A stretch of DNA of 64,000 nt. Origin: Flavobacterium sp. J27 (GTDB lineage Bacteria; Bacteroidota; Bacteroidia; Flavobacteriales; Flavobacteriaceae). The translations under genes were made by a program, and so were the position numbers. Where the stretch lies: contig NZ_PJQW01000005.1 of assembly GCF_004303025.1 (NCBI RefSeq), positions 236,456 to 300,455 of the forward strand. Reading direction: 5' to 3'. This document shows positions 1-64,000 of the stretch, one piece after another (within the stretch, counting starts at the first letter, position 1; the number at the start of each line of letters is the position of its first letter). Under the pieces are notes generated by a model. The model saw only the letters and a program-made list of their open reading frames with translations. It had not been told where the DNA came from and ran no database searches.

Positions 1-150
1 ATAATTATTATAACCGTTTCATTTTTAAATGTTTCTTGTACTACAGATGCGTATGATTCGGATATGGAAAACAATTCAGCTTCCATTCAATTAGACGATA
101 CTAGTACTACGACACAAACGGACCCTGTTATTATTCCTAAAAAAGACTAA
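1..150 (+). CDS. Small lipoprotein-like peptide, copy 1 (5' end cut by window)
   Basis: This is the 3' part of a 57-codon gene. The reading frame is open from base 1 and its 49 visible residues match codons 9-57 of the next two copies, apart from a Val-to-Ile change at the first visible codon. It keeps the hydrophobic stretch, the NVSC cysteine that looks like a lipobox, the Ser/Thr/Asp-rich middle and the end PVIIPKKD. The spacer to copy 2 differs by one base from the spacer between copies 2 and 3. I do not recognise the family. The array may continue upstream of the window. Confidence 0.6.
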   Translation: MIIITVSFLNVSCTTDAYDSDMENNSASIQLDDTSTTTQTDPVIIPKKD

Positions 151-179
151 TCTCAAATATAATACTAAAATTAAACCTT

Positions 180-353
180 ATGAAAAGATTTTTATTATTT
201 CTGGTAATTATTATAACCGTTTCGTTTTTAAATGTTTCTTGTACTACAGATGCGTATGATTCGGATATGGAAAACAATTCAGCTTCCATTCAATTAGACG
301 ATACTAGTACTACGACACAAACGGACCCTGTTATTATTCCTAAAAAAGACTAA
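180..353 (+). CDS. Small lipoprotein-like peptide, copy 2 (57 aa)
   Basis: The frame starts MKRF, runs through a hydrophobic segment (residues 5-19) and reaches a cysteine at residue 21 in the context NVSC, which resembles a Bacteroidota lipobox although the -3 residue is Asn. The mature part would be only 37 residues, acidic and Thr/Ser-rich, ending PVIIPKKD. It is the middle member of three tandem copies at a 203-bp period. No homologue is recognised. A function as a surface lipopeptide or as a signal read by the downstream sensor kinase is inference from position only. Confidence 0.65.
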   Translation: MKRFLLFLVIIITVSFLNVSCTTDAYDSDMENNSASIQLDDTSTTTQTDPVIIPKKD

Positions 354-382
354 TCCCAAATATAATACTAAAATTAAACCTT

Positions 383-556
383 ATGAAAAGATTTTTATTA
401 TCTCTGGTAATTATTATAACCGTTTCGTTTTTAAATGTTTCTTGTACTACAGATGCGTATGATTCGGATATGGAAAACAATTCAGCTTCCATTCAATTAG
501 ACGATACTAGTACTACGACACAAACGGACCCTGTTATTATTCCTAAAAAAGACTAA
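383..556 (+). CDS. Small lipoprotein-like peptide, copy 3 (57 aa)
   Basis: Third tandem copy of the same 57-codon gene. It differs from copy 2 by a Phe-to-Ser change at residue 7 inside the hydrophobic segment; the rest of the peptide, including the NVSC cysteine and the PVIIPKKD end, is the same. Downstream of the stop the sequence no longer matches the repeat spacer, so this is the 3' end of the array. The next gene encodes another small peptide with a related C-terminal ending. Confidence 0.65.
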   Translation: MKRFLLSLVIIITVSFLNVSCTTDAYDSDMENNSASIQLDDTSTTTQTDPVIIPKKD

Positions 557-593
557 TCTTTTAAAATAACTATAGCATTTAAAATTTATTATT

Positions 594-776
594 ATGAAAA
601 AAGCACTATTTTCTTTAAGTATTTTATTAGTAATTTCATCCTCTATAATTTCATACTTAACCGTCGATTTTAATTCTGAACGTCAGGAAATTGCTCAAGA
701 AAGTCAAGTTAATAATATTGTATTATTAGGAGATAGTAATTCTTATAACCCAATACTTATCGTTAAAAACGATTAA
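594..776 (+). CDS. Small secreted-type peptide (60 aa)
   Basis: A 60-codon frame with a basic start (MKK), a hydrophobic segment at residues 4-23 that fits an export signal, and a short polar remainder. It lacks the cysteine of the three upstream peptides but ends PILIVKND, which resembles their PVIIPKKD ending. It lies 37 bp after the array and 54 bp before the sensor-kinase gene, so it could share their transcript. No family is recognised. A pheromone or accessory role for the kinase is speculation from gene order. Confidence 0.55.
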   Translation: MKKALFSLSILLVISSSIISYLTVDFNSERQEIAQESQVNNIVLLGDSNSYNPILIVKND

Positions 777-830
777 ATTGTGTAAGAAAATCATTAAATT
801 TGTTATTCTATACAGATTAATTCTTGAATT

Positions 831-2849
831 TTGAAATATTTTGCTTTACTTATTTTTGTTTTTAATTTAATAAGTTGTTCTGAAAATAATAAGCAAGAAC
901 AAAAACTTGATATACAAAATCAAAGGATTAACAACTACCTTTCTTTAGCACAAAAAGAGACTATTTCCAAAGAAATGAGAATTCGATTTGGAGACTTAGC
1001 GTATGAAAGTATTAAGGTTCAGAAAAATGATTCTATTACTAGAAGAAATTATTTTAAAGTAGCCAATCGTTATTTTCCTCTTTATGAACTTGAAAAATAT
1101 AAGAAAGTAACCACAGAAGTTCTTAAACTTGGAAGAGAAAGTAAAGATTCTGCTACTATAGCAAAAGCGTTGTATTATTTAGGAGATTATTTTTTCGAAA
1201 ATGCAAAGAATGACAGTGCTTATTGGTATTATAATAACGCAGAGAAAATTTATAACAAAATTGATGATAAAGAAAACCTAGCCAATACAGTATTGCATAA
1301 AGCGTATGTTTTACGATTTGAAAAAGATTTTTTAGGTAGTGAAACTGCTACCATAAAAGCATTAGACATATCTGAAAAAATATCAGATAAACTACTTATA
1401 TATCAATGTTATGGGAATTTAGGAATAGCACTTGCTGGACTAGGAAACTATGAAAAAGCACTTTATTATCATGAAAAAGCGTTGCTTCAAATTGAAAAAT
1501 TAAAAGATAATTACTTGTATGAAGATTTTAAAGCGCAAACGTTTCATAATATAGGCTTAGTCTATCAAAGTAACAATCAGGATGAAAAAGCCTTGGAAAA
1601 TTTTTCACAAGGGCTAAGAATAAATAATCTACTTAGAAAACAACCTGTTTTGTATTCAGCACTTTTAGATAATTATGCCTATTCAAAATTTAAACTTAAT
1701 AACAATAAAGGATTTGAAGAGTTAAGCAGGGCCTTATTTATTAGAGACAGTATTAATAATATAGCTGGAATTATAAAAAGTAAAATTCATTTAACAGAAT
1801 ATTATCTATCAAAATCAAATACTTCTAAGGCATTACAATTAAATAATGAAGCCTATACATTAGCTAAAGAATCTAATTATAATAGTGAGATTTTAAAAAC
1901 ATTAGAATTATATACTAAAATTAATCCTTCTAACGGATTAAGTTATGCTAAAAAATATATTAAACTTAGTGATAGCTTATATGATCTAGAAAGAGCAACA
2001 AGAAATAAATTAGCTAGAATTGAATATGAAACAGATGAAATAATTCATGAAAATCAAGAAATATCAAGTCAAAAGAAGACTATTCTTACTGTTTCGATTT
2101 TAGTAGCATTCATTGGAGGCTTATTATTCATTATACTTTTCCAGAGAGCCAAACAAAAAGAGTTATTATTTACGCAAGAACAGCAAAAAGCCAATGAAGA
2201 AATTTATCAGTTAATGCTAGACCAACAAGCAAAGATTGATGAGGTTAAAAACATTGAAAAAAATAGAATAGCAAGAGAACTTCATGATGGAATTATGAAT
2301 AAATTGGCAAGTACAAGACTTAATTTATTTATTCTTACTAAAAGAAATGACGAGGAAACCATTAAAAAATGTATTGGTCATATTAACGAAATTCAAAATA
2401 TTGAGAAAGAAGTTAGAGTTATTGCTCATGAATTAAGCAATGATACTTTTTCTGAAAAAGGTAATTTTAAAACTATCTTAACCGAATTATTGTCTGAACA
2501 AAATGAATTATATAGTGCTACTTGTATTTATGATGTAGATAAAGATATTGTTTGGGAAAATATAGATATCGAAATAAAAATGAATTTGTATAGAATATTA
2601 CAAGAAGCACTGAACAACTGTAATAAATATGCAAATGCAGAAAATATTTATGTTAACATTGATAAACAAGAAAAAATTGTAACTTTACAAATAACTGATG
2701 ACGGGGAAGGCTTTAATACCAGTAAAGCCAGAAAAGGAATTGGGATGAAAAACATGCTTCAACGCACAGAAGCCGTTAAAGGAGAATTTAGTATTACTTC
2801 TGAAATTGGAAAAGGAACAACTATAATAATAAAATTACCAATCAATTAA
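831..2849 (+). CDS. TPR-containing sensor histidine kinase (HisKA_3 family), lipoprotein-type N-terminus
   Basis: 672 aa from a TTG start that gives a signal sequence and lipobox LISC with the cysteine at residue 16; a later start would lose this. Residues 20-390 are tetratricopeptide-type helical repeats, expected outside the membrane. One transmembrane segment lies at about 416-438, then a coiled coil and a HisKA_3 dimerisation domain with RELHDG (His about 485). The HATPase domain has an N box near NNCNKYANA, a G1 box DDGEGF and a G2 box GIGMKNM. This is the NarL/DegS-type kinase layout common in Bacteroidota. It is followed 15 bp later by its response regulator. Confidence 0.9.
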   Translation: MKYFALLIFVFNLISCSENNKQEQKLDIQNQRINNYLSLAQKETISKEMRIRFGDLAYESIKVQKNDSITRRNYFKVANRYFPLYELEKYKKVTTEVLKLGRESKDSATIAKALYYLGDYFFENAKNDSAYWYYNNAEKIYNKIDDKENLANTVLHKAYVLRFEKDFLGSETATIKALDISEKISDKLLIYQCYGNLGIALAGLGNYEKALYYHEKALLQIEKLKDNYLYEDFKAQTFHNIGLVYQSNNQDEKALENFSQGLRINNLLRKQPVLYSALLDNYAYSKFKLNNNKGFEELSRALFIRDSINNIAGIIKSKIHLTEYYLSKSNTSKALQLNNEAYTLAKESNYNSEILKTLELYTKINPSNGLSYAKKYIKLSDSLYDLERATRNKLARIEYETDEIIHENQEISSQKKTILTVSILVAFIGGLLFIILFQRAKQKELLFTQEQQKANEEIYQLMLDQQAKIDEVKNIEKNRIARELHDGIMNKLASTRLNLFILTKRNDEETIKKCIGHINEIQNIEKEVRVIAHELSNDTFSEKGNFKTILTELLSEQNELYSATCIYDVDKDIVWENIDIEIKMNLYRILQEALNNCNKYANAENIYVNIDKQEKIVTLQITDDGEGFNTSKARKGIGMKNMLQRTEAVKGEFSITSEIGKGTTIIIKLPIN

Positions 2850-2864
2850 AAATTATACTATACA

Positions 2865-3542
2865 ATGGGATCTAAGAAAGTAAATATTTTCATGATTGAC
2901 GATCACCCTTCAATGATTGAAGGTTATAAAAGCATTTTATCTTATAATGATTTAGGATATGAAATTATCGTAACGTCAGCTTTTGACTGTGAATCTGCCT
3001 ACAAAAGAATGATGAAATCAGAAGATTTATATGAATTTGATATGGTCTTTCTAGATTTAAGCCTTCCTCCTTATGAAGAAAAAAATATTAATTCTGGACA
3101 AGATTTAGCACTTTTAGCTAAGAAAAAATATCCATTTGCAAAAATTGTAATATTAACTTCTCATGCTGAAGCTTTTATTTTGTATGATATTCAAACAAAT
3201 ATTGAACCTGATGGTCTTTTAGTGAAAAGTGATTTTACTGCTGAAGAATTCTTAAGAGCTTTCGAAGTAATTATTAATAAAGAAAAGTATGTAAGTAAAA
3301 CAGTAAAAGAAAGTATTCAAGAAATGCTAGAAGTTAAAAATAATGTGTTTCTTGATGAAAATAATCGCACTATTATTTCATTACTTGCGCAAGGTGTACT
3401 TTCTAAAAACTTGCCAAATTATATCAATTTAGCTCAAAGTTCAATCGATAAAAGAAAAGCACAAATTAAAGATTATTTTTGTGTTAAAGGAGGAACAGAT
3501 GAAGATATTGTTAGAGAAGCAAAGAGACAAGGTTTTGTGTAA
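2865..3542 (+). CDS. Response regulator with degenerate LuxR-type output domain
   Basis: 225 aa. The receiver domain (about residues 5-130) has the acidic pair D12-D13, the phosphoacceptor D64 in FLDLSLPP, the switch Thr/Ser in ILTSH and the conserved Lys at about 121. The C-terminal 65 residues are helical and resemble a LuxR-type helix-turn-helix (NLAQSSIDKRKAQIKDYF) but poorly, so DNA binding is likely rather than certain. It is co-transcribed with the upstream TPR kinase, its presumed phosphodonor. It ends 3 bp from the convergent AlbA_2-type gene. Confidence 0.88.
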   Translation: MGSKKVNIFMIDDHPSMIEGYKSILSYNDLGYEIIVTSAFDCESAYKRMMKSEDLYEFDMVFLDLSLPPYEEKNINSGQDLALLAKKKYPFAKIVILTSHAEAFILYDIQTNIEPDGLLVKSDFTAEEFLRAFEVIINKEKYVSKTVKESIQEMLEVKNNVFLDENNRTIISLLAQGVLSKNLPNYINLAQSSIDKRKAQIKDYFCVKGGTDEDIVREAKRQGFV

Positions 3543-3545
3543 AAA

Positions 3546-4685
3546 TTAATTGTATTTCATTTTTCGCAAAACACGTATTGCTTCTTTGAATTCAACATAT
3601 ACTTTTGGATTATAAAACTTTTTGAAGGAATTTTTTCCTTCGATAAGTTTATGCTTTGCTTCTTCAAAACCATTTAAATAACATATCATTAAAGCGGAAG
3701 GAACTTTTAAAACATCTTTCTTTTCTCTTTCAGTTAAGCGGATTTCTTTTTCCAATTTTTTTAATAAACTTATGTTGGAATTATAAATATGATGCAGCAT
3801 TTTTCTATTGTATTGTGGCGGTTCAAAAAGCATTTGAGTTGTCATTTTATAATATCCATTGTCAAAAAAAGTTATGGTAAGTCTCTCTAAAGGATAATAA
3901 CTAGTCTTGTCATTTATTCCTAAAACAATATGTTCAGTTATAGTAAACGAGCTTTCATCATAAGAAATCGTTACATCATCTTGAGCAGAATAAAACAATT
4001 TTATTTGCTCATTAATTAATTCTATATCTACTCTAGAGTAAAATACGGTATTCCGTATATTCTTTTTTATTCCAGCCCAACAAACAACAAATAATTCTTT
4101 GAATACCTTATATTTACTAAACAAATCTTTGTGTTTGTTATTTATAAAATCTTGTACACCATCTAAGGTATGTTCTATACTGTTTCTCGAATTATTCTCA
4201 ATACTAATAACCGTTTCTGTATTTACTTTTGAAAAAGGAATTTTTTCTTCTGTAGGAATAGAATTACTGCCTCTTCTTACAAAAACAGTGTTTGCAAGAA
4301 TAGTATATATTCCTTTTTTAAACGAAGAAATTTTACTTTTAGGTTTTATAGTTACTAACCCTACTACTTTTTCTTTAGGTAAGTTAGGAAAAGGAACGTT
4401 TTCATATTGAATTCTAGGAGGGTTATCAATGTAAGCGTTTACCAAATTTTGAATTTTACTATCGTCAAAAAAATCATCGCCTACAATTTCATTATTTTCG
4501 TCTTCCACACCCACAATAATATATGAATTATTGGCTGGATTAGAATTCGATAAAGCACAAATATGTTTTAAGAACTTTGCCTTACCTTCTTTGGTATGTA
4601 AGTTTAATTGCCTTTTTTTATCATAAAAGCTACTTTCATCATTATGAGCTAATAAATTTTTAATCAGTAATCTTTTATTCAGCAT
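3546..4685 (-). CDS. AlbA_2 (Schlafen-type) domain protein
   Basis: 379 aa, no signal peptide. The N-terminal part (about 10-150) has the features of the AlbA_2/Schlafen domain: a FLKHICALSNSNP-type helix, the strand YIIVGVED, and the late element FVRRGSNSIP. These domains are often called putative transcriptional regulators or divergent AAA_4 proteins and are linked to nucleic-acid binding. The C-terminal 220 residues are not recognised. The gene stands alone and converges on the two-component operon with a 3-bp gap. The biological role is unknown. Confidence 0.7.
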   Translation of the reverse strand: MLNKRLLIKNLLAHNDESSFYDKKRQLNLHTKEGKAKFLKHICALSNSNPANNSYIIVGVEDENNEIVGDDFFDDSKIQNLVNAYIDNPPRIQYENVPFPNLPKEKVVGLVTIKPKSKISSFKKGIYTILANTVFVRRGSNSIPTEEKIPFSKVNTETVISIENNSRNSIEHTLDGVQDFINNKHKDLFSKYKVFKELFVVCWAGIKKNIRNTVFYSRVDIELINEQIKLFYSAQDDVTISYDESSFTITEHIVLGINDKTSYYPLERLTITFFDNGYYKMTTQMLFEPPQYNRKMLHHIYNSNISLLKKLEKEIRLTEREKKDVLKVPSALMICYLNGFEEAKHKLIEGKNSFKKFYNPKVYVEFKEAIRVLRKMKYN

Positions 4686-4914
4686 CTTTTAGAAAATATT
4701 TGCTACTAATTTACAGTTTTATTTCAGCTCATTCAAAAATGTTTTGCAACTAAATTAATTTCTTGACAATCTGTTAAATATAACACAATGTTTTACCATA
4801 TTTTCAAGGTTAAATTTTAACATTAAAGGCAAAAAACATGTAAATACAACCTGTGTATCTGTTGTAGTTTTACTACGATAAAAAATCAAACAAACAATAA
4901 AATTTTTTTAAAAC

Positions 4915-6027
4915 ATGAAAATGATGAAAACTAATTTCAGAAGAATCGCTTCACTTTTTGTCGTATCAAGTCTATTTTTTTCTTGTAGTAATGATACAAA
5001 TCTTGATAATAACAGTCAAGAACTTAATTATGTAACTCAAGAAAAAATAGAATTAGCAAAGTATGTTGCCAATGCCTTAAAAACAAACAATGGAGCTGAG
5101 TTATTAAGTAATAGTAAATTTCAAAACCTCAATGAAATATTACTTTCTGAAATTTTAACCGATTTAAAAATGAATAATAATGAAGAATTTTTTTCTTCTG
5201 AAATTAAAAAAGAGGGTATTTTAGAGTGTTTTGTATATAATCAGGAAAAAATGAATGCAACTACGTTAAAGGATTTGCAAATCCTTTTTGCCCCAGTAGA
5301 CGATAATACTAAAACGCTGGAAGGTATTGATATTAATGGAAATATAGTATTCGTTGATGCCTCTCAACCAAGTAACAAACCAATTCTTTTTATTGATCAA
5401 CATGGTAAATATGAATTTCAAAAAAACATGAATTCGTTGAATGAAGAATTAAAGAAAAGAGGGTTTGATACTCAAATGACAACAGCAAACATTTCGGGAA
5501 AAGCAACAGCTGTAGATTTTAATAAAATAGATTCAATAAAGTTATCAGACGTACAAGAACCTTGGTTTAAAGGAAACCCAGAAATTTATGCCATTGTATT
5601 TAACTTTGATCAAAATTTTAATGAGCCCAGTGTACCGCCTTTAAGAGTGTTACAAATGCCTTATATCAAAAAGAAAAATGTATTATATACTCCAGAACAA
5701 CCTTTTGTTTTTTGGAATGAACACACTCGAAATGCAGCTACCATGATTATTATGGAAGAGGATTCTGGCTTTGATTATGCAGGAGTTATTAACATTGTCG
5801 TACAAGCTATTGGAACAGGTGTAACATTAGGAACAGGAGACGCTGTTTGGACACCATTTGTAGTAAATACAGTTACGGCTGTTCTAGATGAAATAAAAGG
5901 AAGTTGGTCTACCGATTCTGATGATGAAATAGATCAATATTATATCATTAGAAAACAAAATGTGACCCAATTAAAAAGTGGTGCTAGTAACAATGCAGCA
6001 ATAACCTATTCTTTCGAAACCTTATAG
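4915..6027 (+). CDS. Lipoprotein, possibly DUF3103 family
   Basis: 370 aa with a type II signal peptide: basic start, hydrophobic stretch 11-22 and lipobox LFFSC with Cys at about residue 24. Several in-frame ATG codons lie together at 4915-4926; the first is taken. The mature protein is mixed alpha/beta with a Gly-rich hydrophobic stretch near residues 295-325. The segment EPWFKGNPEIYAIV and the overall plan resemble DUF3103 proteins, but I cannot confirm this. It is monocistronic and followed by a strong hairpin terminator. Confidence 0.7.
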   Translation: MKMMKTNFRRIASLFVVSSLFFSCSNDTNLDNNSQELNYVTQEKIELAKYVANALKTNNGAELLSNSKFQNLNEILLSEILTDLKMNNNEEFFSSEIKKEGILECFVYNQEKMNATTLKDLQILFAPVDDNTKTLEGIDINGNIVFVDASQPSNKPILFIDQHGKYEFQKNMNSLNEELKKRGFDTQMTTANISGKATAVDFNKIDSIKLSDVQEPWFKGNPEIYAIVFNFDQNFNEPSVPPLRVLQMPYIKKKNVLYTPEQPFVFWNEHTRNAATMIIMEEDSGFDYAGVINIVVQAIGTGVTLGTGDAVWTPFVVNTVTAVLDEIKGSWSTDSDDEIDQYYIIRKQNVTQLKSGASNNAAITYSFETL

Positions 6028-6045
6028 AAAATAAATTTAATCTTG

Positions 6046-6076
6046 AAAAGCACATTACTTAAATGTGCTTTTTTTG
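6046..6076 (+). terminator. Rho-independent terminator of the lipoprotein gene
   Basis: An 11-bp perfect stem (AAAAGCACATT with AATGTGCTTTT), a 5-nt loop and a run of T follow the stop codon at 6027 by 18 bases. Confidence 0.85.
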
Positions 6077-6176
6077 TTCTATTTAAAAAAAACAGAAAGT
6101 ATTGATTAGGAACATTTTATTGTGTAAAAACGCTTTTTTCTAATAAAAATTCTTAAAACAATAAAAACAAAATCAT

Positions 6177-6213
6177 AAATTACGCTTAAATAATGCTTAA
6201 GCGTAATTTTTTT
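6177..6213 (+). terminator. Second hairpin with T-tract upstream of the bat operon
   Basis: A perfect 13-bp stem (AAATTACGCTTAA with its reverse complement), a 7-nt loop (6190-6196) and seven T residues. No gene lies between it and the preceding terminator, so it may be a backup terminator, the end of a small RNA starting near 6080, or an attenuator in the leader of the MoxR gene 90 bp downstream. The rest of 6077-6302 shows no open frame of note. Confidence 0.6.
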
Positions 6214-6302
6214 AACGGTATATTAACATCGTAGTCCTAAATAAATTTTCAATTTTGAATTGTTAAATTTTTTTTGAAAATTTGAACCAAAATAAACTCA
6301 AA

Positions 6303-7307
6303 ATGGAAGAAAATACTGCCACTCTAGATATTAGAGCAATTAATGAAAAAATAGAAAGAGAAAGTGCTTTTGTTGATTTGCTAACAATGGAAATGAATAA
6401 AGTAATTGTTGGTCAAAAACACATGATTGAAAGACTGTTAATTGGACTTTTAGGGCAAGGACATATTTTACTAGAAGGTGTTCCTGGATTAGCTAAAACA
6501 TTAGCAATTAATACACTTTCACAAGCAGTACATGGTAGCTTTAGCAGAATTCAATTTACACCAGATTTATTACCTGCAGACGTTGTAGGTACTATGATTT
6601 ACAATATTAAAGAAAACGATTTTACTATTAAAAAAGGACCTATTTTTGCCAATTTTGTATTAGCAGATGAGATTAATCGTGCTCCAGCAAAAGTGCAATC
6701 AGCTTTATTAGAAGCCATGCAAGAAAAACAAGTAACGATAGGTGAAAATAGTTTCAAACTAGATAAACCTTTTCTAGTAATGGCAACGCAAAACCCAGTT
6801 GAGCAAGAAGGTACATATCCATTGCCTGAAGCACAAGTAGACCGTTTTATGCTAAAAACAGTTATAGATTATCCAAAAATGGAAGACGAAAGATTAGTTA
6901 TTCGTCAAAATTTATCTGGCGCTTTTGAAAAAGTAAATCAAGTGGTTACTTTAGAACAAATATTAAGAGCACAACAAGCAGTTAGAGAAGTTTATATGGA
7001 TGAAAAAATTGAAAAATATATTTTAGATATTATTTTTGCTACACGATATCCAGAAAAATATAAATTAGAAAGTTTAAAACCACTAATTAGCTTTGGCTCT
7101 TCTCCAAGGGGTAGTATCAATCTAGCTACTGCAGCAAAATGTTATGCTTTTATCAAACGAAGAGGATATGTAATTCCAGAAGATGTTAGAGCAGTAGTGC
7201 ATGATGTTTTACGTCATAGAATTGGAATTACATATGAAGCTGAAGCTGAAAATATTACTTCGGTAGATATCATTAATAAAATTGTTAATGAAGTTGAAGT
7301 GCCTTAA
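6303..7307 (+). CDS. MoxR-family AAA+ ATPase of the bat operon
   Basis: 334 aa from ATG 6303; an in-frame TTG at 6282 would add seven residues and is less likely. Walker A GVPGLAKT is at about 59-66, Walker B LADEINRA at about 120-127, and the sensor motif ATQNPVEQEGTYPLPEAQVD near 161. The MoxR-specific AAA_lid domain follows. MoxR proteins act as chaperone-like ATPases that load or activate partners carrying von Willebrand A (VWA) domains. Here it heads an operon with DUF58 and two VWA membrane proteins, which are its probable clients. Confidence 0.95.
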   Translation: MEENTATLDIRAINEKIERESAFVDLLTMEMNKVIVGQKHMIERLLIGLLGQGHILLEGVPGLAKTLAINTLSQAVHGSFSRIQFTPDLLPADVVGTMIYNIKENDFTIKKGPIFANFVLADEINRAPAKVQSALLEAMQEKQVTIGENSFKLDKPFLVMATQNPVEQEGTYPLPEAQVDRFMLKTVIDYPKMEDERLVIRQNLSGAFEKVNQVVTLEQILRAQQAVREVYMDEKIEKYILDIIFATRYPEKYKLESLKPLISFGSSPRGSINLATAAKCYAFIKRRGYVIPEDVRAVVHDVLRHRIGITYEAEAENITSVDIINKIVNEVEVP

Positions 7308-7317
7308 GATTAGTAGG

Positions 7318-7383
7318 CAGTAAACAGTAACAGTATGCAGTTTTGCTTTAATACTGAACACTTTTAACTGAACACTGAATACT
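7318..7383 (+). repeat. Intergenic CAGT/ACTG repeat tract
   Basis: The gap between the MoxR and DUF58 genes holds several CAGT units (7318-7340, read as CAGTAAACAGTAACAGT and CAG) followed by several ACTG units (7353-7383), so the two halves can pair imperfectly. Similar low-complexity CAGT/ACTG tracts occur between flavobacterial genes. The role, if any, is unknown. Confidence 0.55.
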
Positions 7384-7389
7384 AAAAAA

Positions 7390-8256
7390 ATGGAAACGAA
7401 AGAAATACTCAAAAAAGTTAGAAAAATAGAAATTAAGACCAGAAGATTGAGCGATCATATCTTTTCTGGTGAATATCATACATCTTTTAAAGGAAGAGGA
7501 ATGACTTTTTCTGAAGTACGTCAATATCAATACGGAGACGATGTAAGAGCTATTGATTGGAATGTTACGGCTAGATACAATGAACCTTATGTTAAGGTTT
7601 TTGAAGAAGAACGTGAACTAACCATGATGTTAATGGTAGACTGTAGTGGTTCTGAATCTTTTGGTTCTGTTAATCATTTTAAAAATGAAATTGTTACCGA
7701 AATTGCCGCTACTTTAGCTTTTTCGTCTACTCAGAACAACGATAAAGTAGGTTTAATTCTCTTTTCAGATGAAATAGAATTGTTTATTCCTCCTAAAAAA
7801 GGAAAATCTCATGTTTTGAGAATTATTCGAGAACTTATCGAATTTAAACCTAAAAGTAAAAAAACTGATTTAGCACAAGCGCTAAAATTTTTATCCAGTG
7901 TGATGAAGAAAAAAGCCATCGTATTTTTAATCTCCGATTTTATGGTAAAAGAATATGAACATACCTTAAAAATAGCGTCAAAAAAACACGATTTAACAGG
8001 GATTAGAGTATACGATAGAAGAGAGCAATCCATCCCTAATCTTGGTATTGTTAATATGTTAGATGCAGAAACAGGTGACACTTTTTTAGTAGATACGAGT
8101 TCAAAACAAGTGCGTTTGAATTATGAGAAATACTATAAAGAAAATGTAAAGTATTTCACCGAGATGTTTTCAAAATGTGGTGCTGGAACAGTAAGTGCAA
8201 GAGTAGATGAGAGTTATGTAACCAAATTGTTGGGGTATTTTAAAGCTAGAAATTAA
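7390..8256 (+). CDS. DUF58 domain protein of the bat operon
   Basis: 288 aa, soluble. The DUF58 signature region lies at about 37-75 (FSEVRQYQYGDDVRAIDWNV), followed by a VWA-like fold with the partial MIDAS DCSGSES near residue 83. DUF58 proteins form a set with MoxR and BatA/BatB in most bacteria and probably bind MoxR. The gene sits 82 bp after the MoxR gene and 1 bp before the next, in the usual bat order. The exact biochemical action is not known for the family. Confidence 0.93.
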   Translation: METKEILKKVRKIEIKTRRLSDHIFSGEYHTSFKGRGMTFSEVRQYQYGDDVRAIDWNVTARYNEPYVKVFEEERELTMMLMVDCSGSESFGSVNHFKNEIVTEIAATLAFSSTQNNDKVGLILFSDEIELFIPPKKGKSHVLRIIRELIEFKPKSKKTDLAQALKFLSSVMKKKAIVFLISDFMVKEYEHTLKIASKKHDLTGIRVYDRREQSIPNLGIVNMLDAETGDTFLVDTSSKQVRLNYEKYYKENVKYFTEMFSKCGAGTVSARVDESYVTKLLGYFKARN

Positions 8257-8257
8257 G

Positions 8258-9880
8258 ATGTTAAAAAAAGTAATATTAGTATTTTGTTTTTTATTCACGT
8301 CAATTGTTTTTTCTCAAACAATACAAACTACTATAGATTCTACTCAAATAAAAATTGGTTCTCAATTTAACTTAACCATTAAAGCAAATGTGACCCAAAA
8401 TGATAAAGTTGTTTTTCCTGAAGGTCAGTTTTTTGGACAATTAGAGATTTTAGAGTCATACCCAATAGATTCCATAAAAAATGAGAATAAATTAGAATTA
8501 ATAAAAAAATATGGATTAACCCAATTTGATTCTGGAAGATATGTAATTCCTCCCTTGCAAGTTATTATTAATAATAAAACAGTTAGAACTGATTCTTTTG
8601 CTGTTATGGTTAATCCAGTAGTAGTTGATACTCTAAAACAGCAAATGTATGATATCAAATCTATTATAACAGTAAATAAACCTACTGATTATTTTTGGTT
8701 GTATGTTTTATTAGGAATTATTGCCATTTTAGGAGTTGGATTTCTTTTATATTATTTCATCAAGAAAAAACAAATAAAAAAGAATGAAGAAGATGAAATT
8801 CTCTTCGCTTCACCAATCGAAAAAGCATTATCACAACTACAAAATTTAGAAGGTAAAGAACTTTGGCAAAAAGGAGAAACTAAAGCCTATTATTCTGAAC
8901 TAACAGATATTACTAGATATTATTTAGAAGAAGCTGTAGCAATTCCTGCAATGGAAAGTACTTCAAATGAATTATTTGATACCTTAAGAACGACAATCAA
9001 GAAAAAGAAAATAAAAATAAGTCAAGACATTCTAGATAAATTTAAAAAGGTAATGGCAAATGCCGATTTAGTAAAATTTGCTAAATCAAAACCATTGGAT
9101 TTTGAGATTGAAAATGACAAAAAAATGATTGATTCTTTCTTGATATCCATTGACAAAGCCATACCACGAACAGATGAAGAAAAAGAAAATTTATTTACCG
9201 AAGAGTTAAAAAGGAAAAGAAACCGTTCTCAAAAAATGAAACGCATTGGTATCCCTCTTACTTTTGTTTTTTTCTTACTGATTATAGGAGGTGTATTTAT
9301 TGGAGTAACCAAAGGAACAGACTATATTAGAAATAACTGGTTAGGACATAACGCAAAATCGCTTTTAAATGAAGAATGGATTATTTCTGAATACGGTGAC
9401 CCTGCCATTATCATCTCAACACCAAAAGTACTAAAACGTATTTCAGATGAACGTATTCAAAATAATTTGCCATCACATGTAAAAGCAAATGCTAAATTTA
9501 TGTATGGTAGTTTATTAGATAATTTTTCAATTATTTTAAATACAACTGCTTTTAAAGACACAACCGTTGTAGATTTAAATCAAATTGTAGAGTATGATTT
9601 GAAAAATATGCAGACTTTAGGTGCTCAAAATATTACTGTAAAGGAGGAAGATTATGAAGATCCAAAAGGATTAAAGGGAAAAAAAGCATATGGAAACTTT
9701 TCTGTAATAAATCCTTTAAATAAAGATACACAACTAATGAGTTATGAATTATATGTTTTTTCTCAACCTGGTGGAGCACAAGAATTATTCCTAATTTACA
9801 GAAATGATGATGAATATGCAAAACAAATAATGGAAAGAGTAATTGCATCTGTTGAACTAAGAAAAACTGCTGAAAAATGA
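8258..9880 (+). CDS. Bat operon membrane protein with N-terminal BatD-like domain
   Basis: 540 aa. A signal peptide (about 1-19) leads into a beta-rich extracytoplasmic domain (20-130) resembling the N-terminal part of BatD (QTTIDSTQIKIGSQFNLTI). A transmembrane helix at about 147-167 is followed by a cytoplasmic helical part, a second membrane segment at about 325-347 and a C-terminal domain of about 190 residues. It lies between DUF58 and BatA genes, where Bacteroidota bat operons usually carry such a protein. It overlaps batA by 4 bp. The second domain is unrecognised. Confidence 0.8.
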   Translation: MLKKVILVFCFLFTSIVFSQTIQTTIDSTQIKIGSQFNLTIKANVTQNDKVVFPEGQFFGQLEILESYPIDSIKNENKLELIKKYGLTQFDSGRYVIPPLQVIINNKTVRTDSFAVMVNPVVVDTLKQQMYDIKSIITVNKPTDYFWLYVLLGIIAILGVGFLLYYFIKKKQIKKNEEDEILFASPIEKALSQLQNLEGKELWQKGETKAYYSELTDITRYYLEEAVAIPAMESTSNELFDTLRTTIKKKKIKISQDILDKFKKVMANADLVKFAKSKPLDFEIENDKKMIDSFLISIDKAIPRTDEEKENLFTEELKRKRNRSQKMKRIGIPLTFVFFLLIIGGVFIGVTKGTDYIRNNWLGHNAKSLLNEEWIISEYGDPAIIISTPKVLKRISDERIQNNLPSHVKANAKFMYGSLLDNFSIILNTTAFKDTTVVDLNQIVEYDLKNMQTLGAQNITVKEEDYEDPKGLKGKKAYGNFSVINPLNKDTQLMSYELYVFSQPGGAQELFLIYRNDDEYAKQIMERVIASVELRKTAEK

Positions 9881-10881
9881 AAAATGTAACCTTTTTGCAT
9901 CCTGAATTTTTCTGGCTGTTTTTGACTCTACCAATTGCAATTGCTTGGTATATCTATTCTAGAAAGAAAAATAGAGCAACCTTAAAAATGAGTTCTTTAG
10001 CTCCTTTTGCAACTGGGAAAACGATTTTGTCTAAAGTAAAACCTGCATTATTTATATTACGCCTTTTAGCTTTAGCTACAATTATTGTAGCATTAGCAAG
10101 ACCAAGAAGTGTAGACGTAACTCAAAAATCAAAAACGACAAGAGGTATTGATATTGTAATGGCAATAGATGTTTCAGGAAGTATGCTTGCCAAAGATTTA
10201 AAACCAAATCGATTGGAGGCATTAAAGAGAGTGGCTGCAAAGTTTATTGAGGATCGTGTTAATGATAGAATTGGACTTGTAGTTTATGCTGGAGAAAGTT
10301 ACACCAGAACACCAGTAACTTCAGATAAAACAGTAGTATTACAATCTCTTAGAACAGTAGATTATGACGATTCAATTATAGCAGATGGAACAGGTATTGG
10401 TGTTGGTTTGGCTACAGCAATTAATCGACTTAAAGACAGTAAAGCAAAAAGCAGAATTATTATCTTATTAACCGATGGAGTAAATAATGCTGGAACCATA
10501 GATCCACGAATGGCAGCAAATATAGCAGAACAATATGGAATTAAAGTATATACAATAGGAATAGGAACTAACGGTATGGCACCATTTCCTTATACAAAAA
10601 CACTTAATGGTCAAATCCTATTTAGAAATATGAAAGTTGAAATCGATGAGGATTTAATGAAAGAAATTGCAAAAACAACTGAAGGGAAATATTTTAGAGC
10701 GACTAATAATAAAAAGTTAGAAGCGATTTATGCAGAAATAAATAAGTTAGAAACTACTGAAATAGAGGAAAAAAAATATTTTAATTATGATGAAAAATTT
10801 AAGCCTTTAGTTTGGTTAGCTTTTGCTTTAATTTTAATTGAAATAATCTTAAGAAATACCATTTTTAAAGGATTTGTTTAA
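9877..10881 (+). CDS. batA: BatA, VWA-domain membrane protein
   Basis: 334 aa. Two N-terminal membrane helices (about 8-26 and 55-75), a VWA domain with a complete MIDAS motif DVSGS (Asp about 98), a later TDGVNN metal-site motif, and a C-terminal membrane helix near 306-325. This is the BatA layout. Bat proteins were named for Bacteroides aerotolerance and are thought to act at the inner membrane with MoxR. The start overlaps the previous gene by ATGA, indicating translational coupling. BatB follows after 11 bp and is a paralogue. Confidence 0.92.
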   Translation: MKNVTFLHPEFFWLFLTLPIAIAWYIYSRKKNRATLKMSSLAPFATGKTILSKVKPALFILRLLALATIIVALARPRSVDVTQKSKTTRGIDIVMAIDVSGSMLAKDLKPNRLEALKRVAAKFIEDRVNDRIGLVVYAGESYTRTPVTSDKTVVLQSLRTVDYDDSIIADGTGIGVGLATAINRLKDSKAKSRIIILLTDGVNNAGTIDPRMAANIAEQYGIKVYTIGIGTNGMAPFPYTKTLNGQILFRNMKVEIDEDLMKEIAKTTEGKYFRATNNKKLEAIYAEINKLETTEIEEKKYFNYDEKFKPLVWLAFALILIEIILRNTIFKGFV

Positions 10882-10892
10882 AAGAATAGAAA

Positions 10893-11930
10893 ATGTATCA
10901 TAAGTTAGAAGAACCTGTATTGCTGTATTTGTTACTAATATTACCCATATTGGTACTTATTTTCTTGTTTCAAATCTATTGGAAAAAGAGAAAACAAAAA
11001 GAATTTGGTAATTTAGAATTAATAAAAAAATTAAGTCCAGAAAAATCTACTTTTAAACCAGTTTTAAAATTTATTACCGTTTTATTAGCTTTAACAGGTC
11101 TTATTTTAGCTTTGGTAAATCCAAAGATTGGAACTAAAATGGAAACAGTGAAACGACAAGGAATCGATATTGTTTTTGCTCTTGATATATCGAAAAGTAT
11201 GTTGGCAGAAGATATTGCACCGAGTCGTTTAGAAAAATCAAAGCAATTAATCAGTCAAATTATTAATAATTTAGGAAGCGACAGAATAGGAATTGTAGGT
11301 TATGCAGGAAGTGCTTACCCTGTTTTGCCTATGACTACAGACTATAGTATTGCGAAAATGTATTTGCAAAATATGAATACCAATATGGTTTCATCACAAG
11401 GAACAGCCCTTAATGATGCTATTAATTTGGCAACAACTTATTTTGATGCCGTAGATACAAGTAAATTAATCATTTTGGTTTCTGATGGAGAAGATCATGG
11501 TGATGGAGCAGAAGAAGCTAGTGAAATAGCTAAAGAAAAAGGAATTAAAATAGCAACAATTGGTGTAGGAACGTTAGATGGCGGTCCAATTCCTATTAAA
11601 GGAGATAACGGCGTAATTGCAGAATACAAAAAAGATAATGAAGGACAAGTAGTGGTTACTAAATTAAACCCTGTTACCCTTCAAAATATTGCAAAAAACA
11701 CAAAATCAGCTTATATTGAGGGAAATAATACGAAACAAGTATTGGAACAAATAAAACAAGTATTAGATACGATTGAAAAAACAGAATTTGAGTCACAAGA
11801 AATAGCGGAATATCAAACACAATATCAATGGTTCATTGGTGTCGCTTTTTTTCTGTTATTACTAGACGTTTTTTTCTTAGAAAGAAAAACTGCTTGGTTA
11901 CAAAAATTAAACTTATTTAATGAAAGATAG
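10893..11930 (+). CDS. batB: BatB, VWA-domain membrane protein
   Basis: 345 aa, paralogue of BatA with the same plan: N-terminal membrane helices (about 8-27 and 57-75), VWA domain with MIDAS DISKS (Asp about 98) and SDGEDHG, and a C-terminal helix near 307-325. BatA and BatB are expected to form a membrane complex served by MoxR. The 3' end overlaps batC by 11 bp, consistent with one transcript. Confidence 0.92.
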   Translation: MYHKLEEPVLLYLLLILPILVLIFLFQIYWKKRKQKEFGNLELIKKLSPEKSTFKPVLKFITVLLALTGLILALVNPKIGTKMETVKRQGIDIVFALDISKSMLAEDIAPSRLEKSKQLISQIINNLGSDRIGIVGYAGSAYPVLPMTTDYSIAKMYLQNMNTNMVSSQGTALNDAINLATTYFDAVDTSKLIILVSDGEDHGDGAEEASEIAKEKGIKIATIGVGTLDGGPIPIKGDNGVIAEYKKDNEGQVVVTKLNPVTLQNIAKNTKSAYIEGNNTKQVLEQIKQVLDTIEKTEFESQEIAEYQTQYQWFIGVAFFLLLLDVFFLERKTAWLQKLNLFNER

Positions 11931-12738
11931 TATGCAAAGGATAATCGTAGGAATAGCATTATGTATTTCTTCTCTACTTTTTAGTCAAAATAAAGACCAA
12001 AACTTATACGAAGGAACTACTTTTTTTGGAAGCAAAAATTATACAGCAGCGGAAAGCGATTTTAGAATTTCTCAAGCTACAAATGAGGATAAAAAAGCAG
12101 TAGCTAATTATAATTTAGGAAACAGCATTTACAGACAAAATCAACCTAGTGAAGCAAAATATAAATTTTTAAATGCTATTGAAAATGCCAAAACGAAAGA
12201 AGAGAAGCACAAAGCTTTCCACAATTTGGGTAATTCTTTAATGTTAGAAAAAAACTATGCAGGAGCAGTTGAAGCCTATAAAAATGCTTTGAGAAACAAT
12301 CCTTTTGATGAGGAAACTAGATACAATTATGCTTTAGCTAAGAAAAAGCAGAAAGAAAATCCACCAAAAGACGATAAAAATAAAGATAAGGATAAAGACA
12401 AAAATCAAGATCAGAATCAAAAAAATCAAGATAAAAAAGAAGACCAAGGAGACGGAAAAGATAAAAAAGATAAGCAGGATAACGGACAAGATAAAGACAA
12501 AAAAGATTCCGACAAAGGAGATGAAAATGATAAGAAAAAGGAAGGTGATGATAAAAAAGATAACCAAAACGGTGATAAAAAAGAAGATGATAAAGGAAAC
12601 CCAAAACCTTCAGGCGTAAACAAACAGCAAATTGAAAATTTATTAGATGCAGTAAACAATGCTGAAAAGAAAATTCAAGATAAATTGAACGCAAAAAAAG
12701 TGAAGCCAAGCCCTGCAACTAATGAAAAAGATTGGTAA
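11920..12738 (+). CDS. batC: BatC, TPR protein with Lys/Asp-rich tail
   Basis: 272 aa. A signal peptide (about 1-22; an alternative ATG at 11932 keeps it) precedes two or three TPR units (30-145, including AVANYNLGNSIYRQNQ and KAFHNLGNSL). A strongly charged low-complexity tract of Lys, Asp, Glu, Asn and Gln follows at about 145-225, then a short helical end. TPR repeats suit a periplasmic scaffold for BatA/BatB. The repetitive codons of the tail create long spurious frames on the other strand. Confidence 0.88.
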   Translation: MKDSMQRIIVGIALCISSLLFSQNKDQNLYEGTTFFGSKNYTAAESDFRISQATNEDKKAVANYNLGNSIYRQNQPSEAKYKFLNAIENAKTKEEKHKAFHNLGNSLMLEKNYAGAVEAYKNALRNNPFDEETRYNYALAKKKQKENPPKDDKNKDKDKDKNQDQNQKNQDKKEDQGDGKDKKDKQDNGQDKDKKDSDKGDENDKKKEGDDKKDNQNGDKKEDDKGNPKPSGVNKQQIENLLDAVNNAEKKIQDKLNAKKVKPSPATNEKDW

Positions 12739-12739
12739 A

Positions 12740-14500
12740 ATGAAAAAGTCTTTCGTAATACTTTTACTTTTTATTCAAACAGCTCTATTAGCACAAGAAA
12801 TTAACTTTGAAGCTAAACTGAGTAGAACTACTATTGGTTTAAATGAAAGAGTTCAAGTTTCTTTTACCATTAATCAAGATGGGGATAATTTTCAAGCGCC
12901 TAATTTTGAAGGGTTTAGAGTTGTTGGTGGGCCTTCACAATCAACAAGTTTTTCCTGGATAAATGGAGTTAAATCATTCAGTAGAAGTTATAGCTATGTT
13001 TTACAGCCCACACAAAAAGGGGTTTTAACCATTAAACAAGGAATTATTGAATATGAGGGGCAAACGTATAAAACTGTACCCGTAAAAATTACTGTCACGG
13101 ATGCAATAGAATTACCAAAAGACCCAAATGATCCCGATTACAAAGTTGGAGAAGGGGTACATTTAGTCGCTGAGGTGTCAAATGATAATCCTTATTTAAA
13201 CGAACCCGTAACGGTGGTTTATAAATTATATTTTAACCCAAGATTTCAAGTAAGAAATGTGCAAGAAGTCGATAATCCAAAATACAATGGTTTTTGGAGT
13301 CAGCAAATAAATATTGATAAATTGCAAGCAGTTCAAGGAAAATATAACGGTCAAGACTATGCACTCGTTGTGTGGAGAAAAGTAATTCTCTATCCACAAG
13401 AATCAGGTGCAAAACCGTTAGAGCCTTTAACCATTAGTTTAGATATTGATGTTCCTACAGGAAGAAGAAACTTTTTCTTAGAACCTGAGTATAAATCGGT
13501 AACCAAAACTATTTCGGCTGGAGCCAAAACCATTCAGGTAAAGCCGTTACCAGAAACAGGAAAACCACTTAATTTTAGTGGCGCAGTAGGGAAATTTAAC
13601 TTTGAAGTAACTCCTTCTAAAACAGAACTTAGAAGTGGAGAATCTTTGGATTTAGAAATCAGTGTTTCTGGAATTGGAAATTTAAAATTATTTACATTAC
13701 CAAAAACAGAATTTCCTAGTGCATTTGAAGTATTTGATCCTGAACATAAGGAAGAAGTGACAACACCTTTATCTGGAATGACTGGTAAAATAGCAGATAA
13801 ATATACCATTATACCACAATTTAAAGGAAAATATACACTCAAACCTATAGAATTTTCTTATTTCGATTTAACTTCGAAATCCTATAAAACATTAACCTCA
13901 AAGGAAATTACTATTACAGTATTAGATAATCCTAATTTTACTTCTTCAAGACAGGAAGTAGCTACAAATGAAGCAAATAAACAACAATTAATAAAAAATA
14001 ATTCCTTTCAATTTATAAAACTAAAATCTGACTTTGTACCCAAAAACAAAGAAAATTTCTTTGGAACTAACTTGTTTTATGGATTGCTTTTAGCTCCTTT
14101 TTTATGTATTCCAATAATTGTATTAGCTAGGAAGAAAAAAGAAGCAATTGATGCAGATGAATTTGGCAATAAAATTAGAAGAAACAATAAATTGGCTAAA
14201 AAGTATCTTTCAGAAGCTAAAAAACAAATGGGCAATAAAATTCCGTTTTATATGGCAATGGAAAGAGCATTACATAATTTCTTAAAAGCGAAATTACATA
14301 TTGAAACTTCTGAAATGAGTAAGGAAAATATTCAGGAAATTTTAGAAAGTAAACAAGCACAAACAGAAACAATTACCCAGTTTATTCAATTAATGAACGA
14401 TTGTGAGTTTGCCCGATATGCACCAGCTACTCATGTGGCAATGCAACAAGATTTTGAAAAAGCAGTTACCTTAATTTCTGAACTAGAAAAACAATTGTAA
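12740..14500 (+). CDS. batD: BatD, oxygen tolerance protein
   Basis: 586 aa from ATG 12740, one base after the batC stop; it places a canonical signal peptide (cut near LLAQ) at the N-terminus. An ATG at 12722, overlapping batC, is the alternative. The long extracytoplasmic part (25-440) is beta-rich and matches the BatD family (for example NPYLNEPVTVVYKLYF). A membrane helix lies at about 440-465, with a cytoplasmic helical tail after it. BatD is a core member of the bat system. The 3' end touches batE. Confidence 0.9.
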   Translation: MKKSFVILLLFIQTALLAQEINFEAKLSRTTIGLNERVQVSFTINQDGDNFQAPNFEGFRVVGGPSQSTSFSWINGVKSFSRSYSYVLQPTQKGVLTIKQGIIEYEGQTYKTVPVKITVTDAIELPKDPNDPDYKVGEGVHLVAEVSNDNPYLNEPVTVVYKLYFNPRFQVRNVQEVDNPKYNGFWSQQINIDKLQAVQGKYNGQDYALVVWRKVILYPQESGAKPLEPLTISLDIDVPTGRRNFFLEPEYKSVTKTISAGAKTIQVKPLPETGKPLNFSGAVGKFNFEVTPSKTELRSGESLDLEISVSGIGNLKLFTLPKTEFPSAFEVFDPEHKEEVTTPLSGMTGKIADKYTIIPQFKGKYTLKPIEFSYFDLTSKSYKTLTSKEITITVLDNPNFTSSRQEVATNEANKQQLIKNNSFQFIKLKSDFVPKNKENFFGTNLFYGLLLAPFLCIPIIVLARKKKEAIDADEFGNKIRRNNKLAKKYLSEAKKQMGNKIPFYMAMERALHNFLKAKLHIETSEMSKENIQEILESKQAQTETITQFIQLMNDCEFARYAPATHVAMQQDFEKAVTLISELEKQL

Positions 14501-15270
14501 TGAAGATAAAGAAAGTAATTTATATCGTTTTTTTAATTGTTACCAATTTGTTGTTTGCCCAAAAAACAACCACAACACTTTTTGATGCAGCTAATGATTT
14601 ATATAGGAAAGAAAAATATACTGAAGCAATCGAGAAGTATGAAACCATTCTTAATCAAAAGAAAGTTGAATCTGCAGAATTATACTATAATTTAGGAAAT
14701 TGCTATTATAAATTAGGAAAAGTAGCTCCTGCTATATATAATTTTGAAAAAGCATTATTACTTAATCCCAAAGATGAGGCTATAAAAACGAACCTTACTT
14801 TTGCTCAAAAAATGGCAATTGATGACATAAAGGTTATTCCTAAAGTAGGATTTTCTAATTTTTTATATGAAACCATATCGGTTTGTAGTGTTACTGCTTG
14901 GTCTTGGCTAGCGATTACTTTTTCATTAGTCTTTTTATTGTTTTTTATTGGGTATTATTTTTCCGCTACAACTGTAATAAAAAGAATATTTTTTGTAGGT
15001 ATGTTTTTTCTTTTGAGTTTTATGTTTTCAAGTCTATTGTTTGCCTATATTTTAAATAGACAAAACAAAACCATTCGTCCCGCTATTGTTTTTGAAGAAT
15101 TAGTAAATGTAAAAACTGAGCCTAAAACAACTGCTGAAAATGCGTTCATGCTTCATGAAGGCACAAAAGTTTTTGTAAAAGAAACGTTAGATAACTGGAA
15201 GCGAATTGAACTTACAGACAAATCGGAAGGTTGGATTAAAAAAGAGGCTATCCAAGAATTAAAAGAATAA
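14500..15270 (+). CDS. batE: BatE, TPR and SH3-like protein
   Basis: 256 aa. A signal peptide (1-21) is followed by two TPR units (about 25-100, with SAELYYNLGNCYYKLGK), two membrane helices near 133-155 and 165-187, and a C-terminal SH3b-like domain (205-255, ending in the typical GWIKKEAIQEL). This is the usual BatE arrangement at the end of Bacteroidota bat operons. The start codon shares a base with the batD stop. No clear terminator is visible before the convergent CvpA gene. Confidence 0.88.
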   Translation: MKIKKVIYIVFLIVTNLLFAQKTTTTLFDAANDLYRKEKYTEAIEKYETILNQKKVESAELYYNLGNCYYKLGKVAPAIYNFEKALLLNPKDEAIKTNLTFAQKMAIDDIKVIPKVGFSNFLYETISVCSVTAWSWLAITFSLVFLLFFIGYYFSATTVIKRIFFVGMFFLLSFMFSSLLFAYILNRQNKTIRPAIVFEELVNVKTEPKTTAENAFMLHEGTKVFVKETLDNWKRIELTDKSEGWIKKEAIQELKE

Positions 15271-15353
15271 AAATTTCTTAGTTTCCCTTTTTAAATTATC
15301 TATCTCATTTTGTTTTACGAATTATCATTTAATAAAGTTATAATTAAAAGCAA

Positions 15354-15902
15354 CTATTCTTCTGCCTCATTTTTTTCTGTATTTTCATTTTCCCTTTTCT
15401 TCTTTTCACTAAAATCAGTGTACCATTCTTCAATTTTAGGATATATAAAAGCGGCAATCTCTTTGGTAGGATAATAAAATATAGATTCGTCTAATGTTTC
15501 TTGCTTCACTAAGATATTATTACTATTTACTTTTTCAAATAATAAAATCACAATACTTAACAATAAAATGGTTTTTAAACTACTAAAAACTGCTCCAGCT
15601 AATTTGTTCATCCAACCTAAATAAGCAAAATCAGCTATTTTAGTCAATAATCTTGCAGAAAGATGAATCAAGACTACGACTAGTATAAAAGTTAAAGCAA
15701 AGGCTGTTATTTCTATATATTTGGGTTCCCAATCCACCTTTGGTTCTAAGCTATTTTTAATAACATAAGAAAATTTAATAGCTACAAAAATTCCAGCTAC
15801 TAAAGCAATTAAGGAAGCCAATTCCACAAACAGCCCGTTCTTAATTCCTTTGTATAATGCATAACATAATAAAACAGCAAATACGATATCGATAAAATTC
15901 AT
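15354..15902 (-). CDS. CvpA family membrane protein
   Basis: 182 aa with four predicted membrane segments (about 3-20, 27-48, 65-88, 103-122) and a charged Glu/Lys tail. The N-terminus (FIDIVFAVLLCYALYKGIKN) and the Gly-rich second segment fit the CvpA family, named from colicin V production in E. coli but widely kept as a general inner-membrane protein. It converges with batE and diverges from the small conserved gene at 16035, separated by 132 bp. Confidence 0.88.
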   Translation of the reverse strand: MNFIDIVFAVLLCYALYKGIKNGLFVELASLIALVAGIFVAIKFSYVIKNSLEPKVDWEPKYIEITAFALTFILVVVLIHLSARLLTKIADFAYLGWMNKLAGAVFSSLKTILLLSIVILLFEKVNSNNILVKQETLDESIFYYPTKEIAAFIYPKIEEWYTDFSEKKKRENENTEKNEAEE

Positions 15903-15968
15903 TCTAATTTAAAAAAGCGTTCAAAAGAATAAAGATACTAGAAATTATTTAAAACCAAATTTCAGCTT

Positions 15969-15976
15969 TATCTTTG
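15969..15976 (+). promoter_or_regulatory. Putative -7 box TATCTTTG
   Basis: Matches the Bacteroidota -7 consensus TAnnTTTG about 60 bp upstream of the gene at 16035. No clear -33 TTG is seen at the usual distance. Confidence 0.4.
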
Positions 15977-16034
15977 CAGAATTAATTTAGAAAGTTGAGA
16001 AAATCTTTTCTCTTTTTTCTTTCATCTATAAAAA

Positions 16035-16391
16035 ATGTCAAGAGACGAACAATTAAAAGAACGCTGGGAAAGTGTAGTCAAAATATTATCCGATAAGTTC
16101 GCTGATGGTGATGAGCTCGATTTAGAATCCATTATTTATTTAATAGGTGTTCAGGAATTAGGAAAATTCAAACAAGAATTTAAAAAGGACGAAAAAGTAA
16201 ATCTCATGCATATTGCTATTTGTCGCTTATTAGAACCTTATGGTTACTATGAATTTGAGTATTTTGATAATGACGGTTGGCCACATTACAAAATAAAAGA
16301 AGAATTACCTTCTTTAAAAGCTGGTGAACAAGCCGTTTTAATGAAAGATGCCATCGTAAACTACTTTTTAGAAAAGGAATTGATAGATTAA
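16035..16391 (+). CDS. Conserved hypothetical protein (118 aa)
   Basis: A soluble, acidic 118-residue protein with alternating helices, containing IIYLIGVQELG and an aromatic stretch GYYEFEYFDNDGWPHY. It looks like a conserved flavobacterial protein of unknown function that accompanies CvpA. No catalytic motif is apparent. It precedes the metal-response regulator by 10 bp, but a shared function is doubtful because that cluster looks inserted at this place. Confidence 0.8.
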   Translation: MSRDEQLKERWESVVKILSDKFADGDELDLESIIYLIGVQELGKFKQEFKKDEKVNLMHIAICRLLEPYGYYEFEYFDNDGWPHYKIKEELPSLKAGEQAVLMKDAIVNYFLEKELID

Positions 16392-16401
16392 AAAATAGAA
16401 A

Positions 16402-17082
16402 ATGAAAATTCTACTGGTTGAGGATGATCCTACATTAAATAAAAATATTAGCGAAGTACTTCAAGCTGAAGGGCTTTTAGTAAAAGTGGTTTATGATGGA
16501 ATTTTAGCTGAAAAACTACTTAAAAATAATACATTTGATGTTGTCGTTTTAGACGTTAATCTTCCTGGTAAAAATGGTTTCGAAGTGTGTAAAAGTTTCC
16601 GTTTGTGGAACACTCAAACACCTGTTTTATTACTTACTGCTTTTGATGATATTGAAGATAAAGTGCATGGTTACAATGCTGGAGCTGATGATTATTTGAC
16701 AAAACCGTTTTTAATGCGCGAACTTATTTTGCGTCTAAATGCGTTGGTAAAAAGAAAGTCAAATTTGTCCAAAAAAAATCAAGAAACCAAGATATTTTTT
16801 GATGACATTGTAATTGATTTGCAATCCAAAACTGTTTTTAGAAATTCAGTTACCATTGAATTAACATTCCGAGAATACCAAATTTTGGTCAAATTGATTG
16901 AAGCTAATGGCGATTTTGTTTCTAAAACCGATTTAATCGAAACTATTTGGGGAAAATCATTCGATGCAAATACGAATACTATTGAAGTGTATATCAATTT
17001 TTTACGAAAAAAAATAGACAAACCTTTCGATAAAAATACCATTAAAACAAAAGTTGGTTTTGGCTACTATCTAGAAAGATGA
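16402..17082 (+). CDS. OmpR/PhoB-type response regulator of the metal efflux cluster
   Basis: 226 aa. The receiver domain has E9-D10-D11, phosphoacceptor D51 (VLDVNLPGKNGFEV), Thr in LLTAFDD and Lys in LTKPF. The C-terminal winged helix (130-226) has the OmpR-type ending with EVYINFLRKKID and a GFGYYL wing. It overlaps the downstream kinase gene by 4 bp (ATGA). The kinase and the adjacent CzcCBA-like pump suggest a CusR/CzcR-like role, switching on efflux under metal stress. Confidence 0.92.
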   Translation: MKILLVEDDPTLNKNISEVLQAEGLLVKVVYDGILAEKLLKNNTFDVVVLDVNLPGKNGFEVCKSFRLWNTQTPVLLLTAFDDIEDKVHGYNAGADDYLTKPFLMRELILRLNALVKRKSNLSKKNQETKIFFDDIVIDLQSKTVFRNSVTIELTFREYQILVKLIEANGDFVSKTDLIETIWGKSFDANTNTIEVYINFLRKKIDKPFDKNTIKTKVGFGYYLER

Positions 17083-18443
17083 AAATTGTAAATAAAATGC
17101 AAACGTACTTTTCGGCAGTAACAATTTTGTTGCTTGCTTTCACGCTTGCAGTTATTTATTTTTTGTTTGCTGCCTATCGCGAAGAAGATTTTCAGCAACG
17201 CCAAAAAGATAAAATCTACATTACACTTCGTTTTTTGAGTGAATTTCAAGATATCGACAATACGATTTTGGAAAAACTCGGAAAAACGGATGTCGATCAA
17301 ATGTATGATGAAAAACTGTTGATTTTTGACGCCAATAAAAAGTTGGTCTACTCCAGTATTGATGATACTCCTATCGATTATTCCGCTAAAATCTTAGAAA
17401 CACTTTCCGAAAACAAGAATTGGTACGAAGGAAAAGACAACTTGTACGATGTTGTGGGTGTTTATCTAAAAAAAGGGAATGCTTCTTACTACGGAATTTC
17501 AAAAGCCTATGATACGTATGGGTATACCAAACTGAATTTCTTGAAATACATTCTGTTGGCAACTTTTATTTTTATCTCTATTGTTGTCATTTTGGTCGTG
17601 AATTATGTTTCTAAAAAGGTCTCTTTTCCTTTGGTTGAAATGACCAAAAAAATCAGCAATTTTAATTTGGATTCCAATATTGATTTTTCCACTACCGATT
17701 CTTCAATTGCTGAAGTGAGCGTGCTAAAACAACAGTTTGAAGAAATGACGAATCGTTTGCATCAATCGTTTGCTTTTCAAAAAAATGCAGTCCAACATAT
17801 TTCGCACGAACTCAAAACGCCTATTGCCATTTTGGTTTCCAATTTTGAACAAATGGAAAAAGAGCAAAATGTTACTTCACTCCAAAAGTTGATTCAGGAA
17901 CAAAAAGACAATACTAAAAAACTAAGCGAAATTATTTCGGTTTTACTCGAAATTTCTAAGTCAGAAAGCAATCAAAAAAGAGCGATAACTAAGTTTAGAA
18001 TCGACGATTTAATTTACGATACCATTGCCGATTTGAATTTGCTATATCCTGATTTTGTTTTTGCAGTCGAGTATGTTGCCATTGAAGGCGAAAATGTTTT
18101 AAATCTGGAAGCTAATCAAAACTTAATCAAGTTAATGTTGACTAATTTGATGGTAAATGCGGTTAAATATGCAAGCGAAAGCAAAGCGAATATCAGTATT
18201 TCAACTTCAAACGAAAATGAATTAGCACTTACTTTTTCCAATAAAGGCAATAGTTTAACCGAAGGAGAACAAAAGGTAATGTTTCAGCATTATTTTAGAG
18301 GAAAAAACAGCAACAAAGCTTCTGGTTTAGGTTTAGGATTGTTTTTTGTGTATAAAATTATGCAATTGCATAAAGGAAAAATTGAATATCAATTCATTGA
18401 AAATCAAACTAATATTTTTACTATAAAACTTCCTTTAAGCTAA
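17079..18443 (+). CDS. Sensor histidine kinase of the metal efflux cluster
   Basis: 454 aa. Membrane helices at about 8-32 and 155-175 bracket a periplasmic sensor domain of about 120 residues; a HAMP-like segment follows, then HisKA with HISHELKTP (His near 243) and HATPase_c with an N box NLMVNAVKYA and GLGLGLFFVY. Partner of the overlapping response regulator. Metal sensing is inferred from the genes downstream, not from recognised ligands in the sensor domain. Confidence 0.92.
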   Translation: MKIVNKMQTYFSAVTILLLAFTLAVIYFLFAAYREEDFQQRQKDKIYITLRFLSEFQDIDNTILEKLGKTDVDQMYDEKLLIFDANKKLVYSSIDDTPIDYSAKILETLSENKNWYEGKDNLYDVVGVYLKKGNASYYGISKAYDTYGYTKLNFLKYILLATFIFISIVVILVVNYVSKKVSFPLVEMTKKISNFNLDSNIDFSTTDSSIAEVSVLKQQFEEMTNRLHQSFAFQKNAVQHISHELKTPIAILVSNFEQMEKEQNVTSLQKLIQEQKDNTKKLSEIISVLLEISKSESNQKRAITKFRIDDLIYDTIADLNLLYPDFVFAVEYVAIEGENVLNLEANQNLIKLMLTNLMVNAVKYASESKANISISTSNENELALTFSNKGNSLTEGEQKVMFQHYFRGKNSNKASGLGLGLFFVYKIMQLHKGKIEYQFIENQTNIFTIKLPLS

Positions 18444-18515
18444 ATTTTATTTCTATTAAGGTTATTTTAAGGTCATTATAATCATTTTTGCTACTCAATT
18501 TTAAATGCAACAAAA

Positions 18516-19811
18516 ATGACTTTAAAATATTGGAAAATCGTATGGATTTACTGTTTTTTCATCTCGTCTATCACTGCGCAAGACACGCTTCGTTTAAGCA
18601 GAATAGATTGTGAAGCTATTTTTCTAAAAGAGAATCTAACGTTAATTTCCGAAAAATTAGAAATCAATAAAGCCGAAGCTCAGGTAATTCAGGCTAAACT
18701 GTGGCCCAATCCTACTTTTACATTAGATCAAGTGAATTTATGGGCAACACCATCACAACGTCAACATCAAGAAGTGGTACCGCCATTGGTTGGCGATTTT
18801 GGGCGAAACCTACAATTTAGTGCTGAACTAGAACAGTTGATTTACACCGCTGGAAAACGAAAAAAACGAGTTGCTATTGAGCAAGTAGGCGTGGAAAAAT
18901 CCAAACAATATTTCGAAGATTTATTACGAGGTTTAAAAGTTGAATTTCGTAATCAATTAACCAATTTACAATACTTGCAGTTGTACCGAAAAGTGTATGT
19001 AAACCAAGTAGAATCACTAAATAAGTTGATTGCAGCTTACCAAAATCAAGTAACGCAAGGCAATGTTTCTAAAAGCGAATACATTCGGTTGAAAGCGCTT
19101 CAAATTGAAGTTTTTAAAAGCATCAATTCGATTGATAAAGAACTGCACGAATCGCAAAAAGAGTTGAAAAATTTAATGAAACTCAATCCAACCGTCGTTT
19201 TGGAACTCAATCCGGAAGGTTTCGAAAAAAGTAACGAAAACATTGGCTTTTTAGATGTGAAAGATTTAGTTAATCAAGCTAAAGAATCTCGTCCCGATTT
19301 TAAATTTGCCGAACTGGAACAAACCTATTACGATAAAATGGTTGCGTACGAACGCACTCAAAAAACACCAGATGTTACGTTCAAAGCGTTGTACGACAGA
19401 AACGGAAGTACCATGATCAACTTCGTTGGTTTTGGGTTGTCGTTCGATTTGCCTTTTTTCAATAGAAATCAAGGAAACATCAAAATGGCGCAAATTGGTC
19501 AGGAACAAGCTAAATTTCAATTTCAGGAAAAAGAATTGTCCGTGGAAAACGAAGTGATTTTGGCTTTCCAAAACATCAATCGTTCGTTCGAATTCTTAAC
19601 GCACATCGAACCCGATTACGAAAAAACAATCGATGCGATGTTAACGAGTTACATGCAAAACTTCAGATTACGCAACATCAGTTTACTAGAATTTCTCGAC
19701 TTTTTTGATACGTATTTGGAAAACAAACAAGCCATTTTAGAAGCGGTTAAAGAAGTGAACGAAAAAGCAGAAGAACTCAATTTTGCGGTTGGAAAAGATA
19801 TTATTAATTAA
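18516..19811 (+). CDS. TolC-family outer membrane efflux protein (CzcC-like)
   Basis: 431 aa with a signal peptide cut after SSITAQ. Long amphipathic helices with the TolC/OEP pattern follow: NKAEAQVIQAKLWPNPTF in the first repeat and a matching GLSFDLPFFNRNQGNI element in the second. This forms the outer-membrane channel of a tripartite heavy-metal pump with the next two genes, which follow within a few bases. Codon choice here uses more G/C-ending codons than in the bat operon. Confidence 0.92.
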   Translation: MTLKYWKIVWIYCFFISSITAQDTLRLSRIDCEAIFLKENLTLISEKLEINKAEAQVIQAKLWPNPTFTLDQVNLWATPSQRQHQEVVPPLVGDFGRNLQFSAELEQLIYTAGKRKKRVAIEQVGVEKSKQYFEDLLRGLKVEFRNQLTNLQYLQLYRKVYVNQVESLNKLIAAYQNQVTQGNVSKSEYIRLKALQIEVFKSINSIDKELHESQKELKNLMKLNPTVVLELNPEGFEKSNENIGFLDVKDLVNQAKESRPDFKFAELEQTYYDKMVAYERTQKTPDVTFKALYDRNGSTMINFVGFGLSFDLPFFNRNQGNIKMAQIGQEQAKFQFQEKELSVENEVILAFQNINRSFEFLTHIEPDYEKTIDAMLTSYMQNFRLRNISLLEFLDFFDTYLENKQAILEAVKEVNEKAEELNFAVGKDIIN

Positions 19812-19815
19812 AAAA

Positions 19816-20928
19816 ATGAATAACATGTTTCATATCAAGAAAATCGGAGCATTTGCCATAGGTTTATTGTTTACCGTAAGTTGTACCAAACAAGTAGCAA
19901 AAGCAGACGAATCGGTATCCAAAGAATATTGCATCAGCGGCAGTTTAAAATCTAAAATTGCATTTGATACTATTGTTAAAAAGAAAGTTACTGATGCCAT
20001 TCATCTAACGGGCGCTGTTGAAGCCAATCCAGATCAAGTCGTGCATTTTATCAGTTTGGTAAACGGAGTGATTTCCAAAACCTATTTTACATTGGGCGAC
20101 AAAGTTCAAAAAGGTCAGGTTTTAGCCGAATTGAGAAGTACAGAATTGATTGGCATGCAAGCCGAATTAAAAACGGCAGAATCTCAAATTAAAGTTTCCG
20201 AAAAGAATTTGCAAGCAGTTCAATCTATGTTTAACGACGGAATTTCTTCGGAAAAAGAATTATTGCAAGCACAAAGCGAATTAGCAATTTTAAAAACAGA
20301 CAAAATTAAAATAAGTTCCAATCTTCAATTGTATAGCGCAAGTGCCGAAAAAGGTGTGTTCCAAATCAAAGCACCAACTTCTGGAATTATAACTGATAAA
20401 ACCATTTCTGCCGGAACCCAAATCACCGCGGAAGGCGAACCGTTATTTACCATTTCAAATTTAAACGAAGTTTGGGCAATGGTGAACATTCATGCTAGCA
20501 ATGTTCAGAATATCAAAGAAGGAATGCCGGTTAATATTAAAACATTGTCGTATCCGAGAGAAATTTTTAAAGGAACAATAAAAGTGGTTTCGCAAGTCTA
20601 TGACAACGAAGAGCGCGTATTAAAAGCGCGAGTGATTTTGAATAATGCTGATGGTCGTTTGAAACCGGGAATGCTTGTTGATGTTATTGCTATAGAACTC
20701 AAAGATATCGAAGCTTTAAGTGTGCCTACAGACGCTATTATTTTCGATAATAATGAAAATTTTGTAGTTCTTTATAATGACGATTGCGATGTGAAAATTG
20801 TGAAAATTGATGTCATTTCAAAACATGAAAAAATGATTTATGTAGCCAATAATTTTCAGGAAGGACAAAAAATAATCGCTAAGAATCAGCTTTTGATTTT
20901 TGAACAACTTAAGAATTTCCAAAACTAA
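19816..20928 (+). CDS. Periplasmic adaptor lipoprotein of RND metal efflux (CzcB-like)
   Basis: 370 aa from ATG 19816, placed 5 bp after the TolC stop; an upstream in-frame start inside the tolC-like gene is rejected. Signal II with Cys at about residue 23 (FTVSC). The membrane-fusion-protein plan is clear: a beta-barrel strand, a biotinyl-lipoyl half (VNGVISKTYFTLGDKVQKGQ), a coiled coil of about 60 residues, the second half (IKAPTSGIITDKTI) and a membrane-proximal domain. It bridges the CzcA-like pump and the TolC-like channel. Confidence 0.92.
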   Translation: MNNMFHIKKIGAFAIGLLFTVSCTKQVAKADESVSKEYCISGSLKSKIAFDTIVKKKVTDAIHLTGAVEANPDQVVHFISLVNGVISKTYFTLGDKVQKGQVLAELRSTELIGMQAELKTAESQIKVSEKNLQAVQSMFNDGISSEKELLQAQSELAILKTDKIKISSNLQLYSASAEKGVFQIKAPTSGIITDKTISAGTQITAEGEPLFTISNLNEVWAMVNIHASNVQNIKEGMPVNIKTLSYPREIFKGTIKVVSQVYDNEERVLKARVILNNADGRLKPGMLVDVIAIELKDIEALSVPTDAIIFDNNENFVVLYNDDCDVKIVKIDVISKHEKMIYVANNFQEGQKIIAKNQLLIFEQLKNFQN

Positions 20929-20934
20929 GAAACA

Positions 20935-23900
20935 ATGCAAAAGTTAGTACAAAAAATAGTTGCTTTTTCACTAAAGAATCACATTGTCGTTTTCTTTCTC
21001 ACTGCGGTATTGTTAATCGCGGGAATCATCAGTTACATTCATGCACCAATTGAAGCTTTCCCCGATGTGACCAATACGCGTGCACGAGTGATTACGCAAT
21101 GGCCCGGAAGAAGTGCCGAAGAAGTAGAAAAATTCATTACGCTTCCCATTATGAAGCAAATGAATACCATTCCTAAAAAAGCACAAGTTCGATCGATTTC
21201 CTTGTTTGGATTATCAGTTGTAACAGTTATTTTTAATGATGATGTAGAAGATTTTTACGCGCAACAATATGCTTCAAATCGTTTGCAAAATGTGGATTTA
21301 CCCGAAGGTGCCGATGCAGGAATTGAACCGCCTTATGGTGCAACAGGAGAAATTTTTCGTTATGTTTTAAAAAGCGACCGACCAATAAAAGAATTAACCG
21401 CACTTCACGATTGGGTTATCGAAAGAGAATTGGTTTCTGTTCCTGGAGTTGCCGATGTGGTAAGTTTTGGTGGAGAAGAAAAAACGTATGAGATAAAAAT
21501 TAATCCAACGGAGTTAGCCAATTACGATTTGTCGCCACTTGATGTTTATGAGGCGGTTTCCAAAAGTAATATTAACGTGGGTGGTGATGTCATTGAAAGA
21601 GGAAGCCAAGCTTATGTTGTGCGAGGAGTTGGTTTATTGGATAAAATCGAAGACATCGAAAACATTTTAATCGAAGTAAAAGGAACTACGCCTATTTTGG
21701 TAAAACACGTTGCTGAAGTCAAAATTTCGGCAAAACCAAGATTAGGTTCTGTAGGTTTACAAGATAAAGATGATTTGGTGGAAGGTATCGTCGTAATGTT
21801 GCGAGGTGAAAATCCAGCTGATGTTATTGGTGCTTTAAAAGATAAAATCGAAGAACTCAACACGCGAATTTTACCCAAAGATGTAAAAATTGAGCCGTTC
21901 ATCGATCGAACAGAATTAGTGGAAACTACGGTTCATACGGTAACTAAAAACTTGGTTGAAGGCGTAATTTTAGTATCACTTATTGTATTTATCTTTTTGA
22001 ACAATTGGCGACTCACTTTAATCGTTTCTTCAGTTATTCCATTAGCGTTTTTGTTTGCCATTGTGATGTTGCGCATCAAAGGAATGCCGGCTAACTTAAT
22101 TTCAATGGGTTCACTCGATTTTGGTTTGTTGCTCGAAGGTGCTTTGGTTATTTCCGAAGTCGTCTTTGTAGGGCTCGAACAAAAAGCTCATGAACTCGGA
22201 ATGGAAAAATTCAATCGAATTTCAAAATCTGGTATCATTAAAAAGAGTGCCACTAGCGTAGCTTCGTACATCTTTTTTGCTTTATTCATTTTGATTATTG
22301 CGTTGTTGCCTATTTTCTCGTTCCAAAAAGTAGAAGGTAAAATGTTTTCGCCTTTGGCTTACACCTTAGGTTTTGCGTTACTAGGTTCGTTGTTGCTGAG
22401 TTTGACCTATGTTCCGGCAATGTGTAAAGTGTTGTTGACCAAAAATATTGTCGAAAAAGAGAATTTTATCACGCGAAGTTTCCGCAACGGCTTGTTTAAG
22501 TTATATGAATTTACGGCACGCCATAAAAAAGGAACTATTATTACGTTTATTGTAATTTTTGTTGCGAGTGTTATCGGGATTTTAAATCACGGAACGGAAT
22601 TTTTACCAAAGTTAAACGAAGGAGCTATTTACGTTCGCGCCACTTTGCCTAATAGTGTCAATTTGGAAGAATCGAAACGTTTGGCACTCGAAATGAAAAC
22701 CAAATTACTCGATTTTGAAGAAGTAAAATTTGTATTGAATCAAGTTGGGCGACCAAATGACGGAACCGATCCAACAGGTTTTTTCAATATCGAATTTCAC
22801 ATTCAGTTGAAACCAGAAGGCGATTGGAAAAAGAAAATTTCGAAAGACGAATTAATCGAAGAAATGCGTTCGTCTTTACAAACCTATCCCGGAATTGTCT
22901 TTGGATTTAGCCAGCCAATTCAAGATAATGTGGAAGAATACGTAGCTGGAGTAAAAAGTTCGTTGGTCGTTAAAATTTTTGGTGACGATTTGTTCCAATT
23001 GGAAGAATATGCCAATCAAGTTGCGGGAAGCATCAAAGATGTGGAAGGTATTCAAGATTTGAATGTTTACCGAAACATTGGTTTACCCGAGTTGAGAATT
23101 CAGTTGCACGATCATTTACTAGCACGCTACGGAATTGACAAAAGCGATGCACAAGCGGTTGTAGAAATGGCTATTGGAGGTAGAGAGGCTACCACTTTTT
23201 ATGAAAATGAACGAATGTTTGATGTGCGCATTCGCTTTGCTAAAGAATACCGAGATGATGAAGAGAAAATTGGCGAAATTTTAATTCCTACTAAAGACAA
23301 TCGTAAAATACCATTAAAAGAAATTTCAACTATCTCTTATTTAACAGGACCAACATTTATTTACCGTGAAGGAAGCAGTCGTTACATTGCTGTTGGTTTT
23401 AGTATAGAAGGACGCGATTTAGGAAGTACCATTACCGAAGCCAAACAAAAAGTGGAGCAAGCAGTTCAATTACCTAATTCGTATAAAATGGAATGGGCAG
23501 GAGAATTTGAATCCAAAGAAAGAGCAACTAAACAGTTAATTACAATTGTTCCGGTGTCGTTGTTATTAGTCATGTTTTTGTTGTGGATGAATTTTCAAGG
23601 GAATAAAAAAGACACGTTGGTTTCGTTTATCGTATTGCCATTTGCGTTTATCGGAGGTTATTTTTCTTTATTTGTGACCAATACTACTTTCGGAATTTCA
23701 TCAGGAATTGGATTTATCATTCTTTTTGGTGTAGCCACCATAGACGGAATTGTATTAATCGGAAACATTAGGCAAAATCTGAATGAGAAAATGTTGTTGA
23801 AAGAAGCGATTTCAAAAGGCGTTTATGCAAGAATTCGACCGGTTTTAATGATTGCTTTAATGGGTTCTATGGGATTGCTTCCGGCAGCTTTATCAACAGG

Positions 23901-24033
23901 AATGGGATCTGAAGTACAAAGACCTTTAGCCATTATGATTGTGGGTGGATTGATAGTCTGTATGATATTATCAATTACAGTTTTACCGCAAGTATATTAT
24001 TATGCATTAAAGAAAGAAAAAATTAAAAAATAA
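20935..24033 (+). CDS. CzcA-type heavy-metal RND efflux pump
   Basis: 1032 aa with twelve membrane helices and two large periplasmic loops. The HME-RND signature is present (FITLPIMKQMNTIPKKAQVRS near 60, VPGVADVVSFGGEEKTYEI). The transmembrane relay normally read as D-F-G...D-G...E is here DFGLLLEGALVISE, giving D395, E401 and E408; the middle Asp of CzcA is a Glu, a conservative change. Substrate is probably a divalent cation (Co, Zn, Cd) or Cu/Ag and cannot be decided from sequence alone. Confidence 0.93.
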   Translation: MQKLVQKIVAFSLKNHIVVFFLTAVLLIAGIISYIHAPIEAFPDVTNTRARVITQWPGRSAEEVEKFITLPIMKQMNTIPKKAQVRSISLFGLSVVTVIFNDDVEDFYAQQYASNRLQNVDLPEGADAGIEPPYGATGEIFRYVLKSDRPIKELTALHDWVIERELVSVPGVADVVSFGGEEKTYEIKINPTELANYDLSPLDVYEAVSKSNINVGGDVIERGSQAYVVRGVGLLDKIEDIENILIEVKGTTPILVKHVAEVKISAKPRLGSVGLQDKDDLVEGIVVMLRGENPADVIGALKDKIEELNTRILPKDVKIEPFIDRTELVETTVHTVTKNLVEGVILVSLIVFIFLNNWRLTLIVSSVIPLAFLFAIVMLRIKGMPANLISMGSLDFGLLLEGALVISEVVFVGLEQKAHELGMEKFNRISKSGIIKKSATSVASYIFFALFILIIALLPIFSFQKVEGKMFSPLAYTLGFALLGSLLLSLTYVPAMCKVLLTKNIVEKENFITRSFRNGLFKLYEFTARHKKGTIITFIVIFVASVIGILNHGTEFLPKLNEGAIYVRATLPNSVNLEESKRLALEMKTKLLDFEEVKFVLNQVGRPNDGTDPTGFFNIEFHIQLKPEGDWKKKISKDELIEEMRSSLQTYPGIVFGFSQPIQDNVEEYVAGVKSSLVVKIFGDDLFQLEEYANQVAGSIKDVEGIQDLNVYRNIGLPELRIQLHDHLLARYGIDKSDAQAVVEMAIGGREATTFYENERMFDVRIRFAKEYRDDEEKIGEILIPTKDNRKIPLKEISTISYLTGPTFIYREGSSRYIAVGFSIEGRDLGSTITEAKQKVEQAVQLPNSYKMEWAGEFESKERATKQLITIVPVSLLLVMFLLWMNFQGNKKDTLVSFIVLPFAFIGGYFSLFVTNTTFGISSGIGFIILFGVATIDGIVLIGNIRQNLNEKMLLKEAISKGVYARIRPVLMIALMGSMGLLPAALSTGMGSEVQRPLAIMIVGGLIVCMILSITVLPQVYYYALKKEKIKK

Positions 24034-24135
24034 ATCTTTTTTGGTTAATTAAAAATGTATTCATATTCAATTTATTCTTTTATTTTTTTCAATTTTGTAA
24101 AGGAAATAAAAGAATAAATTTTTCTCCTAGAAAAG

Positions 24136-25107
24136 ATGAAATTAAAAATAGATAAATTTGTAATAGCTATTTTAGGAACCGTCCTTTTAGCTTATATTTT
24201 TCCTCAATTTGGATCCAAAAATAGTCCAATTCCTTTATCTTTAATAGGAAGTATTGGAGTAGCCTTGATATTCTTTTTTTACGGATTAAAATTGCACCCA
24301 GATAAAATTAAAAGTGGGTTGAAGAATTGGAAATTACATCTTTTAGTTCAGTTTTCCACTTTTTTAGTGTTTCCTATAATAGTGTTGTTAACAAAACCTT
24401 TTGTGGTCTCAGAAGAACAAGAATTAATTTGGCTAGCCTTTCTTTTTTTAGCAGCCTTACCTTCAACTGTTTCCTCTTCTGTTGTAATGGTTTCTATTGC
24501 TAATGGTAATATTCCAGCGGCCATTTTTAATGCCAGTATTTCAGGTTTAATTGGTATTTTGATTACACCGCTTTGGATGGGTCTTTTTTTACAACAAAAT
24601 GCAGTTGCTTTCGATTTAGGAAGTGTTTATATCAAATTAGTAACGGAAATCCTTTTGCCAGTTCTGTTTGGAATGCTGTTACAACGATTTTTAGGAAAAT
24701 ATGCTACGCAATATAATAAGCAATTAACATTATTTGACAAATCAATTATCTTAATAATTATTTATAAAAGTTTTTCAGAATCTTTTGAAGAAAAAGTATT
24801 TTCAACAGTGAACTTAATGGATTTGTTTTTTATCTTTATATGTGATGTGTTGCTTTTTTTTATTGTTTACCAAATAATTGGTCTTGTTTCCAAAAAACTT
24901 CAGTTTGCAAAAGAAGATCAAATTACAGCACAATTTTGTGGTACTAAAAAATCATTGGTTCATGGAACAGTATTTTCTAAAATTCTTTTCCCTTCTGCAA
25001 TTGCAACAGGAGTTATTTTATTGCCTCTTATGTTGTTTCATGCTATGCAAATTTTTGTAATTAGCTTTATTGCTTCAAAATTAGGGAACCAAACTATAGC
25101 TAAATAA
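24136..25107 (+). CDS. SBF-like (bile acid:sodium symporter family) membrane protein
   Basis: 323 aa with nine or ten hydrophobic segments and no signal peptide. The pattern FYGLKLHPDKIKSGLKNWKLH near 50-70, the helix-break LPSTVSSSVVMVSIANGN near 115-132 and the late QFCGTKKSLVHG fit the SBF-like/YfeH branch of the bile acid:sodium symporter family. The substrate is unknown. It lies 102 bp after the metal pump and just before pheS, so it may be the last passenger of the inserted cluster. Confidence 0.85.
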   Translation: MKLKIDKFVIAILGTVLLAYIFPQFGSKNSPIPLSLIGSIGVALIFFFYGLKLHPDKIKSGLKNWKLHLLVQFSTFLVFPIIVLLTKPFVVSEEQELIWLAFLFLAALPSTVSSSVVMVSIANGNIPAAIFNASISGLIGILITPLWMGLFLQQNAVAFDLGSVYIKLVTEILLPVLFGMLLQRFLGKYATQYNKQLTLFDKSIILIIIYKSFSESFEEKVFSTVNLMDLFFIFICDVLLFFIVYQIIGLVSKKLQFAKEDQITAQFCGTKKSLVHGTVFSKILFPSAIATGVILLPLMLFHAMQIFVISFIASKLGNQTIAK

Positions 25108-25170
25108 CAGAGATTTTTCTGTTTAATCGATAAACTTTGGAATTACACTAGAACAAAAAAATATAATTTG

Positions 25171-25178
25171 TAAATTTG
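25171..25178 (+). promoter_or_regulatory. Putative pheS -7 box TAAATTTG
   Basis: Matches TAnnTTTG 20 bp upstream of the pheS start codon. A second match, TAAGTTTG at 25189-25196, is too close to the ATG to serve a normal leader. Confidence 0.4.
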
Positions 25179-25198
25179 CTGACCATTTTAAGTTTGCA

Positions 25199-26218
25199 AT
25201 GATAGACAAGATTAAAGGTCATATTGAAGAAGCAAAGGCTTTTCATGCTGACAATAAAGAAAGATTAGAAGAATTCCGGATCAAATACTTAGGAAGCAAA
25301 GGCTTATTAAAAGAGTTATATGCTGATTTAAAGAACGTTCCCAATGAAATGAAAAAAGAATTTGGACAGGTAATTAATCAGTTAAAAAATACGGCTGAAG
25401 AAAAAGTGGCGAGTATTCAAGACCTTTTAGAAAGTAAAGAAGAGGTAAAAGGGATTTACGGAGACGTTACAAGACCTGGTGAGCCAATTAACATTGGTTC
25501 TCGTCATCCAATTTCAATTGTAAAAAATCAAATTATTGACATCTTTTCTAACGTTGGTTTTAATGTTTCTGAAGGTCCAGAAATCGAAGACGATTGGCAC
25601 AACTTTACCGCTTTAAATTTACCAGAATATCATCCAGCAAGAGACATGCAGGATACCTTTTTCATTCAGACAAATCCTGATATTTTATTGCGTACACACA
25701 CGTCTTCTGTGCAAGTGCGTTATATGGAAAACAATCAACCACCTATCAGAACGATTTCTCCTGGTCGCGTTTTCCGTAACGAAGATATTTCTTCTCGTTC
25801 GCACTGTATTTTCCATCAAGTAGAAGGATTATATATCGACAAGGATGTTTCTTTTGCCGACTTAAAACAAACGTTGTTGTATTTTACTAAGGAAATGTTT
25901 GGTAAATCTAAAATTCGTTTGCGTCCTTCTTATTTCCCATTTACCGAGCCAAGTGCTGAGGTAGATATTTATTGGGGATTGAATAATGAAATTGATTATC
26001 GTATTACCAAAGGTACGGGATGGTTAGAAATTATGGGATGTGGAATGGTAGACCCAAATGTGTTGAAAAACTGTAATATCAATCCAGATGAATATACAGG
26101 TTTCGCATTCGGTATGGGAATCGAACGTATTGCTATGTTGTTGTATCAAATTGGCGATATTCGTATGTTTTATGAAAATGACGTGCGTTTCTTAGAGCAA
26201 TTCAAATCATCGATTTAA
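25199..26218 (+). CDS. pheS: Phenylalanine--tRNA ligase alpha subunit
   Basis: 339 aa, the usual length. An N-terminal coiled-coil arm (1-90) precedes the class II catalytic core: motif 2 in RTISPGRVFRNEDIS, the aminoacylation-site stretch RPSYFPFTEPSAEVD and motif 3 in GFAFGMGIERIAMLLY. PheS forms the (alpha-beta)2 enzyme with PheT, which is not in this window. The gene is preceded by the SBF-like carrier and followed by a hairpin-forming repeat. Confidence 0.98.
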   Translation: MIDKIKGHIEEAKAFHADNKERLEEFRIKYLGSKGLLKELYADLKNVPNEMKKEFGQVINQLKNTAEEKVASIQDLLESKEEVKGIYGDVTRPGEPINIGSRHPISIVKNQIIDIFSNVGFNVSEGPEIEDDWHNFTALNLPEYHPARDMQDTFFIQTNPDILLRTHTSSVQVRYMENNQPPIRTISPGRVFRNEDISSRSHCIFHQVEGLYIDKDVSFADLKQTLLYFTKEMFGKSKIRLRPSYFPFTEPSAEVDIYWGLNNEIDYRITKGTGWLEIMGCGMVDPNVLKNCNINPDEYTGFAFGMGIERIAMLLYQIGDIRMFYENDVRFLEQFKSSI

Positions 26219-26235
26219 AATAAATAAAAAAATTA

Positions 26236-26300
26236 GAAAGTCTTAAAGTTGAGAGCGTTAAACTCTTTTACTTTAAGACTTTCGACTTTCAAACTTTAAG
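26236..26300 (+). repeat. Inverted/direct repeat built from AGTCTTAAAGT units
   Basis: GAAAGTCTTAAAGT at 26236-26249 pairs perfectly with ACTTTAAGACTTTC at 26270-26283 over 14 bp with a 20-nt loop; a further near-copy of the right arm (ACTTTAAGACTTAG) follows at about 26293-26306. There is no T-tract, so it does not look like a standard terminator. Such AGTCTT/AAGACT tracts recur between flavobacterial genes. Confidence 0.7.
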
Positions 26301-26308
26301 ACTTAGTA

Positions 26309-26716
26309 ATGAAAAAAGATATAGTAATTCCAAAAGTAGAAAATGTTCACATTGTTGCTATTCAAGAATGGAGCGATGATTTTCAAGAAAATTGTTGGTA
26401 TGCTTATTTATTAAATGCTACTAATGAAACATTAGAAATGGCCATGATTGTTTCTCGTGCTTATGGACTTATTAATGGTGAAAACAGAAACACCATGCAA
26501 CTACGCCATGCATTTGCTAAAGTAGAACCAAAATCGGCTGTAAAAATAGAATTTTTAGAAAATAATGTGTTGCAATTGAACAACGAATTTATGTTGTCTT
26601 ATTTTGTTGGAAACCAAATGTTTGATAAAAAATTCATGTTTAAAGTGAATAGTATTAATGAAAGAGCTCAAACCGATTTACCAGTAATTGATAAGCGTGG
26701 TGTAATGGGTGTTTAA
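26309..26716 (+). CDS. Conserved hypothetical protein (135 aa)
   Basis: A soluble 135-residue protein with alternating strands, including NCWYAYLLNATNETLEMAMI and VEPKSAVKIEFLE. No signal peptide, no membrane segment and no recognisable active site. It resembles proteins found next to pheS in related flavobacteria, but I cannot name a family. The upstream hairpin repeat separates it from pheS. Confidence 0.75.
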   Translation: MKKDIVIPKVENVHIVAIQEWSDDFQENCWYAYLLNATNETLEMAMIVSRAYGLINGENRNTMQLRHAFAKVEPKSAVKIEFLENNVLQLNNEFMLSYFVGNQMFDKKFMFKVNSINERAQTDLPVIDKRGVMGV

Positions 26717-26737
26717 TTTTTAGTTAAACAATTAAAA

Positions 26738-27241
26738 ATGAAATATTTACCCTATAATTATTATGAGTTTGAAAGTAATTTAACTCCAAGAGAAATAAAA
26801 GATAGACTAGTAAAAAGTGTTTCAGAAGTGGTAAAATTTTCTAACTTATCCGTTTTTCAAAATGATGATGACTATTTTTTTCAAGGTATTATAAAAAGTG
26901 ATAGTTTTATAATATGTCGTAAAATAGATAGAAGAAAAGATAGTTTTAGAGCAATATTTTCTGGAAAGATTGAAACAAAAAACAATAAAAGTATAATTAA
27001 AATAAAAGCTAGACTTAAATGGCCAGTGTATATTTTTATGTTTATTTATACTATTCCATTAGTATTTGTTTGTTTTGTTTTACCTTTAAAACTACCATTT
27101 GACGAATTCAAATTTGAGACAAAAAACTTTATGATTTTAATTCCTTATGCGATGTTGTTTTTCTCATATTTATTATTTAACATACCTTTTCAAGAAGATT
27201 CTAAAAATACAATGGAATTTATAAAGAACATCATTAGATAA
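26738..27241 (+). CDS. Hypothetical membrane protein (167 aa)
   Basis: 167 aa. The N-terminal 90 residues are predicted soluble and beta-rich (DDDYFFQGIIKSDSFIICRK). Two membrane helices follow at about 92-115 and 127-150, with a short charged tail. Lysine and isoleucine content is high even for this genome. No homologue is recognised. It follows the previous gene by 21 bp and may be co-transcribed. Confidence 0.65.
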   Translation: MKYLPYNYYEFESNLTPREIKDRLVKSVSEVVKFSNLSVFQNDDDYFFQGIIKSDSFIICRKIDRRKDSFRAIFSGKIETKNNKSIIKIKARLKWPVYIFMFIYTIPLVFVCFVLPLKLPFDEFKFETKNFMILIPYAMLFFSYLLFNIPFQEDSKNTMEFIKNIIR

Positions 27242-27365
27242 ATATATTTTTAAAACGTTTTGTGAAAATTGATAAAGAAAAGATCACAATTTATGTTATT
27301 TTATCTTTTTTAATTGTAATTTTTACAGAAATTCCTCAATTTTATAGTCTAATTTTAGCTTTAAA

Positions 27366-30149
27366 ATGAGGAATTTTCTTTTATCACTGTTTTTCTTTGT
27401 CAATCTTGCATGGTCACAAGATTATGCCAAACATGTTAATCCTTTTATAGGTACAGGAGGTCATGGACATACTTTTCCTGGAGCCACAACACCTTATGGA
27501 ATGGTGCAATTATCTCCAGATACTCGAATTGATGGTAGTTGGGATGGTTGTTCTGGATATCATTATTCAGATAGTATCATTTATGGATTTTCACACACGC
27601 ACTTGAACGGAACAGGCGTTTCCGATTATGGTGATATCATGTTAATGCCAACCATGGGCGAACCTTCTTTTGATAATAAAAGCTATTCTTCGGCTTTCTC
27701 TCATGCAAATGAAAAAGCTTCCGCGGGTTTTTACAGCGTAACATTGGACAAACACAACATTGATGTTCGATTAACGGCTTCAACACGCATAGGTTTTCAT
27801 GAATATACCTTTAATCAAGACGGTCAAGCCAATATTATTTTGGATTTGAATCATCGGGATAAATTATTGGAAGGGAAAGTTCGTGTAATTGATGACAAAA
27901 CCATTGAAGTCTTAAGAAGAAGCGAAGCTTGGGCAACCAATCAATATGTGTATGCACGAATTGAGTTTAATGTTTCTATTGATAAAGTATTAGCGAATAA
28001 AAGATCTAATAGTGGAGAAAAGGATATTGAAACTAAAGCTATTATTTTCTCAAAACAAATCAAAAAAGGAGAAAAAATCCTTGTAAAAGTATCGCTTTCG
28101 CCAACGAGTTATGAAGGAGCCCAATTAAACAGTTCCGAAATCAAACATTGGGATTTTGAAAAAGTGCATCAAGACGCTGTACAACTTTGGAATAATGAAT
28201 TGTCAAAAATTGAAGTGTCTTCAGATGATAAAGATAAGTTGGCCATTTTTTACACGGCTTTGTATCACACCATGATGCAACCGAATATTGCACAAGATAT
28301 TGATGGGAAATATCGCGGTCGGGATAACCAAATCCATCAAGCGGAAGGATTTGATTATTACACGGTTTTCTCTCTTTGGGATACCTTTAGAGGCGCACAT
28401 CCGTTGTACACGTTAATTGATAAAAAACGTACTTCAGATTATATTAATACGTTTCTTAAACAATACGAACAAGGTGGTAGGTTGCCGGTTTGGGAATTGG
28501 CTTCCAATGAAACCGATTGTATGATTGGTTATCATTCAGTTTCGGTAATTGCCGATGCAATGGTAAAAGGCATCGAAGGTTTTGATTATGAAAAAGCTTT
28601 TGAAGCAAGTAAAGCTTCCGCAATGCGTGATGTGTTAGGTTTAGAAGCCTACAAGAAAAATGGATTTATTTCCATTGATGACGATCATGAAAGTGTTTCT
28701 AAAACCGTGGAATATGCCTATGACGATTGGTGTATTGCACAAATGGCGCTACTTTTAGGAAAACAAGAAGACTATCAGTATTTCATGAAACGTTCGCAAA
28801 ATTGGAAAAATTTGTTCGATTGGGAAATAGGCTTTATCCGACCAAAGAAAAATGGTGGTTGGGACAAACCTTTTGATCCTCGTGAAGTGAACAATAATTT
28901 TACCGAAGGCAATGCATGGCAATATACTTTTTTTGTACCACAAGATATTCAAGGAATGATTGAAGCCTATGGCGGACCAGAAAAATTTGAAGCCAAGTTA
29001 GACGCAATGTTCAACAGCGAAAGCAAAACCACAGGTCGCGAACAAGTGGATGTAACCGGTTTAATTGGGCAATATGCACACGGTAACGAACCGAGTCATC
29101 ATATGGCGTATTTGTACAATTATATTGGAAAACCCGAAAAAACGAATGAAAAAGTAAAATACATCTTAGATAATTTTTACAAAAATACTCCTGATGGTTT
29201 AATTGGAAACGAAGATTGCGGACAAATGAGTGCTTGGTATGTGTTGAGTTCAATGGGTATTTATACAGTTACACCAGGAAACGCAGAATGGGCAAAAACA
29301 ACTCCTTATTTTGAAAAAGTAACTATTAATTTCGAAAATAAAGAGCAACTTGCCATTACCAAAAAAGGATTTAAAGGTTATTTAAAAGAAGTTTTGGCTA
29401 AAGCTGAAAGCAAAAATGTATTTCCAATTATCCCAGTTCCAGTAATTGAAGCCGAAAGTAAATCGTTTAAGGATAAATTGAAAATTGAAATGAAATCTCA
29501 AAATTCAAATGATGAGATTTATTTTATAATTAATAATAAAGATGACTATTTGGCAAAGAAAATGTTCGTTAAATACACAAAACCTTTTGAAATATTGCAA
29601 ACTTCAACTGTTGAAGCTTATGTAAAAACGAATCAAGGACAAAGCAACACTATTTCCGCAACTTTCTTCAAAAAACCAAATAATTATGCAATTAACATTA
29701 TCTCCAAATACAATCCGCAATACCATGCAGGTGGACCAGAAGGTTTGTTAGACGGTATTTTGGGTTCCGAAAATTGGAGAAAAGGAGATTGGCAAGGGTA
29801 TCAATCTCAGGATTTTGAAGCGGTTATTGACTTGCAAAAGGAAACAAAAATCAAAAAAATAAGTGCCCATTTTCTACAAGACACTCGAGCATGGATTTTG
29901 ATGCCAACTGAAGTGGAATTTTATACCTCAAACGATGCTAAAAATTTCACTAAAGTGGCTACAATACAGAATAGTGTAGATCCAAAAGAATATGAAGTGG
30001 TTTTGAAAGAATTTACGGCTTCGGTTCAAACCAAAGCTAAATATTTAAAAGTGGTTGCTAAAAACTTTGGAAAACTACCAGAATGGCATCAAGGACACCC
30101 TTATGATGGTGATGCTTTTATTTTTATTGATGAAATAACCGTCAATTAA
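27366..30149 (+). CDS. GH92 alpha-mannosidase with C-terminal carbohydrate-binding domain
   Basis: 927 aa with a signal peptide (about 1-17). The N-terminal beta-sandwich and (alpha/alpha)6 barrel have GH92 landmarks: VNPFIGTGGHGHTFPGATTP near 20, TVFSLWDTFRGAHPLYT near 335, EGNAWQYTFFVPQD near 515 and NEDCGQMSAWYVLSSMG near 615, which includes the expected acidic residues. Family members are Ca-dependent exo-alpha-mannosidases acting on N-glycan or yeast mannan. The last 150 residues (after about 775) resemble an F5/8 type C domain. No SusCD pair is adjacent, so it stands apart from a utilisation locus. Confidence 0.93.
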   Translation: MRNFLLSLFFFVNLAWSQDYAKHVNPFIGTGGHGHTFPGATTPYGMVQLSPDTRIDGSWDGCSGYHYSDSIIYGFSHTHLNGTGVSDYGDIMLMPTMGEPSFDNKSYSSAFSHANEKASAGFYSVTLDKHNIDVRLTASTRIGFHEYTFNQDGQANIILDLNHRDKLLEGKVRVIDDKTIEVLRRSEAWATNQYVYARIEFNVSIDKVLANKRSNSGEKDIETKAIIFSKQIKKGEKILVKVSLSPTSYEGAQLNSSEIKHWDFEKVHQDAVQLWNNELSKIEVSSDDKDKLAIFYTALYHTMMQPNIAQDIDGKYRGRDNQIHQAEGFDYYTVFSLWDTFRGAHPLYTLIDKKRTSDYINTFLKQYEQGGRLPVWELASNETDCMIGYHSVSVIADAMVKGIEGFDYEKAFEASKASAMRDVLGLEAYKKNGFISIDDDHESVSKTVEYAYDDWCIAQMALLLGKQEDYQYFMKRSQNWKNLFDWEIGFIRPKKNGGWDKPFDPREVNNNFTEGNAWQYTFFVPQDIQGMIEAYGGPEKFEAKLDAMFNSESKTTGREQVDVTGLIGQYAHGNEPSHHMAYLYNYIGKPEKTNEKVKYILDNFYKNTPDGLIGNEDCGQMSAWYVLSSMGIYTVTPGNAEWAKTTPYFEKVTINFENKEQLAITKKGFKGYLKEVLAKAESKNVFPIIPVPVIEAESKSFKDKLKIEMKSQNSNDEIYFIINNKDDYLAKKMFVKYTKPFEILQTSTVEAYVKTNQGQSNTISATFFKKPNNYAINIISKYNPQYHAGGPEGLLDGILGSENWRKGDWQGYQSQDFEAVIDLQKETKIKKISAHFLQDTRAWILMPTEVEFYTSNDAKNFTKVATIQNSVDPKEYEVVLKEFTASVQTKAKYLKVVAKNFGKLPEWHQGHPYDGDAFIFIDEITVN

Positions 30150-30185
30150 TTGCGTTTCAATAGTAGGTTTTAAATCCAACATTTT

Positions 30186-32558
30186 TTGGCACAAGAATCA
30201 AAATATACTTCTTTCAAGCTCTTACTCAGCTATTTTTTATTGCTGGGCTTGATGGCTTTTGCCGTTTGGTATTTGTTACATCAGCAATCCAAATTAAATC
30301 AATTATTTAAATCAGACACAAATGATGAAAGTCAATTGGTATATACTGAATTAATTCGAGATTTATACGAAACGGATAATCGATCGCGAATTGCCCTTCA
30401 AACCAAAAGCAAAAAGAATGTAAATGCTTTTTTAGAGAAAAATGATAAAATTATTCTAAAGCTAGATAGTTTAAAAGCAAAAGTTATTGCTTTTGACACC
30501 CAAATCATAGATAGCTTAAAACAATTCTTAGATTATAAAAGAGAAAATGTTTTAGGCTTGTTAAAGTTGCAAAATAAAACAAATACCACTTTACCTATTG
30601 AGCAAATTGTCTCAAAAATAGAGAATATCGAAAAGATTAAAGGAAAATTAAAGATTGAACATTTATTTAAAAACGCTAAAGATTTAAATCCGTATGAAAA
30701 ACGAGTAGCCCAAGATTATGTTGATTATTTGAATAAAAATGTTCCTAAAGATAGCAGTAATACTATTTCCATTCAGGAAGCCGATTCAATATTGACTGCT
30801 TCCAAAAATATTTTGATAGAATCGCAGAAGAAAAGTAATGAGCAAACCATGGCAATTAAAAACAAGGAAGTGGAATTGCTTAAAAATGAATTGTTCATCG
30901 CGCAAAAACTATCCGACATTATCCTGAAGCTAAGAGAAAAAATAACAACCGAACAGGAAAAAATTAAAAAGACTAAAATTGATAATCAACAAAAATCGTT
31001 GCAGCTATTAAGTATTGCTGCTATTGTTTGTTTACTATTAGTTGTTTTCTTCTTTGTCTTATTGTCTACTGATTTTCTCAAAAATAAAAATTATAGGCAA
31101 GAATTAGAGTTGCAAAAACAAAAAACAGAAGTGTTACTCGAATCCAGAGAGCAATTAATGGCTGCTGTAAGTCACGATATTAGAACACCTTTACAATCGG
31201 TTATTGGCTATAGTGCGCAATTGTTAGAAAAAGAAAATACGTTACAAAATAGAGAGAAGCTTATCAAAATTAAATCGGCAACACACTATATTGAGCAATT
31301 GGTTTTAGATTTATTAGATTATGTACGAATGGAAAAAGGAAAGATTAAAGTCTTTTCTCAAGAGTTTGAATGGAATGAATTATTGGAAGAAACCGCTCAA
31401 AGTATAGCCGATTTGCATCAAGAAAAAGAAGTAGTTTTACATTATGACATTCAGGAAACAGAAGGGGTTTTGTATTATGGTGATTACAATAAGATTAGAC
31501 AAATTCTGTATAATTTAATTGGCAATGCTTTTAAATTTACCACAAAAGGAAGCGTTACGATTCAAACCAAAATTGAAAATAAAATGGTAGCTATTGCTAT
31601 AAAAGACACTGGTGCTGGAATTGCTTCTGATGCTTTTGAAAAAATATTTGAATCCTTTACGCAAGAAAACGATAGTATTGAAATTTTATATGGAGGAACA
31701 GGATTAGGTTTGTCTATTTGTAAAAGATTAGTGCAGTTATTAGATGGAAAAATTACTTTAGAAAGTCAGTTAGGAGAAGGTTCTGTTTTTACAGTAGAAT
31801 TACCTTTTCAAACAACACCTGAGAAAGAGCCACAAGATACTATAGATTTAAAAAGTATTTTGTTGCTAGATGATGATGCTTCTCAAATTGCTTTAACAAG
31901 ATCATTTCTAGAGCCTTATTTTGAAGAGATTTTTACTTTTACATCAGGACAAGAAGCATTAGCATTTTGTGAAAAACAATTACCATCACTTATTTTTACT
32001 GATATTCAAATGCCACAAATGGATGGCTATACATTTGTGTCTCAATTGAAGAAACTTCCGAATACAGCAAAACTGCCCGTCATTTTTATTAGTGGACAAG
32101 TGCCTGATGAAAATGAATTTATCAGTAAGTTATATCATGATTTTTTATTAAAACCATATACGCCAAACCAACTTTTAGGATTACTGTCTAAAATAAGCGG
32201 AAAAAAAATGGCTTTAATTGAAAAGAATAAGGAAACTTCTTATCGTAAAATTTTAGAACGATATATTGGGAACAATCCCGATGAAATTCAGCAATTTATT
32301 GCTAAATATACAAATGATTTAGCTTTAGATATTGCGAGTCTAAAAAAAGCTTTTATAAGTAAAAATTGGAAACAACTTGCTATTACAAGTCATAAAATGC
32401 AAACAATGATAGGACAACTTGAGGAAGAGGAACTATTTGCTAGTTTGCAAAATGTAGAACTACAGGCAAAAAAAAGTAATGTTACTCTTGATTTTAATAC
32501 ATTAATCGAAAAACTAATACTTTTTAAAGAAGCGTTACTTATAAGTCGTATTGTGTAA
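30186..32558 (+). CDS. Hybrid sensor kinase: HisKA, HATPase, receiver and HPt
   Basis: 790 aa from a TTG start; later starts would lose the first membrane helix (about 10-30). A periplasmic helical domain (32-270) and a second helix (about 273-295) follow. The cytoplasmic part has HisKA with AVSHDIRTP (His about 330), HATPase with DTGAGI and GGTGLGLSI, a receiver with D606 (FTDIQMPQMDG) and a C-terminal HPt domain with TSHKMQ (His about 736). This is a full internal phosphorelay whose output is probably the sigma54 regulator on the opposite strand, which overlaps its 3' end by 20 bp. Confidence 0.93.
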   Translation: MAQESKYTSFKLLLSYFLLLGLMAFAVWYLLHQQSKLNQLFKSDTNDESQLVYTELIRDLYETDNRSRIALQTKSKKNVNAFLEKNDKIILKLDSLKAKVIAFDTQIIDSLKQFLDYKRENVLGLLKLQNKTNTTLPIEQIVSKIENIEKIKGKLKIEHLFKNAKDLNPYEKRVAQDYVDYLNKNVPKDSSNTISIQEADSILTASKNILIESQKKSNEQTMAIKNKEVELLKNELFIAQKLSDIILKLREKITTEQEKIKKTKIDNQQKSLQLLSIAAIVCLLLVVFFFVLLSTDFLKNKNYRQELELQKQKTEVLLESREQLMAAVSHDIRTPLQSVIGYSAQLLEKENTLQNREKLIKIKSATHYIEQLVLDLLDYVRMEKGKIKVFSQEFEWNELLEETAQSIADLHQEKEVVLHYDIQETEGVLYYGDYNKIRQILYNLIGNAFKFTTKGSVTIQTKIENKMVAIAIKDTGAGIASDAFEKIFESFTQENDSIEILYGGTGLGLSICKRLVQLLDGKITLESQLGEGSVFTVELPFQTTPEKEPQDTIDLKSILLLDDDASQIALTRSFLEPYFEEIFTFTSGQEALAFCEKQLPSLIFTDIQMPQMDGYTFVSQLKKLPNTAKLPVIFISGQVPDENEFISKLYHDFLLKPYTPNQLLGLLSKISGKKMALIEKNKETSYRKILERYIGNNPDEIQQFIAKYTNDLALDIASLKKAFISKNWKQLAITSHKMQTMIGQLEEEELFASLQNVELQAKKSNVTLDFNTLIEKLILFKEALLISRIV

Positions 32559-33861
32559 TCTTATTATACATTGTTTTTCTAGAAATTCCTAAAATTTCTG
32601 CAGCTCTACTTTTATTACCATTAGTCATAGCTAAAGCATCTAGGATTGCTTTTTTTTCAGCTTCATCTCGTAAACCTAAATCTATATTGTTTTCATTTAC
32701 ACTTGTTATCTCTTCAGGTAGATCACTTACAGCTATACCTTCGTTGCTACTTAATAAGGTAGCTCTTTTGATATAATTTTGTAATTCTCTTAAATTACCA
32801 GGCCAAGAATACTGGAGTAGTGCTTGTAATGCTTCTTTTGTAATGGTGTCAACACTTTTATTTAATTGGTTACTGGCTTTTTCTAAAAAAAGATACGCAA
32901 AGGCTTCTATGTCTTCTTTTCGATCTCGTAAGGAAGGAATGGAAATGGAAAACTCATTGATTCTGTGGTACAAATCTTCTCTAAAATTGCCATTGCTTAC
33001 TGCTGTTTTTAAATCTTCATTGGTAGCACAAATAAGTCGGATGTCGATTTCAATTTCTTTGTTGGATCCTATGGGTTTAATTTTACGTTCTTGGATGGCG
33101 CGAAGTAATAACACCTGATTTTCATAGGATAAATTTCCAATTTCATCTAAAAATAAGGTACCACCAGAAGCGGCTTCAAAACAACCTATTTTGTCATTTA
33201 TTGCACCTGTAAAAGAGCCTTTAATATGACCAAAAAATTCACTTCCAGCGATATCCTTTGGAATAGCTCCACAATCAACAGCTACAAATGGAGCTTTATC
33301 TCGATTGCTTTTTTGATGAATTGTTTTTGCAGCTACTTCTTTTCCTGTTCCATTTTCTCCTGTTATTAATACAGAAAGTGGTGTTGGTGCAACTAAATCG
33401 ATATGTTTTTTTAATTTTATGGAAGCAATTCCTTTGCCCCAATAAAACTCAGATTTTATAGTTGTTTGTATTTCTTTTTTGGGAATAACTGGCGGTTTCT
33501 TATCGGATGTAATAATTTTTTGTAAAACCAATAAAGCTTCCTCTGGAACAAACGGTTTTGAAATATAATCTGCAGCACCCGTTTTCATAGCTTTAACAGC
33601 TGTTTTAACATCGGCATAAGCAGTCATCAATACGAATGGTGTTGTATTGTGTTGTTCATTTAAAATTGAAAGCAAGGTAAGTCCATCTTGATCTGGTAAT
33701 CGTAAATCGGAAAGTATAATATCAAAAGTTGAGGTGTTTAATTGTTCTAGAGCTTCTTTTACAGAAAAAGTGGGCGTAGCTTCATAATTATTTCGCTTTA
33801 AAAATTGTAAAAGCATTTGGTTAAATGTAGTGTCGTCTTCAACAATTAATATCTTAGGCAT
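32539..33861 (-). CDS. NtrC-type sigma54-dependent response regulator
   Basis: 440 aa. Receiver (1-120) with phosphoacceptor Asp in ILSDLRLPDQDG and Lys in YISKPF; AAA+ domain (140-370) with Walker A GENGTGKE, the sigma54-contact loop as GSFTGA instead of GAFTGA, and Walker B GGTLFLDEIG; C-terminal Fis-type helix-turn-helix ending KSRAAEILGISRKTMYNKI. It activates RpoN promoters when phosphorylated. It converges with and overlaps the hybrid kinase by 20 bp, which supports functional pairing. Confidence 0.94.
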   Translation of the reverse strand: MPKILIVEDDTTFNQMLLQFLKRNNYEATPTFSVKEALEQLNTSTFDIILSDLRLPDQDGLTLLSILNEQHNTTPFVLMTAYADVKTAVKAMKTGAADYISKPFVPEEALLVLQKIITSDKKPPVIPKKEIQTTIKSEFYWGKGIASIKLKKHIDLVAPTPLSVLITGENGTGKEVAAKTIHQKSNRDKAPFVAVDCGAIPKDIAGSEFFGHIKGSFTGAINDKIGCFEAASGGTLFLDEIGNLSYENQVLLLRAIQERKIKPIGSNKEIEIDIRLICATNEDLKTAVSNGNFREDLYHRINEFSISIPSLRDRKEDIEAFAYLFLEKASNQLNKSVDTITKEALQALLQYSWPGNLRELQNYIKRATLLSSNEGIAVSDLPEEITSVNENNIDLGLRDEAEKKAILDALAMTNGNKSRAAEILGISRKTMYNKITQYDL

Positions 33862-33913
33862 TCTTTTTTTAAATAAAAATAGAGAATTCTATTAATAATG
33901 TTCTTAAAAATAA

Positions 33914-33946
33914 TATAAAAAAATGCTATCTCAATTGAGATAGCAT
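33914..33946 (-). terminator. Terminator of the PepSY-like gene
   Basis: A 24-bp perfect palindrome (33923-33946, half ATGCTATCTCAA) followed, on the minus strand, by a run of seven T. It lies 27 bp after the stop of the gene ending at 33973. Confidence 0.8.
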
Positions 33947-33972
33947 CTTCGTGAAAGGAAAGTGAATTTATA

Positions 33973-34269
33973 TTACTCCTTTTTCAACCAATTTCCGTTG
34001 GCATCAGCATAGACGGTTTGAGTAGCTTGACCAACTAGTAACTCTAACTTAAACTCTTTACTTTCATTTACAAATGCTTTTTGAATTTTAGCATCTTTAA
34101 AATCTCTTTTTACAGCCTCTTGTATCGCACTAGGTAACTCTTCTACAGGAAGTTCTTTATACTCTTGTACAAGAATTACTTTTTGAGCAGGATTTGAATG
34201 GATTGCTGTTGTTGCAAACGTAGTGAATGTTGCAAATGCGAATACGGCTGTTAAAATTACTTTTTTCAT
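33973..34269 (-). CDS. Small secreted PepSY-like protein
   Basis: 98 aa with a clear signal peptide (about 1-19, cut near TFATTA). The mature part has a short helix then strands, with the pattern LPSAIQEAVKRDFKDAKIQKAFV and a final YADANGNWLK, as in PepSY-like/BLIP-type periplasmic proteins of Bacteroidota. These are often induced by two-component systems, and the sigma54 regulator gene is just downstream on the same strand. A minus-strand -7 box (TAGTTTTG, 34340-34347) lies upstream. Confidence 0.82.
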   Translation of the reverse strand: MKKVILTAVFAFATFTTFATTAIHSNPAQKVILVQEYKELPVEELPSAIQEAVKRDFKDAKIQKAFVNESKEFKLELLVGQATQTVYADANGNWLKKE

Positions 34270-34461
34270 AACTTACTTTTTTTAATTTAATTATTTATTA
34301 GTTGATTAGTTAATTGAAAAAAGTGTGCCATTGAAAAAACAAAACTAGACTTTAATGTAAAATATTGATAATTAAGACTTTGTGTTTTTGTGCCAAAAAT
34401 AGAAGTTGTGTAAAAATAATTTTAGAACAAAAAATATGTGTAAAAAAGTTACATAATAGTA

Positions 34462-35439
34462 CTATTCTTTGCTAGGGAAAAGTAATGACCACATTACAGA
34501 AATTAATAAAACACCTCCTACAACACTTAGTGAGACTAGAGAAGAAATATGAATAAATGGTGCTATAATCATTTTTACACCTATAAAAGCCAAAATTATA
34601 GCCAAACCGTAATGAAGCTTGCTAAACATATACATAAAATTTGCCAACAAGAAATATAGGGATCGTAATCCTAAGATGGCAAAAATATTAGAAGTGTATA
34701 GAATAAAAGGGTCATCTGGTGCTATAGCAAATATAGCAGGTATACTATCAACAGCAAATAGTAAATCAGTGAATTCAATAATCACAAGCACCATAAATAA
34801 TGGGGTTGCCATTTTTAAACCATTTTGAATGGTAAAGAATTGATCACCATCAAACTGAGAACTCACTTTAAAAAAACGACGTACTAATTTTGCTCCAGGG
34901 CTTTTTGAAAAATCCTGATCACCATCATCGGAATTGGTACTAAACCAAGATTTAACTCCTGCTACTATAAGAATTATTCCGAAAATCGTTAATAAATAAT
35001 TAATGGTAACTGTTTTGCCAAATAGTTCCATTTCTGGAAGATAGGTGTAGTTTAATATCCAAACTCCCGAAAAAATAAAAATGGCTCTAAAAAATAAGGC
35101 TCCAAGTACTCCCCAAAACAATACTTTATGTTGTAATTCTTTAGCTACATTAAAATAACCAAATACTAAAATAAAAACAAAAAGGTTGTCAACTGATAAG
35201 GCTTTTTCAATCCAATAAGCGCCCTGAAATTGAGAAAATTTTTCAAATCCTAAATAATGGTAAATAATCGCACTAAATCCCATAGATAAAGAAATCCATA
35301 AAATGGACCAATAAGCAGCTTCTTTACTGGTTATAGCATGGCTCTTCTTATTTAGCACTCCTAAATCTAGTAGTAACATGCCTATTATAAGTATAGAAAA
35401 AACAGTTAATATAACGGGATGATTAATTAATGAGTCCAT
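34462..35439 (-). CDS. TerC family membrane protein
   Basis: 325 aa with eight or nine membrane helices. The first helix ends in LLDLGVLNKKSHAI, and later helices hold the conserved acidic residues of the family: WIEKALSVDNLFVF near 78-90 and FTDLLFAVDSIPAIFAI near 225-240. TerC/Alx proteins export manganese or load it onto exported enzymes; the tellurium name is historical. It stands alone, without other ter genes. No Mn riboswitch-like structure was recognised upstream. Confidence 0.92.
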   Translation of the reverse strand: MDSLINHPVILTVFSILIIGMLLLDLGVLNKKSHAITSKEAAYWSILWISLSMGFSAIIYHYLGFEKFSQFQGAYWIEKALSVDNLFVFILVFGYFNVAKELQHKVLFWGVLGALFFRAIFIFSGVWILNYTYLPEMELFGKTVTINYLLTIFGIILIVAGVKSWFSTNSDDGDQDFSKSPGAKLVRRFFKVSSQFDGDQFFTIQNGLKMATPLFMVLVIIEFTDLLFAVDSIPAIFAIAPDDPFILYTSNIFAILGLRSLYFLLANFMYMFSKLHYGLAIILAFIGVKMIIAPFIHISSLVSLSVVGGVLLISVMWSLLFPSKE

Positions 35440-35542
35440 GTTTTAAATTTGTTTGCGAAAATAATTTAGAATTTCTATTCCAAGGGGATTTGTTGTAAAG
35501 TACTGTTAATCAATATTTTGTATTTTTATTTTTTATAAATAA

Positions 35543-35579
35543 AAAACCTATATAATTGATTTACAACAACATAGGTTTT
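35543..35579 (-). terminator. Terminator of gpsA
   Basis: Stem AAAACCTAT (35543-35551) with ATAGGTTTT (35571-35579), 19-nt loop, followed on the minus strand by a T-run. It lies 31 bp beyond the gpsA stop and could also work on the plus strand. Confidence 0.65.
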
Positions 35580-35610
35580 GTTTTTTAATAATCTAATGAA
35601 AAGTTAAAGT

Positions 35611-36603
35611 TTAATTTAATTTTTCAGTTAATTTTCTAAATTCTGCTTTTGCTTCTTTACCTTCATATAATACACGGTAAACAGCATCTATAATAGGTGT
35701 ATCAGCTTTATATTCTTTATTTAGCAAGTAAGCACTTTTTGCAGCATAGTAACCTTCAGCAACCATACTCATTTCCATTTGGGCTGATTTTACAGTATAT
35801 CCTTTACCAATCATATTTCCAAACATTCTATTTCTTGAGAAAACCGAATATCCCGTTACTAATAAATCTCCTAAATAAGCAGAATTATTAATGTTTCGCT
35901 TCATTCGATGTACTTTTCGAATAAATTTTTTCATTTCTCGAATGGCATTACTCATTAAAACGGCTTGAAAATTATCTCCATAACCTAATCCATGAGCAAT
36001 TCCAGCCGCAATAGAGTATATGTTTTTTAAAACTGCTGCATATTCTGTTCCAATAATATCATCTGTAGTTTTGGCTTTGATGTAGTATGAACTTAAATTT
36101 TTCGCTACATATTTAGCTTTTGTTCTGTCGTTACAAGCTATGGTTAAGTAAGATAATCGCTCCATGGCTACTTCTTCCGCATGACACGGCCCTGTGATAA
36201 CTCCTATATTATTAAAAGGGATTTTGTATTTTGTGTTAAAATGTTCTCCTACAATTAAACTAGATTCTGGAACAATTCCTTTAATGGCCGAAAAGATAAT
36301 TTTATCGGAAAGAGATACGGTTAACTTTTCTAATTCGTCGCTTAAAAATGCAGACGGAATGGCAAAAATGATATAATCGGCAAAGGTAATCGCTTCATTA
36401 ATATCATTGGTAAGGAATAATTTGTTGTTGTCAAATTCAACCGAGCTTAAATAATTTGGATTGTGTTTTTGATGCTTGATGCATTCTAATGCATAAGTGT
36501 TTCTCATGTACCATGCAATTTTATCCTGATTTGCACATAACATTTTCGCTATAGCTGTTGCCCAACTTCCTCCTCCAATGACAGCAAATTTTGGTTTTTC
36601 CAT
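35611..36603 (-). CDS. gpsA: NAD(P)-dependent glycerol-3-phosphate dehydrogenase
   Basis: 330 aa, typical length. The Rossmann motif GGGSWATA is at residues 9-16, with further family elements FAIPSAFL, SAIKGI and ITGPCHAEEVA, the catalytic Lys region AVLKNIYSIAAGIAHGLGYG near 205-220, and late GDLLVTGYSVFSRNRMFG. It reduces dihydroxyacetone phosphate to glycerol-3-phosphate for phospholipid synthesis. A minus-strand -7 box (TACCTTTG, 36625-36632) sits 22 bp upstream of the start. Confidence 0.96.
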   Translation of the reverse strand: MEKPKFAVIGGGSWATAIAKMLCANQDKIAWYMRNTYALECIKHQKHNPNYLSSVEFDNNKLFLTNDINEAITFADYIIFAIPSAFLSDELEKLTVSLSDKIIFSAIKGIVPESSLIVGEHFNTKYKIPFNNIGVITGPCHAEEVAMERLSYLTIACNDRTKAKYVAKNLSSYYIKAKTTDDIIGTEYAAVLKNIYSIAAGIAHGLGYGDNFQAVLMSNAIREMKKFIRKVHRMKRNINNSAYLGDLLVTGYSVFSRNRMFGNMIGKGYTVKSAQMEMSMVAEGYYAAKSAYLLNKEYKADTPIIDAVYRVLYEGKEAKAEFRKLTEKLN

Positions 36604-36802
36604 TTATTTTTATTTTAGGAAATTCAAAGGTAAAGAATTCCTTTTAATATTGAAAGTCTTAAAAAGACTAGTGTTTTTCTTGGTTTATTAACTTTAACAT
36701 TTTTTTAATTTTTTCAATGCAATTTATCTTATCATAGTGGCGTTCTATAGATATATTTTTAAATAATTTGGGTTAAATTATTTAGTTTTTGGTTGGTTAG
36801 TT

Positions 36803-36837
36803 AAAAGCGTTCAAAACACAATTTTGAACGCTTTTTT
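36803..36837 (+). terminator. Hairpin terminator with no upstream gene on its strand
   Basis: A 14-bp perfect stem (AAAAGCGTTCAAAA with its complement), a 5-nt loop and six T. It precedes the NHL-repeat gene start by 31 bp. The gap 36604-36867 contains no coding frame, so this may end a small RNA or act as an attenuator. A TATTTTTG -7 candidate lies at 36842-36849, just after it. Confidence 0.7.
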
Positions 36838-36867
36838 GTTTTATTTTTGTTTCATTACAAATAGGTT

Positions 36868-38412
36868 ATGAAAGAGAAATCCATTTTATTTGTCTTCTTT
36901 TTTAAATGTGGGTTGCTGATAGCACAAGCACCTATCATTAGTTATCCTACTCCAAACACCTTTTTTGTAAATGAAACAATTACTCCTTTGATGCCTTCAA
37001 ATTCTGGAGGTTCTATTCCTAGTGAACCAGTTGTGAGTACGTTAGCAGGAACTGGATTAGCAGGCGCTTTAGATGGAACGATTACATCAGCTTCATTTAA
37101 TTATCCAACAGTGGTTACTTCAAATAATCAAAATGATATTATTGTAGTAGACAGGAGCAATCATAAGATAAGAGTGATTTCAAATTTTGTAACAGTATCA
37201 ACACTTGCAGGAACTGGTTCTTTAGGTGCTCAAAATGGCACCACTACAACGGCTACTTTTAATTATCCAGATGGAGCAATAATGGATAGCCAAGGAAATG
37301 TTTTTGTGACAGATCAAAGCAATCATATTATACGTAAAATTGACATAAATAGCCTAGTAACTACCTTTGCCGGTTCTGGAATAGCTGGTTTTCAAGATGG
37401 GATGGCTGTAAATGCTCAATTTTATTATCCTGCTGCCATGGCTATTGATGCAAATGATAATTTATTTATTGCAGACTATAGTAATCATCGTATTCGAAAA
37501 ATTACCCCATCAGGAATGGTTTCTACAATAGCAGGTTTAGGTAGTGCTGGTGCTACAGATGGAGCTATTTCTATTGCAAAGTTTAATGGGCCTACAGGTT
37601 TGTGTTTGGATGTATCAGGAAATGTATACGTGGCTGATTATGGCAATCATAAAATTCGTAAAATAGATACAAATGGACAAGTAAGTACTGTTGCGGGTTC
37701 AGGAATAGCAGGTGCTATTGACGATTATGGTACTTTGGCTCGTTTTAATCACCCTGCGGTTGTTGTTATCGATACACAAAACAATTTATATGTTACCGAT
37801 GAAGGCAATCATAAAATTCGTAAAATAACCCCTTCTGGAATGGTAAGTACTTTTGCTGGAACAGGAATGGAAGGAGCCAACGATGCTATTGCTTCAATGG
37901 CTACATTTAAAAATCCGACAGGGATAGCCATGCATAATGATACCCTTATCATAGCAGACTATGGCAATCATAAAATTCGTAAAATTATTACGTATAAATA
38001 TAGTGTTTCGCCTAATCTACCTATTGGACTATCGTTGAATGAACTAACAGGAGAAATTTCGGGAACCCCCACAACACCAAGTCCTATGACTGATTATACA
38101 GTTTCGGTAAGTAATGCTTCTGGTTCAAGTTCTTTTGTTGTAAGTATCGAAGTTGGTTCCTTGTCTGAAGTATCATTTTCTGACGCTACTTTTCAGTTGT
38201 ACCCAAATCCTATTTTAGATAAACTAACTATCAATTCCAAAGAAGATATAAAAAAAATAACGGTTTTTAATGCCGTTGGACAAGTTGTAAAAAAAATAAT
38301 TCCAAATCAAGAAAGAGTTTTGGTTGACTTTTCAACATTTGAAAAGGGAATTTACTTTCTTAATTTGGAATCTAAGACTACTGTTGCTACTTTTAAAGTG
38401 AGCAAAGAATAA
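36868..38412 (+). CDS. NHL-repeat secreted protein with T9SS sorting domain
   Basis: 514 aa with a signal peptide (about 1-19). Six NHL-type repeats (about 50-370), each with a phrase like VSTLAGTG, FNYP and NHKIRKI, should build a six-bladed propeller. A short Ig-like putative-peptidoglycan-type domain follows (PIGLSLNELTGEISGTP, 385-435), then a type A T9SS C-terminal domain (about 445-514) with FQLYPNPILDKL and a final FKVSKE. It is exported by the type IX system and probably acts as a surface binding protein; the ligand is unknown. Confidence 0.9.
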   Translation: MKEKSILFVFFFKCGLLIAQAPIISYPTPNTFFVNETITPLMPSNSGGSIPSEPVVSTLAGTGLAGALDGTITSASFNYPTVVTSNNQNDIIVVDRSNHKIRVISNFVTVSTLAGTGSLGAQNGTTTTATFNYPDGAIMDSQGNVFVTDQSNHIIRKIDINSLVTTFAGSGIAGFQDGMAVNAQFYYPAAMAIDANDNLFIADYSNHRIRKITPSGMVSTIAGLGSAGATDGAISIAKFNGPTGLCLDVSGNVYVADYGNHKIRKIDTNGQVSTVAGSGIAGAIDDYGTLARFNHPAVVVIDTQNNLYVTDEGNHKIRKITPSGMVSTFAGTGMEGANDAIASMATFKNPTGIAMHNDTLIIADYGNHKIRKIITYKYSVSPNLPIGLSLNELTGEISGTPTTPSPMTDYTVSVSNASGSSSFVVSIEVGSLSEVSFSDATFQLYPNPILDKLTINSKEDIKKITVFNAVGQVVKKIIPNQERVLVDFSTFEKGIYFLNLESKTTVATFKVSKE

Positions 38413-38421
38413 TCAATTTTT

Positions 38422-39519
38422 TTATCTTCTTAAATCTTTTTTAGAATAAGTAGACATCGGACAACCAAATTCATCCACTAAGTAATCATCCATTTCATCT
38501 GCTTTTAAAGCTAAGTTTTTAATTTGTTCTTTAACGTGATTTTGACTTTCTTGGTTTTTGAAAATGTCAGAAATGTGTACACGATAAGAAATAAAAATAT
38601 TGTTTTGATAAATTCCTAATTTAAAAGGACTTTGATTACTTGAAACAAGATAGGTATATAAGTCTAATAAGTTCTCTTTTGGTATACTATTTATGGGAGA
38701 AGTTACATAAAGATAATCTCTTTTGTAAATAAAAATCCGTATTTCTGAACTCCCTTGATGATAATTCCAGTATTCATAACCAGCTCTGGTTAAAATAGGG
38801 TTAATGCCTAATTCTGAAATTGCACTTTCAATAAAAGTACTTAAATCGCCAAGTTCTTCTTCTATGAATTCATCTTTTTGTAATTGTGCTCCGCAATTGT
38901 TACAATAATCTAAAGGGTCGTAAGCCAATGCATGACATGAAGAGCATTGTAATGAAAATTGATGTTTTGTATTAGTACTTACACTTTCAATAGCCGCTGT
39001 GATTTCTTTTACAGGTATAGCAAACCCCATATTGTCTGCATTGTTAAATTTTGAAGAATTAACTCCTACTAAAATACCGTCTTCTGTAACTAATGGACCA
39101 CCACTATTTCCTGGATTAATAGCCGCATCTGTTTGTACAAAATGTTTTCCATTCATATGCTGTTCAGGGTTGGACACAATTCCTTCTGTAATAGTAAAAG
39201 GCATTCCGAAGGGATACCCTAAAGCATATACTTTTTGACGAGTGGAAACATGTAAAGAATCGTTAATAGAAAAAGAAGGATCAATAAGCAATGGTGTTTC
39301 TGTTTTAAGGACTGCAATGTCAATATCTGGATTAATCAGGATAACATTTGCAATTACCCTGTTTTGATTTACATCTTCAATGGCTACTTTTTTATAGCCT
39401 TGTACCACATGATGGTTGGTAATAATTACATCTTCGTTTTTAAAATAAAAACCACTTCCTGTTGAAGACGAAGTTAATATTTTAAATGTGGCATTTTTGA
39501 GAGTATCTAAAGTGTGCAT
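38422..39519 (-). CDS. Cytosolic trypsin-like serine protease with zinc ribbon and YbjN-like tail
   Basis: 365 aa without a signal peptide. The protease part (1-175) has the S1C/HtrA triad: His in TNHHVV, Asp in DIDIAVLK and Ser in NPGNSGGP. A zinc ribbon follows (CSSC...CNNC, about 190-213). The last 140 residues, with PINSIPKENLLDLYTYLV and NNIFISYR, resemble a YbjN/type III chaperone-like fold and look similar to part of the adjacent gene product. It lacks a PDZ domain. It is co-oriented with the gene at 39526, upstream by 6 bp, so the two probably work together. Confidence 0.82.
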   Translation of the reverse strand: MHTLDTLKNATFKILTSSSTGSGFYFKNEDVIITNHHVVQGYKKVAIEDVNQNRVIANVILINPDIDIAVLKTETPLLIDPSFSINDSLHVSTRQKVYALGYPFGMPFTITEGIVSNPEQHMNGKHFVQTDAAINPGNSGGPLVTEDGILVGVNSSKFNNADNMGFAIPVKEITAAIESVSTNTKHQFSLQCSSCHALAYDPLDYCNNCGAQLQKDEFIEEELGDLSTFIESAISELGINPILTRAGYEYWNYHQGSSEIRIFIYKRDYLYVTSPINSIPKENLLDLYTYLVSSNQSPFKLGIYQNNIFISYRVHISDIFKNQESQNHVKEQIKNLALKADEMDDYLVDEFGCPMSTYSKKDLRR

Positions 39520-39525
39520 ATTTTT

Positions 39526-40692
39526 TTATTTAAATAAATTTGAAAAAAAACCTTTCTTTTTTGGTTGTTCTGTTTGAAATAATAACTCTTGCTCGTTCAT
39601 AATAGCAGTCATTCCTTTAAATAATATACTGGAAGCTTCTTTCCAAGGTTGTTTAGAGGCCTGTTCAAGAGTGGCTTGCGTTTTCTGAGCTACTTCTTTA
39701 GGTACCATATTATAATACAGCATATCATAGAAACTCAACAGTAACGTAAAAGTTGCTCCAATAAAATCTGCTTTAACAATTTCATCGTTAGCAATTTTTA
39801 AAGTATGTTCCAAATTTTTCTTCAAATGCTCAATTTCACTCCTCGATTTTATTGGAATAAAAGTTTCGGCCACATAGAAGTTTTCTAGTAATTCATCTTT
39901 TGGTATAGCTTGTAATGTTTGTAAAAATTGTTTTCCTTTTTGAATGCGAATATTAATATTGTCCTGTGAACCAAGATTAGAGATTTCTCTCTCAATGTCT
40001 GTTCTTAATTTACCTTGAGGCGACATACAGTAATCTATTTTTTTAAGGGTAATATTAATCACATCCCAATTGAAAAAACTAAGTCTTTCTTTATCAAAAT
40101 ACTCAAAATATTCATATGCTTCAGCTATAAAACCATTAAATTTATTCCAAATGATTTCTAAATCAGTTGCGTTATAAGGAGTTACTTTAGGTTCGTACAA
40201 CGAAGTAACATCAAAAGATGCTTTAAATTCATCGTCATAATTATCTGCCTTATGGCAAATTTCTTCTAAAACATAATAAATTTTGTATGGTTCGCATAAA
40301 TCTAAGGGTGCTTCATAATAGAAGTCTAATTCATTATTATTAAATCTAATCTGGGCAAGATTTAATGGAGAAAAATTAAGTTCAGCAATTCTTCTAAATA
40401 CTGGAATTTTATGCGTATTTCCTACTTTTAAGAAAGGTGCCTTTATTTTTAGTAAGGTTTCGGAAATTTCAATTTCAACAATTATAGAGCCGTGTGGAAT
40501 TTTAAAAGAAGTTTCAGTTGCATTTCCATATTGTTTTCTTATATCAGAATCAATATAATCTAAAAGTGTTAGAAATGAATCTTTGTATTGATCTGCTTTA
40601 TAAGCATCTAATGATTCCTTCCATTTTTCGACTTTAATCTTAGTCTCCAAAGAAGTCATCAAAGTTTTGTCATAACTTAATGAATTTGTCAT
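39526..40692 (-). CDS. Conserved hypothetical protein with YbjN-like domain
   Basis: 388 aa, soluble. Residues 40-170 contain FKIPHGSIIVEIEI, IPVFRRIAELNFSPLNLAQI and NNNELDFYYEAPL, an arrangement like YbjN or type III secretion chaperones and similar to the tail of the neighbouring protease. The C-terminal part is mostly helical and ends in a Lys-rich FFSNLFK. It is the first gene of a two-gene unit with the protease. Catalytic residues are not apparent; a chaperone or substrate-presenting role is an inference. Confidence 0.7.
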   Translation of the reverse strand: MTNSLSYDKTLMTSLETKIKVEKWKESLDAYKADQYKDSFLTLLDYIDSDIRKQYGNATETSFKIPHGSIIVEIEISETLLKIKAPFLKVGNTHKIPVFRRIAELNFSPLNLAQIRFNNNELDFYYEAPLDLCEPYKIYYVLEEICHKADNYDDEFKASFDVTSLYEPKVTPYNATDLEIIWNKFNGFIAEAYEYFEYFDKERLSFFNWDVINITLKKIDYCMSPQGKLRTDIEREISNLGSQDNINIRIQKGKQFLQTLQAIPKDELLENFYVAETFIPIKSRSEIEHLKKNLEHTLKIANDEIVKADFIGATFTLLLSFYDMLYYNMVPKEVAQKTQATLEQASKQPWKEASSILFKGMTAIMNEQELLFQTEQPKKKGFFSNLFK

Positions 40693-40746
40693 AATTGTTT
40701 ATTTGTTTTTTTGTTGTAAAGGGTAACCAATTTGAATCGCGTGAAA

Positions 40747-40754
40747 CAAATATA
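40747..40754 (-). promoter_or_regulatory. Putative -7 box TATATTTG for the 39.5-40.7 kb unit
   Basis: Read on the minus strand, this matches the Bacteroidota TAnnTTTG element about 55 bp upstream of the start at 40692. Confidence 0.4.
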
Positions 40755-40823
40755 AAGAATGACATTAATTTAAAAATACTCATTTTTAAGTATTTATGAT
40801 TTTTTTAAGTTTTTTTAGGAAAT

Positions 40824-40856
40824 AAAAAGCCAGATAAATAACTTATCTGGCTTTTT
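40824..40856 (-). terminator. Terminator of the alcohol dehydrogenase gene
   Basis: A 14-bp perfect stem AAAAAGCCAGATAA with its complement, 5-nt loop, T-rich on both sides; lies 19 bp past the stop at 40876. Confidence 0.8.
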
Positions 40857-40875
40857 AACGAATTAAGAATTTTAT

Positions 40876-42054
40876 TTAGTAACTCATTTCTACAATTTCT
40901 CTAACTTTTTCAGGGGTAATATTTTGCTTTTCTCCCAAAGCTTTCCAACCTCTTTCTTCAAAACGATTCACGATAAAATCGGCTGTATTTTCATAATTAT
41001 TGGTGTTTTCAGAAATTTTAGTTTTCATTCCCATAGTATGGAAAAAAGCAACTGTCTTTTCAATAGCTTCTTCAGCAATAGCTTCTGTTGAATTTCCTGT
41101 AAGATTCCATACGCGTTTACCATATTGGGCTAATTTATCTTTTTTAGTGTCAAACATCACACGATATAAATTAGGACCAATGATGGCTAATGTTCTCGCG
41201 TGATCTATTTCATATAAAGCGGTTAATTCATGTCCAATCATATGAGTAGCCCAATCCGAAGGGACACCTTTTTGAATCAAACCATTTAATGCCATAGTAG
41301 CACTCCATACAAAATTAGAAGCTAATTTGTAGTCGGATGGGTTTTCAACCACGTCAGGTCCAATTTCTATTAAAGTTTGTAAAATACCTTCTGCAATACG
41401 GTCTTGAAGCATCGCATCATGTGGATAAGTTAAATATTGTTCCATAACATGAGTAAAAGCATCAATTACCCCATTTTGTAATTGTTTTTTTGGTAACGAA
41501 ATAATTACTGTAGGATCAACAATAGAAAATACTGGAAATAAAGCACTTCCTCCTAAAGTTAATTTTTCTTGTGTTGCTTCAATAGTAACTACTGCTCCTG
41601 AGTTCATTTCCGAACCTGTTGCAGGCAAGGTTAATACTGTTCCAAATGGAACCACTTTGGACCCCTCTTTAAATAGAATGCGTTTTCTTAAAATATCTGC
41701 TGCATCTCCTTCATAATTTACTGCAGCTGAAATAAATTTCACTCCGTCTATAACACTTCCTCCACCTACAGCTAAAATAAAACCAATTTTTTCTTCTTTA
41801 ATGAGGGTTACAGCTTTCATTAAAGTTTCATATCTAGGATTGGGTTCAATACCTCCAAATTCAACAATCTGATTGGATTCAAACTGTTTTAATAAGGCCG
41901 TTTTTACCTGATCATAAACGCCATTTTTAAAAATACTTCCACCACCATAAGCAATAAGTATTTTTGTGTTTTCTGGTACTAAATTTTTTAACTTTTCAAT
42001 TTGTCCTTTACCAAAAACATAATTTACAGGATTATATAATTCAAAATTTAACAT
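40876..42054 (-). CDS. YqhD-like iron-containing alcohol/aldehyde dehydrogenase
   Basis: 392 aa. The group III metal-dependent ADH plan is clear: the nucleotide-binding start AYGGGSIFKNGVYDQV near 34, AVGGGSVIDGVKFISA near 96, and the metal ligands in DAFTHVMEQY (Asp and His) and GHELTALYEIDHARTLAI (two His). FVWSATMALNGLI is characteristic of YqhD, an NADPH-dependent aldehyde reductase that detoxifies short and reactive aldehydes. It lies 6 bp downstream of the DJ-1/PfpI gene, pointing to a carbonyl-stress unit. Confidence 0.92.
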   Translation of the reverse strand: MLNFELYNPVNYVFGKGQIEKLKNLVPENTKILIAYGGGSIFKNGVYDQVKTALLKQFESNQIVEFGGIEPNPRYETLMKAVTLIKEEKIGFILAVGGGSVIDGVKFISAAVNYEGDAADILRKRILFKEGSKVVPFGTVLTLPATGSEMNSGAVVTIEATQEKLTLGGSALFPVFSIVDPTVIISLPKKQLQNGVIDAFTHVMEQYLTYPHDAMLQDRIAEGILQTLIEIGPDVVENPSDYKLASNFVWSATMALNGLIQKGVPSDWATHMIGHELTALYEIDHARTLAIIGPNLYRVMFDTKKDKLAQYGKRVWNLTGNSTEAIAEEAIEKTVAFFHTMGMKTKISENTNNYENTADFIVNRFEERGWKALGEKQNITPEKVREIVEMSY

Positions 42055-42060
42055 GTCTAA

Positions 42061-42852
42061 TTAATTTAATTGATGTAGTAATTTTTGCGCCACTAATTTT
42101 GAAGAAGCAGGGTTTTGACCTGTAATTAATAAGCCATCTTCTACTGCGTAAGGTGCCCAGTTTTCTCCTTTGCTAAATTGTGCCCCATTTGCTTGAAGTG
42201 CATCTTCTAAAAGGAAAGGAACTACTTTCGTTAAACCTACCGCTTCTTCTTCAGTATTTGTAAAACCAGTTAGTTTTTTACCTTTTACTAAATGCTCACC
42301 ATTAATTATTACCTCTTTTAGAACTGCTGGTGCGTGACAAACAAAAGCAATAGGTTTATTGTTATTGTAAAATGAAACAATTAGGTTTTGAGAGGTCTCA
42401 CTTACAGCTAAATCCCATAAAGGTCCGTGACCACCAGGGTAGAACACAGCATCATAATCACTTTGGTTTACTTCAGCTAATGGAATAGTGTGTGCTAATT
42501 TTTCTTGTAAAGCAATATCTTTATCAAATCGTTTGGTGTCATCTGTAGCATTAGAAGGATCTGAACTTCTAGGGTCAATAGGAGGTTGTCCTCCTTTTGG
42601 TGAAGCAATAGTTATAAGAACACCTTGATCCGTTAATTCATAATAAGGTGCTACAAATTCTTCAATCCAAAAACCAGTTTTTTCTCTGGTATCACCTAAT
42701 TGATCATGACTGGTAACTACAAATAAGACTTTTTTTGTAGGAGTTGCCGTAACAGTTTCAGAATCGTTTTGTGGAGTAGTTTCCATTGTGTTTTCTTTTT
42801 CTTTACAACTGAGCGTTAAAATAAGGGCTAGTGAGAATGCAATTTGTTTCAT
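42061..42852 (-). CDS. DJ-1/PfpI family lipoprotein
   Basis: 263 aa. The DJ-1/PfpI domain (about 40-263) has the nucleophile elbow AFVCHAPAVL (Cys about 171) and YPGGHGPLWD near 140, as in HchA/Hsp31-type glyoxalase III or protein-repair enzymes. Unlike cytosolic relatives it begins with a lipoprotein signal, with lipobox TLSC (Cys16) and a Thr/Glu linker, so it should sit on the periplasmic side. It precedes the YqhD-like gene and diverges from a LysR regulator. Confidence 0.88.
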   Translation of the reverse strand: MKQIAFSLALILTLSCKEKENTMETTPQNDSETVTATPTKKVLFVVTSHDQLGDTREKTGFWIEEFVAPYYELTDQGVLITIASPKGGQPPIDPRSSDPSNATDDTKRFDKDIALQEKLAHTIPLAEVNQSDYDAVFYPGGHGPLWDLAVSETSQNLIVSFYNNNKPIAFVCHAPAVLKEVIINGEHLVKGKKLTGFTNTEEEAVGLTKVVPFLLEDALQANGAQFSKGENWAPYAVEDGLLITGQNPASSKLVAQKLLHQLN

Positions 42853-42911
42853 GTATTTTATTTTTTTGTCAAAATTACTACATATGTGGTATTAGTAAAA
42901 ATAATTTAAAT

Positions 42912-42941
42912 TATGTTTGTGATAAATATATTTATCACAAA
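42912..42941 (+). promoter_or_regulatory. 26-bp perfect palindrome, putative LysR operator overlapping a -7 box
   Basis: The palindrome at 42916-42941 has half-site TTTGTGATAAATA joined directly to its complement. A TATGTTTG -7 element at 42912-42919 overlaps the left arm, so binding could repress the lysR gene and act on the divergent DJ-1/yqhD unit. LysR sites usually keep T-N11-A dyads, which the centre provides. Confidence 0.7.
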
Positions 42942-42962
42942 TTAATTTTAGAATTTATTTAT

Positions 42963-43856
42963 ATGGTTAATTTAGAATGGTATCGCACTTTTAAAGCAGT
43001 TTATAAAAATGGCAATTTTTCAAATGCTGCCAAAGAATTGTTTATTAGTCAGCCGGCTGTAAGCCAGCAAATTAGTATGTTGGAGGCACACGTAGGTTAT
43101 AAATTATTTAATAGAAAATCAAAAGGAGTTGAACCCACAGAATATGCTAAATTGCTTAATAATTTAATCATCGAAGCTTTAGATCGTTTAGAGAATGTTG
43201 AAAACGGATTTAGAGAAAAAGCCTTCAGTTCAAACAAGCTAGTTTCTGTTGGGATTTCCAAACATCTATTCTCAAGTATTGGTAATTTATTATTGTCTAA
43301 ATTTGATTTTATCGATTTTACCTTTGCCGAAAATGACACCCTATTTCAATTGGTAGACTCCAAAAAAATTGATTTTGCCGTTGTAACTCGTAAATACGAT
43401 ACTTTTGATACCATTCAAAAGGAGGTAGGAACTATCAAACAAATTATGATAGCGAGTAATGATTTGGATATTACAGATTGTCTCAAAGAAATAGAAAATG
43501 AGAATTTAATGGCAGTAGAACATTGGTTAAACCAACAAAAATGGTATAGTTACGATGCTAGAATTCCTCATGTAAAGTTGTTTTGGCTTCATGTTTTTGA
43601 TAAGAAAAGACCTTCCATGATTTCTAATTATATTATTCCTTCCGAAAATGAGATGATTAATACCTTGTCTAAAAATTCTGGTTTAGCTGTAGTTTGGGAT
43701 AGTAATGCCAAAACATTCTTGGAAGAAGGTAAAATACAATTACTCTGGAATAGTCCTAAGATGCCTAACACAAAAGTTTTTTTATTGTCACGGAAAAATG
43801 ACACACTCAACAGTGTTTTAGATGAGGTCTTAAGTGAAATTAAAGTTTTTTTTTAA
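42963..43856 (+). CDS. LysR-family transcriptional regulator
   Basis: 297 aa from ATG 42963, which places the winged helix at the very start (LEWYRTFKAVYKNGNFSNAA); the longer frame from 42831 would overlap the divergent gene and is rejected. The substrate-binding-like domain covers about 90-297. Divergent from the DJ-1/YqhD unit across a 110-bp gap containing a perfect palindrome, so it most likely controls that unit and itself. The inducer is probably a reactive aldehyde, by inference from the targets. Confidence 0.9.
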   Translation: MVNLEWYRTFKAVYKNGNFSNAAKELFISQPAVSQQISMLEAHVGYKLFNRKSKGVEPTEYAKLLNNLIIEALDRLENVENGFREKAFSSNKLVSVGISKHLFSSIGNLLLSKFDFIDFTFAENDTLFQLVDSKKIDFAVVTRKYDTFDTIQKEVGTIKQIMIASNDLDITDCLKEIENENLMAVEHWLNQQKWYSYDARIPHVKLFWLHVFDKKRPSMISNYIIPSENEMINTLSKNSGLAVVWDSNAKTFLEEGKIQLLWNSPKMPNTKVFLLSRKNDTLNSVLDEVLSEIKVFF

Positions 43857-43954
43857 GTTTTGGTTTAACTTACACTTAACAATCTTAACTATTTTCTAAT
43901 CTAAGTTTTATTATTAGATAACTTTTTAAAAACAATCAAAAAGAAGGATGGATT

Positions 43955-43962
43955 TAGTTTTG
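43955..43962 (+). promoter_or_regulatory. Putative -7 box TAGTTTTG
   Basis: TAnnTTTG match 23 bp upstream of the start of the T9SS phosphoesterase gene. Confidence 0.35.
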
Positions 43963-43985
43963 CAATAGCTAAAAAGCAAACTATT

Positions 43986-46724
43986 ATGAAAAAAACTACC
44001 TTCTTATTCTTTTTTTTGATCACTTTTTCAGGGTTCTCTCAAATATTGTATCCGTATCTGCAAAATGTGACTCCTAATTCTATTTATGTGAGTTGGAAAA
44101 CCGATGCCAACTCTGAAACTATTGTTGAATATGGACTAGATGCTAGTAATTTAAATATTACTTTAACTGGAAATACTAACATTTTTACCGATTCTGGCTA
44201 TCCTGGAAATTACTATTATCATTCTGCTAAACTGACAAATTTAACAGCTAATACAAAATATTATTATAAAATTAGAACTGGAACAAACGAGTCGGCTGTA
44301 TATTCTTTTAAAACATTGCCAAATCCTGGTGAAGCCGCTACAGCAGACGGACACATTCGTTTCCTAATTATGGGGGATAACCAATTAAAAAACGAGCCTC
44401 GTTATGATTCATTAGTATCGGCTGCCAAAAGAAAAATTAAAGAAAAATGGGGTAATACATTATCTCCTGATGATAATATTGCCATGACATTTATGGTGGG
44501 TGATCAAGTAGATGTAGGAACGTTAGACCATTATGAGCATGTACATTTCAAAAAGAATAGGGGGTTGTCTGGAAATATTCCTATTCAAACAACTGTTGGT
44601 AATCACGAGACCTATGGAACATTAGGTATGAATTCCTATTATAGCCATTTTTTTATGAGTGAATTGTCTTATCAAGGTATTTCCTCTAATACCGAGAATT
44701 ATTATGCGCAACAAGCAGGAAATGTGTTGTTTATTAGTATGAGTTCAGAACATACTGGTTCTGCACAGTATGCTTGGTTACAACAAGTGCTAACCGCAGC
44801 TGAGAATGACCCGACCGTAGATTGGATCTTTTCTTTAAGTCATCGTCCATATCAAGCGGAACAATATGTAGGGGATATTTCAAACTGGGTAAGACAAACT
44901 GCGGTACCTCTTTTAACTACTTCGGATAAATACATCATGCACATTGGTGCACATCATCATTTGTATCATAGAGGGCAATTAAAAAACGCACAGGCTTATC
45001 AGATTATCTCAGGTGGAACGGCTTGGGATCAATATTGGTCTATGTCTACAGAACAAGATTTTGAAGATGTACAAAAAACCATCAGCAATTGGATGTATCA
45101 AATAGTAGATATCGATGTTGTTAATGGAAAAATGGACGTAGAAAGTTATTCTATAGGAAGTATTTTTAAATGGAAAAACAATCAGTTAATGGATTCGTTC
45201 CATCGCTATAAAAATAAAAATGCTCCTGTAAAACCTGCGATAACAAATGTTTTTTCTCAACCTGTAGAATTGCCTATTTTATTAGAAGGAACTAGTTTTA
45301 CAACCACTGAAAACGAATTATTAAACACTTCTCAGTTTCAAATATCTAAATTTAATGATTTTAATACTTTAGAAAAAGAATACTACCGCGATTATGAAAA
45401 TTTGTTTGGTAAATATGCAACGCAAACCGATTCTACTGTAAATGTTAATTTAGGTGTGGATATCACCAAAATAAATATTGTGTCAAATTCTTTAGATAAT
45501 GGAACACACTACGCAAGACTTCGTTATCGTGATAGAAATTTAGAATGGTCTTCATGGAGTGATGTTGTATCTTTTGAAGTAATTAATAGTAATGTGGCTA
45601 ACCCTGAGATTACAATCGATAGTCCAACATTTACCTATGCAAATAATCAAGCAATTGCTGTTAATTATGTAAATGTACCTGCTGCTAATGATACTTGGAT
45701 TGGTATATATAAAGACGGTCAAACACCAGGTGGGCCTGCGTCTCAAATATGGCAATATACTAATGGTACTGCTACAGGTACTGTCAATTTTACTTCTGGA
45801 TTAGCGCAAAGTGGTCGTTATTTTGCTGCTGTTTTTGAAAATGATGGCTATTCGGAAGTGGCCGATAGAGTTTACTTCTACGTAGGAGCTATACCTGTTT
45901 TAACTTCTAATTCAAGTGAATATGCTGTCGGTGAAGAAGTTATTATTTCGTTTACCAATGGACCAAACCTAGCAAACGATTGGATTGCTATTTATAAAAT
46001 GGGTATTGAAGCAGGTGATGCGCCTTCAGCAGCTTGGCAATATGTAACGACATCTAATGGTAGTAAGACCTTTACCAATTTACCAAAAGGGTATTATTAT
46101 GCTCAGTATTATATTCAAGATAGCTATAATGCTATTGGAGAAAAAGTCTTTTTTAAAGTTGGTGATTTGGTAACCGAATTATGGATTGATAGTCCAGTAT
46201 ATGATTTAGGGGAACAAATTAATGCCTCTTGGACAGATGCCCCAGGAATTGTAAAGGATTGGTTGGGTATTTATAATGAAGGAGACGATCCAAATAGTGA
46301 TCCTTTAATAAGTTATCAATATTTTAATGGTGTAGCCGAAGGAAATGCAACCATTACACCTGAAAATATGCCTTCTACAGTTGGAAATTATTATATCGTT
46401 ATGTTTACCAATGATTCTTACAACGAAGTGTCTAATCGTGTTTCTTTTCAAATGATGGATACTTTGGATAAAGAAGCATTTGCAATAGACAAAGGTATTA
46501 ACATGTTTCCTAATCCAACAAATAAAGAAAATAAAACCATCTTGCAATGTGATTATCCTATAGATGCTATCGAATTGTTTGATTTACAAGGGAAATTGCT
46601 ATACAAAACCAATAATATTAACAACAATAAATATTCTTTAATCACACAAGATTTAGCTAAAGGAGTTTATATCATAAAAATACATTCTAGAAAACTGTAT
46701 ACAGCAAAATTAGTGATAGAATAA
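43986..46724 (+). CDS. Secreted purple-acid-type metallophosphoesterase with T9SS sorting domain
   Basis: 912 aa. Signal peptide (1-18), a fibronectin-like purple acid phosphatase N-domain (20-110), and a metallophosphoesterase domain (115-375) with IMGDNQL, MVGDQVDVG, VGNHET, LSHRP and IGAHHHLYHRG. Residues about 540-830 hold three tandem beta-sandwich repeats of about 85 aa sharing DW(I/L)(G/A)IY and a late NDGYSEV/NDSYNEV phrase. A type A T9SS domain closes it (MFPNPTNKEN to the end). It should release phosphate from organic esters outside the cell. Confidence 0.9.
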   Translation: MKKTTFLFFFLITFSGFSQILYPYLQNVTPNSIYVSWKTDANSETIVEYGLDASNLNITLTGNTNIFTDSGYPGNYYYHSAKLTNLTANTKYYYKIRTGTNESAVYSFKTLPNPGEAATADGHIRFLIMGDNQLKNEPRYDSLVSAAKRKIKEKWGNTLSPDDNIAMTFMVGDQVDVGTLDHYEHVHFKKNRGLSGNIPIQTTVGNHETYGTLGMNSYYSHFFMSELSYQGISSNTENYYAQQAGNVLFISMSSEHTGSAQYAWLQQVLTAAENDPTVDWIFSLSHRPYQAEQYVGDISNWVRQTAVPLLTTSDKYIMHIGAHHHLYHRGQLKNAQAYQIISGGTAWDQYWSMSTEQDFEDVQKTISNWMYQIVDIDVVNGKMDVESYSIGSIFKWKNNQLMDSFHRYKNKNAPVKPAITNVFSQPVELPILLEGTSFTTTENELLNTSQFQISKFNDFNTLEKEYYRDYENLFGKYATQTDSTVNVNLGVDITKINIVSNSLDNGTHYARLRYRDRNLEWSSWSDVVSFEVINSNVANPEITIDSPTFTYANNQAIAVNYVNVPAANDTWIGIYKDGQTPGGPASQIWQYTNGTATGTVNFTSGLAQSGRYFAAVFENDGYSEVADRVYFYVGAIPVLTSNSSEYAVGEEVIISFTNGPNLANDWIAIYKMGIEAGDAPSAAWQYVTTSNGSKTFTNLPKGYYYAQYYIQDSYNAIGEKVFFKVGDLVTELWIDSPVYDLGEQINASWTDAPGIVKDWLGIYNEGDDPNSDPLISYQYFNGVAEGNATITPENMPSTVGNYYIVMFTNDSYNEVSNRVSFQMMDTLDKEAFAIDKGINMFPNPTNKENKTILQCDYPIDAIELFDLQGKLLYKTNNINNNKYSLITQDLAKGVYIIKIHSRKLYTAKLVIE

Positions 46725-46749
46725 TGCATTTTTATACTTTATAACAATC

Positions 46750-46779
46750 AAAAAGAGCCTTTTTAAAGGCTCTTTTTTT
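46750..46779 (+). terminator. Terminator shared by convergent genes
   Basis: Stem AAAAAGAGCCT with AGGCTCTTTTT around a 6-nt loop, flanked by A and T runs, between genes ending at 46724 (+) and 46796 (-). It can serve both. Confidence 0.8.
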
Positions 46780-46795
46780 ATAAGGTAAGTTATTT

Positions 46796-47557
46796 TTATA
46801 ACATCATACCACCAGAAATCTCAATTCTTTGACCGTTAATCCAGCTCGCTTCGTCTGTACATAAAAAGGCTACTATACCACCAATATCATCAGGGAGCCC
46901 CACTCTTCCCAGAGCAGTTACAGAGGATAAGAACTGATTTAAATCTTTATTGTCTCTTACCACACCACCTCCAAAGTCGGTTTCTATAGCTCCTGGCGCA
47001 ATTGTGTTTACTCTTATTCTTCTCGCTCCAAGTTCCTTTGCTTGATAGCGTGTTAAAACTTCAATACCTCCTTTCATGGTTGCATATGCTGCATAACCTG
47101 GTGTGGTAAAACGCGCTAATCCTGTTGAAACATTTACAATACCACCACCATCTTGTAATATTGGAACTAATTTTTGTGAAAGAAAATATACTCCTTTTAA
47201 ATGAATATTAAAAAGTAAATCAAATTGTTCTTCGGTTGTTTCTTCAAAAGAAGCATGTATACCAATGCCTGCATTATTGATTAAGAAATCAATCTTTTCG
47301 GCTTGAAAATTTTCTTTTAAAACAGTAACCAAAGAGTTTTTAAAGGTGTCAAAAGTATTGCTTTTGGAAGTGTCTAACTGAATACTCGCTGCTTTTTGAC
47401 CTAATTGTTCAATTTCAGTAACTACTTTTTTAGCTTCTACTTCATTACTATGATAGGTGAAAATAACATCGATTCCTTTTTTTGCTAAACTGACAACCAT
47501 GTTTTTTCCTAAACCACGGCTACCACCTGTTACTAATGCAATTTTGTTTTTGTTCAT
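46796..47557 (-). CDS. SDR-family oxidoreductase
   Basis: 253 aa classical short-chain dehydrogenase: cofactor motif TGGSRGLGKN (10-19), NNAGIG near 94, catalytic Ser in NVSTG, YAAYATMKGG (Tyr-x3-Lys) and the closing WINGQRIEISGGM. It is probably NADP-dependent because of the Arg after the Gly-rich loop. The AraC-type regulator lies 90 bp upstream on the same strand and may control it. The substrate is unknown. Confidence 0.93.
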   Translation of the reverse strand: MNKNKIALVTGGSRGLGKNMVVSLAKKGIDVIFTYHSNEVEAKKVVTEIEQLGQKAASIQLDTSKSNTFDTFKNSLVTVLKENFQAEKIDFLINNAGIGIHASFEETTEEQFDLLFNIHLKGVYFLSQKLVPILQDGGGIVNVSTGLARFTTPGYAAYATMKGGIEVLTRYQAKELGARRIRVNTIAPGAIETDFGGGVVRDNKDLNQFLSSVTALGRVGLPDDIGGIVAFLCTDEASWINGQRIEISGGMML

Positions 47558-47647
47558 GATTATTTCTTATTATGATTACAGGAACAAAGGTATTTATTGA
47601 AAAACCTTAGGAGTTACAACTAACAAGTAAAAAATTGTAAATTTCAA

Positions 47648-48565
47648 TCAATTTGAGGTGGACCTGTATTTTAATGGCGTGAGCGAAGTTTGTTTCTTAA
47701 AAAAGTTGGAAAAATGAGATAGTTCTTCAAAACCCAAACCAAAGGAAATATCTGAAATATTCCAATCCGTTTGATGCAAGAGTATTTTAGCTTCTTTAAG
47801 AATGCGATTGTTAATGATGCTAGTTGTAGTTTTACCGGTGCTTTCTTTCAGTACTTTGTTTAAATGATTCACATGGATAGACAATCGATCAGCATATTCT
47901 TTGGCAGTTTTTAATTCTAAACGTTGCTGCGGTGCTTCAATCGGAAACTGACGCTCTAATAATTCAATAAAAAGAGAAGTAATTCTGCTAGTCGCATTCA
48001 CTTCCGAATAGGTTGCATTTACAGGTTGTAATTTCTGACCTTGATGAATCAATTCTAACACATACATACGCAACAAATCATATTTATAGGCATAATCGGA
48101 ATTGATTTCCTTTTGCATTTTTTCAAAAATATAAGAAAACTCTTTTACTTGTGCATCTGTAAGTTCAAAAATTGGATACCCATTGGGTTGAAAAATAGGT
48201 AAGCTGTTCAAAGCAAGCTGACTTTGGCTTTTAACCAAAAAATCTTCCGTAAAGACACAAAAATAACCTTCTTGATTTTCGTCCAATGGATAATAATGAT
48301 AAGGAATTTTTGGCGTTGCAAACAACAAAGCGTTGGTGTCTATATTGAAGGTTCTATCTGCATATTCAGCCTTGTTTTTACCACTAATCAAACTTATTTT
48401 ATAATACGATCTTCTATTGTAAGGCATAACAGCTTGTTCTTTGTATTTGGCCATCACTTTAGGAATCTCAAAAACATTAAAATGACCAATGTCTTCCTTA
48501 ACATCATGGGGTAAGGCTACATTTATGTCGTTGTAAAATGCTTCTATTGATATGGGGTGTTTCAT
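47648..48565 (-). CDS. AraC-family transcriptional regulator
   Basis: 305 aa. The N-terminal cupin-like sensing domain (1-190) is followed by two helix-turn-helix motifs (215-305): YADRLSIHVNHLNKVLKEST and ISDISFGLGFEELSHFSNFF, the typical AraC end. It is followed by an SDR gene on the same strand, a common regulator-target pairing in flavobacteria. Confidence 0.92.
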   Translation of the reverse strand: MKHPISIEAFYNDINVALPHDVKEDIGHFNVFEIPKVMAKYKEQAVMPYNRRSYYKISLISGKNKAEYADRTFNIDTNALLFATPKIPYHYYPLDENQEGYFCVFTEDFLVKSQSQLALNSLPIFQPNGYPIFELTDAQVKEFSYIFEKMQKEINSDYAYKYDLLRMYVLELIHQGQKLQPVNATYSEVNATSRITSLFIELLERQFPIEAPQQRLELKTAKEYADRLSIHVNHLNKVLKESTGKTTTSIINNRILKEAKILLHQTDWNISDISFGLGFEELSHFSNFFKKQTSLTPLKYRSTSN

Positions 48566-48666
48566 AGTTTCTTTTTTACAAAAATCAAATATACTAATTT
48601 TATTGATAAAAATATTTTTTTAAAGATAGTAGTAGAAAAGTACTACTGTCTTTAAATATAATTCCT

Positions 48667-48674
48667 TATATTTG
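48667..48674 (+). promoter_or_regulatory. Putative -7 box TATATTTG
   Basis: TAnnTTTG match 20 bp upstream of the start at 48695. Confidence 0.4.
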
Positions 48675-48694
48675 ATAGTATAAGACCTATTGCT

Positions 48695-49396
48695 ATGCAC
48701 CAAAAAACAACCCTTTCCATAAATACTCCTTGTGTAGAAAAATTCGATAACTTTTTGCAAACTGAAAAAGGAGGTTTTTGTACTATTTGTCAGAAGGAAG
48801 TAATCGATTTTAGAAATTGGACTGATGAAGCTATTGCAAATCATTTTAACACCACTACGCAAAAAACTTGCGGTTTGTTTAAAGAAGCCCAACTGAAAAC
48901 CTATTCTCGCGAAAAAAATGAAATGCTACTTAAGAGAAAAAGTTATTTAAATATAGGTTTAGCAAGCTTTTCTTTGTTGTCTTTATTCGCAGTTGGTACT
49001 GCAAGTGCGCAAACTAAAGGAAAACCAGAAATCGTACAAACACCAAACCAGCAAAAACAGAACCCACAAACGGAAGGTATAATAGTAAGGGGAGTTGTTT
49101 ATGATAAGTTAGGCCCTTTACCAGGGGCTAATGTTGTTGTAAAAGGGTTATATAAGGGCGTTCAAACAAACCTTAATGGTGAGTTTACTTTTCCAAAACC
49201 TTTAATAATTGGAGATGTTTTAATTGTAAGTTATGTTGGATTTAAAACAAAAGAAGTGGTGGTGTCGCAAGAGCCTCTCTCCATTGTATTACTTGATGAA
49301 GAAATTGCTTGGATGGGTGAAGTAGCCGTTGCCAGGGAATACCATTCTAAGCCTTCTTTTTTTCAAAGAATTCGTAACTGGTTTAGAAATGAGTAA
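48695..49396 (+). CDS. Membrane protein with carboxypeptidase-regulatory-like domain
   Basis: 233 aa. The N-terminal 75 residues include CTICQKEVIDFRNWTDEAI and a later Cys, as in a small family of flavobacterial membrane anchors. One membrane segment lies at about 88-108. Residues 128-205 form a CarboxypepD_reg-like domain (GVVYDKLGPLPGANVVVKG and LIVSYVGFKTKEV), the module usually seen before TonB receptors. The C-terminus is basic. The stop overlaps the transglutaminase start by 8 bp, so the two are translationally coupled. Confidence 0.85.
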   Translation: MHQKTTLSINTPCVEKFDNFLQTEKGGFCTICQKEVIDFRNWTDEAIANHFNTTTQKTCGLFKEAQLKTYSREKNEMLLKRKSYLNIGLASFSLLSLFAVGTASAQTKGKPEIVQTPNQQKQNPQTEGIIVRGVVYDKLGPLPGANVVVKGLYKGVQTNLNGEFTFPKPLIIGDVLIVSYVGFKTKEVVVSQEPLSIVLLDEEIAWMGEVAVAREYHSKPSFFQRIRNWFRNE

Positions 49397-50402
49397 AAAA
49401 GTGCTGTTTGGTATTCTTTTTTATCTACCCTGCATACTTGTTGCGCAGTTGTCTGATTTTAAAACTATCGATTTTACAAAAGCAGATGATGTAGCAGCTC
49501 AGTATCAAGGAGCAAGTCTGGAGAGTTTGCCTGTTTTATCCTATAACTTAACCAATAGCTTAACTACTGAGGTTGAGAAATTTAGAGCGTTGTATACTTG
49601 GGTATGTAATAATATTGAAAATGACTATTATGCGTCAGAAAAAAATAGCAGTAAAAGGAAGAAATGGTATAATGATAGTCTACAATTAGCAAAATGGGAT
49701 AAATTATTTACTAAAGAAACTTTTGAAAAATTAAAAAATAAAAAGAAAACAGTTTGTACAGGTTATGCCTATCTTATTAAAGAAATGTCCCAATTTGCAG
49801 GTTTAAAATGCGAAATTATAAACGGTTACGGAAGGACCGTTACTAAAAATATTAAAAAGCGAAGTGTTCCAAATCACTCTTGGAATGCGGTATCTCTAAA
49901 TGATAAATGGTATCTATGCGACGCCACTTGGTCTGCTGGTTTTTATGACATGGGAACCAATCAATTTGTTTCAGATTTTAACGACTCTTATTTTTTATCC
50001 GATCCTATAGTTTTTGCTAAAGATCATTATCCATTAGAAAAGAAATGGCTATTATTAGACACTCCTATTACAATTGATTTTTTTTTAAGCGCTCCAATAG
50101 TTTATAACAGTACTTATCGCTATGGAATAATGCCAGTTCAGCCTGAAACCTTTGAGATGGAATGTAAAAAAGGACAAGAGGTGATTTTTTATCTTCAAGC
50201 TAATAAACCTATTAATACAGATGAATTATCTGCTGAATTAGTTTCAGGTTCTTATAGAAAATCAAATGAAATTATAGTTACTAGATTAAAAGAAAACCTT
50301 TTGGAAATTAAAACTACTTTCCATCTAAAAGGGAAATATGATTTTCATTTTAAATTAAACAGAGCCTATTTAATTACCTACAGGGTTGCTATCAAAAAAT
50401 AA
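49389..50402 (+). CDS. Secreted transglutaminase-like protein
   Basis: 337 aa from ATG 49389, giving a signal peptide (about 1-19, ending LVAQ); the longer frame from 49329 is a shadow within the previous gene. The transglutaminase core has the catalytic Cys in KKTVCTGYAYL (about 122), His in NHSWNAVSL and Asp in WYLCDATWSAG. Bacterial members are usually proteases or peptide-crosslinking enzymes. The C-terminal 110 residues are beta-rich and unassigned. Confidence 0.88.
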   Translation: MSKKVLFGILFYLPCILVAQLSDFKTIDFTKADDVAAQYQGASLESLPVLSYNLTNSLTTEVEKFRALYTWVCNNIENDYYASEKNSSKRKKWYNDSLQLAKWDKLFTKETFEKLKNKKKTVCTGYAYLIKEMSQFAGLKCEIINGYGRTVTKNIKKRSVPNHSWNAVSLNDKWYLCDATWSAGFYDMGTNQFVSDFNDSYFLSDPIVFAKDHYPLEKKWLLLDTPITIDFFLSAPIVYNSTYRYGIMPVQPETFEMECKKGQEVIFYLQANKPINTDELSAELVSGSYRKSNEIIVTRLKENLLEIKTTFHLKGKYDFHFKLNRAYLITYRVAIKK

Positions 50403-50618
50403 GAATAGCGTTCATTTTCAACGAAACAAGCACAACCTAAAATTGTTTTTATTTTATTTATACAATATAGTTATATCTTATTTATGTTGAATTTATAGTA
50501 AGGTTATAGTAACTTTATAATAACCTTATAGCTAATAATATATGATTAAAATTCTAGTATATCTTCAATAAAAGTCTAAAACCAACACGGAAATACTACT
50601 TTAAAATAGAAAATAAGC

Positions 50619-50643
50619 TATCTTTGCGTATTATATACACGTT
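50619..50643 (+). promoter_or_regulatory. nrtR promoter -7 box with operator O1
   Basis: TATCTTTG (50619-50626) matches the -7 element. It overlaps an imperfect dyad TTTGCGTATTATATACACG (50623-50641) whose 21-bp frame matches the prs operator O3 at 14 positions. The site ends 3 bp before the nrtR start codon, suggesting autoregulation and a very short leader. Confidence 0.65.
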
Positions 50644-50646
50644 TTT

Positions 50647-51342
50647 ATGTCTGCAAATCATCAAAATATAAGAATAGCAGTAGATGCTGTTGTTTTTGGC
50701 TACCAAAAATCAAAATTATATGTACTATTAATCCAACAAAAATTTGGGAGTCAAAATACCTATTGGGCTTTGCCAGGAGGTTTGGTACAAGAAGATGAAA
50801 CGCTTATAGAAGCGGTAAAAAGAGAACTTAAAGAAGAAACCAATGTAGGGGTAAACTATTTGGAACAATTATACACCTTTGGTGATGATATAACTCGCGA
50901 TCCTAGAAATAGAGTTGTTTCGGTTGCTTATTTTGCTTTGGTTGATCCTTCTAAACTTACTTTAATTGCCGATACTGATGCTGATCATGTTTCTTGGGTG
51001 GAAGTTGATAAAATGCCTAATTTAGCTTTTGATCATAACGAAATTGTGCAAATGGGTTTGCAAAGACTTAAAAACAAACTTACCTATCAACCTATTGGTT
51101 TTGACTTATTGCCTCAAAAATTTCTATTTTCTCAACTAGAGAATTTATATACGACTATTATTGGTAAAGAAATTGACCGTCGTAATTTTAGAAAAAAAAT
51201 GATGAGTTTTGGTTTTATAATAGAAACTGATGAATTTGCCAACAAAAAAACAGGTCGCCCAGCCAAGTTATATACTTTTAATGTTTCTGAGTATAAACGC
51301 CTTGAAAAAGAGGGAATTCACTTTGAAATAAAATTAGTGTAA
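50647..51342 (+). CDS. nrtR: NrtR-type Nudix transcriptional regulator of NAD metabolism
   Basis: 231 aa. An N-terminal Nudix domain (10-150) with the box GLVQEDETLIEAVKRELKEE, in which the final Gly of the consensus is replaced by Asn (ETNV), so catalysis may be weak. The C-terminal 75 residues form a winged helix with RRNFRKKMMSFGFI and KKTGRPAKLYTF, the NrtR DNA-binding element. NrtR proteins repress NAD salvage genes and release DNA on binding ADP-ribose. Here it precedes prs, and three matching dyads lie at the two promoters. It is the likely sensor for the downstream ADP-ribose island. Confidence 0.9.
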   Translation: MSANHQNIRIAVDAVVFGYQKSKLYVLLIQQKFGSQNTYWALPGGLVQEDETLIEAVKRELKEETNVGVNYLEQLYTFGDDITRDPRNRVVSVAYFALVDPSKLTLIADTDADHVSWVEVDKMPNLAFDHNEIVQMGLQRLKNKLTYQPIGFDLLPQKFLFSQLENLYTTIIGKEIDRRNFRKKMMSFGFIIETDEFANKKTGRPAKLYTFNVSEYKRLEKEGIHFEIKLV

Positions 51343-51354
51343 AAAAAACACAAA
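51334..51354 (+). promoter_or_regulatory. Operator O2, overlapping the nrtR stop codon
   Basis: TTAGTGT-N7-ACACAAA, identical to O3 at 19 of 21 positions and located 55 bp upstream of it. The nrtR stop (51340-51342) lies within it. Next to it is another perfect dyad ACAAAAT-AAT-ATTTTGT (51350-51366). Confidence 0.65.
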
Positions 51355-51361
51355 ATAATAT

Positions 51362-51409
51362 TTTGTCAGAAAAAAATTAAATCATACATTTGTGTAAAAT
51401 AAACACAAA
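51362..51409 (+). promoter_or_regulatory. prs promoter and operator O3
   Basis: A -33 element TTTG (51362-51365) is followed after 19 bp by the -7 box TACATTTG (51385-51392). O3 at 51389-51409 is a perfect dyad TTTGTGT-N7-ACACAAA that covers the end of the -7 box and the expected transcription start, as expected for a repressor site. The prs ATG is 4 bp downstream. Confidence 0.75.
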
Positions 51410-51413
51410 TACT

Positions 51414-52244
51414 ATGATTCTTAACTTAGACCCTCATTTTGCACCACTTGGCATTCAAAATACAATTGCATTTCAAAGTTTTGTTTTTTCTGGTGGTGAG
51501 CCGCATATAAAAATTACAGCTGATTTTAGCACTACGCAAACCGTTTGTGTTACGCATAGACTCAATTCTTTTGCAGACTTAGGTTTGTTTTGTTTGGCAA
51601 TAGATGCTTTACGAAGAATGGGTGTTCAAAAGATTACCGCAGTAGTACCATACTTTCCTGCAGCAAGACAAGATCGTGTAATGATTCCTGGTGAACCTTT
51701 ATCTGTAAAAGTGTATGCAGATATTATCAATGCTTTGCAACTAGAAAGTATTCACGTTTTTGATCCTCATTCTGAAGTAACACCAGCGGTTTTAAACAAC
51801 TGTAAAGTGATTCCTAATTATCAATTTATTCAAGAAGTTATTCAGAAAATTGGAAACGAAGTTTTATTGATTTCTCCAGATGGTGGCGCTTTAAAGAAAA
51901 TCTATAAAGTATCTGAATTTCTAGGAGGTGTTGAGGTAGTGGAATGCAGTAAAAGTAGAGATGTGAAAACAGGAAAATTATCTGGTTTTAAAGTGTATTC
52001 AGAAGATTTGGAAGGGAAAGATTGTTTAATTGTAGACGATATATGCGATGGTGGAGGCACTTTTATTGGTTTAGCTGAAGAACTGAAAAATAAAAATGCC
52101 GGTCGCTTATACTTAGCAGTGAGTCATGGGATATTCAATAAAGGTTTTGAGAGCCTTCAAGTTTTTGAACGCATTTTTACAACCAATTCTTTTAAAGATA
52201 TCGAAAACGAAAAAGTAGAAGTAATTCAATTAGAAGTAAAGTAA
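51414..52244 (+). CDS. Short ribose-phosphate pyrophosphokinase paralogue
   Basis: 276 aa from ATG 51414; a TTG at 51390 would start inside the operator and is rejected. It is shorter than housekeeping Prs (about 315). It keeps the ATP-loop element YFPAARQDRVM, the DPHS metal motif and the PRPP loop CLIVDDICDGGGTF. The usual early FxDGE motif is replaced by FSGGE. NrtR operons often carry such a Prs to make PRPP for nicotinamide salvage. The similar phage enzyme Adps pyrophosphorylates ADP-ribose, and given this context that activity is a possible alternative. Confidence 0.88.
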   Translation: MILNLDPHFAPLGIQNTIAFQSFVFSGGEPHIKITADFSTTQTVCVTHRLNSFADLGLFCLAIDALRRMGVQKITAVVPYFPAARQDRVMIPGEPLSVKVYADIINALQLESIHVFDPHSEVTPAVLNNCKVIPNYQFIQEVIQKIGNEVLLISPDGGALKKIYKVSEFLGGVEVVECSKSRDVKTGKLSGFKVYSEDLEGKDCLIVDDICDGGGTFIGLAEELKNKNAGRLYLAVSHGIFNKGFESLQVFERIFTTNSFKDIENEKVEVIQLEVK

Positions 52245-52254
52245 TAGTAGTTCA

Positions 52255-52309
52255 CGTCAGTTCGAGTGTTTTTTATGGAATGAAATGGAGTAAAAAATGT
52301 ATCGAGAAC
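52255..52309 (+). repeat. REP-like palindromic repeat, copy 1
   Basis: Begins CGTCAGTTCGAGTG and ends TGTATCGAGAAC, with imperfectly complementary ends (GTTC.../...GAAC). A second copy lies at 57583-57636. It fills the gap between the prs and first ADP-ribosylglycohydrolase genes. Confidence 0.8.
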
Positions 52310-52327
52310 ACATAAAAAAAAGGAAAA

Positions 52328-53179
52328 ATGATTTTAGAAGCAGCAATAGGAGACGCTTACGGAGCAGGTTTTGAATTTCAAGGCGCACATTATATTGAAA
52401 AAAACAACAAATTACTTCAATACCATAAACATGGATTATATTCAGAAATCTATAAAAAGTATACAGACGATACTCAAATGGCAATTGCTATTACAGAACT
52501 GTTACTAGAAGAAGATAACTGGAGTATTGAAAAAGTAGCTGATAAGTTTGTAACGGCTTTTCATAGAGACAAGAGAAGAGGGTATTCTGATCGGGTTTAC
52601 AATGCACTTGATGCGAGTACAAACGGTCATGAGTTTATTAGTAATCTAACTTTTCAAAGTACAGGTAATGGATCTGCAATGAGAGCTTATCCAATTGGTT
52701 ATATTAAGGATATAGAAAAAATGTTATCTTTTTGTGAAATTCAAGCAAGAACATCTCACAATACTGAAGAAGGAATTCTATGCGCTAAAAGAATTGCATT
52801 AGCCGTGCATTTTTATCGATATGATTATGATAAAAAAACGGATTTAATCTCTTTCTTGAATGAAACTTTAAAAGAAGATGAAGTTTACGAGGTGGTTTCG
52901 CCAATAGATATGCACGGTTATCCCACTACTAAAGCGGTAATAAAAATTGTGTCAGAAGCTACTTCAATGGAAGAATGTTTAAAATATGGAATCGATTTTG
53001 GTGGAGATACCGATACAGTGGCAGCTTTGTGTATGGCCATTTTAAGTCAGAAAAAAGATTGTGAAAAAAGGTTACCTACTTTTTTATTTGACGAATTAGA
53101 AAATGGCAAGTTTGGAAAAACGTATTTAATGGAACTGGATGAGAAATTAGAACAAAAATTCCTATTAAATACAGAATAG
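52328..53179 (+). CDS. ADP-ribosylglycohydrolase (ARH/DraG family), first copy
   Basis: 283 aa, all-helical ARH fold. Metal-binding signatures are complete: the N-terminal AIGDAYGAGFE, TDDTQ (Thr46, Asp47, Asp48) and the C-terminal GGDTDT (Asp227 and Asp229), plus NGSAMRAYPIG near 119. ARH enzymes hydrolyse ADP-ribose from arginine or serine on proteins, or O-acetyl-ADP-ribose. First gene of a long same-strand series; a PARG gene follows after 13 bp. Confidence 0.93.
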   Translation: MILEAAIGDAYGAGFEFQGAHYIEKNNKLLQYHKHGLYSEIYKKYTDDTQMAIAITELLLEEDNWSIEKVADKFVTAFHRDKRRGYSDRVYNALDASTNGHEFISNLTFQSTGNGSAMRAYPIGYIKDIEKMLSFCEIQARTSHNTEEGILCAKRIALAVHFYRYDYDKKTDLISFLNETLKEDEVYEVVSPIDMHGYPTTKAVIKIVSEATSMEECLKYGIDFGGDTDTVAALCMAILSQKKDCEKRLPTFLFDELENGKFGKTYLMELDEKLEQKFLLNTE

Positions 53180-53192
53180 AATATAATAATTA

Positions 53193-54023
53193 ATGTTTGA
53201 AAGAAAGAATGTTATGACGAATAGAGGTATGGCTAAAGACACTTTAGCAATTTTAGAAAAAAGAGCATATAAAAATAGAGAAGGAAACCTAGTTAATATA
53301 AGTAAAAGTTTAGATAATTGTCTAAAGAATACGGTTTTTTATTCTGCAAATAAACTAGAGGAACTTCTAGAAAATCAAGAAATTGAATCGAAATTTGAGA
53401 CAGTTTTTGAAGTAGTAAAGAGTACGACTTTAACCGCAATTTTAAAAATAGTTGAAACAGAAGGTTCAAATAAAGTAATGTGTTTGAATTTTGCCTCAGC
53501 AAAGAATCCAGGTGGTGGTTTTATCTCTGGAGCTGAAGCGCAAGAAGAAAGTTTAGCTAGAACTTCTGCATTGTATAGTAGTCAATTACAAGCAAGAGTT
53601 TTTTACGATACCCACAGAAATATGAAATCATGTATGTATACAGATGGAATGATTTACAGTCCACAAACCCCTGTTTTTAGAAAGGATAGAGGTGAATTAT
53701 TAAAACAACCAATGTATTGTAATTTCATTACTTCTGCAGCAGTAAATGCTGGTGTCGTTAAAAGGCAAGAACCTGAATTAGAAAATGAGATTGAAGTTGT
53801 AATGAGGCGAAGAATAGATAAAATGTTGGCGTTATCCTTAAGTAAAGGAAATGAAGTCTTGATTTTGGGTGCATGGGGTTGTGGTGTGTTTAGGAATGAA
53901 CCTCAAATGATTGCATCACTATTTAAAGAGCATTTACGAGGCAAATACAAGGGTGCATTTAAAAAAATCATTTTTGCAATTTATACTAAGAATGAGGATT
54001 TGTTAAAAACATTTGAAATGTAA
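53193..54023 (+). CDS. Microbial poly(ADP-ribose) glycohydrolase (TIGR02452/DUF2263)
   Basis: 276 aa. The PARG catalytic loop NPGGGFISGAEAQEESLAR (about 105-123) contains GGG and the QEE pair, the diagnostic motif of bacterial-type PARG. The N-terminal part (TNRGMAKDTLAILE) and the later LILGAWGCGVFRNEP also fit the family, which has a macrodomain-like fold. It removes ADP-ribose, including chains, from targets. The stop shares one base with the ATG of the next gene, indicating translational coupling. Confidence 0.92.
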   Translation: MFERKNVMTNRGMAKDTLAILEKRAYKNREGNLVNISKSLDNCLKNTVFYSANKLEELLENQEIESKFETVFEVVKSTTLTAILKIVETEGSNKVMCLNFASAKNPGGGFISGAEAQEESLARTSALYSSQLQARVFYDTHRNMKSCMYTDGMIYSPQTPVFRKDRGELLKQPMYCNFITSAAVNAGVVKRQEPELENEIEVVMRRRIDKMLALSLSKGNEVLILGAWGCGVFRNEPQMIASLFKEHLRGKYKGAFKKIIFAIYTKNEDLLKTFEM

Positions 54024-54997
54024 TGAAAACAACAACAATACATAGTGCTTTATTTGGTGTGGCTGTAGGAGATGCTTTAGGTGTTCCAGTAGAGTTTAAG
54101 TCTAGGGAGTATCTTAAAAACAATCCTGTTATTAACATGCAAGAATTTGGGACACATCATCAACCTCTTGGAACTTGGAGCGATGATAGTTCCTTAACGT
54201 TTTGTTTAGCGGAGAGTTTATGTCATGGGTATAATATCAATAAGATTGCCAATAATTTTGTGCTTTGGCGCCAAGAACAGCTTTGGACACCACATGGTCG
54301 GGTTTTTGATATTGGAATAGCAACAAATTCTGCCATACATTCAATAGAAAGTGGAATAAAACCTCTTTTAGCAGGAGGAACTTCGGAAAGAGATAATGGT
54401 AATGGTTCTTTAATGCGAATGTTACCATTGTTGTTTTATGTGAAGGATTTTAGTATAACAAAGAGGTTTGACACTGTAAAAGAAGTTTCTTCCATAACAC
54501 ATGCTCACATTAGATCAGTAATAGCTTGTTTTATCTATATAGAATATGCTTTATTGCTTTTAGAAGGAAAAAATAAAGAAGAAGCTTTCGAAGGAATGAA
54601 AGAAAAAGTAAATGGTTTTCTATTTAATAATCCTATTTGTTCGCAAGCAGAAATAGACAAATTTCATAGAGTTTTAGAAAACCAAATTGGAGACTATGAA
54701 CTAGTCTGGTTAGCTGAATTAAAAGAAAAAGAGATTAGTTCTGGAGGTTATGTTTTGGATAGTTTAGAAGCCAGTTTGTGGTGTGTGCTTACCTCTAGTA
54801 GTTATTCTGAAACAGTTTTAAAAGCAGTAAATTTAGGAAGTGATACCGATACTACAGCTGCTATTGCAGGTGGTTTAGCTGGATTATTATATGGTTACGA
54901 AAGTATTCCACAAGAATGGATAACCGTTTTAGCAAGAAAAGAAGATATCACAATTTTATGTGATCAAATGAGTGAGAAATATGAAGTACACAATTGA
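54023..54997 (+). CDS. ADP-ribosylglycohydrolase, second copy
   Basis: 324 aa. Distinct from the first ARH but with the same metal motifs: GVAVGDALGVPVEF near 10-23, WSDDSS near 52-57, DNGNGSLMRMLPL near 125, and LGSDTDTTAA near 275. Longer than the first copy and with the Ser in place of Thr at the first metal-site motif. Two different ARHs side by side suggest different target bonds. Overlaps the PARG gene by one base and the NADAR gene by 17 bp. Confidence 0.92.
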   Translation: MKTTTIHSALFGVAVGDALGVPVEFKSREYLKNNPVINMQEFGTHHQPLGTWSDDSSLTFCLAESLCHGYNINKIANNFVLWRQEQLWTPHGRVFDIGIATNSAIHSIESGIKPLLAGGTSERDNGNGSLMRMLPLLFYVKDFSITKRFDTVKEVSSITHAHIRSVIACFIYIEYALLLLEGKNKEEAFEGMKEKVNGFLFNNPICSQAEIDKFHRVLENQIGDYELVWLAELKEKEISSGGYVLDSLEASLWCVLTSSSYSETVLKAVNLGSDTDTTAAIAGGLAGLLYGYESIPQEWITVLARKEDITILCDQMSEKYEVHN

Positions 54998-55478
54998 AAA
55001 ATTAATTTCCGAATTTGAAAAAGGAAAAAGAAATAAGTATGTCTTTTTTTGGGGACACCAAAAGAGTAAAAATAATGAAATAACAGCAAGTTGTTTTAGT
55101 CAATGGTGGATTGCTCCTTTTGAAGTTGAAGGTGTTGTTTATCCTTCTGCAGAACATTGGATGATGGCACAAAAAGCAATGCTATTCGATGATTTGGAAC
55201 AGTACAAAAGAATAATTGAAGCAAAATCACCTGCAGAAGCTAAAGCAATTGGAAGGCAAGTACATAATTTTAATCAAACTATATGGTTAGAAAAAAGAGG
55301 CGAAATAGTAATTCAAGGCAATCTTCATAAGTTTACTCAAAATAAAGTGTTAAAAGAATTTTTATTAAACACGAAAGAAAGAGTGCTAGTAGAAGCCAGT
55401 CCAGTCGATGCAATTTGGGGGATTGGTTTAACAGCTGATCATGAAATTCAAAGAATCCTAAATTATGGAAAGGATTAA
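54981..55478 (+). CDS. NADAR (YbiA-like) family protein, first copy
   Basis: 165 aa from ATG 54981 (a GTG at 54972 is possible). Family features: FSQWWIAPFEVEG, YPSAEHWMMAQKAMLF, AIGRQVHNFNQTIWLEKR, HKFTQNKVLKEFLL and the closing SPVDAIWGIGL. NADAR domains were predicted to act in NAD/ADP-ribose metabolism. More recent work shows that some remove ADP-ribose from guanine bases in DNA, and YbiA cleaves riboflavin intermediates. The ADP-ribose setting favours the former. A second NADAR lies two genes on. Confidence 0.92.
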   Translation: MKYTIEKLISEFEKGKRNKYVFFWGHQKSKNNEITASCFSQWWIAPFEVEGVVYPSAEHWMMAQKAMLFDDLEQYKRIIEAKSPAEAKAIGRQVHNFNQTIWLEKRGEIVIQGNLHKFTQNKVLKEFLLNTKERVLVEASPVDAIWGIGLTADHEIQRILNYGKD

Positions 55479-55532
55479 ATTTACTAGGTTTTGCTTTAAT
55501 GGAAGTAAGGGATGAATTAAGAATGATAGGAA

Positions 55533-56090
55533 ATGAAAAAAATAGTTTACAACAAAGACATATTTGTAATAGAAAACTTTTTGTCCAAAGAAGAATGTGA
55601 GGAACTCATTCAAAAAAGCGAAGCAATAGGATATGAAGAAGCTAAAGTTCAAACTGGAGTTAATACACAAACGTTATTAAAAAGTGTTAGGGACAATGAT
55701 AGAATTTTATATAAAGATGAGATGCTAGCAAATAAACTGTATCAAAGAGCATTACCATTTCTATCAAATGAAATTGGGAATTATGATCAAATAGGTCTTA
55801 ACGAAATGTTCCGTTTTTACAAATACAGTCCTGGACAGCGCTTTAAAATGCATAGAGACGGAAGTTTTAAAAGAAACGAAAGAGAAAAGAGCTTTTTTAC
55901 TTTTCTAATCTATCTCAATGAAGAATTTGAAGGTGGAGCAACCGAATTTGAAGATTTGTTTACTATCCAACCCAAAACAGGAAGTGCATTAGTTTTTTAT
56001 CATCCTTATAGGCACGAAGGTAAAATAATTGAAAAAGGTTTTAAATATGCTATACGTAGCGATGTAATGTATAAAATGAAGAAAGAATAG
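55533..56090 (+). CDS. 2-oxoglutarate/Fe(II) oxygenase (prolyl-4-hydroxylase-like)
   Basis: 185 aa. The cupin core shows the iron triad H107-x-D109 (KMHRDGSF) and H161 (RHEG), with the 2OG-binding Arg in YAIRSDV near 173 and FLIYLNEEFEGGATEF between them. The N-terminal VIENFLSKEECEELI is typical of the P4H-like group. Substrates could be a protein, nucleobase or small molecule. Its place between two NADAR genes suggests action on the same modified molecule, by inference only. Confidence 0.9.
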   Translation: MKKIVYNKDIFVIENFLSKEECEELIQKSEAIGYEEAKVQTGVNTQTLLKSVRDNDRILYKDEMLANKLYQRALPFLSNEIGNYDQIGLNEMFRFYKYSPGQRFKMHRDGSFKRNEREKSFFTFLIYLNEEFEGGATEFEDLFTIQPKTGSALVFYHPYRHEGKIIEKGFKYAIRSDVMYKMKKE

Positions 56091-56094
56091 TATC

Positions 56095-56541
56095 ATGAAT
56101 AATGCAAAAGAAGAAATAAAGTTTTATAGTGAACTAGGATACTATGGTGAATTTTCAAACTTTGCCAATTATCCTGTAAGACTAAATGGTCAGGTATGGC
56201 AAACTGCAGAACATTATTTTCAAGCTCAAAAATTCGAAAATAAAGCGTATCAAAATAAGATAGCCAATGCACTCACACCAATGAAAGCTGCAGAATTAGG
56301 AAGAAGTAGAAAGGAAAAAATAAAAATGAATTGGGATAAAAAGAAAGATAATGTCATGTATGAGGTTATCAAAGCCAAGTTTATGCAACATGAGGAGTTA
56401 AGAAGTTTATTAGTTGGAACTAATAATGCAATTATTGTTGAACATACTGAAAATGATGCGTACTGGGGAGACGGTGGAAATGGAAAGGGCAAAAATAAAT
56501 TAGGAAAAATTTTAATGAAGGTTAGAGAGGAATTAAAATGA
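56095..56541 (+). CDS. NADAR family protein, second copy
   Basis: 148 aa. Closer to the short YbiA type: GYYGEFSNFANYPVRLNG, WQTAEHYFQAQKF, AAELGRSRKEKI, VMYEVIKAKFMQHEELRSLL and the end NDAYWGDGGNGKGKNKLG. All conserved positions look intact, including the Glu-His pair of AEHYF. It differs clearly from the first NADAR, so the two are probably not a recent duplication. It overlaps the DUF4291 gene by 4 bp (ATGA). Confidence 0.93.
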   Translation: MNNAKEEIKFYSELGYYGEFSNFANYPVRLNGQVWQTAEHYFQAQKFENKAYQNKIANALTPMKAAELGRSRKEKIKMNWDKKKDNVMYEVIKAKFMQHEELRSLLVGTNNAIIVEHTENDAYWGDGGNGKGKNKLGKILMKVREELK

Positions 56542-57137
56542 AATCGTATAATGAAATTAGAGCAACTTATAATAAAGACACCATTACAATTTATCAAGCT
56601 TATGGGAAGGATATAGCGTTAACAGCAATAAGAAATAAAAAATTCCAAAAACCATTTTCCTTTAACAGAATGACATGGATTAAACCCTCATTTTTATGGT
56701 TAATGGAAAGAAGTAATTGGGGAAATAAATCAAATCAAGAGTATATATTAGCCATTAAAATAAAACGAAATAAATGGGAAGAAGCTCTTAGTTTAGGAGT
56801 GTTAACTTATCCAGATTCAAAAGTTTACACGACAGGTTATGAATGGGAAGAAAAGTTCGCAAATGCAAAAACACATATTCAATGGGATCCAGAAAGAAAT
56901 TTTAAAGGAGTAAAACTAAACTATCAATCGATACAAGTAGGAATTAGTAGATTTTTAATCCAAGAATATAATGAAGATTGGATTGTGGATATTGAAGATT
57001 ACACACCATTAGTAAAAAAAATGAGAGAGCTAATTAAAAATGGGAAATATATTGAAGCACAAAGGCTTCTACCTGTAGAAAAGGTTTATCCTATTGATAA
57101 TGAAATTGGAAAAAAAATTGCGTTGACCTCTAAATAG
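56538..57137 (+). CDS. DUF4291 family protein, first copy
   Basis: 199 aa, no signal peptide. Family signatures: IRATYNKDTITIYQAYGKDI at the start, the conserved FNRMTWIKPSFLWLMERSNW near 36-55, and IQWDPERNFKGVKL followed by SIQVGISRFL. The reaction is unknown. It is translationally coupled to a NADAR gene and has a paralogue at 60409 next to a macrodomain gene, so its recurrent partners are ADP-ribose enzymes. The C-terminal 40 residues are less conserved than in the paralogue. Confidence 0.88.
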   Translation: MKSYNEIRATYNKDTITIYQAYGKDIALTAIRNKKFQKPFSFNRMTWIKPSFLWLMERSNWGNKSNQEYILAIKIKRNKWEEALSLGVLTYPDSKVYTTGYEWEEKFANAKTHIQWDPERNFKGVKLNYQSIQVGISRFLIQEYNEDWIVDIEDYTPLVKKMRELIKNGKYIEAQRLLPVEKVYPIDNEIGKKIALTSK

Positions 57138-57151
57138 AAAACATGAATTGA

Positions 57152-57568
57152 ATGAAAACAACAACTTTATACAGACCAGTGGGCTTAAGAGAAATGGAAT
57201 TAATTGCAGAAAGTAATTTCTCAGCTTTTCCACCTCGTTTGGAATGGCAACCTATTTTTTATCCAGTAATGAATCAGGAATATGCAGCACAAATCGCCAA
57301 AGAATGGAACACACCCGATGAATTTTCAAGTTATTGTGGCATAGTAACGGCTTTTGGAGTAGTTAGTGAGTATTTACAACAATTCGAAATTCAAAATGTA
57401 GGTGATAAAAACCATAACGAATTATGGATTCCATCAGAAGAATTAGAAACGTTCAATGAAAACATCGTTGGAGAAATTAAAATTGTACAAGTCTTTTATG
57501 GAGAAAAGTATAAACCTTCTCAAAATGAAACTTTGAATAAAAAATTATATAATAAAAATACTTTTTAG
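57152..57568 (+). CDS. 'ADP-ribosylation/crystallin J1' family small protein
   Basis: 138 aa. The start (TTTLYRPVGLREMELIAES), FPPRLEWQPIFYPVMNQEYA and the later NHNELWIPSEELETFNENIVG match the small family usually labelled 'ADP-ribosylation/crystallin J1'. Despite the label it is not an ARH; no metal-binding Asp motif is present. The activity is not established. It ends the first block of the island, before the second REP-like element. Confidence 0.8.
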   Translation: MKTTTLYRPVGLREMELIAESNFSAFPPRLEWQPIFYPVMNQEYAAQIAKEWNTPDEFSSYCGIVTAFGVVSEYLQQFEIQNVGDKNHNELWIPSEELETFNENIVGEIKIVQVFYGEKYKPSQNETLNKKLYNKNTF

Positions 57569-57582
57569 TACCTATAGAACAG

Positions 57583-57636
57583 CGTCAGTTCGAGTGTTTT
57601 TACGTAACAAAGTGGAGTGAAAAATGTATCGAGAAC
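57583..57636 (+). repeat. REP-like palindromic repeat, copy 2
   Basis: Same start (CGTCAGTTCGAGTG) and end (TGTATCGAGAAC) as copy 1 at 52255, with a similar middle (AGTGGAGTGAAAAA). Together the copies bracket the block from the first ARH to the J1-type gene. Confidence 0.8.
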
Positions 57637-57674
57637 CGTTTATAAATAAAAAGTAGAATAAAAAAGATTTAAAA

Positions 57675-58364
57675 ATGAAGAAAATAGCAATATTAACAGG
57701 TGCAGGAATTAGTGCGGAAAGCGGAATTCAAACCTTTAGAGATGCGGATGGATTATGGAATAATCACAGAGTGGAAGATGTGGCTTCTCCAGAAGGATGG
57801 AGAAAAAATCGCGAATTAGTATTGGATTTTTACAATCAAAGAAGACAACAATTAAAACAAGTGGAACCTAATCAAGCACATCATTTAGTTAAACAACTAG
57901 AAGGTTATTTTGAAGTGCAAATCATTACTCAAAATATCGATGACTTGCATGAAAGAGCAGGTTCTAAAAATGTATTACACATTCATGGGGAGTTAAATAA
58001 AATGTGTTCTTCTTTGAACAGAAAATTAAGTTATGATTGCTTTGATGATATTAAAATTGGCGATAAAGCAACTGATGGTTCTCAGTTAAGACCTGATATT
58101 GTTTGGTTTGGAGAAGATGTGCCATTGTATCCTATTGCTGTCGAATTAGTAGCACAAGCAGATATTTTTATGGTAATCGGGACGTCTTTGCAAGTGTATC
58201 CAGCAGCTAATCTTTTGAACTTTATAAAAACCGATGCCCAACTCATCATTATCAACCCAGATCATGATGGAGGAAACTATGGGGGAAGAGCTATTTATGT
58301 CAAAGAAAAAGCTACAACTGGAATGCAAAAAGTATTTGATGTTTTGATAAAAGAAGCAAAATAG
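57675..58364 (+). CDS. Sir2-family NAD-dependent deacylase (class III)
   Basis: 229 aa. NAD-binding motifs GAGISAESGI (8-17) and TQNIDDLHERAG near 95, catalytic His in HIHGE near 114, and GTSLQVYPAA near 174. The zinc-ribbon cysteines are not retained as in classical sirtuins. FYNQRR near 55 provides the Tyr-x-x-Arg pair typical of SIRT5/CobB desuccinylases. The reaction releases nicotinamide and O-acyl-ADP-ribose, the latter a substrate for macrodomain and ARH enzymes encoded nearby. Confidence 0.93.
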   Translation: MKKIAILTGAGISAESGIQTFRDADGLWNNHRVEDVASPEGWRKNRELVLDFYNQRRQQLKQVEPNQAHHLVKQLEGYFEVQIITQNIDDLHERAGSKNVLHIHGELNKMCSSLNRKLSYDCFDDIKIGDKATDGSQLRPDIVWFGEDVPLYPIAVELVAQADIFMVIGTSLQVYPAANLLNFIKTDAQLIIINPDHDGGNYGGRAIYVKEKATTGMQKVFDVLIKEAK

Positions 58365-58372
58365 TGTTTTGA

Positions 58373-58474
58373 GGTGTCCTTTGCTTCCGCAATCGAGTGT
58401 CAAATTTTTGGGAAGGTTTTACAAAAGAAAAACAAGCCGAAACGATTCCGTTAATTGAAAAGTTAAGAATGTAA
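58373..58474 (+). pseudogene. Possible 3' gene remnant between sirtuin and MBL genes
   Basis: One frame stays open for 33 codons from 58373 to a TAA at 58472-58474 with a plausible protein-like composition (NFWEGFTKEKQAETIPLIEK). There is no start codon and the family is not recognised. It may be the tail of a gene lost by deletion. Confidence 0.25.
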
Positions 58475-58487
58475 TAAGAAGTAATAC

Positions 58488-58533
58488 AACTCCAGCGGAG
58501 TTCAATATTTATAAAAAACAGCTCCAGTGGAGC
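58488..58533 (+). repeat. Paired palindromic elements
   Basis: AACTCC-AGC-GGAGTT at 58488-58502 and GCTCC-AGT-GGAGC at 58521-58533, 18 bp apart. Each can form a tight hairpin. Similar CTCCAG(C/T)GGAG elements occur dispersed in flavobacterial genomes. The second ends 11 bp before the MBL gene ATG. Confidence 0.75.
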
Positions 58534-58544
58534 AAAATGTATTT

Positions 58545-59414
58545 ATGAAACTAACTATACACGGATATTCAACCGCTTTATTTGCTACATGGTATTTTAT
58601 CGAAGAACTTGGAATCCTTTTTGATGCAGGTGATGGATTGGTATCAGGATTAATGGGGAAATGTGGAAAAATAAAGAAAGTCTTTGTTTCTCATGCAGAT
58701 CGAGATCATTTAGCAGGATTATTGCAATATAACCAACTCTTTTCTCATATTGGGCCTACTATATATTATCCTAAAGGATCACAATCTTTTCCTTTTTTAG
58801 AAGCTTTTTCAAAGAAATTTGATCCACATATCCAAGGAACATTTTGGGAACCAATAGATAAAGGACAACATATAATAATAAAAGAAAGAATTTCAGTAGA
58901 GTCTTTAGAAAATGAACATGTTTATACTTCTAATGGAATCATTAAGAGTTTGAGTTATAAAGTATGGGAAACGAAAAAGAAGCTAAAGACAGAATTTCTA
59001 GGAATGCCTTCTGAAACGATTAAAAAGATAAGGGAAGAAAAAGGAGAACCATTTTTGATGGAAGAACAAAAAACCAATTTATTATCCTATTCTGGCGATA
59101 CTCCTGTTGTGGATTATGCTCGTTTTGAAGGTGCGAAAGTATTAATTCATGAAGCTACTTTTTTAACTAAAGAGGAAACGCAAACTAAAAATGATAAAAA
59201 CAGACATAGCTCTTTAGAAGAAGTTTTTGAAATGGTTGCCAATTGCAATATAGAACAGTTGATTTTAGGACATTTTTCGTCACGATATTATCAAGAAGAA
59301 ATTGATACTAAAATTAAAGAATTGGTAGCGTTTTATAATATTAAAATACCCGTGTATCGAATACCTATTGGGAAAGTAAGCAAAGCTATTTTGGATGGAA
59401 AACCAATAAATTAA
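58545..59414 (+). CDS. MBL-fold metallo-hydrolase (RNase Z-like)
   Basis: 289 aa from ATG 58545; an upstream GTG at 58527 lies in a palindrome. The metal motif SHADRDHLAGL near 51 gives His-x-Asp-x-Asp-His, with Asp in YSGDTPVV, His in LIHEATF and a late LGHFSSRY. The plan is like RNase Z/ElaC-type enzymes, with a longer middle segment. It could process RNA ends or cyclic phosphates; KptA is encoded five genes downstream. Ten bp separate it from the first macrodomain gene. Confidence 0.88.
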   Translation: MKLTIHGYSTALFATWYFIEELGILFDAGDGLVSGLMGKCGKIKKVFVSHADRDHLAGLLQYNQLFSHIGPTIYYPKGSQSFPFLEAFSKKFDPHIQGTFWEPIDKGQHIIIKERISVESLENEHVYTSNGIIKSLSYKVWETKKKLKTEFLGMPSETIKKIREEKGEPFLMEEQKTNLLSYSGDTPVVDYARFEGAKVLIHEATFLTKEETQTKNDKNRHSSLEEVFEMVANCNIEQLILGHFSSRYYQEEIDTKIKELVAFYNIKIPVYRIPIGKVSKAILDGKPIN

Positions 59415-59424
59415 ATTTAAGGAA

Positions 59425-59895
59425 ATGAAAGAAATTCAATATGTAACAGGAGATGCAACAACTCCAATTGGGAATGATAACAGGATAATAGTTCATATAT
59501 GTAATGATATAGGAGGTTGGGGAAAAGGCTTTGTGATGGCGCTTTCAAAAAAATGGAAAACTCCAGAAAAGCAATATAGAGAATGGTTCAAATCCAAAGA
59601 AAATTTTGAATTAGGAGAGGTTCAATTTGTTGCTGTTGAAGAAGATATATGGGTGGCTAATATGATTGCGCAGCATAAAATTAATAGAGATCAAAAAGGT
59701 GAAGTGCCTATTCGTTATGAATCAGTAAAAAAAGCACTTGCCAAAGTCTCAGACTTTGCAAGAAACGAACAAGCATCCGTTCATATGCCAAGAATTGGCT
59801 GTGGATTAGCTGGTGGGAAATGGGAATGTATTGAACCTATTATTTTGGAAACACTTTCTAAAAAAGATGTTGAGGTAACAGTTTATGATTTTTAG
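59425..59895 (+). CDS. Macrodomain protein, ALC1/TARG1-like
   Basis: 156 aa. Ligand-binding elements: VTGDATTPI near 7, IVHICNDIGGWGKGFVMALS near 24-43, MIAQHKI, and the loop PRIGCGLAGGKWECIEPII near 122. This is the layout of TARG1/OARD1 or Poa1-type macrodomains, which deacylate O-acetyl-ADP-ribose, remove ADP-ribose from glutamate or nucleic acids, or dephosphorylate ADP-ribose 1''-phosphate. First of three macrodomain genes here; the next begins 2 bp later. Confidence 0.92.
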   Translation: MKEIQYVTGDATTPIGNDNRIIVHICNDIGGWGKGFVMALSKKWKTPEKQYREWFKSKENFELGEVQFVAVEEDIWVANMIAQHKINRDQKGEVPIRYESVKKALAKVSDFARNEQASVHMPRIGCGLAGGKWECIEPIILETLSKKDVEVTVYDF

Positions 59896-59897
59896 GG

Positions 59898-60419
59898 ATG
59901 ATAATTAAGGTAAAACAAGCAGATATTACAACAATAAAAGTTGACGCCATCGTCAATGCCGCTAACACCTCTTTATTAGGAGGAAGCGGTGTAGATGGTG
60001 CCATTCATAAAGCAGGAGGAAATGCTATTTTAGAAGCATGTATGGTTATAAGAAACAAACAAGGTGGTTGTAAAGTAGGTGAAGCGGTTATTACTACTGC
60101 TGGAAATTTGCCTTCAAAATATGTCATACATACCGTTGGACCAGTTTGGAATGGCGATAAAGAGGAGAAAAGAAAACTGTTAGCCAATTGTTATGTAAAT
60201 GCATTGCAAATAGCTGAAGAAAATGGAGTAAAAACAATTGTTTTTCCTAATATAAGTACCGGGATTTATGGGTTTCCAAAGAAAGAAGCAGCTCAAATAG
60301 TCATCGATACAGTTCAAAAATTTTCAATTAAGAACATAGAAGAAATTACGTTTGTATGCTTTGATGAGGGAAATTACATGTTATACAAACAACTGTTAAA
60401 AATTAAAAATGAAAATTAA
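59898..60419 (+). CDS. Macrodomain protein, MacroD/YmdB-like O-acetyl-ADP-ribose deacetylase
   Basis: 173 aa. MacroD-type signature: KQADITTIKVDAIVNAANTS (ligand Asp and Asn), LLGGSGVDGAIHKAGG as the first loop, GEAVITTAGNLPSKYVIHTV and the second loop STGIYGFPKKEAA. It should hydrolyse O-acetyl-ADP-ribose and ADP-ribosyl-Glu/Asp. The sirtuin three genes upstream produces that substrate. Overlaps the next gene by 11 bp. Confidence 0.95.
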   Translation: MIIKVKQADITTIKVDAIVNAANTSLLGGSGVDGAIHKAGGNAILEACMVIRNKQGGCKVGEAVITTAGNLPSKYVIHTVGPVWNGDKEEKRKLLANCYVNALQIAEENGVKTIVFPNISTGIYGFPKKEAAQIVIDTVQKFSIKNIEEITFVCFDEGNYMLYKQLLKIKNEN

Positions 60420-61056
60420 ATTAAAAAAATATACTGAACAAATTTTAGAATGGCCTAAAGAAGGCTATCATATCATGGCGCAATACGACCATGAAAAAAT
60501 AATCGTTTACCAATCTTATCGAAATGAAATAGGTCATTTTGCAGCTGAAAACCAATTTTTTGGTGGTGCTTTTAGTTTGGATCGAATGACTTGGATTAAA
60601 CCTAATTTTCTTTGGATGATGTATCGCAATGGTTGGGGAACCAAAGAAGGACAAGAGGTTGTTTTAGCCATACATTTAAAACTTGAAGCGTTTGAAAGGT
60701 ATTTGAAAGACGCCGTTTATTCTTCTTTTAATCAAGTGGAAGGTATATCACAGGAATCTTGGAAAGAAGCAGTTAAAAATTCAAATGTACGCTTGCAATG
60801 GGATCCCGATCATGATCCTTATGGAGACAAATTAGATAGAAGAGCTATTCAAATTGGATTGCGAAACGAACACATTCGTACTTTTTCAAAAGATGATATC
60901 CTGTTAATAGAAGATATATCTCCATTTGTTGCAGAACAATATGAGTTTGTAAAAAATAAAGTATTGGATCAGTTGGTAATTCCTGAAGAAAAACCATTTT
61001 ATTTCTCAGATGAAGAATTGAATAGAAAATTAAAGGTTTCTAAAAGAAACGACTAA
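60409..61056 (+). CDS. DUF4291 family protein, second copy
   Basis: 215 aa. The core FSLDRMTWIKPNFLWMMYRNG near 50-70 and LQWDPDHDPYGDKLDRRAIQI near 125-146 are closer to the family consensus than in the first copy. Both paralogues keep the Tyr-Gln-(Ala/Ser)-Tyr strand, the Met-Thr-Trp-Ile-Lys-Pro core and Trp-Asp-Pro. It lies between a macrodomain gene, which it overlaps, and KptA 13 bp downstream. Function unknown; the conserved polar core suggests an enzyme. Confidence 0.9.
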   Translation: MKIKLKKYTEQILEWPKEGYHIMAQYDHEKIIVYQSYRNEIGHFAAENQFFGGAFSLDRMTWIKPNFLWMMYRNGWGTKEGQEVVLAIHLKLEAFERYLKDAVYSSFNQVEGISQESWKEAVKNSNVRLQWDPDHDPYGDKLDRRAIQIGLRNEHIRTFSKDDILLIEDISPFVAEQYEFVKNKVLDQLVIPEEKPFYFSDEELNRKLKVSKRND

Positions 61057-61069
61057 AAATGAAGTAGAA

Positions 61070-61612
61070 ATGAATGAAAATATAATAAAAAGCACAAGTA
61101 AATTCCTTAGTTTAGTACTAAGGCATGCACCAGAAAAAATAGCCTTAACTCTAGATGAAAACGGATGGGCAAATGTAGAGGAACTTATTATTCAATGTAA
61201 TAAATTCCATAAGAAATTAGATCATGCGCTATTGGATTACGTAGTAGAAAACAATGATAAAAAAAGATTCGCTTTCAATGAAGACAAAACCAAAATAAGA
61301 GCGAGTCAAGGGCATTCCATTTCAGTCGAATTAGAATTGAAAGAAATCGAACCTATTCATTTTTTATACCACGGAACAGTGGATAAATTTTTGCCAGCCA
61401 TTCGAAAAGAAGGCTTGCTAAAAATGAGCCGACAACACGTACATTTGAGTCAAGATAGAGAAACAGCTATAAAAGTTGGCAGTAGAAGAGGAAAACCTGT
61501 TATTTTAAGTATCAATGCACCTAAAATGCATGCAGATGGCTATTCTTTTTATGTGTCAGAAAACGGAGTTTGGTTAACCGATCAAGTACCAGCAGAATAT
61601 ATAGAATTTTAA
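61070..61612 (+). CDS. kptA: RNA 2'-phosphotransferase (Tpt1/KptA)
   Basis: 180 aa. KptA landmarks: SKFLSLVLRHAPEKIAL near 10, a winged N-domain with ENGWANVEELI, and the NAD-binding C-domain with FLYHGTVDKFLPAIRKEGL, SRQHVHLS and a closing YFVSENGVWLTD-like segment. The enzyme uses NAD+ to remove an internal RNA 2'-phosphate, releasing nicotinamide and ADP-ribose 1'',2''-cyclic phosphate. Some KptA proteins also ADP-ribosylate RNA or DNA 5' ends. It is the clearest ADP-ribosyl-transferring enzyme of this island. Confidence 0.94.
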   Translation: MNENIIKSTSKFLSLVLRHAPEKIALTLDENGWANVEELIIQCNKFHKKLDHALLDYVVENNDKKRFAFNEDKTKIRASQGHSISVELELKEIEPIHFLYHGTVDKFLPAIRKEGLLKMSRQHVHLSQDRETAIKVGSRRGKPVILSINAPKMHADGYSFYVSENGVWLTDQVPAEYIEF

Positions 61613-61614
61613 AC

Positions 61615-62217
61615 ATGTTACAAGTTAAATTAGTTTACAGAGAAGAAGCATTAGGCAACGCTTGGAAAGAAGATTTTAAAGATTGTCCAAATGTAGAAAT
61701 CATAGGACAAGATATTTTAGAAGTTCCTTGCGATGCTATTGTTAGTCCGGCCAATTCTTTTGGTTTTATGGATGGTGGATTGGATTTACATATTTCTGAG
61801 AAATTAGGTTGGCATTTACAAGAAAAGTTACAAGCTCAAATTGCTCAATTAGATGAAAAGGAATTACTCATTGGAAAATCTATTACGCTTACTACAGGAA
61901 ATGATACCATTCCATATTTAATTTCTGCACCTACAATGAGAGTACCTATGAGTTTTAATATTGAAACTTCTGTAAATGCTTATTTAGCTATGAAAGCGAT
62001 TCTAATAGCTTGTAAAAACAATGAAGCTATTAAGACGGTAGCTATTCCTGGTTTGTGTACAGGCTGTGGACGAATGCCTTTTATTATTGCATCCAATCAA
62101 ATGTTTTTAGCTTACGATGAAATAATTAATGAAAATTACAAAGACTATCAAACATTTGGAGACACACAAAAGTTTCAATACAGATTAAATGAAAAGGGAT
62201 TAATTTGGGATTATTAA
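61615..62217 (+). CDS. Macrodomain protein, third copy (Appr-1''-p-processing-like)
   Basis: 200 aa from ATG 61615, 2 bp after the kptA stop; the longer frame from 61570 is rejected. VEIIGQDILEVPCDAIVSPANSF-like first strand (split here as IGQDILEVPCDAIVSP and ANSFGFMDGG) and the second loop IPGLCTGCGRMPFIIAS mark a macrodomain, with SAPTMRVPMSF between. Position right after kptA suggests it handles ADP-ribose 1''-phosphate or its cyclic form. A phosphatase gene follows immediately. Confidence 0.9.
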   Translation: MLQVKLVYREEALGNAWKEDFKDCPNVEIIGQDILEVPCDAIVSPANSFGFMDGGLDLHISEKLGWHLQEKLQAQIAQLDEKELLIGKSITLTTGNDTIPYLISAPTMRVPMSFNIETSVNAYLAMKAILIACKNNEAIKTVAIPGLCTGCGRMPFIIASNQMFLAYDEIINENYKDYQTFGDTQKFQYRLNEKGLIWDY

Positions 62218-62218
62218 A

Positions 62219-62950
62219 ATGCAAAAAAGAACTTTAGTTTTTGGAGACATTCATGGTGGTTTAAGAGCTTTACAACAATTGTTTGAAAGAGCAGAAATTA
62301 CTAGATCGGATACTTTAATTTTCTTAGGAGATTATGTAGATGGTTGGAGTGAATCTGCTCCGGTAATTCAATTTTTAATTGAAACGGCTGAAAAACAGGA
62401 TTGTATTTTTATCAGAGGCAATCACGACACTTGGTGCATGGATTATTTAGCGACTGGTATTGCTGAAAGGAAATGGCTGTTTCATGGTGGAATTTTAACA
62501 TTTGAAGCTTATTATGCTTTGGAAAAAAACAAAAAAAGAGACCATTTGAATTTTTTTGAAAAGATGAAAGATTATCATGTTGATGAGCAAAACAGATTGT
62601 TTATTCATGCTGGTTTTTCTTCTATGCATGGACCAAGTCATGAAACCTACTCATCTAATTATTCTTGGGATAGAACTTTGTGGGAAACAGCAGTTTCAAT
62701 GGACAAAAACCTTAACAAGAATAGTGAATTATTTCCAAAAAGATTATTGTTGTTTCATGAGATTTATATTGGTCACACACCTACCATAAATTACGGAATT
62801 ACAATACCCATGCATAAAGCTAACGTTTGGAATATCGATACAGGTGCAGCTTTTACAGGTAAAATATCGTGTTTAGATATAGAAACGAAAGAATTTTGGC
62901 AAAGTGATTCAGTACAATCGTTATATCCAAATGAAAAAGGAAGAAATTAG
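62219..62950 (+). CDS. Calcineurin-like metallophosphoesterase (PPP/ApaH-like)
   Basis: 243 aa. Motifs in order: FGDIHGG (8-14), FLGDYVDGWSE near 36, IRGNHDTWCMDYL near 64, and later His residues in FIHAGFSS and IYIGHTPT. This is the PPP group that includes ApaH-like nucleotide hydrolases and RNA-repair phosphatases such as Pnkp's middle domain. Located 1 bp after the third macrodomain gene, it may act on a phosphate released in the KptA pathway. Confidence 0.92.
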   Translation: MQKRTLVFGDIHGGLRALQQLFERAEITRSDTLIFLGDYVDGWSESAPVIQFLIETAEKQDCIFIRGNHDTWCMDYLATGIAERKWLFHGGILTFEAYYALEKNKKRDHLNFFEKMKDYHVDEQNRLFIHAGFSSMHGPSHETYSSNYSWDRTLWETAVSMDKNLNKNSELFPKRLLLFHEIYIGHTPTINYGITIPMHKANVWNIDTGAAFTGKISCLDIETKEFWQSDSVQSLYPNEKGRN

Positions 62951-63053
62951 AAAAAGAAAATCATTATTTATAAGGATATTAATCAAGTAATATAACTGTA
63001 TCTTTGGAAGAAATGGTGTTTCTAGAACAGTAAGAACTATTAAAAACTAAAAA

Positions 63054-63389
63054 ATGAGTGATAATTTAAAACCAAGATTTGTTGATGCTTTACGAAGAAA
63101 CAACGATCAAATAAGAGAAGACAGAGCAAACGCTATTGCAGAAGATTCAGAATTAATCTACAGAAGACGTATTGAAGATATCGAATTAAAAATAAAACGT
63201 TTGGAAAGAAAACAAGAAAGCAGTATCGATATCAGTCCGTTAGACAAAAACAGTTTAACTTTTGCCGATTTCAATCCAGAAACTTTTGTTCAAAAAGATA
63301 TTGAATTGTCTTTAAATATTAGAAATTTAAAAATTCAATTCGAAATAGCAAAAACTAGATATGAATATTTATTTGGAAAAACATTTTAA
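63054..63389 (+). CDS. Small helical hypothetical protein (111 aa)
   Basis: 111 aa, charged and mostly helical; residues 25-60 (IYRRRIEDIELKIKRLERKQ) and 80-105 are predicted coiled coils. No known family is recognised. It lies 103 bp after the phosphatase gene, the largest gap since 58.5 kb, and 2 bp before the VWA gene, with which it probably forms a unit. Confidence 0.75.
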   Translation: MSDNLKPRFVDALRRNNDQIREDRANAIAEDSELIYRRRIEDIELKIKRLERKQESSIDISPLDKNSLTFADFNPETFVQKDIELSLNIRNLKIQFEIAKTRYEYLFGKTF

Positions 63390-63391
63390 TT

Positions 63392-64000
63392 ATGGGAGGA
63401 ACAAAATATAATTTTAGAGCACGTTTTGATAAAGCTGCAGCTGAAGGATACGCTTCAAAAGCTGCCAATGAAATCTTTAAACAAAACCAATTAAGAAGAG
63501 CTCATGAATCAATGAATCCTAACGGAGTAACCTTTAGAGAAGCTAGAGATTCTGAAGCTAACCCTAATTCATACCCCATTATTTTAGGATTAGACGTTAC
63601 TGGAAGTATGGGGCATATTCCACATGAATTAGTAAAAGAAGGGTTGCCAAAAATAATGGGTGGTATTATTGATGGAGGTGTTCCAGATCCAGCACTTCTT
63701 TTTCTTGGTATTGGAGACCATGAATGTGATAGTTATCCATTGCAAGTAGGACAATTTGAATCTGGTGATGAAGAATTAGACATGTGGTTAACCAGAACCT
63801 ATATCGAATCTGGTGGTGGAGGCAATGCTGGAGAGAGTTATCTGTTAGCTTGGTATTTTGCTGCTTTTCATACACGAACAGATGCCTTTGAAAAAAGAGG
63901 TCAAAAAGGCTTGTTATTTACGATTGGAGACGAACCTAATTTAAAAACATTACCTGCTTCTGCCATCAAAGAAATCATGGGTAATGGAGAACAAACGTAT
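63392..64000 (+). CDS. VWA-like protein (3' end beyond the window)
   Basis: 203 codons visible with no stop. A short N-terminal helical part is followed by a von Willebrand A-like fold with a MIDAS-type motif GLDVTGSMGHIP (Asp about 68), then GIGDHECDSYPLQVG and SGGGGNAGESYLLAW, which supply further metal-site residues. No signal peptide is present, so it is cytosolic. Its co-oriented partner is the small helical protein just upstream. Whether it belongs to the ADP-ribose island is unclear. Confidence 0.85.
   Translation, partial: MGGTKYNFRARFDKAAAEGYASKAANEIFKQNQLRRAHESMNPNGVTFREARDSEANPNSYPIILGLDVTGSMGHIPHELVKEGLPKIMGGIIDGGVPDPALLFLGIGDHECDSYPLQVGQFESGDEELDMWLTRTYIESGGGGNAGESYLLAWYFAAFHTRTDAFEKRGQKGLLFTIGDEPNLKTLPASAIKEIMGNGEQTY

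Follow-up and report, generated by a model that had tools for sequence, protein, structure and literature searches.

A putative NrtR switch with conserved paired operators at a predicted chromosomal NARP1 and ADP-ribose-processing island of Flavobacterium sp. J27

The question raised by this locus is which regulator recognizes the dyads around the gene nrtR and what is controlled through them. The window, a stretch of 64,000 nucleotides of the genome of Flavobacterium sp. J27, contains a gene for an NrtR-type protein (nrtR, 50647–51342, + strand) followed by a gene annotated as a ribose-phosphate pyrophosphokinase of the 'prs' type (51414–52244, + strand), which probably encodes an ADP-ribose pyrophosphate synthetase and is called adps below. 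The preliminary description had reported a perfect dyad overlapping the −7 box of the target gene, a second site that spans the nrtR stop codon 55 bp further 5', and a third one at the −7 box of nrtR; re-reading of the sequence confirmed all three, with 0 mismatches, a 19/21 match and a 14/21 match, respectively. The perfect dyad, O1 (TTTGTGTAAAATAAACACAAA, 51389–51409; none of the dyads is assigned to a strand), covers the −7 box and the predicted start site of adps. O2 (TTAGTGTAAAAAAAACACAAA, 51334–51354), the 19/21 match to O1 at a start-to-start distance of 55 bp, spans the nrtR stop codon (the CDS ends at 51342) and is separated by 7 bp from the −33 box that follows for adps. O3 (TTTGCGTATTATATACACGTT, 50623–50643) has a left half-site perfectly matching TTTGYGT and a right half-site matching at 4/7 positions. 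It is located closely 5' of the nrtR ATG at 50647 and overlaps TATCTTTG (50619–50626, + strand), a −7 box of the TAnnTTTG type according to the Flavobacterium sigma-A consensus in the accessible text of PMC9723704; its sequence and its recurrence in orthologous loci make it a probable autoregulatory operator. O1 is also part of a longer inverted repeat (51380–51425), which includes the adps ATG; this extension was not evident by eye in the relatives inspected.

Counted in the 64-kb window alone with up to three mismatches, the dyad pattern gave 14 matches against 12.1 expected, which is not above chance; O1 and O2 were the two best of these 14 (0 and 1 mismatch). Genome-wide, matches with up to two mismatches (61 per strand) were below the reversed-pattern control (76), and three further sites with one mismatch in the genome of the strain (L004, L005, and L006) were all within open reading frames; we propose no distant member of the regulon. 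Since both counts sit at background, the significance of the dyads must come from relatives.

A search of 299 genomes of the family with the NrtR protein revealed 26 orthologous loci (L040–L065) outside the genome of the strain, with 53–69% identity. They belong to 25 genomes (26 with that of the strain) and are separated by a clean gap from the next paralogues, which had at most 42% identity. The consensus around these loci was TTTGYGT-N7-ACRCAAA. A site at the nrtR start was found in 21 of the 26 loci with up to two mismatches and in 15 with up to one; at two mismatches it was absent from L046, L055, L059, L064, and L065. A pair of sites downstream was present in 22/26 loci; of the others, L046 was left out of the count because its pair, at 52 bp, is weaker (3+1 mismatches), L062 had single sites only, and L064 and L065 had none. 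The dyads of the preliminary description thus proved to be conserved in orthologous nrtR–target regions, and the autoregulation proposed there appears likely from the nrtR-promoter site in the 21 loci. In the 497,539 bp of the 26 loci, all 64 sites with up to one mismatch were located at the starts of nrtR, adps, namat, or DRG2 or directly 3' of nrtR, the location windows around these gene starts being set by us; seven control patterns, in which the spacer was changed or the half-sites were scrambled, matched 0, 0, 1, 5, 0, 2, and 4 times in the same sequence. The exact pair pattern, with 47–59 bp allowed between the sites, was detected in 14 of the 299 family genomes and, phylum-wide, in 14 of 395 genomes, of which 13 belong to this genus and the remaining one to a different family within the class; the reversed-pattern control gave 0 in both searches. 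The genome of the strain is outside the 14 family genomes because O2 has one mismatch. In 28/29 of the pair loci fetched, the pair was immediately beside nrtR, adps, namat, or an SPFH gene; in the 29th (L276), it was ~1 kb from a NAMPT-type gene.

These data support an interpretation of the dyads as conserved operator-like elements linked to NrtR, and a palindrome conserved at the target promoter and at the regulator's own promoter agrees with membership in the NrtR family. As the 7-bp half-site is simple, another regulator might bind the dyads and the adjacent NrtR might be a coincidence. We consider this very improbable. An NrtR orthologue was encoded in all 14 exact-pair genomes of the family, being present in only 26 (own included) overall (hypergeometric P = 2.5e-17, a value only indicative because the genomes are not independent). 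Five paralogous NrtR loci, taken from many paralogues, had no site near nrtR. Moreover, the 7-nt spacer is the same as in the MsNrtR palindrome GTTTTCGA-N7-TCGAAAAC, as given in the accessible part of PMC6800001.

A function of the dyads as RNA hairpins, in a terminator or an attenuator, is scarcely credible. O1 with its flanks does fold at −10.8 kcal/mol (z −4.1). However, O2 and O3 folded no better than shuffles, none of the three dyads was in the terminator list, and the left half of O1 is upstream of the predicted transcription start, as O1 overlaps the −7 box. The hairpin reading was therefore rejected.

The pair follows the target gene and not nrtR. Among 80 named loci with Namat, the best 80 of 507, mostly from Flavobacterium and also from Pedobacter, Emticicia, and Tenacibaculum, nrtR was found in 65, adps in 74, and the pair in 72; the two loci with adps but without the pair (L088 and L123) contain only a part of adps, as the fetched stretch ends within it. 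Seven of these best 80 keep the pair with no nrtR within the stretch. In two genomes (G490 and G464), the pair is at adps and nrtR is not adjacent; a whole-genome search located the orthologue 6.6 kb from the pair (67% and 66% identity, respectively). Persistence of the pair where nrtR is not adjacent indicates that O2 is no accident of the last codons of nrtR, and its origin as a by-product of these C-terminal codons was rejected. Furthermore, L043 and L058 have the pair at the namat promoter, away from nrtR, and L051 and L151 have a single site before namat.

The preliminary description had also noted about five helical turns between the two sites of the target promoter, and this spacing recurs in relatives: all 97 pairs were at 50–56 bp, 75 of them at 52 bp, with 30–75 bp allowed. 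In a mixed set of 30 pairs, largely one per genus (L040–L065, L071, and the hand-picked L074 of the same genus, L135, L147, L148, and L151), distances were 50 bp (2 pairs), 52 bp (17), 53 bp (4), 54 bp (4), 55 bp (2), and 56 bp (1). The spacing in the window, 55 bp, is off the 52-bp mode, and its O3 is weak; both points count against the explanation preferred below. Conserved spacing was also observed at promoters away from nrtR, namely those of namat (L043, L058) and of an SPFH gene (L247).

Both sites of the pair are placed around the core promoter. TTTG at 51362–51365 (+ strand), 19 nt before the −7 box of adps, occupies what we take to be the position of a −33 element, and O2 ends 7 nt before it. 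The −7 box itself, TACATTTG (51385–51392, + strand), contributes its TTTG as the first TTTG of O1; for flavobacterial sigma-A, the available text of PMC9723704 gives this box as TAnnTTTG. For promoter and half-site counts, L044 and L050, which have no TA at the −7 position, were excluded from the mixed set, leaving 28 pairs. When gaps of 18–21 nt were tried, −33 TTTG was found with 4/4 letters in 20 of them and with 3/4 in 8, at 1–8 nt from the end of O2. Columns of the half-sites carried 1.73 and 1.79 bits compared with 0.70 in the spacer of the same 28 pairs, and in 15 pairs at 52 bp the half-sites were 88% and the spacers 49% identical; this contrast is partly built in because resemblance to the consensus served to select the pairs. 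The CG-type letter occurred in 38/56 outer and 19/56 inner half-sites (Fisher p 0.0006, uncorrected for relatedness), the inner ones preferring the AT-type letter (37/56), which hints at one symmetric complex.

Alternatively, the constant spacing might result from each site being tied to its own promoter element. O1 and O2 would then act independently and without dimer–dimer contact, O1 blocking the −7 box and O2 crowding the −33/alpha-CTD region, and the fixed positions of these elements would set the distance. The TTTG-like −33 element does fit between the sites in the 28 pairs, and none of the 97 pairs was at 40–43 or 61–64 bp, as free steps of a helical turn might give. On the other hand, a steric block would not require a fixed distance, but all 97 pairs are within 50–56 bp, and the outer CG-type and inner AT-type half-sites look as if they formed one symmetric unit. 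We give independent action real weight, although at less than an even chance.

The identification of the target as prs, a PRPP synthetase gene, probably does not hold: from the tree, the loop, and the Namat signature in the island, the gene most likely encodes Adps, the first NARP1 enzyme, predicted to phosphorylate ADP-ribose. In an unrooted tree, the protein of the window grouped with phage Adps, including that of SPbetaL1, and was split from 16 canonical Prs with 100/100 support (30 rows versus 16). The canonical Prs came from 14 of 24 fetched loci that passed the filter, and the 14 viral Adps rows were drawn from odd-numbered loci. The SPbetaL1 Adps, biochemically verified according to the portion of PMC12774641 at hand, is the only row of the tree known as such, and the protein of the window is only 33% identical to it. 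The genome also encodes a separate canonical Prs, on another contig (C5). Canonical PRPP synthetases bind the 5'-phosphate with a loop D-T-[GA]-G-T; the protein of the window has DDICDGGGT there and lacks the canonical motif. The canonical loop was found in 10/11 canonical rows, 1/109 rows of the island set, and 0/88 of the viral set; these counts contain repeated rows, and 3/88 viral rows gave no loop match. The lone canonical loop of the island set probably belongs to L145, whose protein received the adps label at 27% identity. Against the assignment to Adps, the protein of the window scored 139.7 with TIGR01251 (PRPP synthetase), above the cut-off of 113, and the verified SPbetaL1 Adps scored 106, below it. 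A second, divergent type of adps (29–37% identity to that of the window over most of its length) was observed in L053, L054, L056, L059, and L060, where the gene order is nrtR, namat, adps and the operators are 53–56 bp apart.

The partner enzyme is encoded in the same island ~13 kb downstream of adps, ~1.3 kb past the end of the window (L037:3389–4840). It was the single match of the NAPRTase family model in the whole genome, and this model detected neither a NadV nor a PncB apart from it. The protein is 56% identical to the SPbetaL1 Namat and 98% identical to that of Flavobacterium sp. 9AF (among the best 80 of 507 relatives), and scored 605 bits against chains of SPbetaL1 sequence (9w5x, 9w5w) compared with 236 bits against human Nampt (6e68). 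It carries GSFTYQYNTRD, equal to the sequence of the crystallised SPbetaL1 Namat and consistent with the signature that separates Namat from Nampt as defined in the accessible text of PMC12774641, and the stacking residue (SCL; Arg40 in SPbetaL1) is present, with KSR aligned to TSR. This signature was found in 17/17 loci with Namat (own included, with a split gene in L059) and in all 80 of the named loci, themselves chosen for their resemblance to Namat (best 80 of 507). Its function, the synthesis of NAD+ from ADPR-PP and nicotinamide, is most likely but predicted. Within ~10 kb, 16 of the 26 orthologous loci have adps and namat, 4 have adps only, and 6 have neither; L042, L044, and L050 contain just nrtR, adps, and namat among the genes looked for.

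Could the enzymes nevertheless be an ordinary PRPP synthetase and a nicotinamide phosphoribosyltransferase, serving salvage via NMN under real NrtR operators, as in classical NrtR regulons? NrtR, prs, and nadV are linked in proteobacteria. The NCBIfam names are ribose-phosphate diphosphokinase and nicotinate phosphoribosyltransferase, and the verified phage Namat is named likewise. Pfam prs domains were also matched by the island enzyme, and Namat uses PRPP as well in vitro, according to the part of PMC12774641 consulted. These points are opposed by the canonical Prs already present in the genome, by the absence of the D-T-G/A-G-T loop from the island enzyme, and by the conserved residues of the adenine-stacking clamp in Namat, so that ordinary salvage appears unlikely. 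With the Adps and Namat readings, the regulated unit would be a chromosomal NARP1 pathway (ADP-ribose and nicotinamide to NAD+) accompanied by ADP-ribosyl-hydrolase genes. NARP1 is best known as a phage counter-defence.

All genes of the island are on the + strand and, judging from the strand and the short gaps, are presumably co-transcribed as one transcript. Downstream of adps, the window encodes the ADP-ribosylglycohydrolases DRG1 (52328–53179; PF03747, 5e-32) and DRG2 (54023–54997; PF03747, 1e-73) with a microbial PARG between them (53193–54023; PF10021, 8e-48), two NADAR proteins (54984–55478 and 56095–56541; PF08719, 3e-44 and 7e-38, respectively), a Sir2 family protein (57675–58364; PF02146, 4e-45), a macrodomain protein (59898–60419; PF01661, 2e-49), an RNA 2'-phosphotransferase KptA/Tpt1 (61070–61612; PF01885, 4e-53), and a second macrodomain protein (61612–62217; PF01661, 4e-9). 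Two DUF4291 genes and others were also found in the island. An ORF at 59425–59895, macro-like by eye, had no Pfam match. A DarT-type writer was not found in the genome with PF14487, which counts against the explanation preferred below. Conserved small genes without a Pfam match are located at 57152–57568 of the window and at L037:1109–2310; those encoding hyp138, hyp111, and a 287-aa protein, the latter vWA-like by eye, recur across many NARP1 islands.

The regulator itself belongs to the NrtR family, with a Nudix-like domain fused to a winged helix: it matched NrtR_WHD with 86.9 bits (cut-off 27; 1e-24), as the single match of this model in the whole genome, and NUDIX with 71.6 bits (8e-20). 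The Nudix motif RELxEE is kept in this protein and in 26/26 orthologues and is not found in the five paralogue loci, which also lack the operators. According to the accessible text of PMC4666351, the Nudix motif of NrtRs is impaired; MsNrtR showed no ADP-ribose hydrolase activity. In PMC6800001, the prototypic NrtR is called bifunctional, a hydrolase and a repressor, in the part available. Because RELxEE is intact in all 26 orthologues, the NrtR of Flavobacterium could also hydrolyse its own ligand; this is a guess, and such a double function would have a precedent in the bifunctional prototype.

Three observations count against ADP-ribose as the ligand. The score of the protein with NF050029, the equivalog model of ADP-ribose-responsive NrtR, was 157.6 bits, far below the cut-off of 400, and we do not assign it to this equivalog. 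Its best PDB match was BtAraR (5bs6, 158 bits), SoNrtR reaching 100 bits. Finally, the position of SoNrtR Arg41, a residue contacting ADP-ribose according to the accessible text of PMC4666351, is Gln in the protein of the window and varies among orthologues.

Taken together, the best explanation, which we hold to be probable as a whole, is that NrtR dimers on O2 and O1 repress the adps–namat NARP1 island and that ADP-ribose or a relative releases them. The sites, their conservation and spacing, their overlap with the promoter, their tie to the NrtR orthologue, and the Namat signature are seen in the sequences themselves; from these, we infer NrtR binding, repression, and the ligand, as well as co-transcription of the island and the activities of Adps and the hydrolases. 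Two NrtR dimers would occupy O2 and O1, at a distance of about five helical turns, flanking the −33 element and covering the −7 box of adps, so that the core promoter would be enclosed and the island, including adps and namat, shut off. The weaker single operator O3 would provide autoregulation of nrtR. The ADP-ribosyl hydrolases of the island would release ADP-ribose; when this compound or a close relative accumulates, NrtR would leave the DNA, the recycling genes would be expressed, and Adps and Namat would convert ADP-ribose and nicotinamide to NAD+. With Adps as the target, ADP-ribose would be a substrate of the pathway as well as the presumed inducer. A bolder version, in which Bacteroidota retain phage-type NARP1 as a system of the host, controlled by an ADP-ribose-gated switch, and a symmetric NrtR complex of four subunits encloses the promoter, hydrolyses the signal, and resets, seems doubtful to us.

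NARP1 is not the only association of the regulator: six orthologous loci lack both adps and namat within ~10 kb, and three of these keep the pair 3' of nrtR, before DRG2 in L045 and before an SPFH gene in L057 and L063. Of the other three, L062 has single sites, and L064 and L065 have none. In L233 and L235, the same paired operator, located 3' of nrtR, likewise stands before an SPFH/Band 7 gene; so does the pair of L247, where nrtR was absent from the fetched stretch. In L233 and L235, a small gene follows the SPFH gene; in L233, it has a weak NAD-kinase match below the Pfam cut-off. The SPFH/Band 7 gene is a possible second target of NrtR.

In sum, the proposal of the preliminary description is partly supported and improved: a conserved double-operator NrtR switch is predicted to control a chromosomal island for NARP1 and the processing of ADP-ribose. 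The conserved regulator and operator pair indicate when bacteria would use NARP1, namely when ADP-ribose rises, for example after NADase attack or while ADP-ribose marks are being removed. The pair may also serve as a signature of regulated NARP1 where its enzymes are named PRPP synthetase and nicotinate phosphoribosyltransferase, and the natural role of NARP1 in bacteria becomes testable, cheaply, in the genus Flavobacterium.

Bacterial NARP1 activity is already published: the accessible part of PMC12774641 demonstrates it for Paenibacillus foliorum, where adps–namat is also chromosomal, whereas in our strain it is predicted. No dedicated regulator of the P. foliorum system is described in that part, the words Nudix, Flavobacter, and Bacteroid are absent from the main text of the paper, and the physiological role of NARP1 on bacterial chromosomes is left open there. 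The NARP1 preprint PMC13232231 never mentions NrtR, and in the open-licence literature we came across no paper that links NrtR operators to NARP1. With phage NARP1 (Adps–Namat of SPbetaL1), the island shares an Adps homologue and a Namat with the identical clamp signature; unlike it, the island is chromosomal, contains ADP-ribosyl hydrolases, and is located beside NrtR, and no NrtR-like ORF was found in the viral Namat loci examined (best 80 of 570). ARG-centred anti-ADP-ribosylation systems (PMC9503650) also have a Nudix transcription factor in their ADP-ribosylglycohydrolase islands, and such regulators were predicted there to sense ADP-ribose; in the text available, these systems are from actinobacteria, planctomycetes, and proteobacteria, no operators are proposed, and NARP1 is unmentioned. 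BtAraR of Bacteroides shares the NrtR-family fold, but it is an arabinose regulator with a degenerate Nudix motif according to the accessible text of PMC4666351, whereas the motif of our NrtR is intact. The NrtR regulons of S. oneidensis and M. smegmatis have the same Nudix–winged-helix protein beside NAD genes, and DNA binding of SoNrtR and MsNrtR is disrupted by ADP-ribose (accessible text of PMC4666351 and PMC6800001); the M. smegmatis palindrome has a 7-nt spacer, as here (PMC6800001, part available). In contrast to these classical regulons, the Flavobacterium system has another half-site, its two sites ~52 bp apart enclose the promoter, and its predicted target is NARP1.
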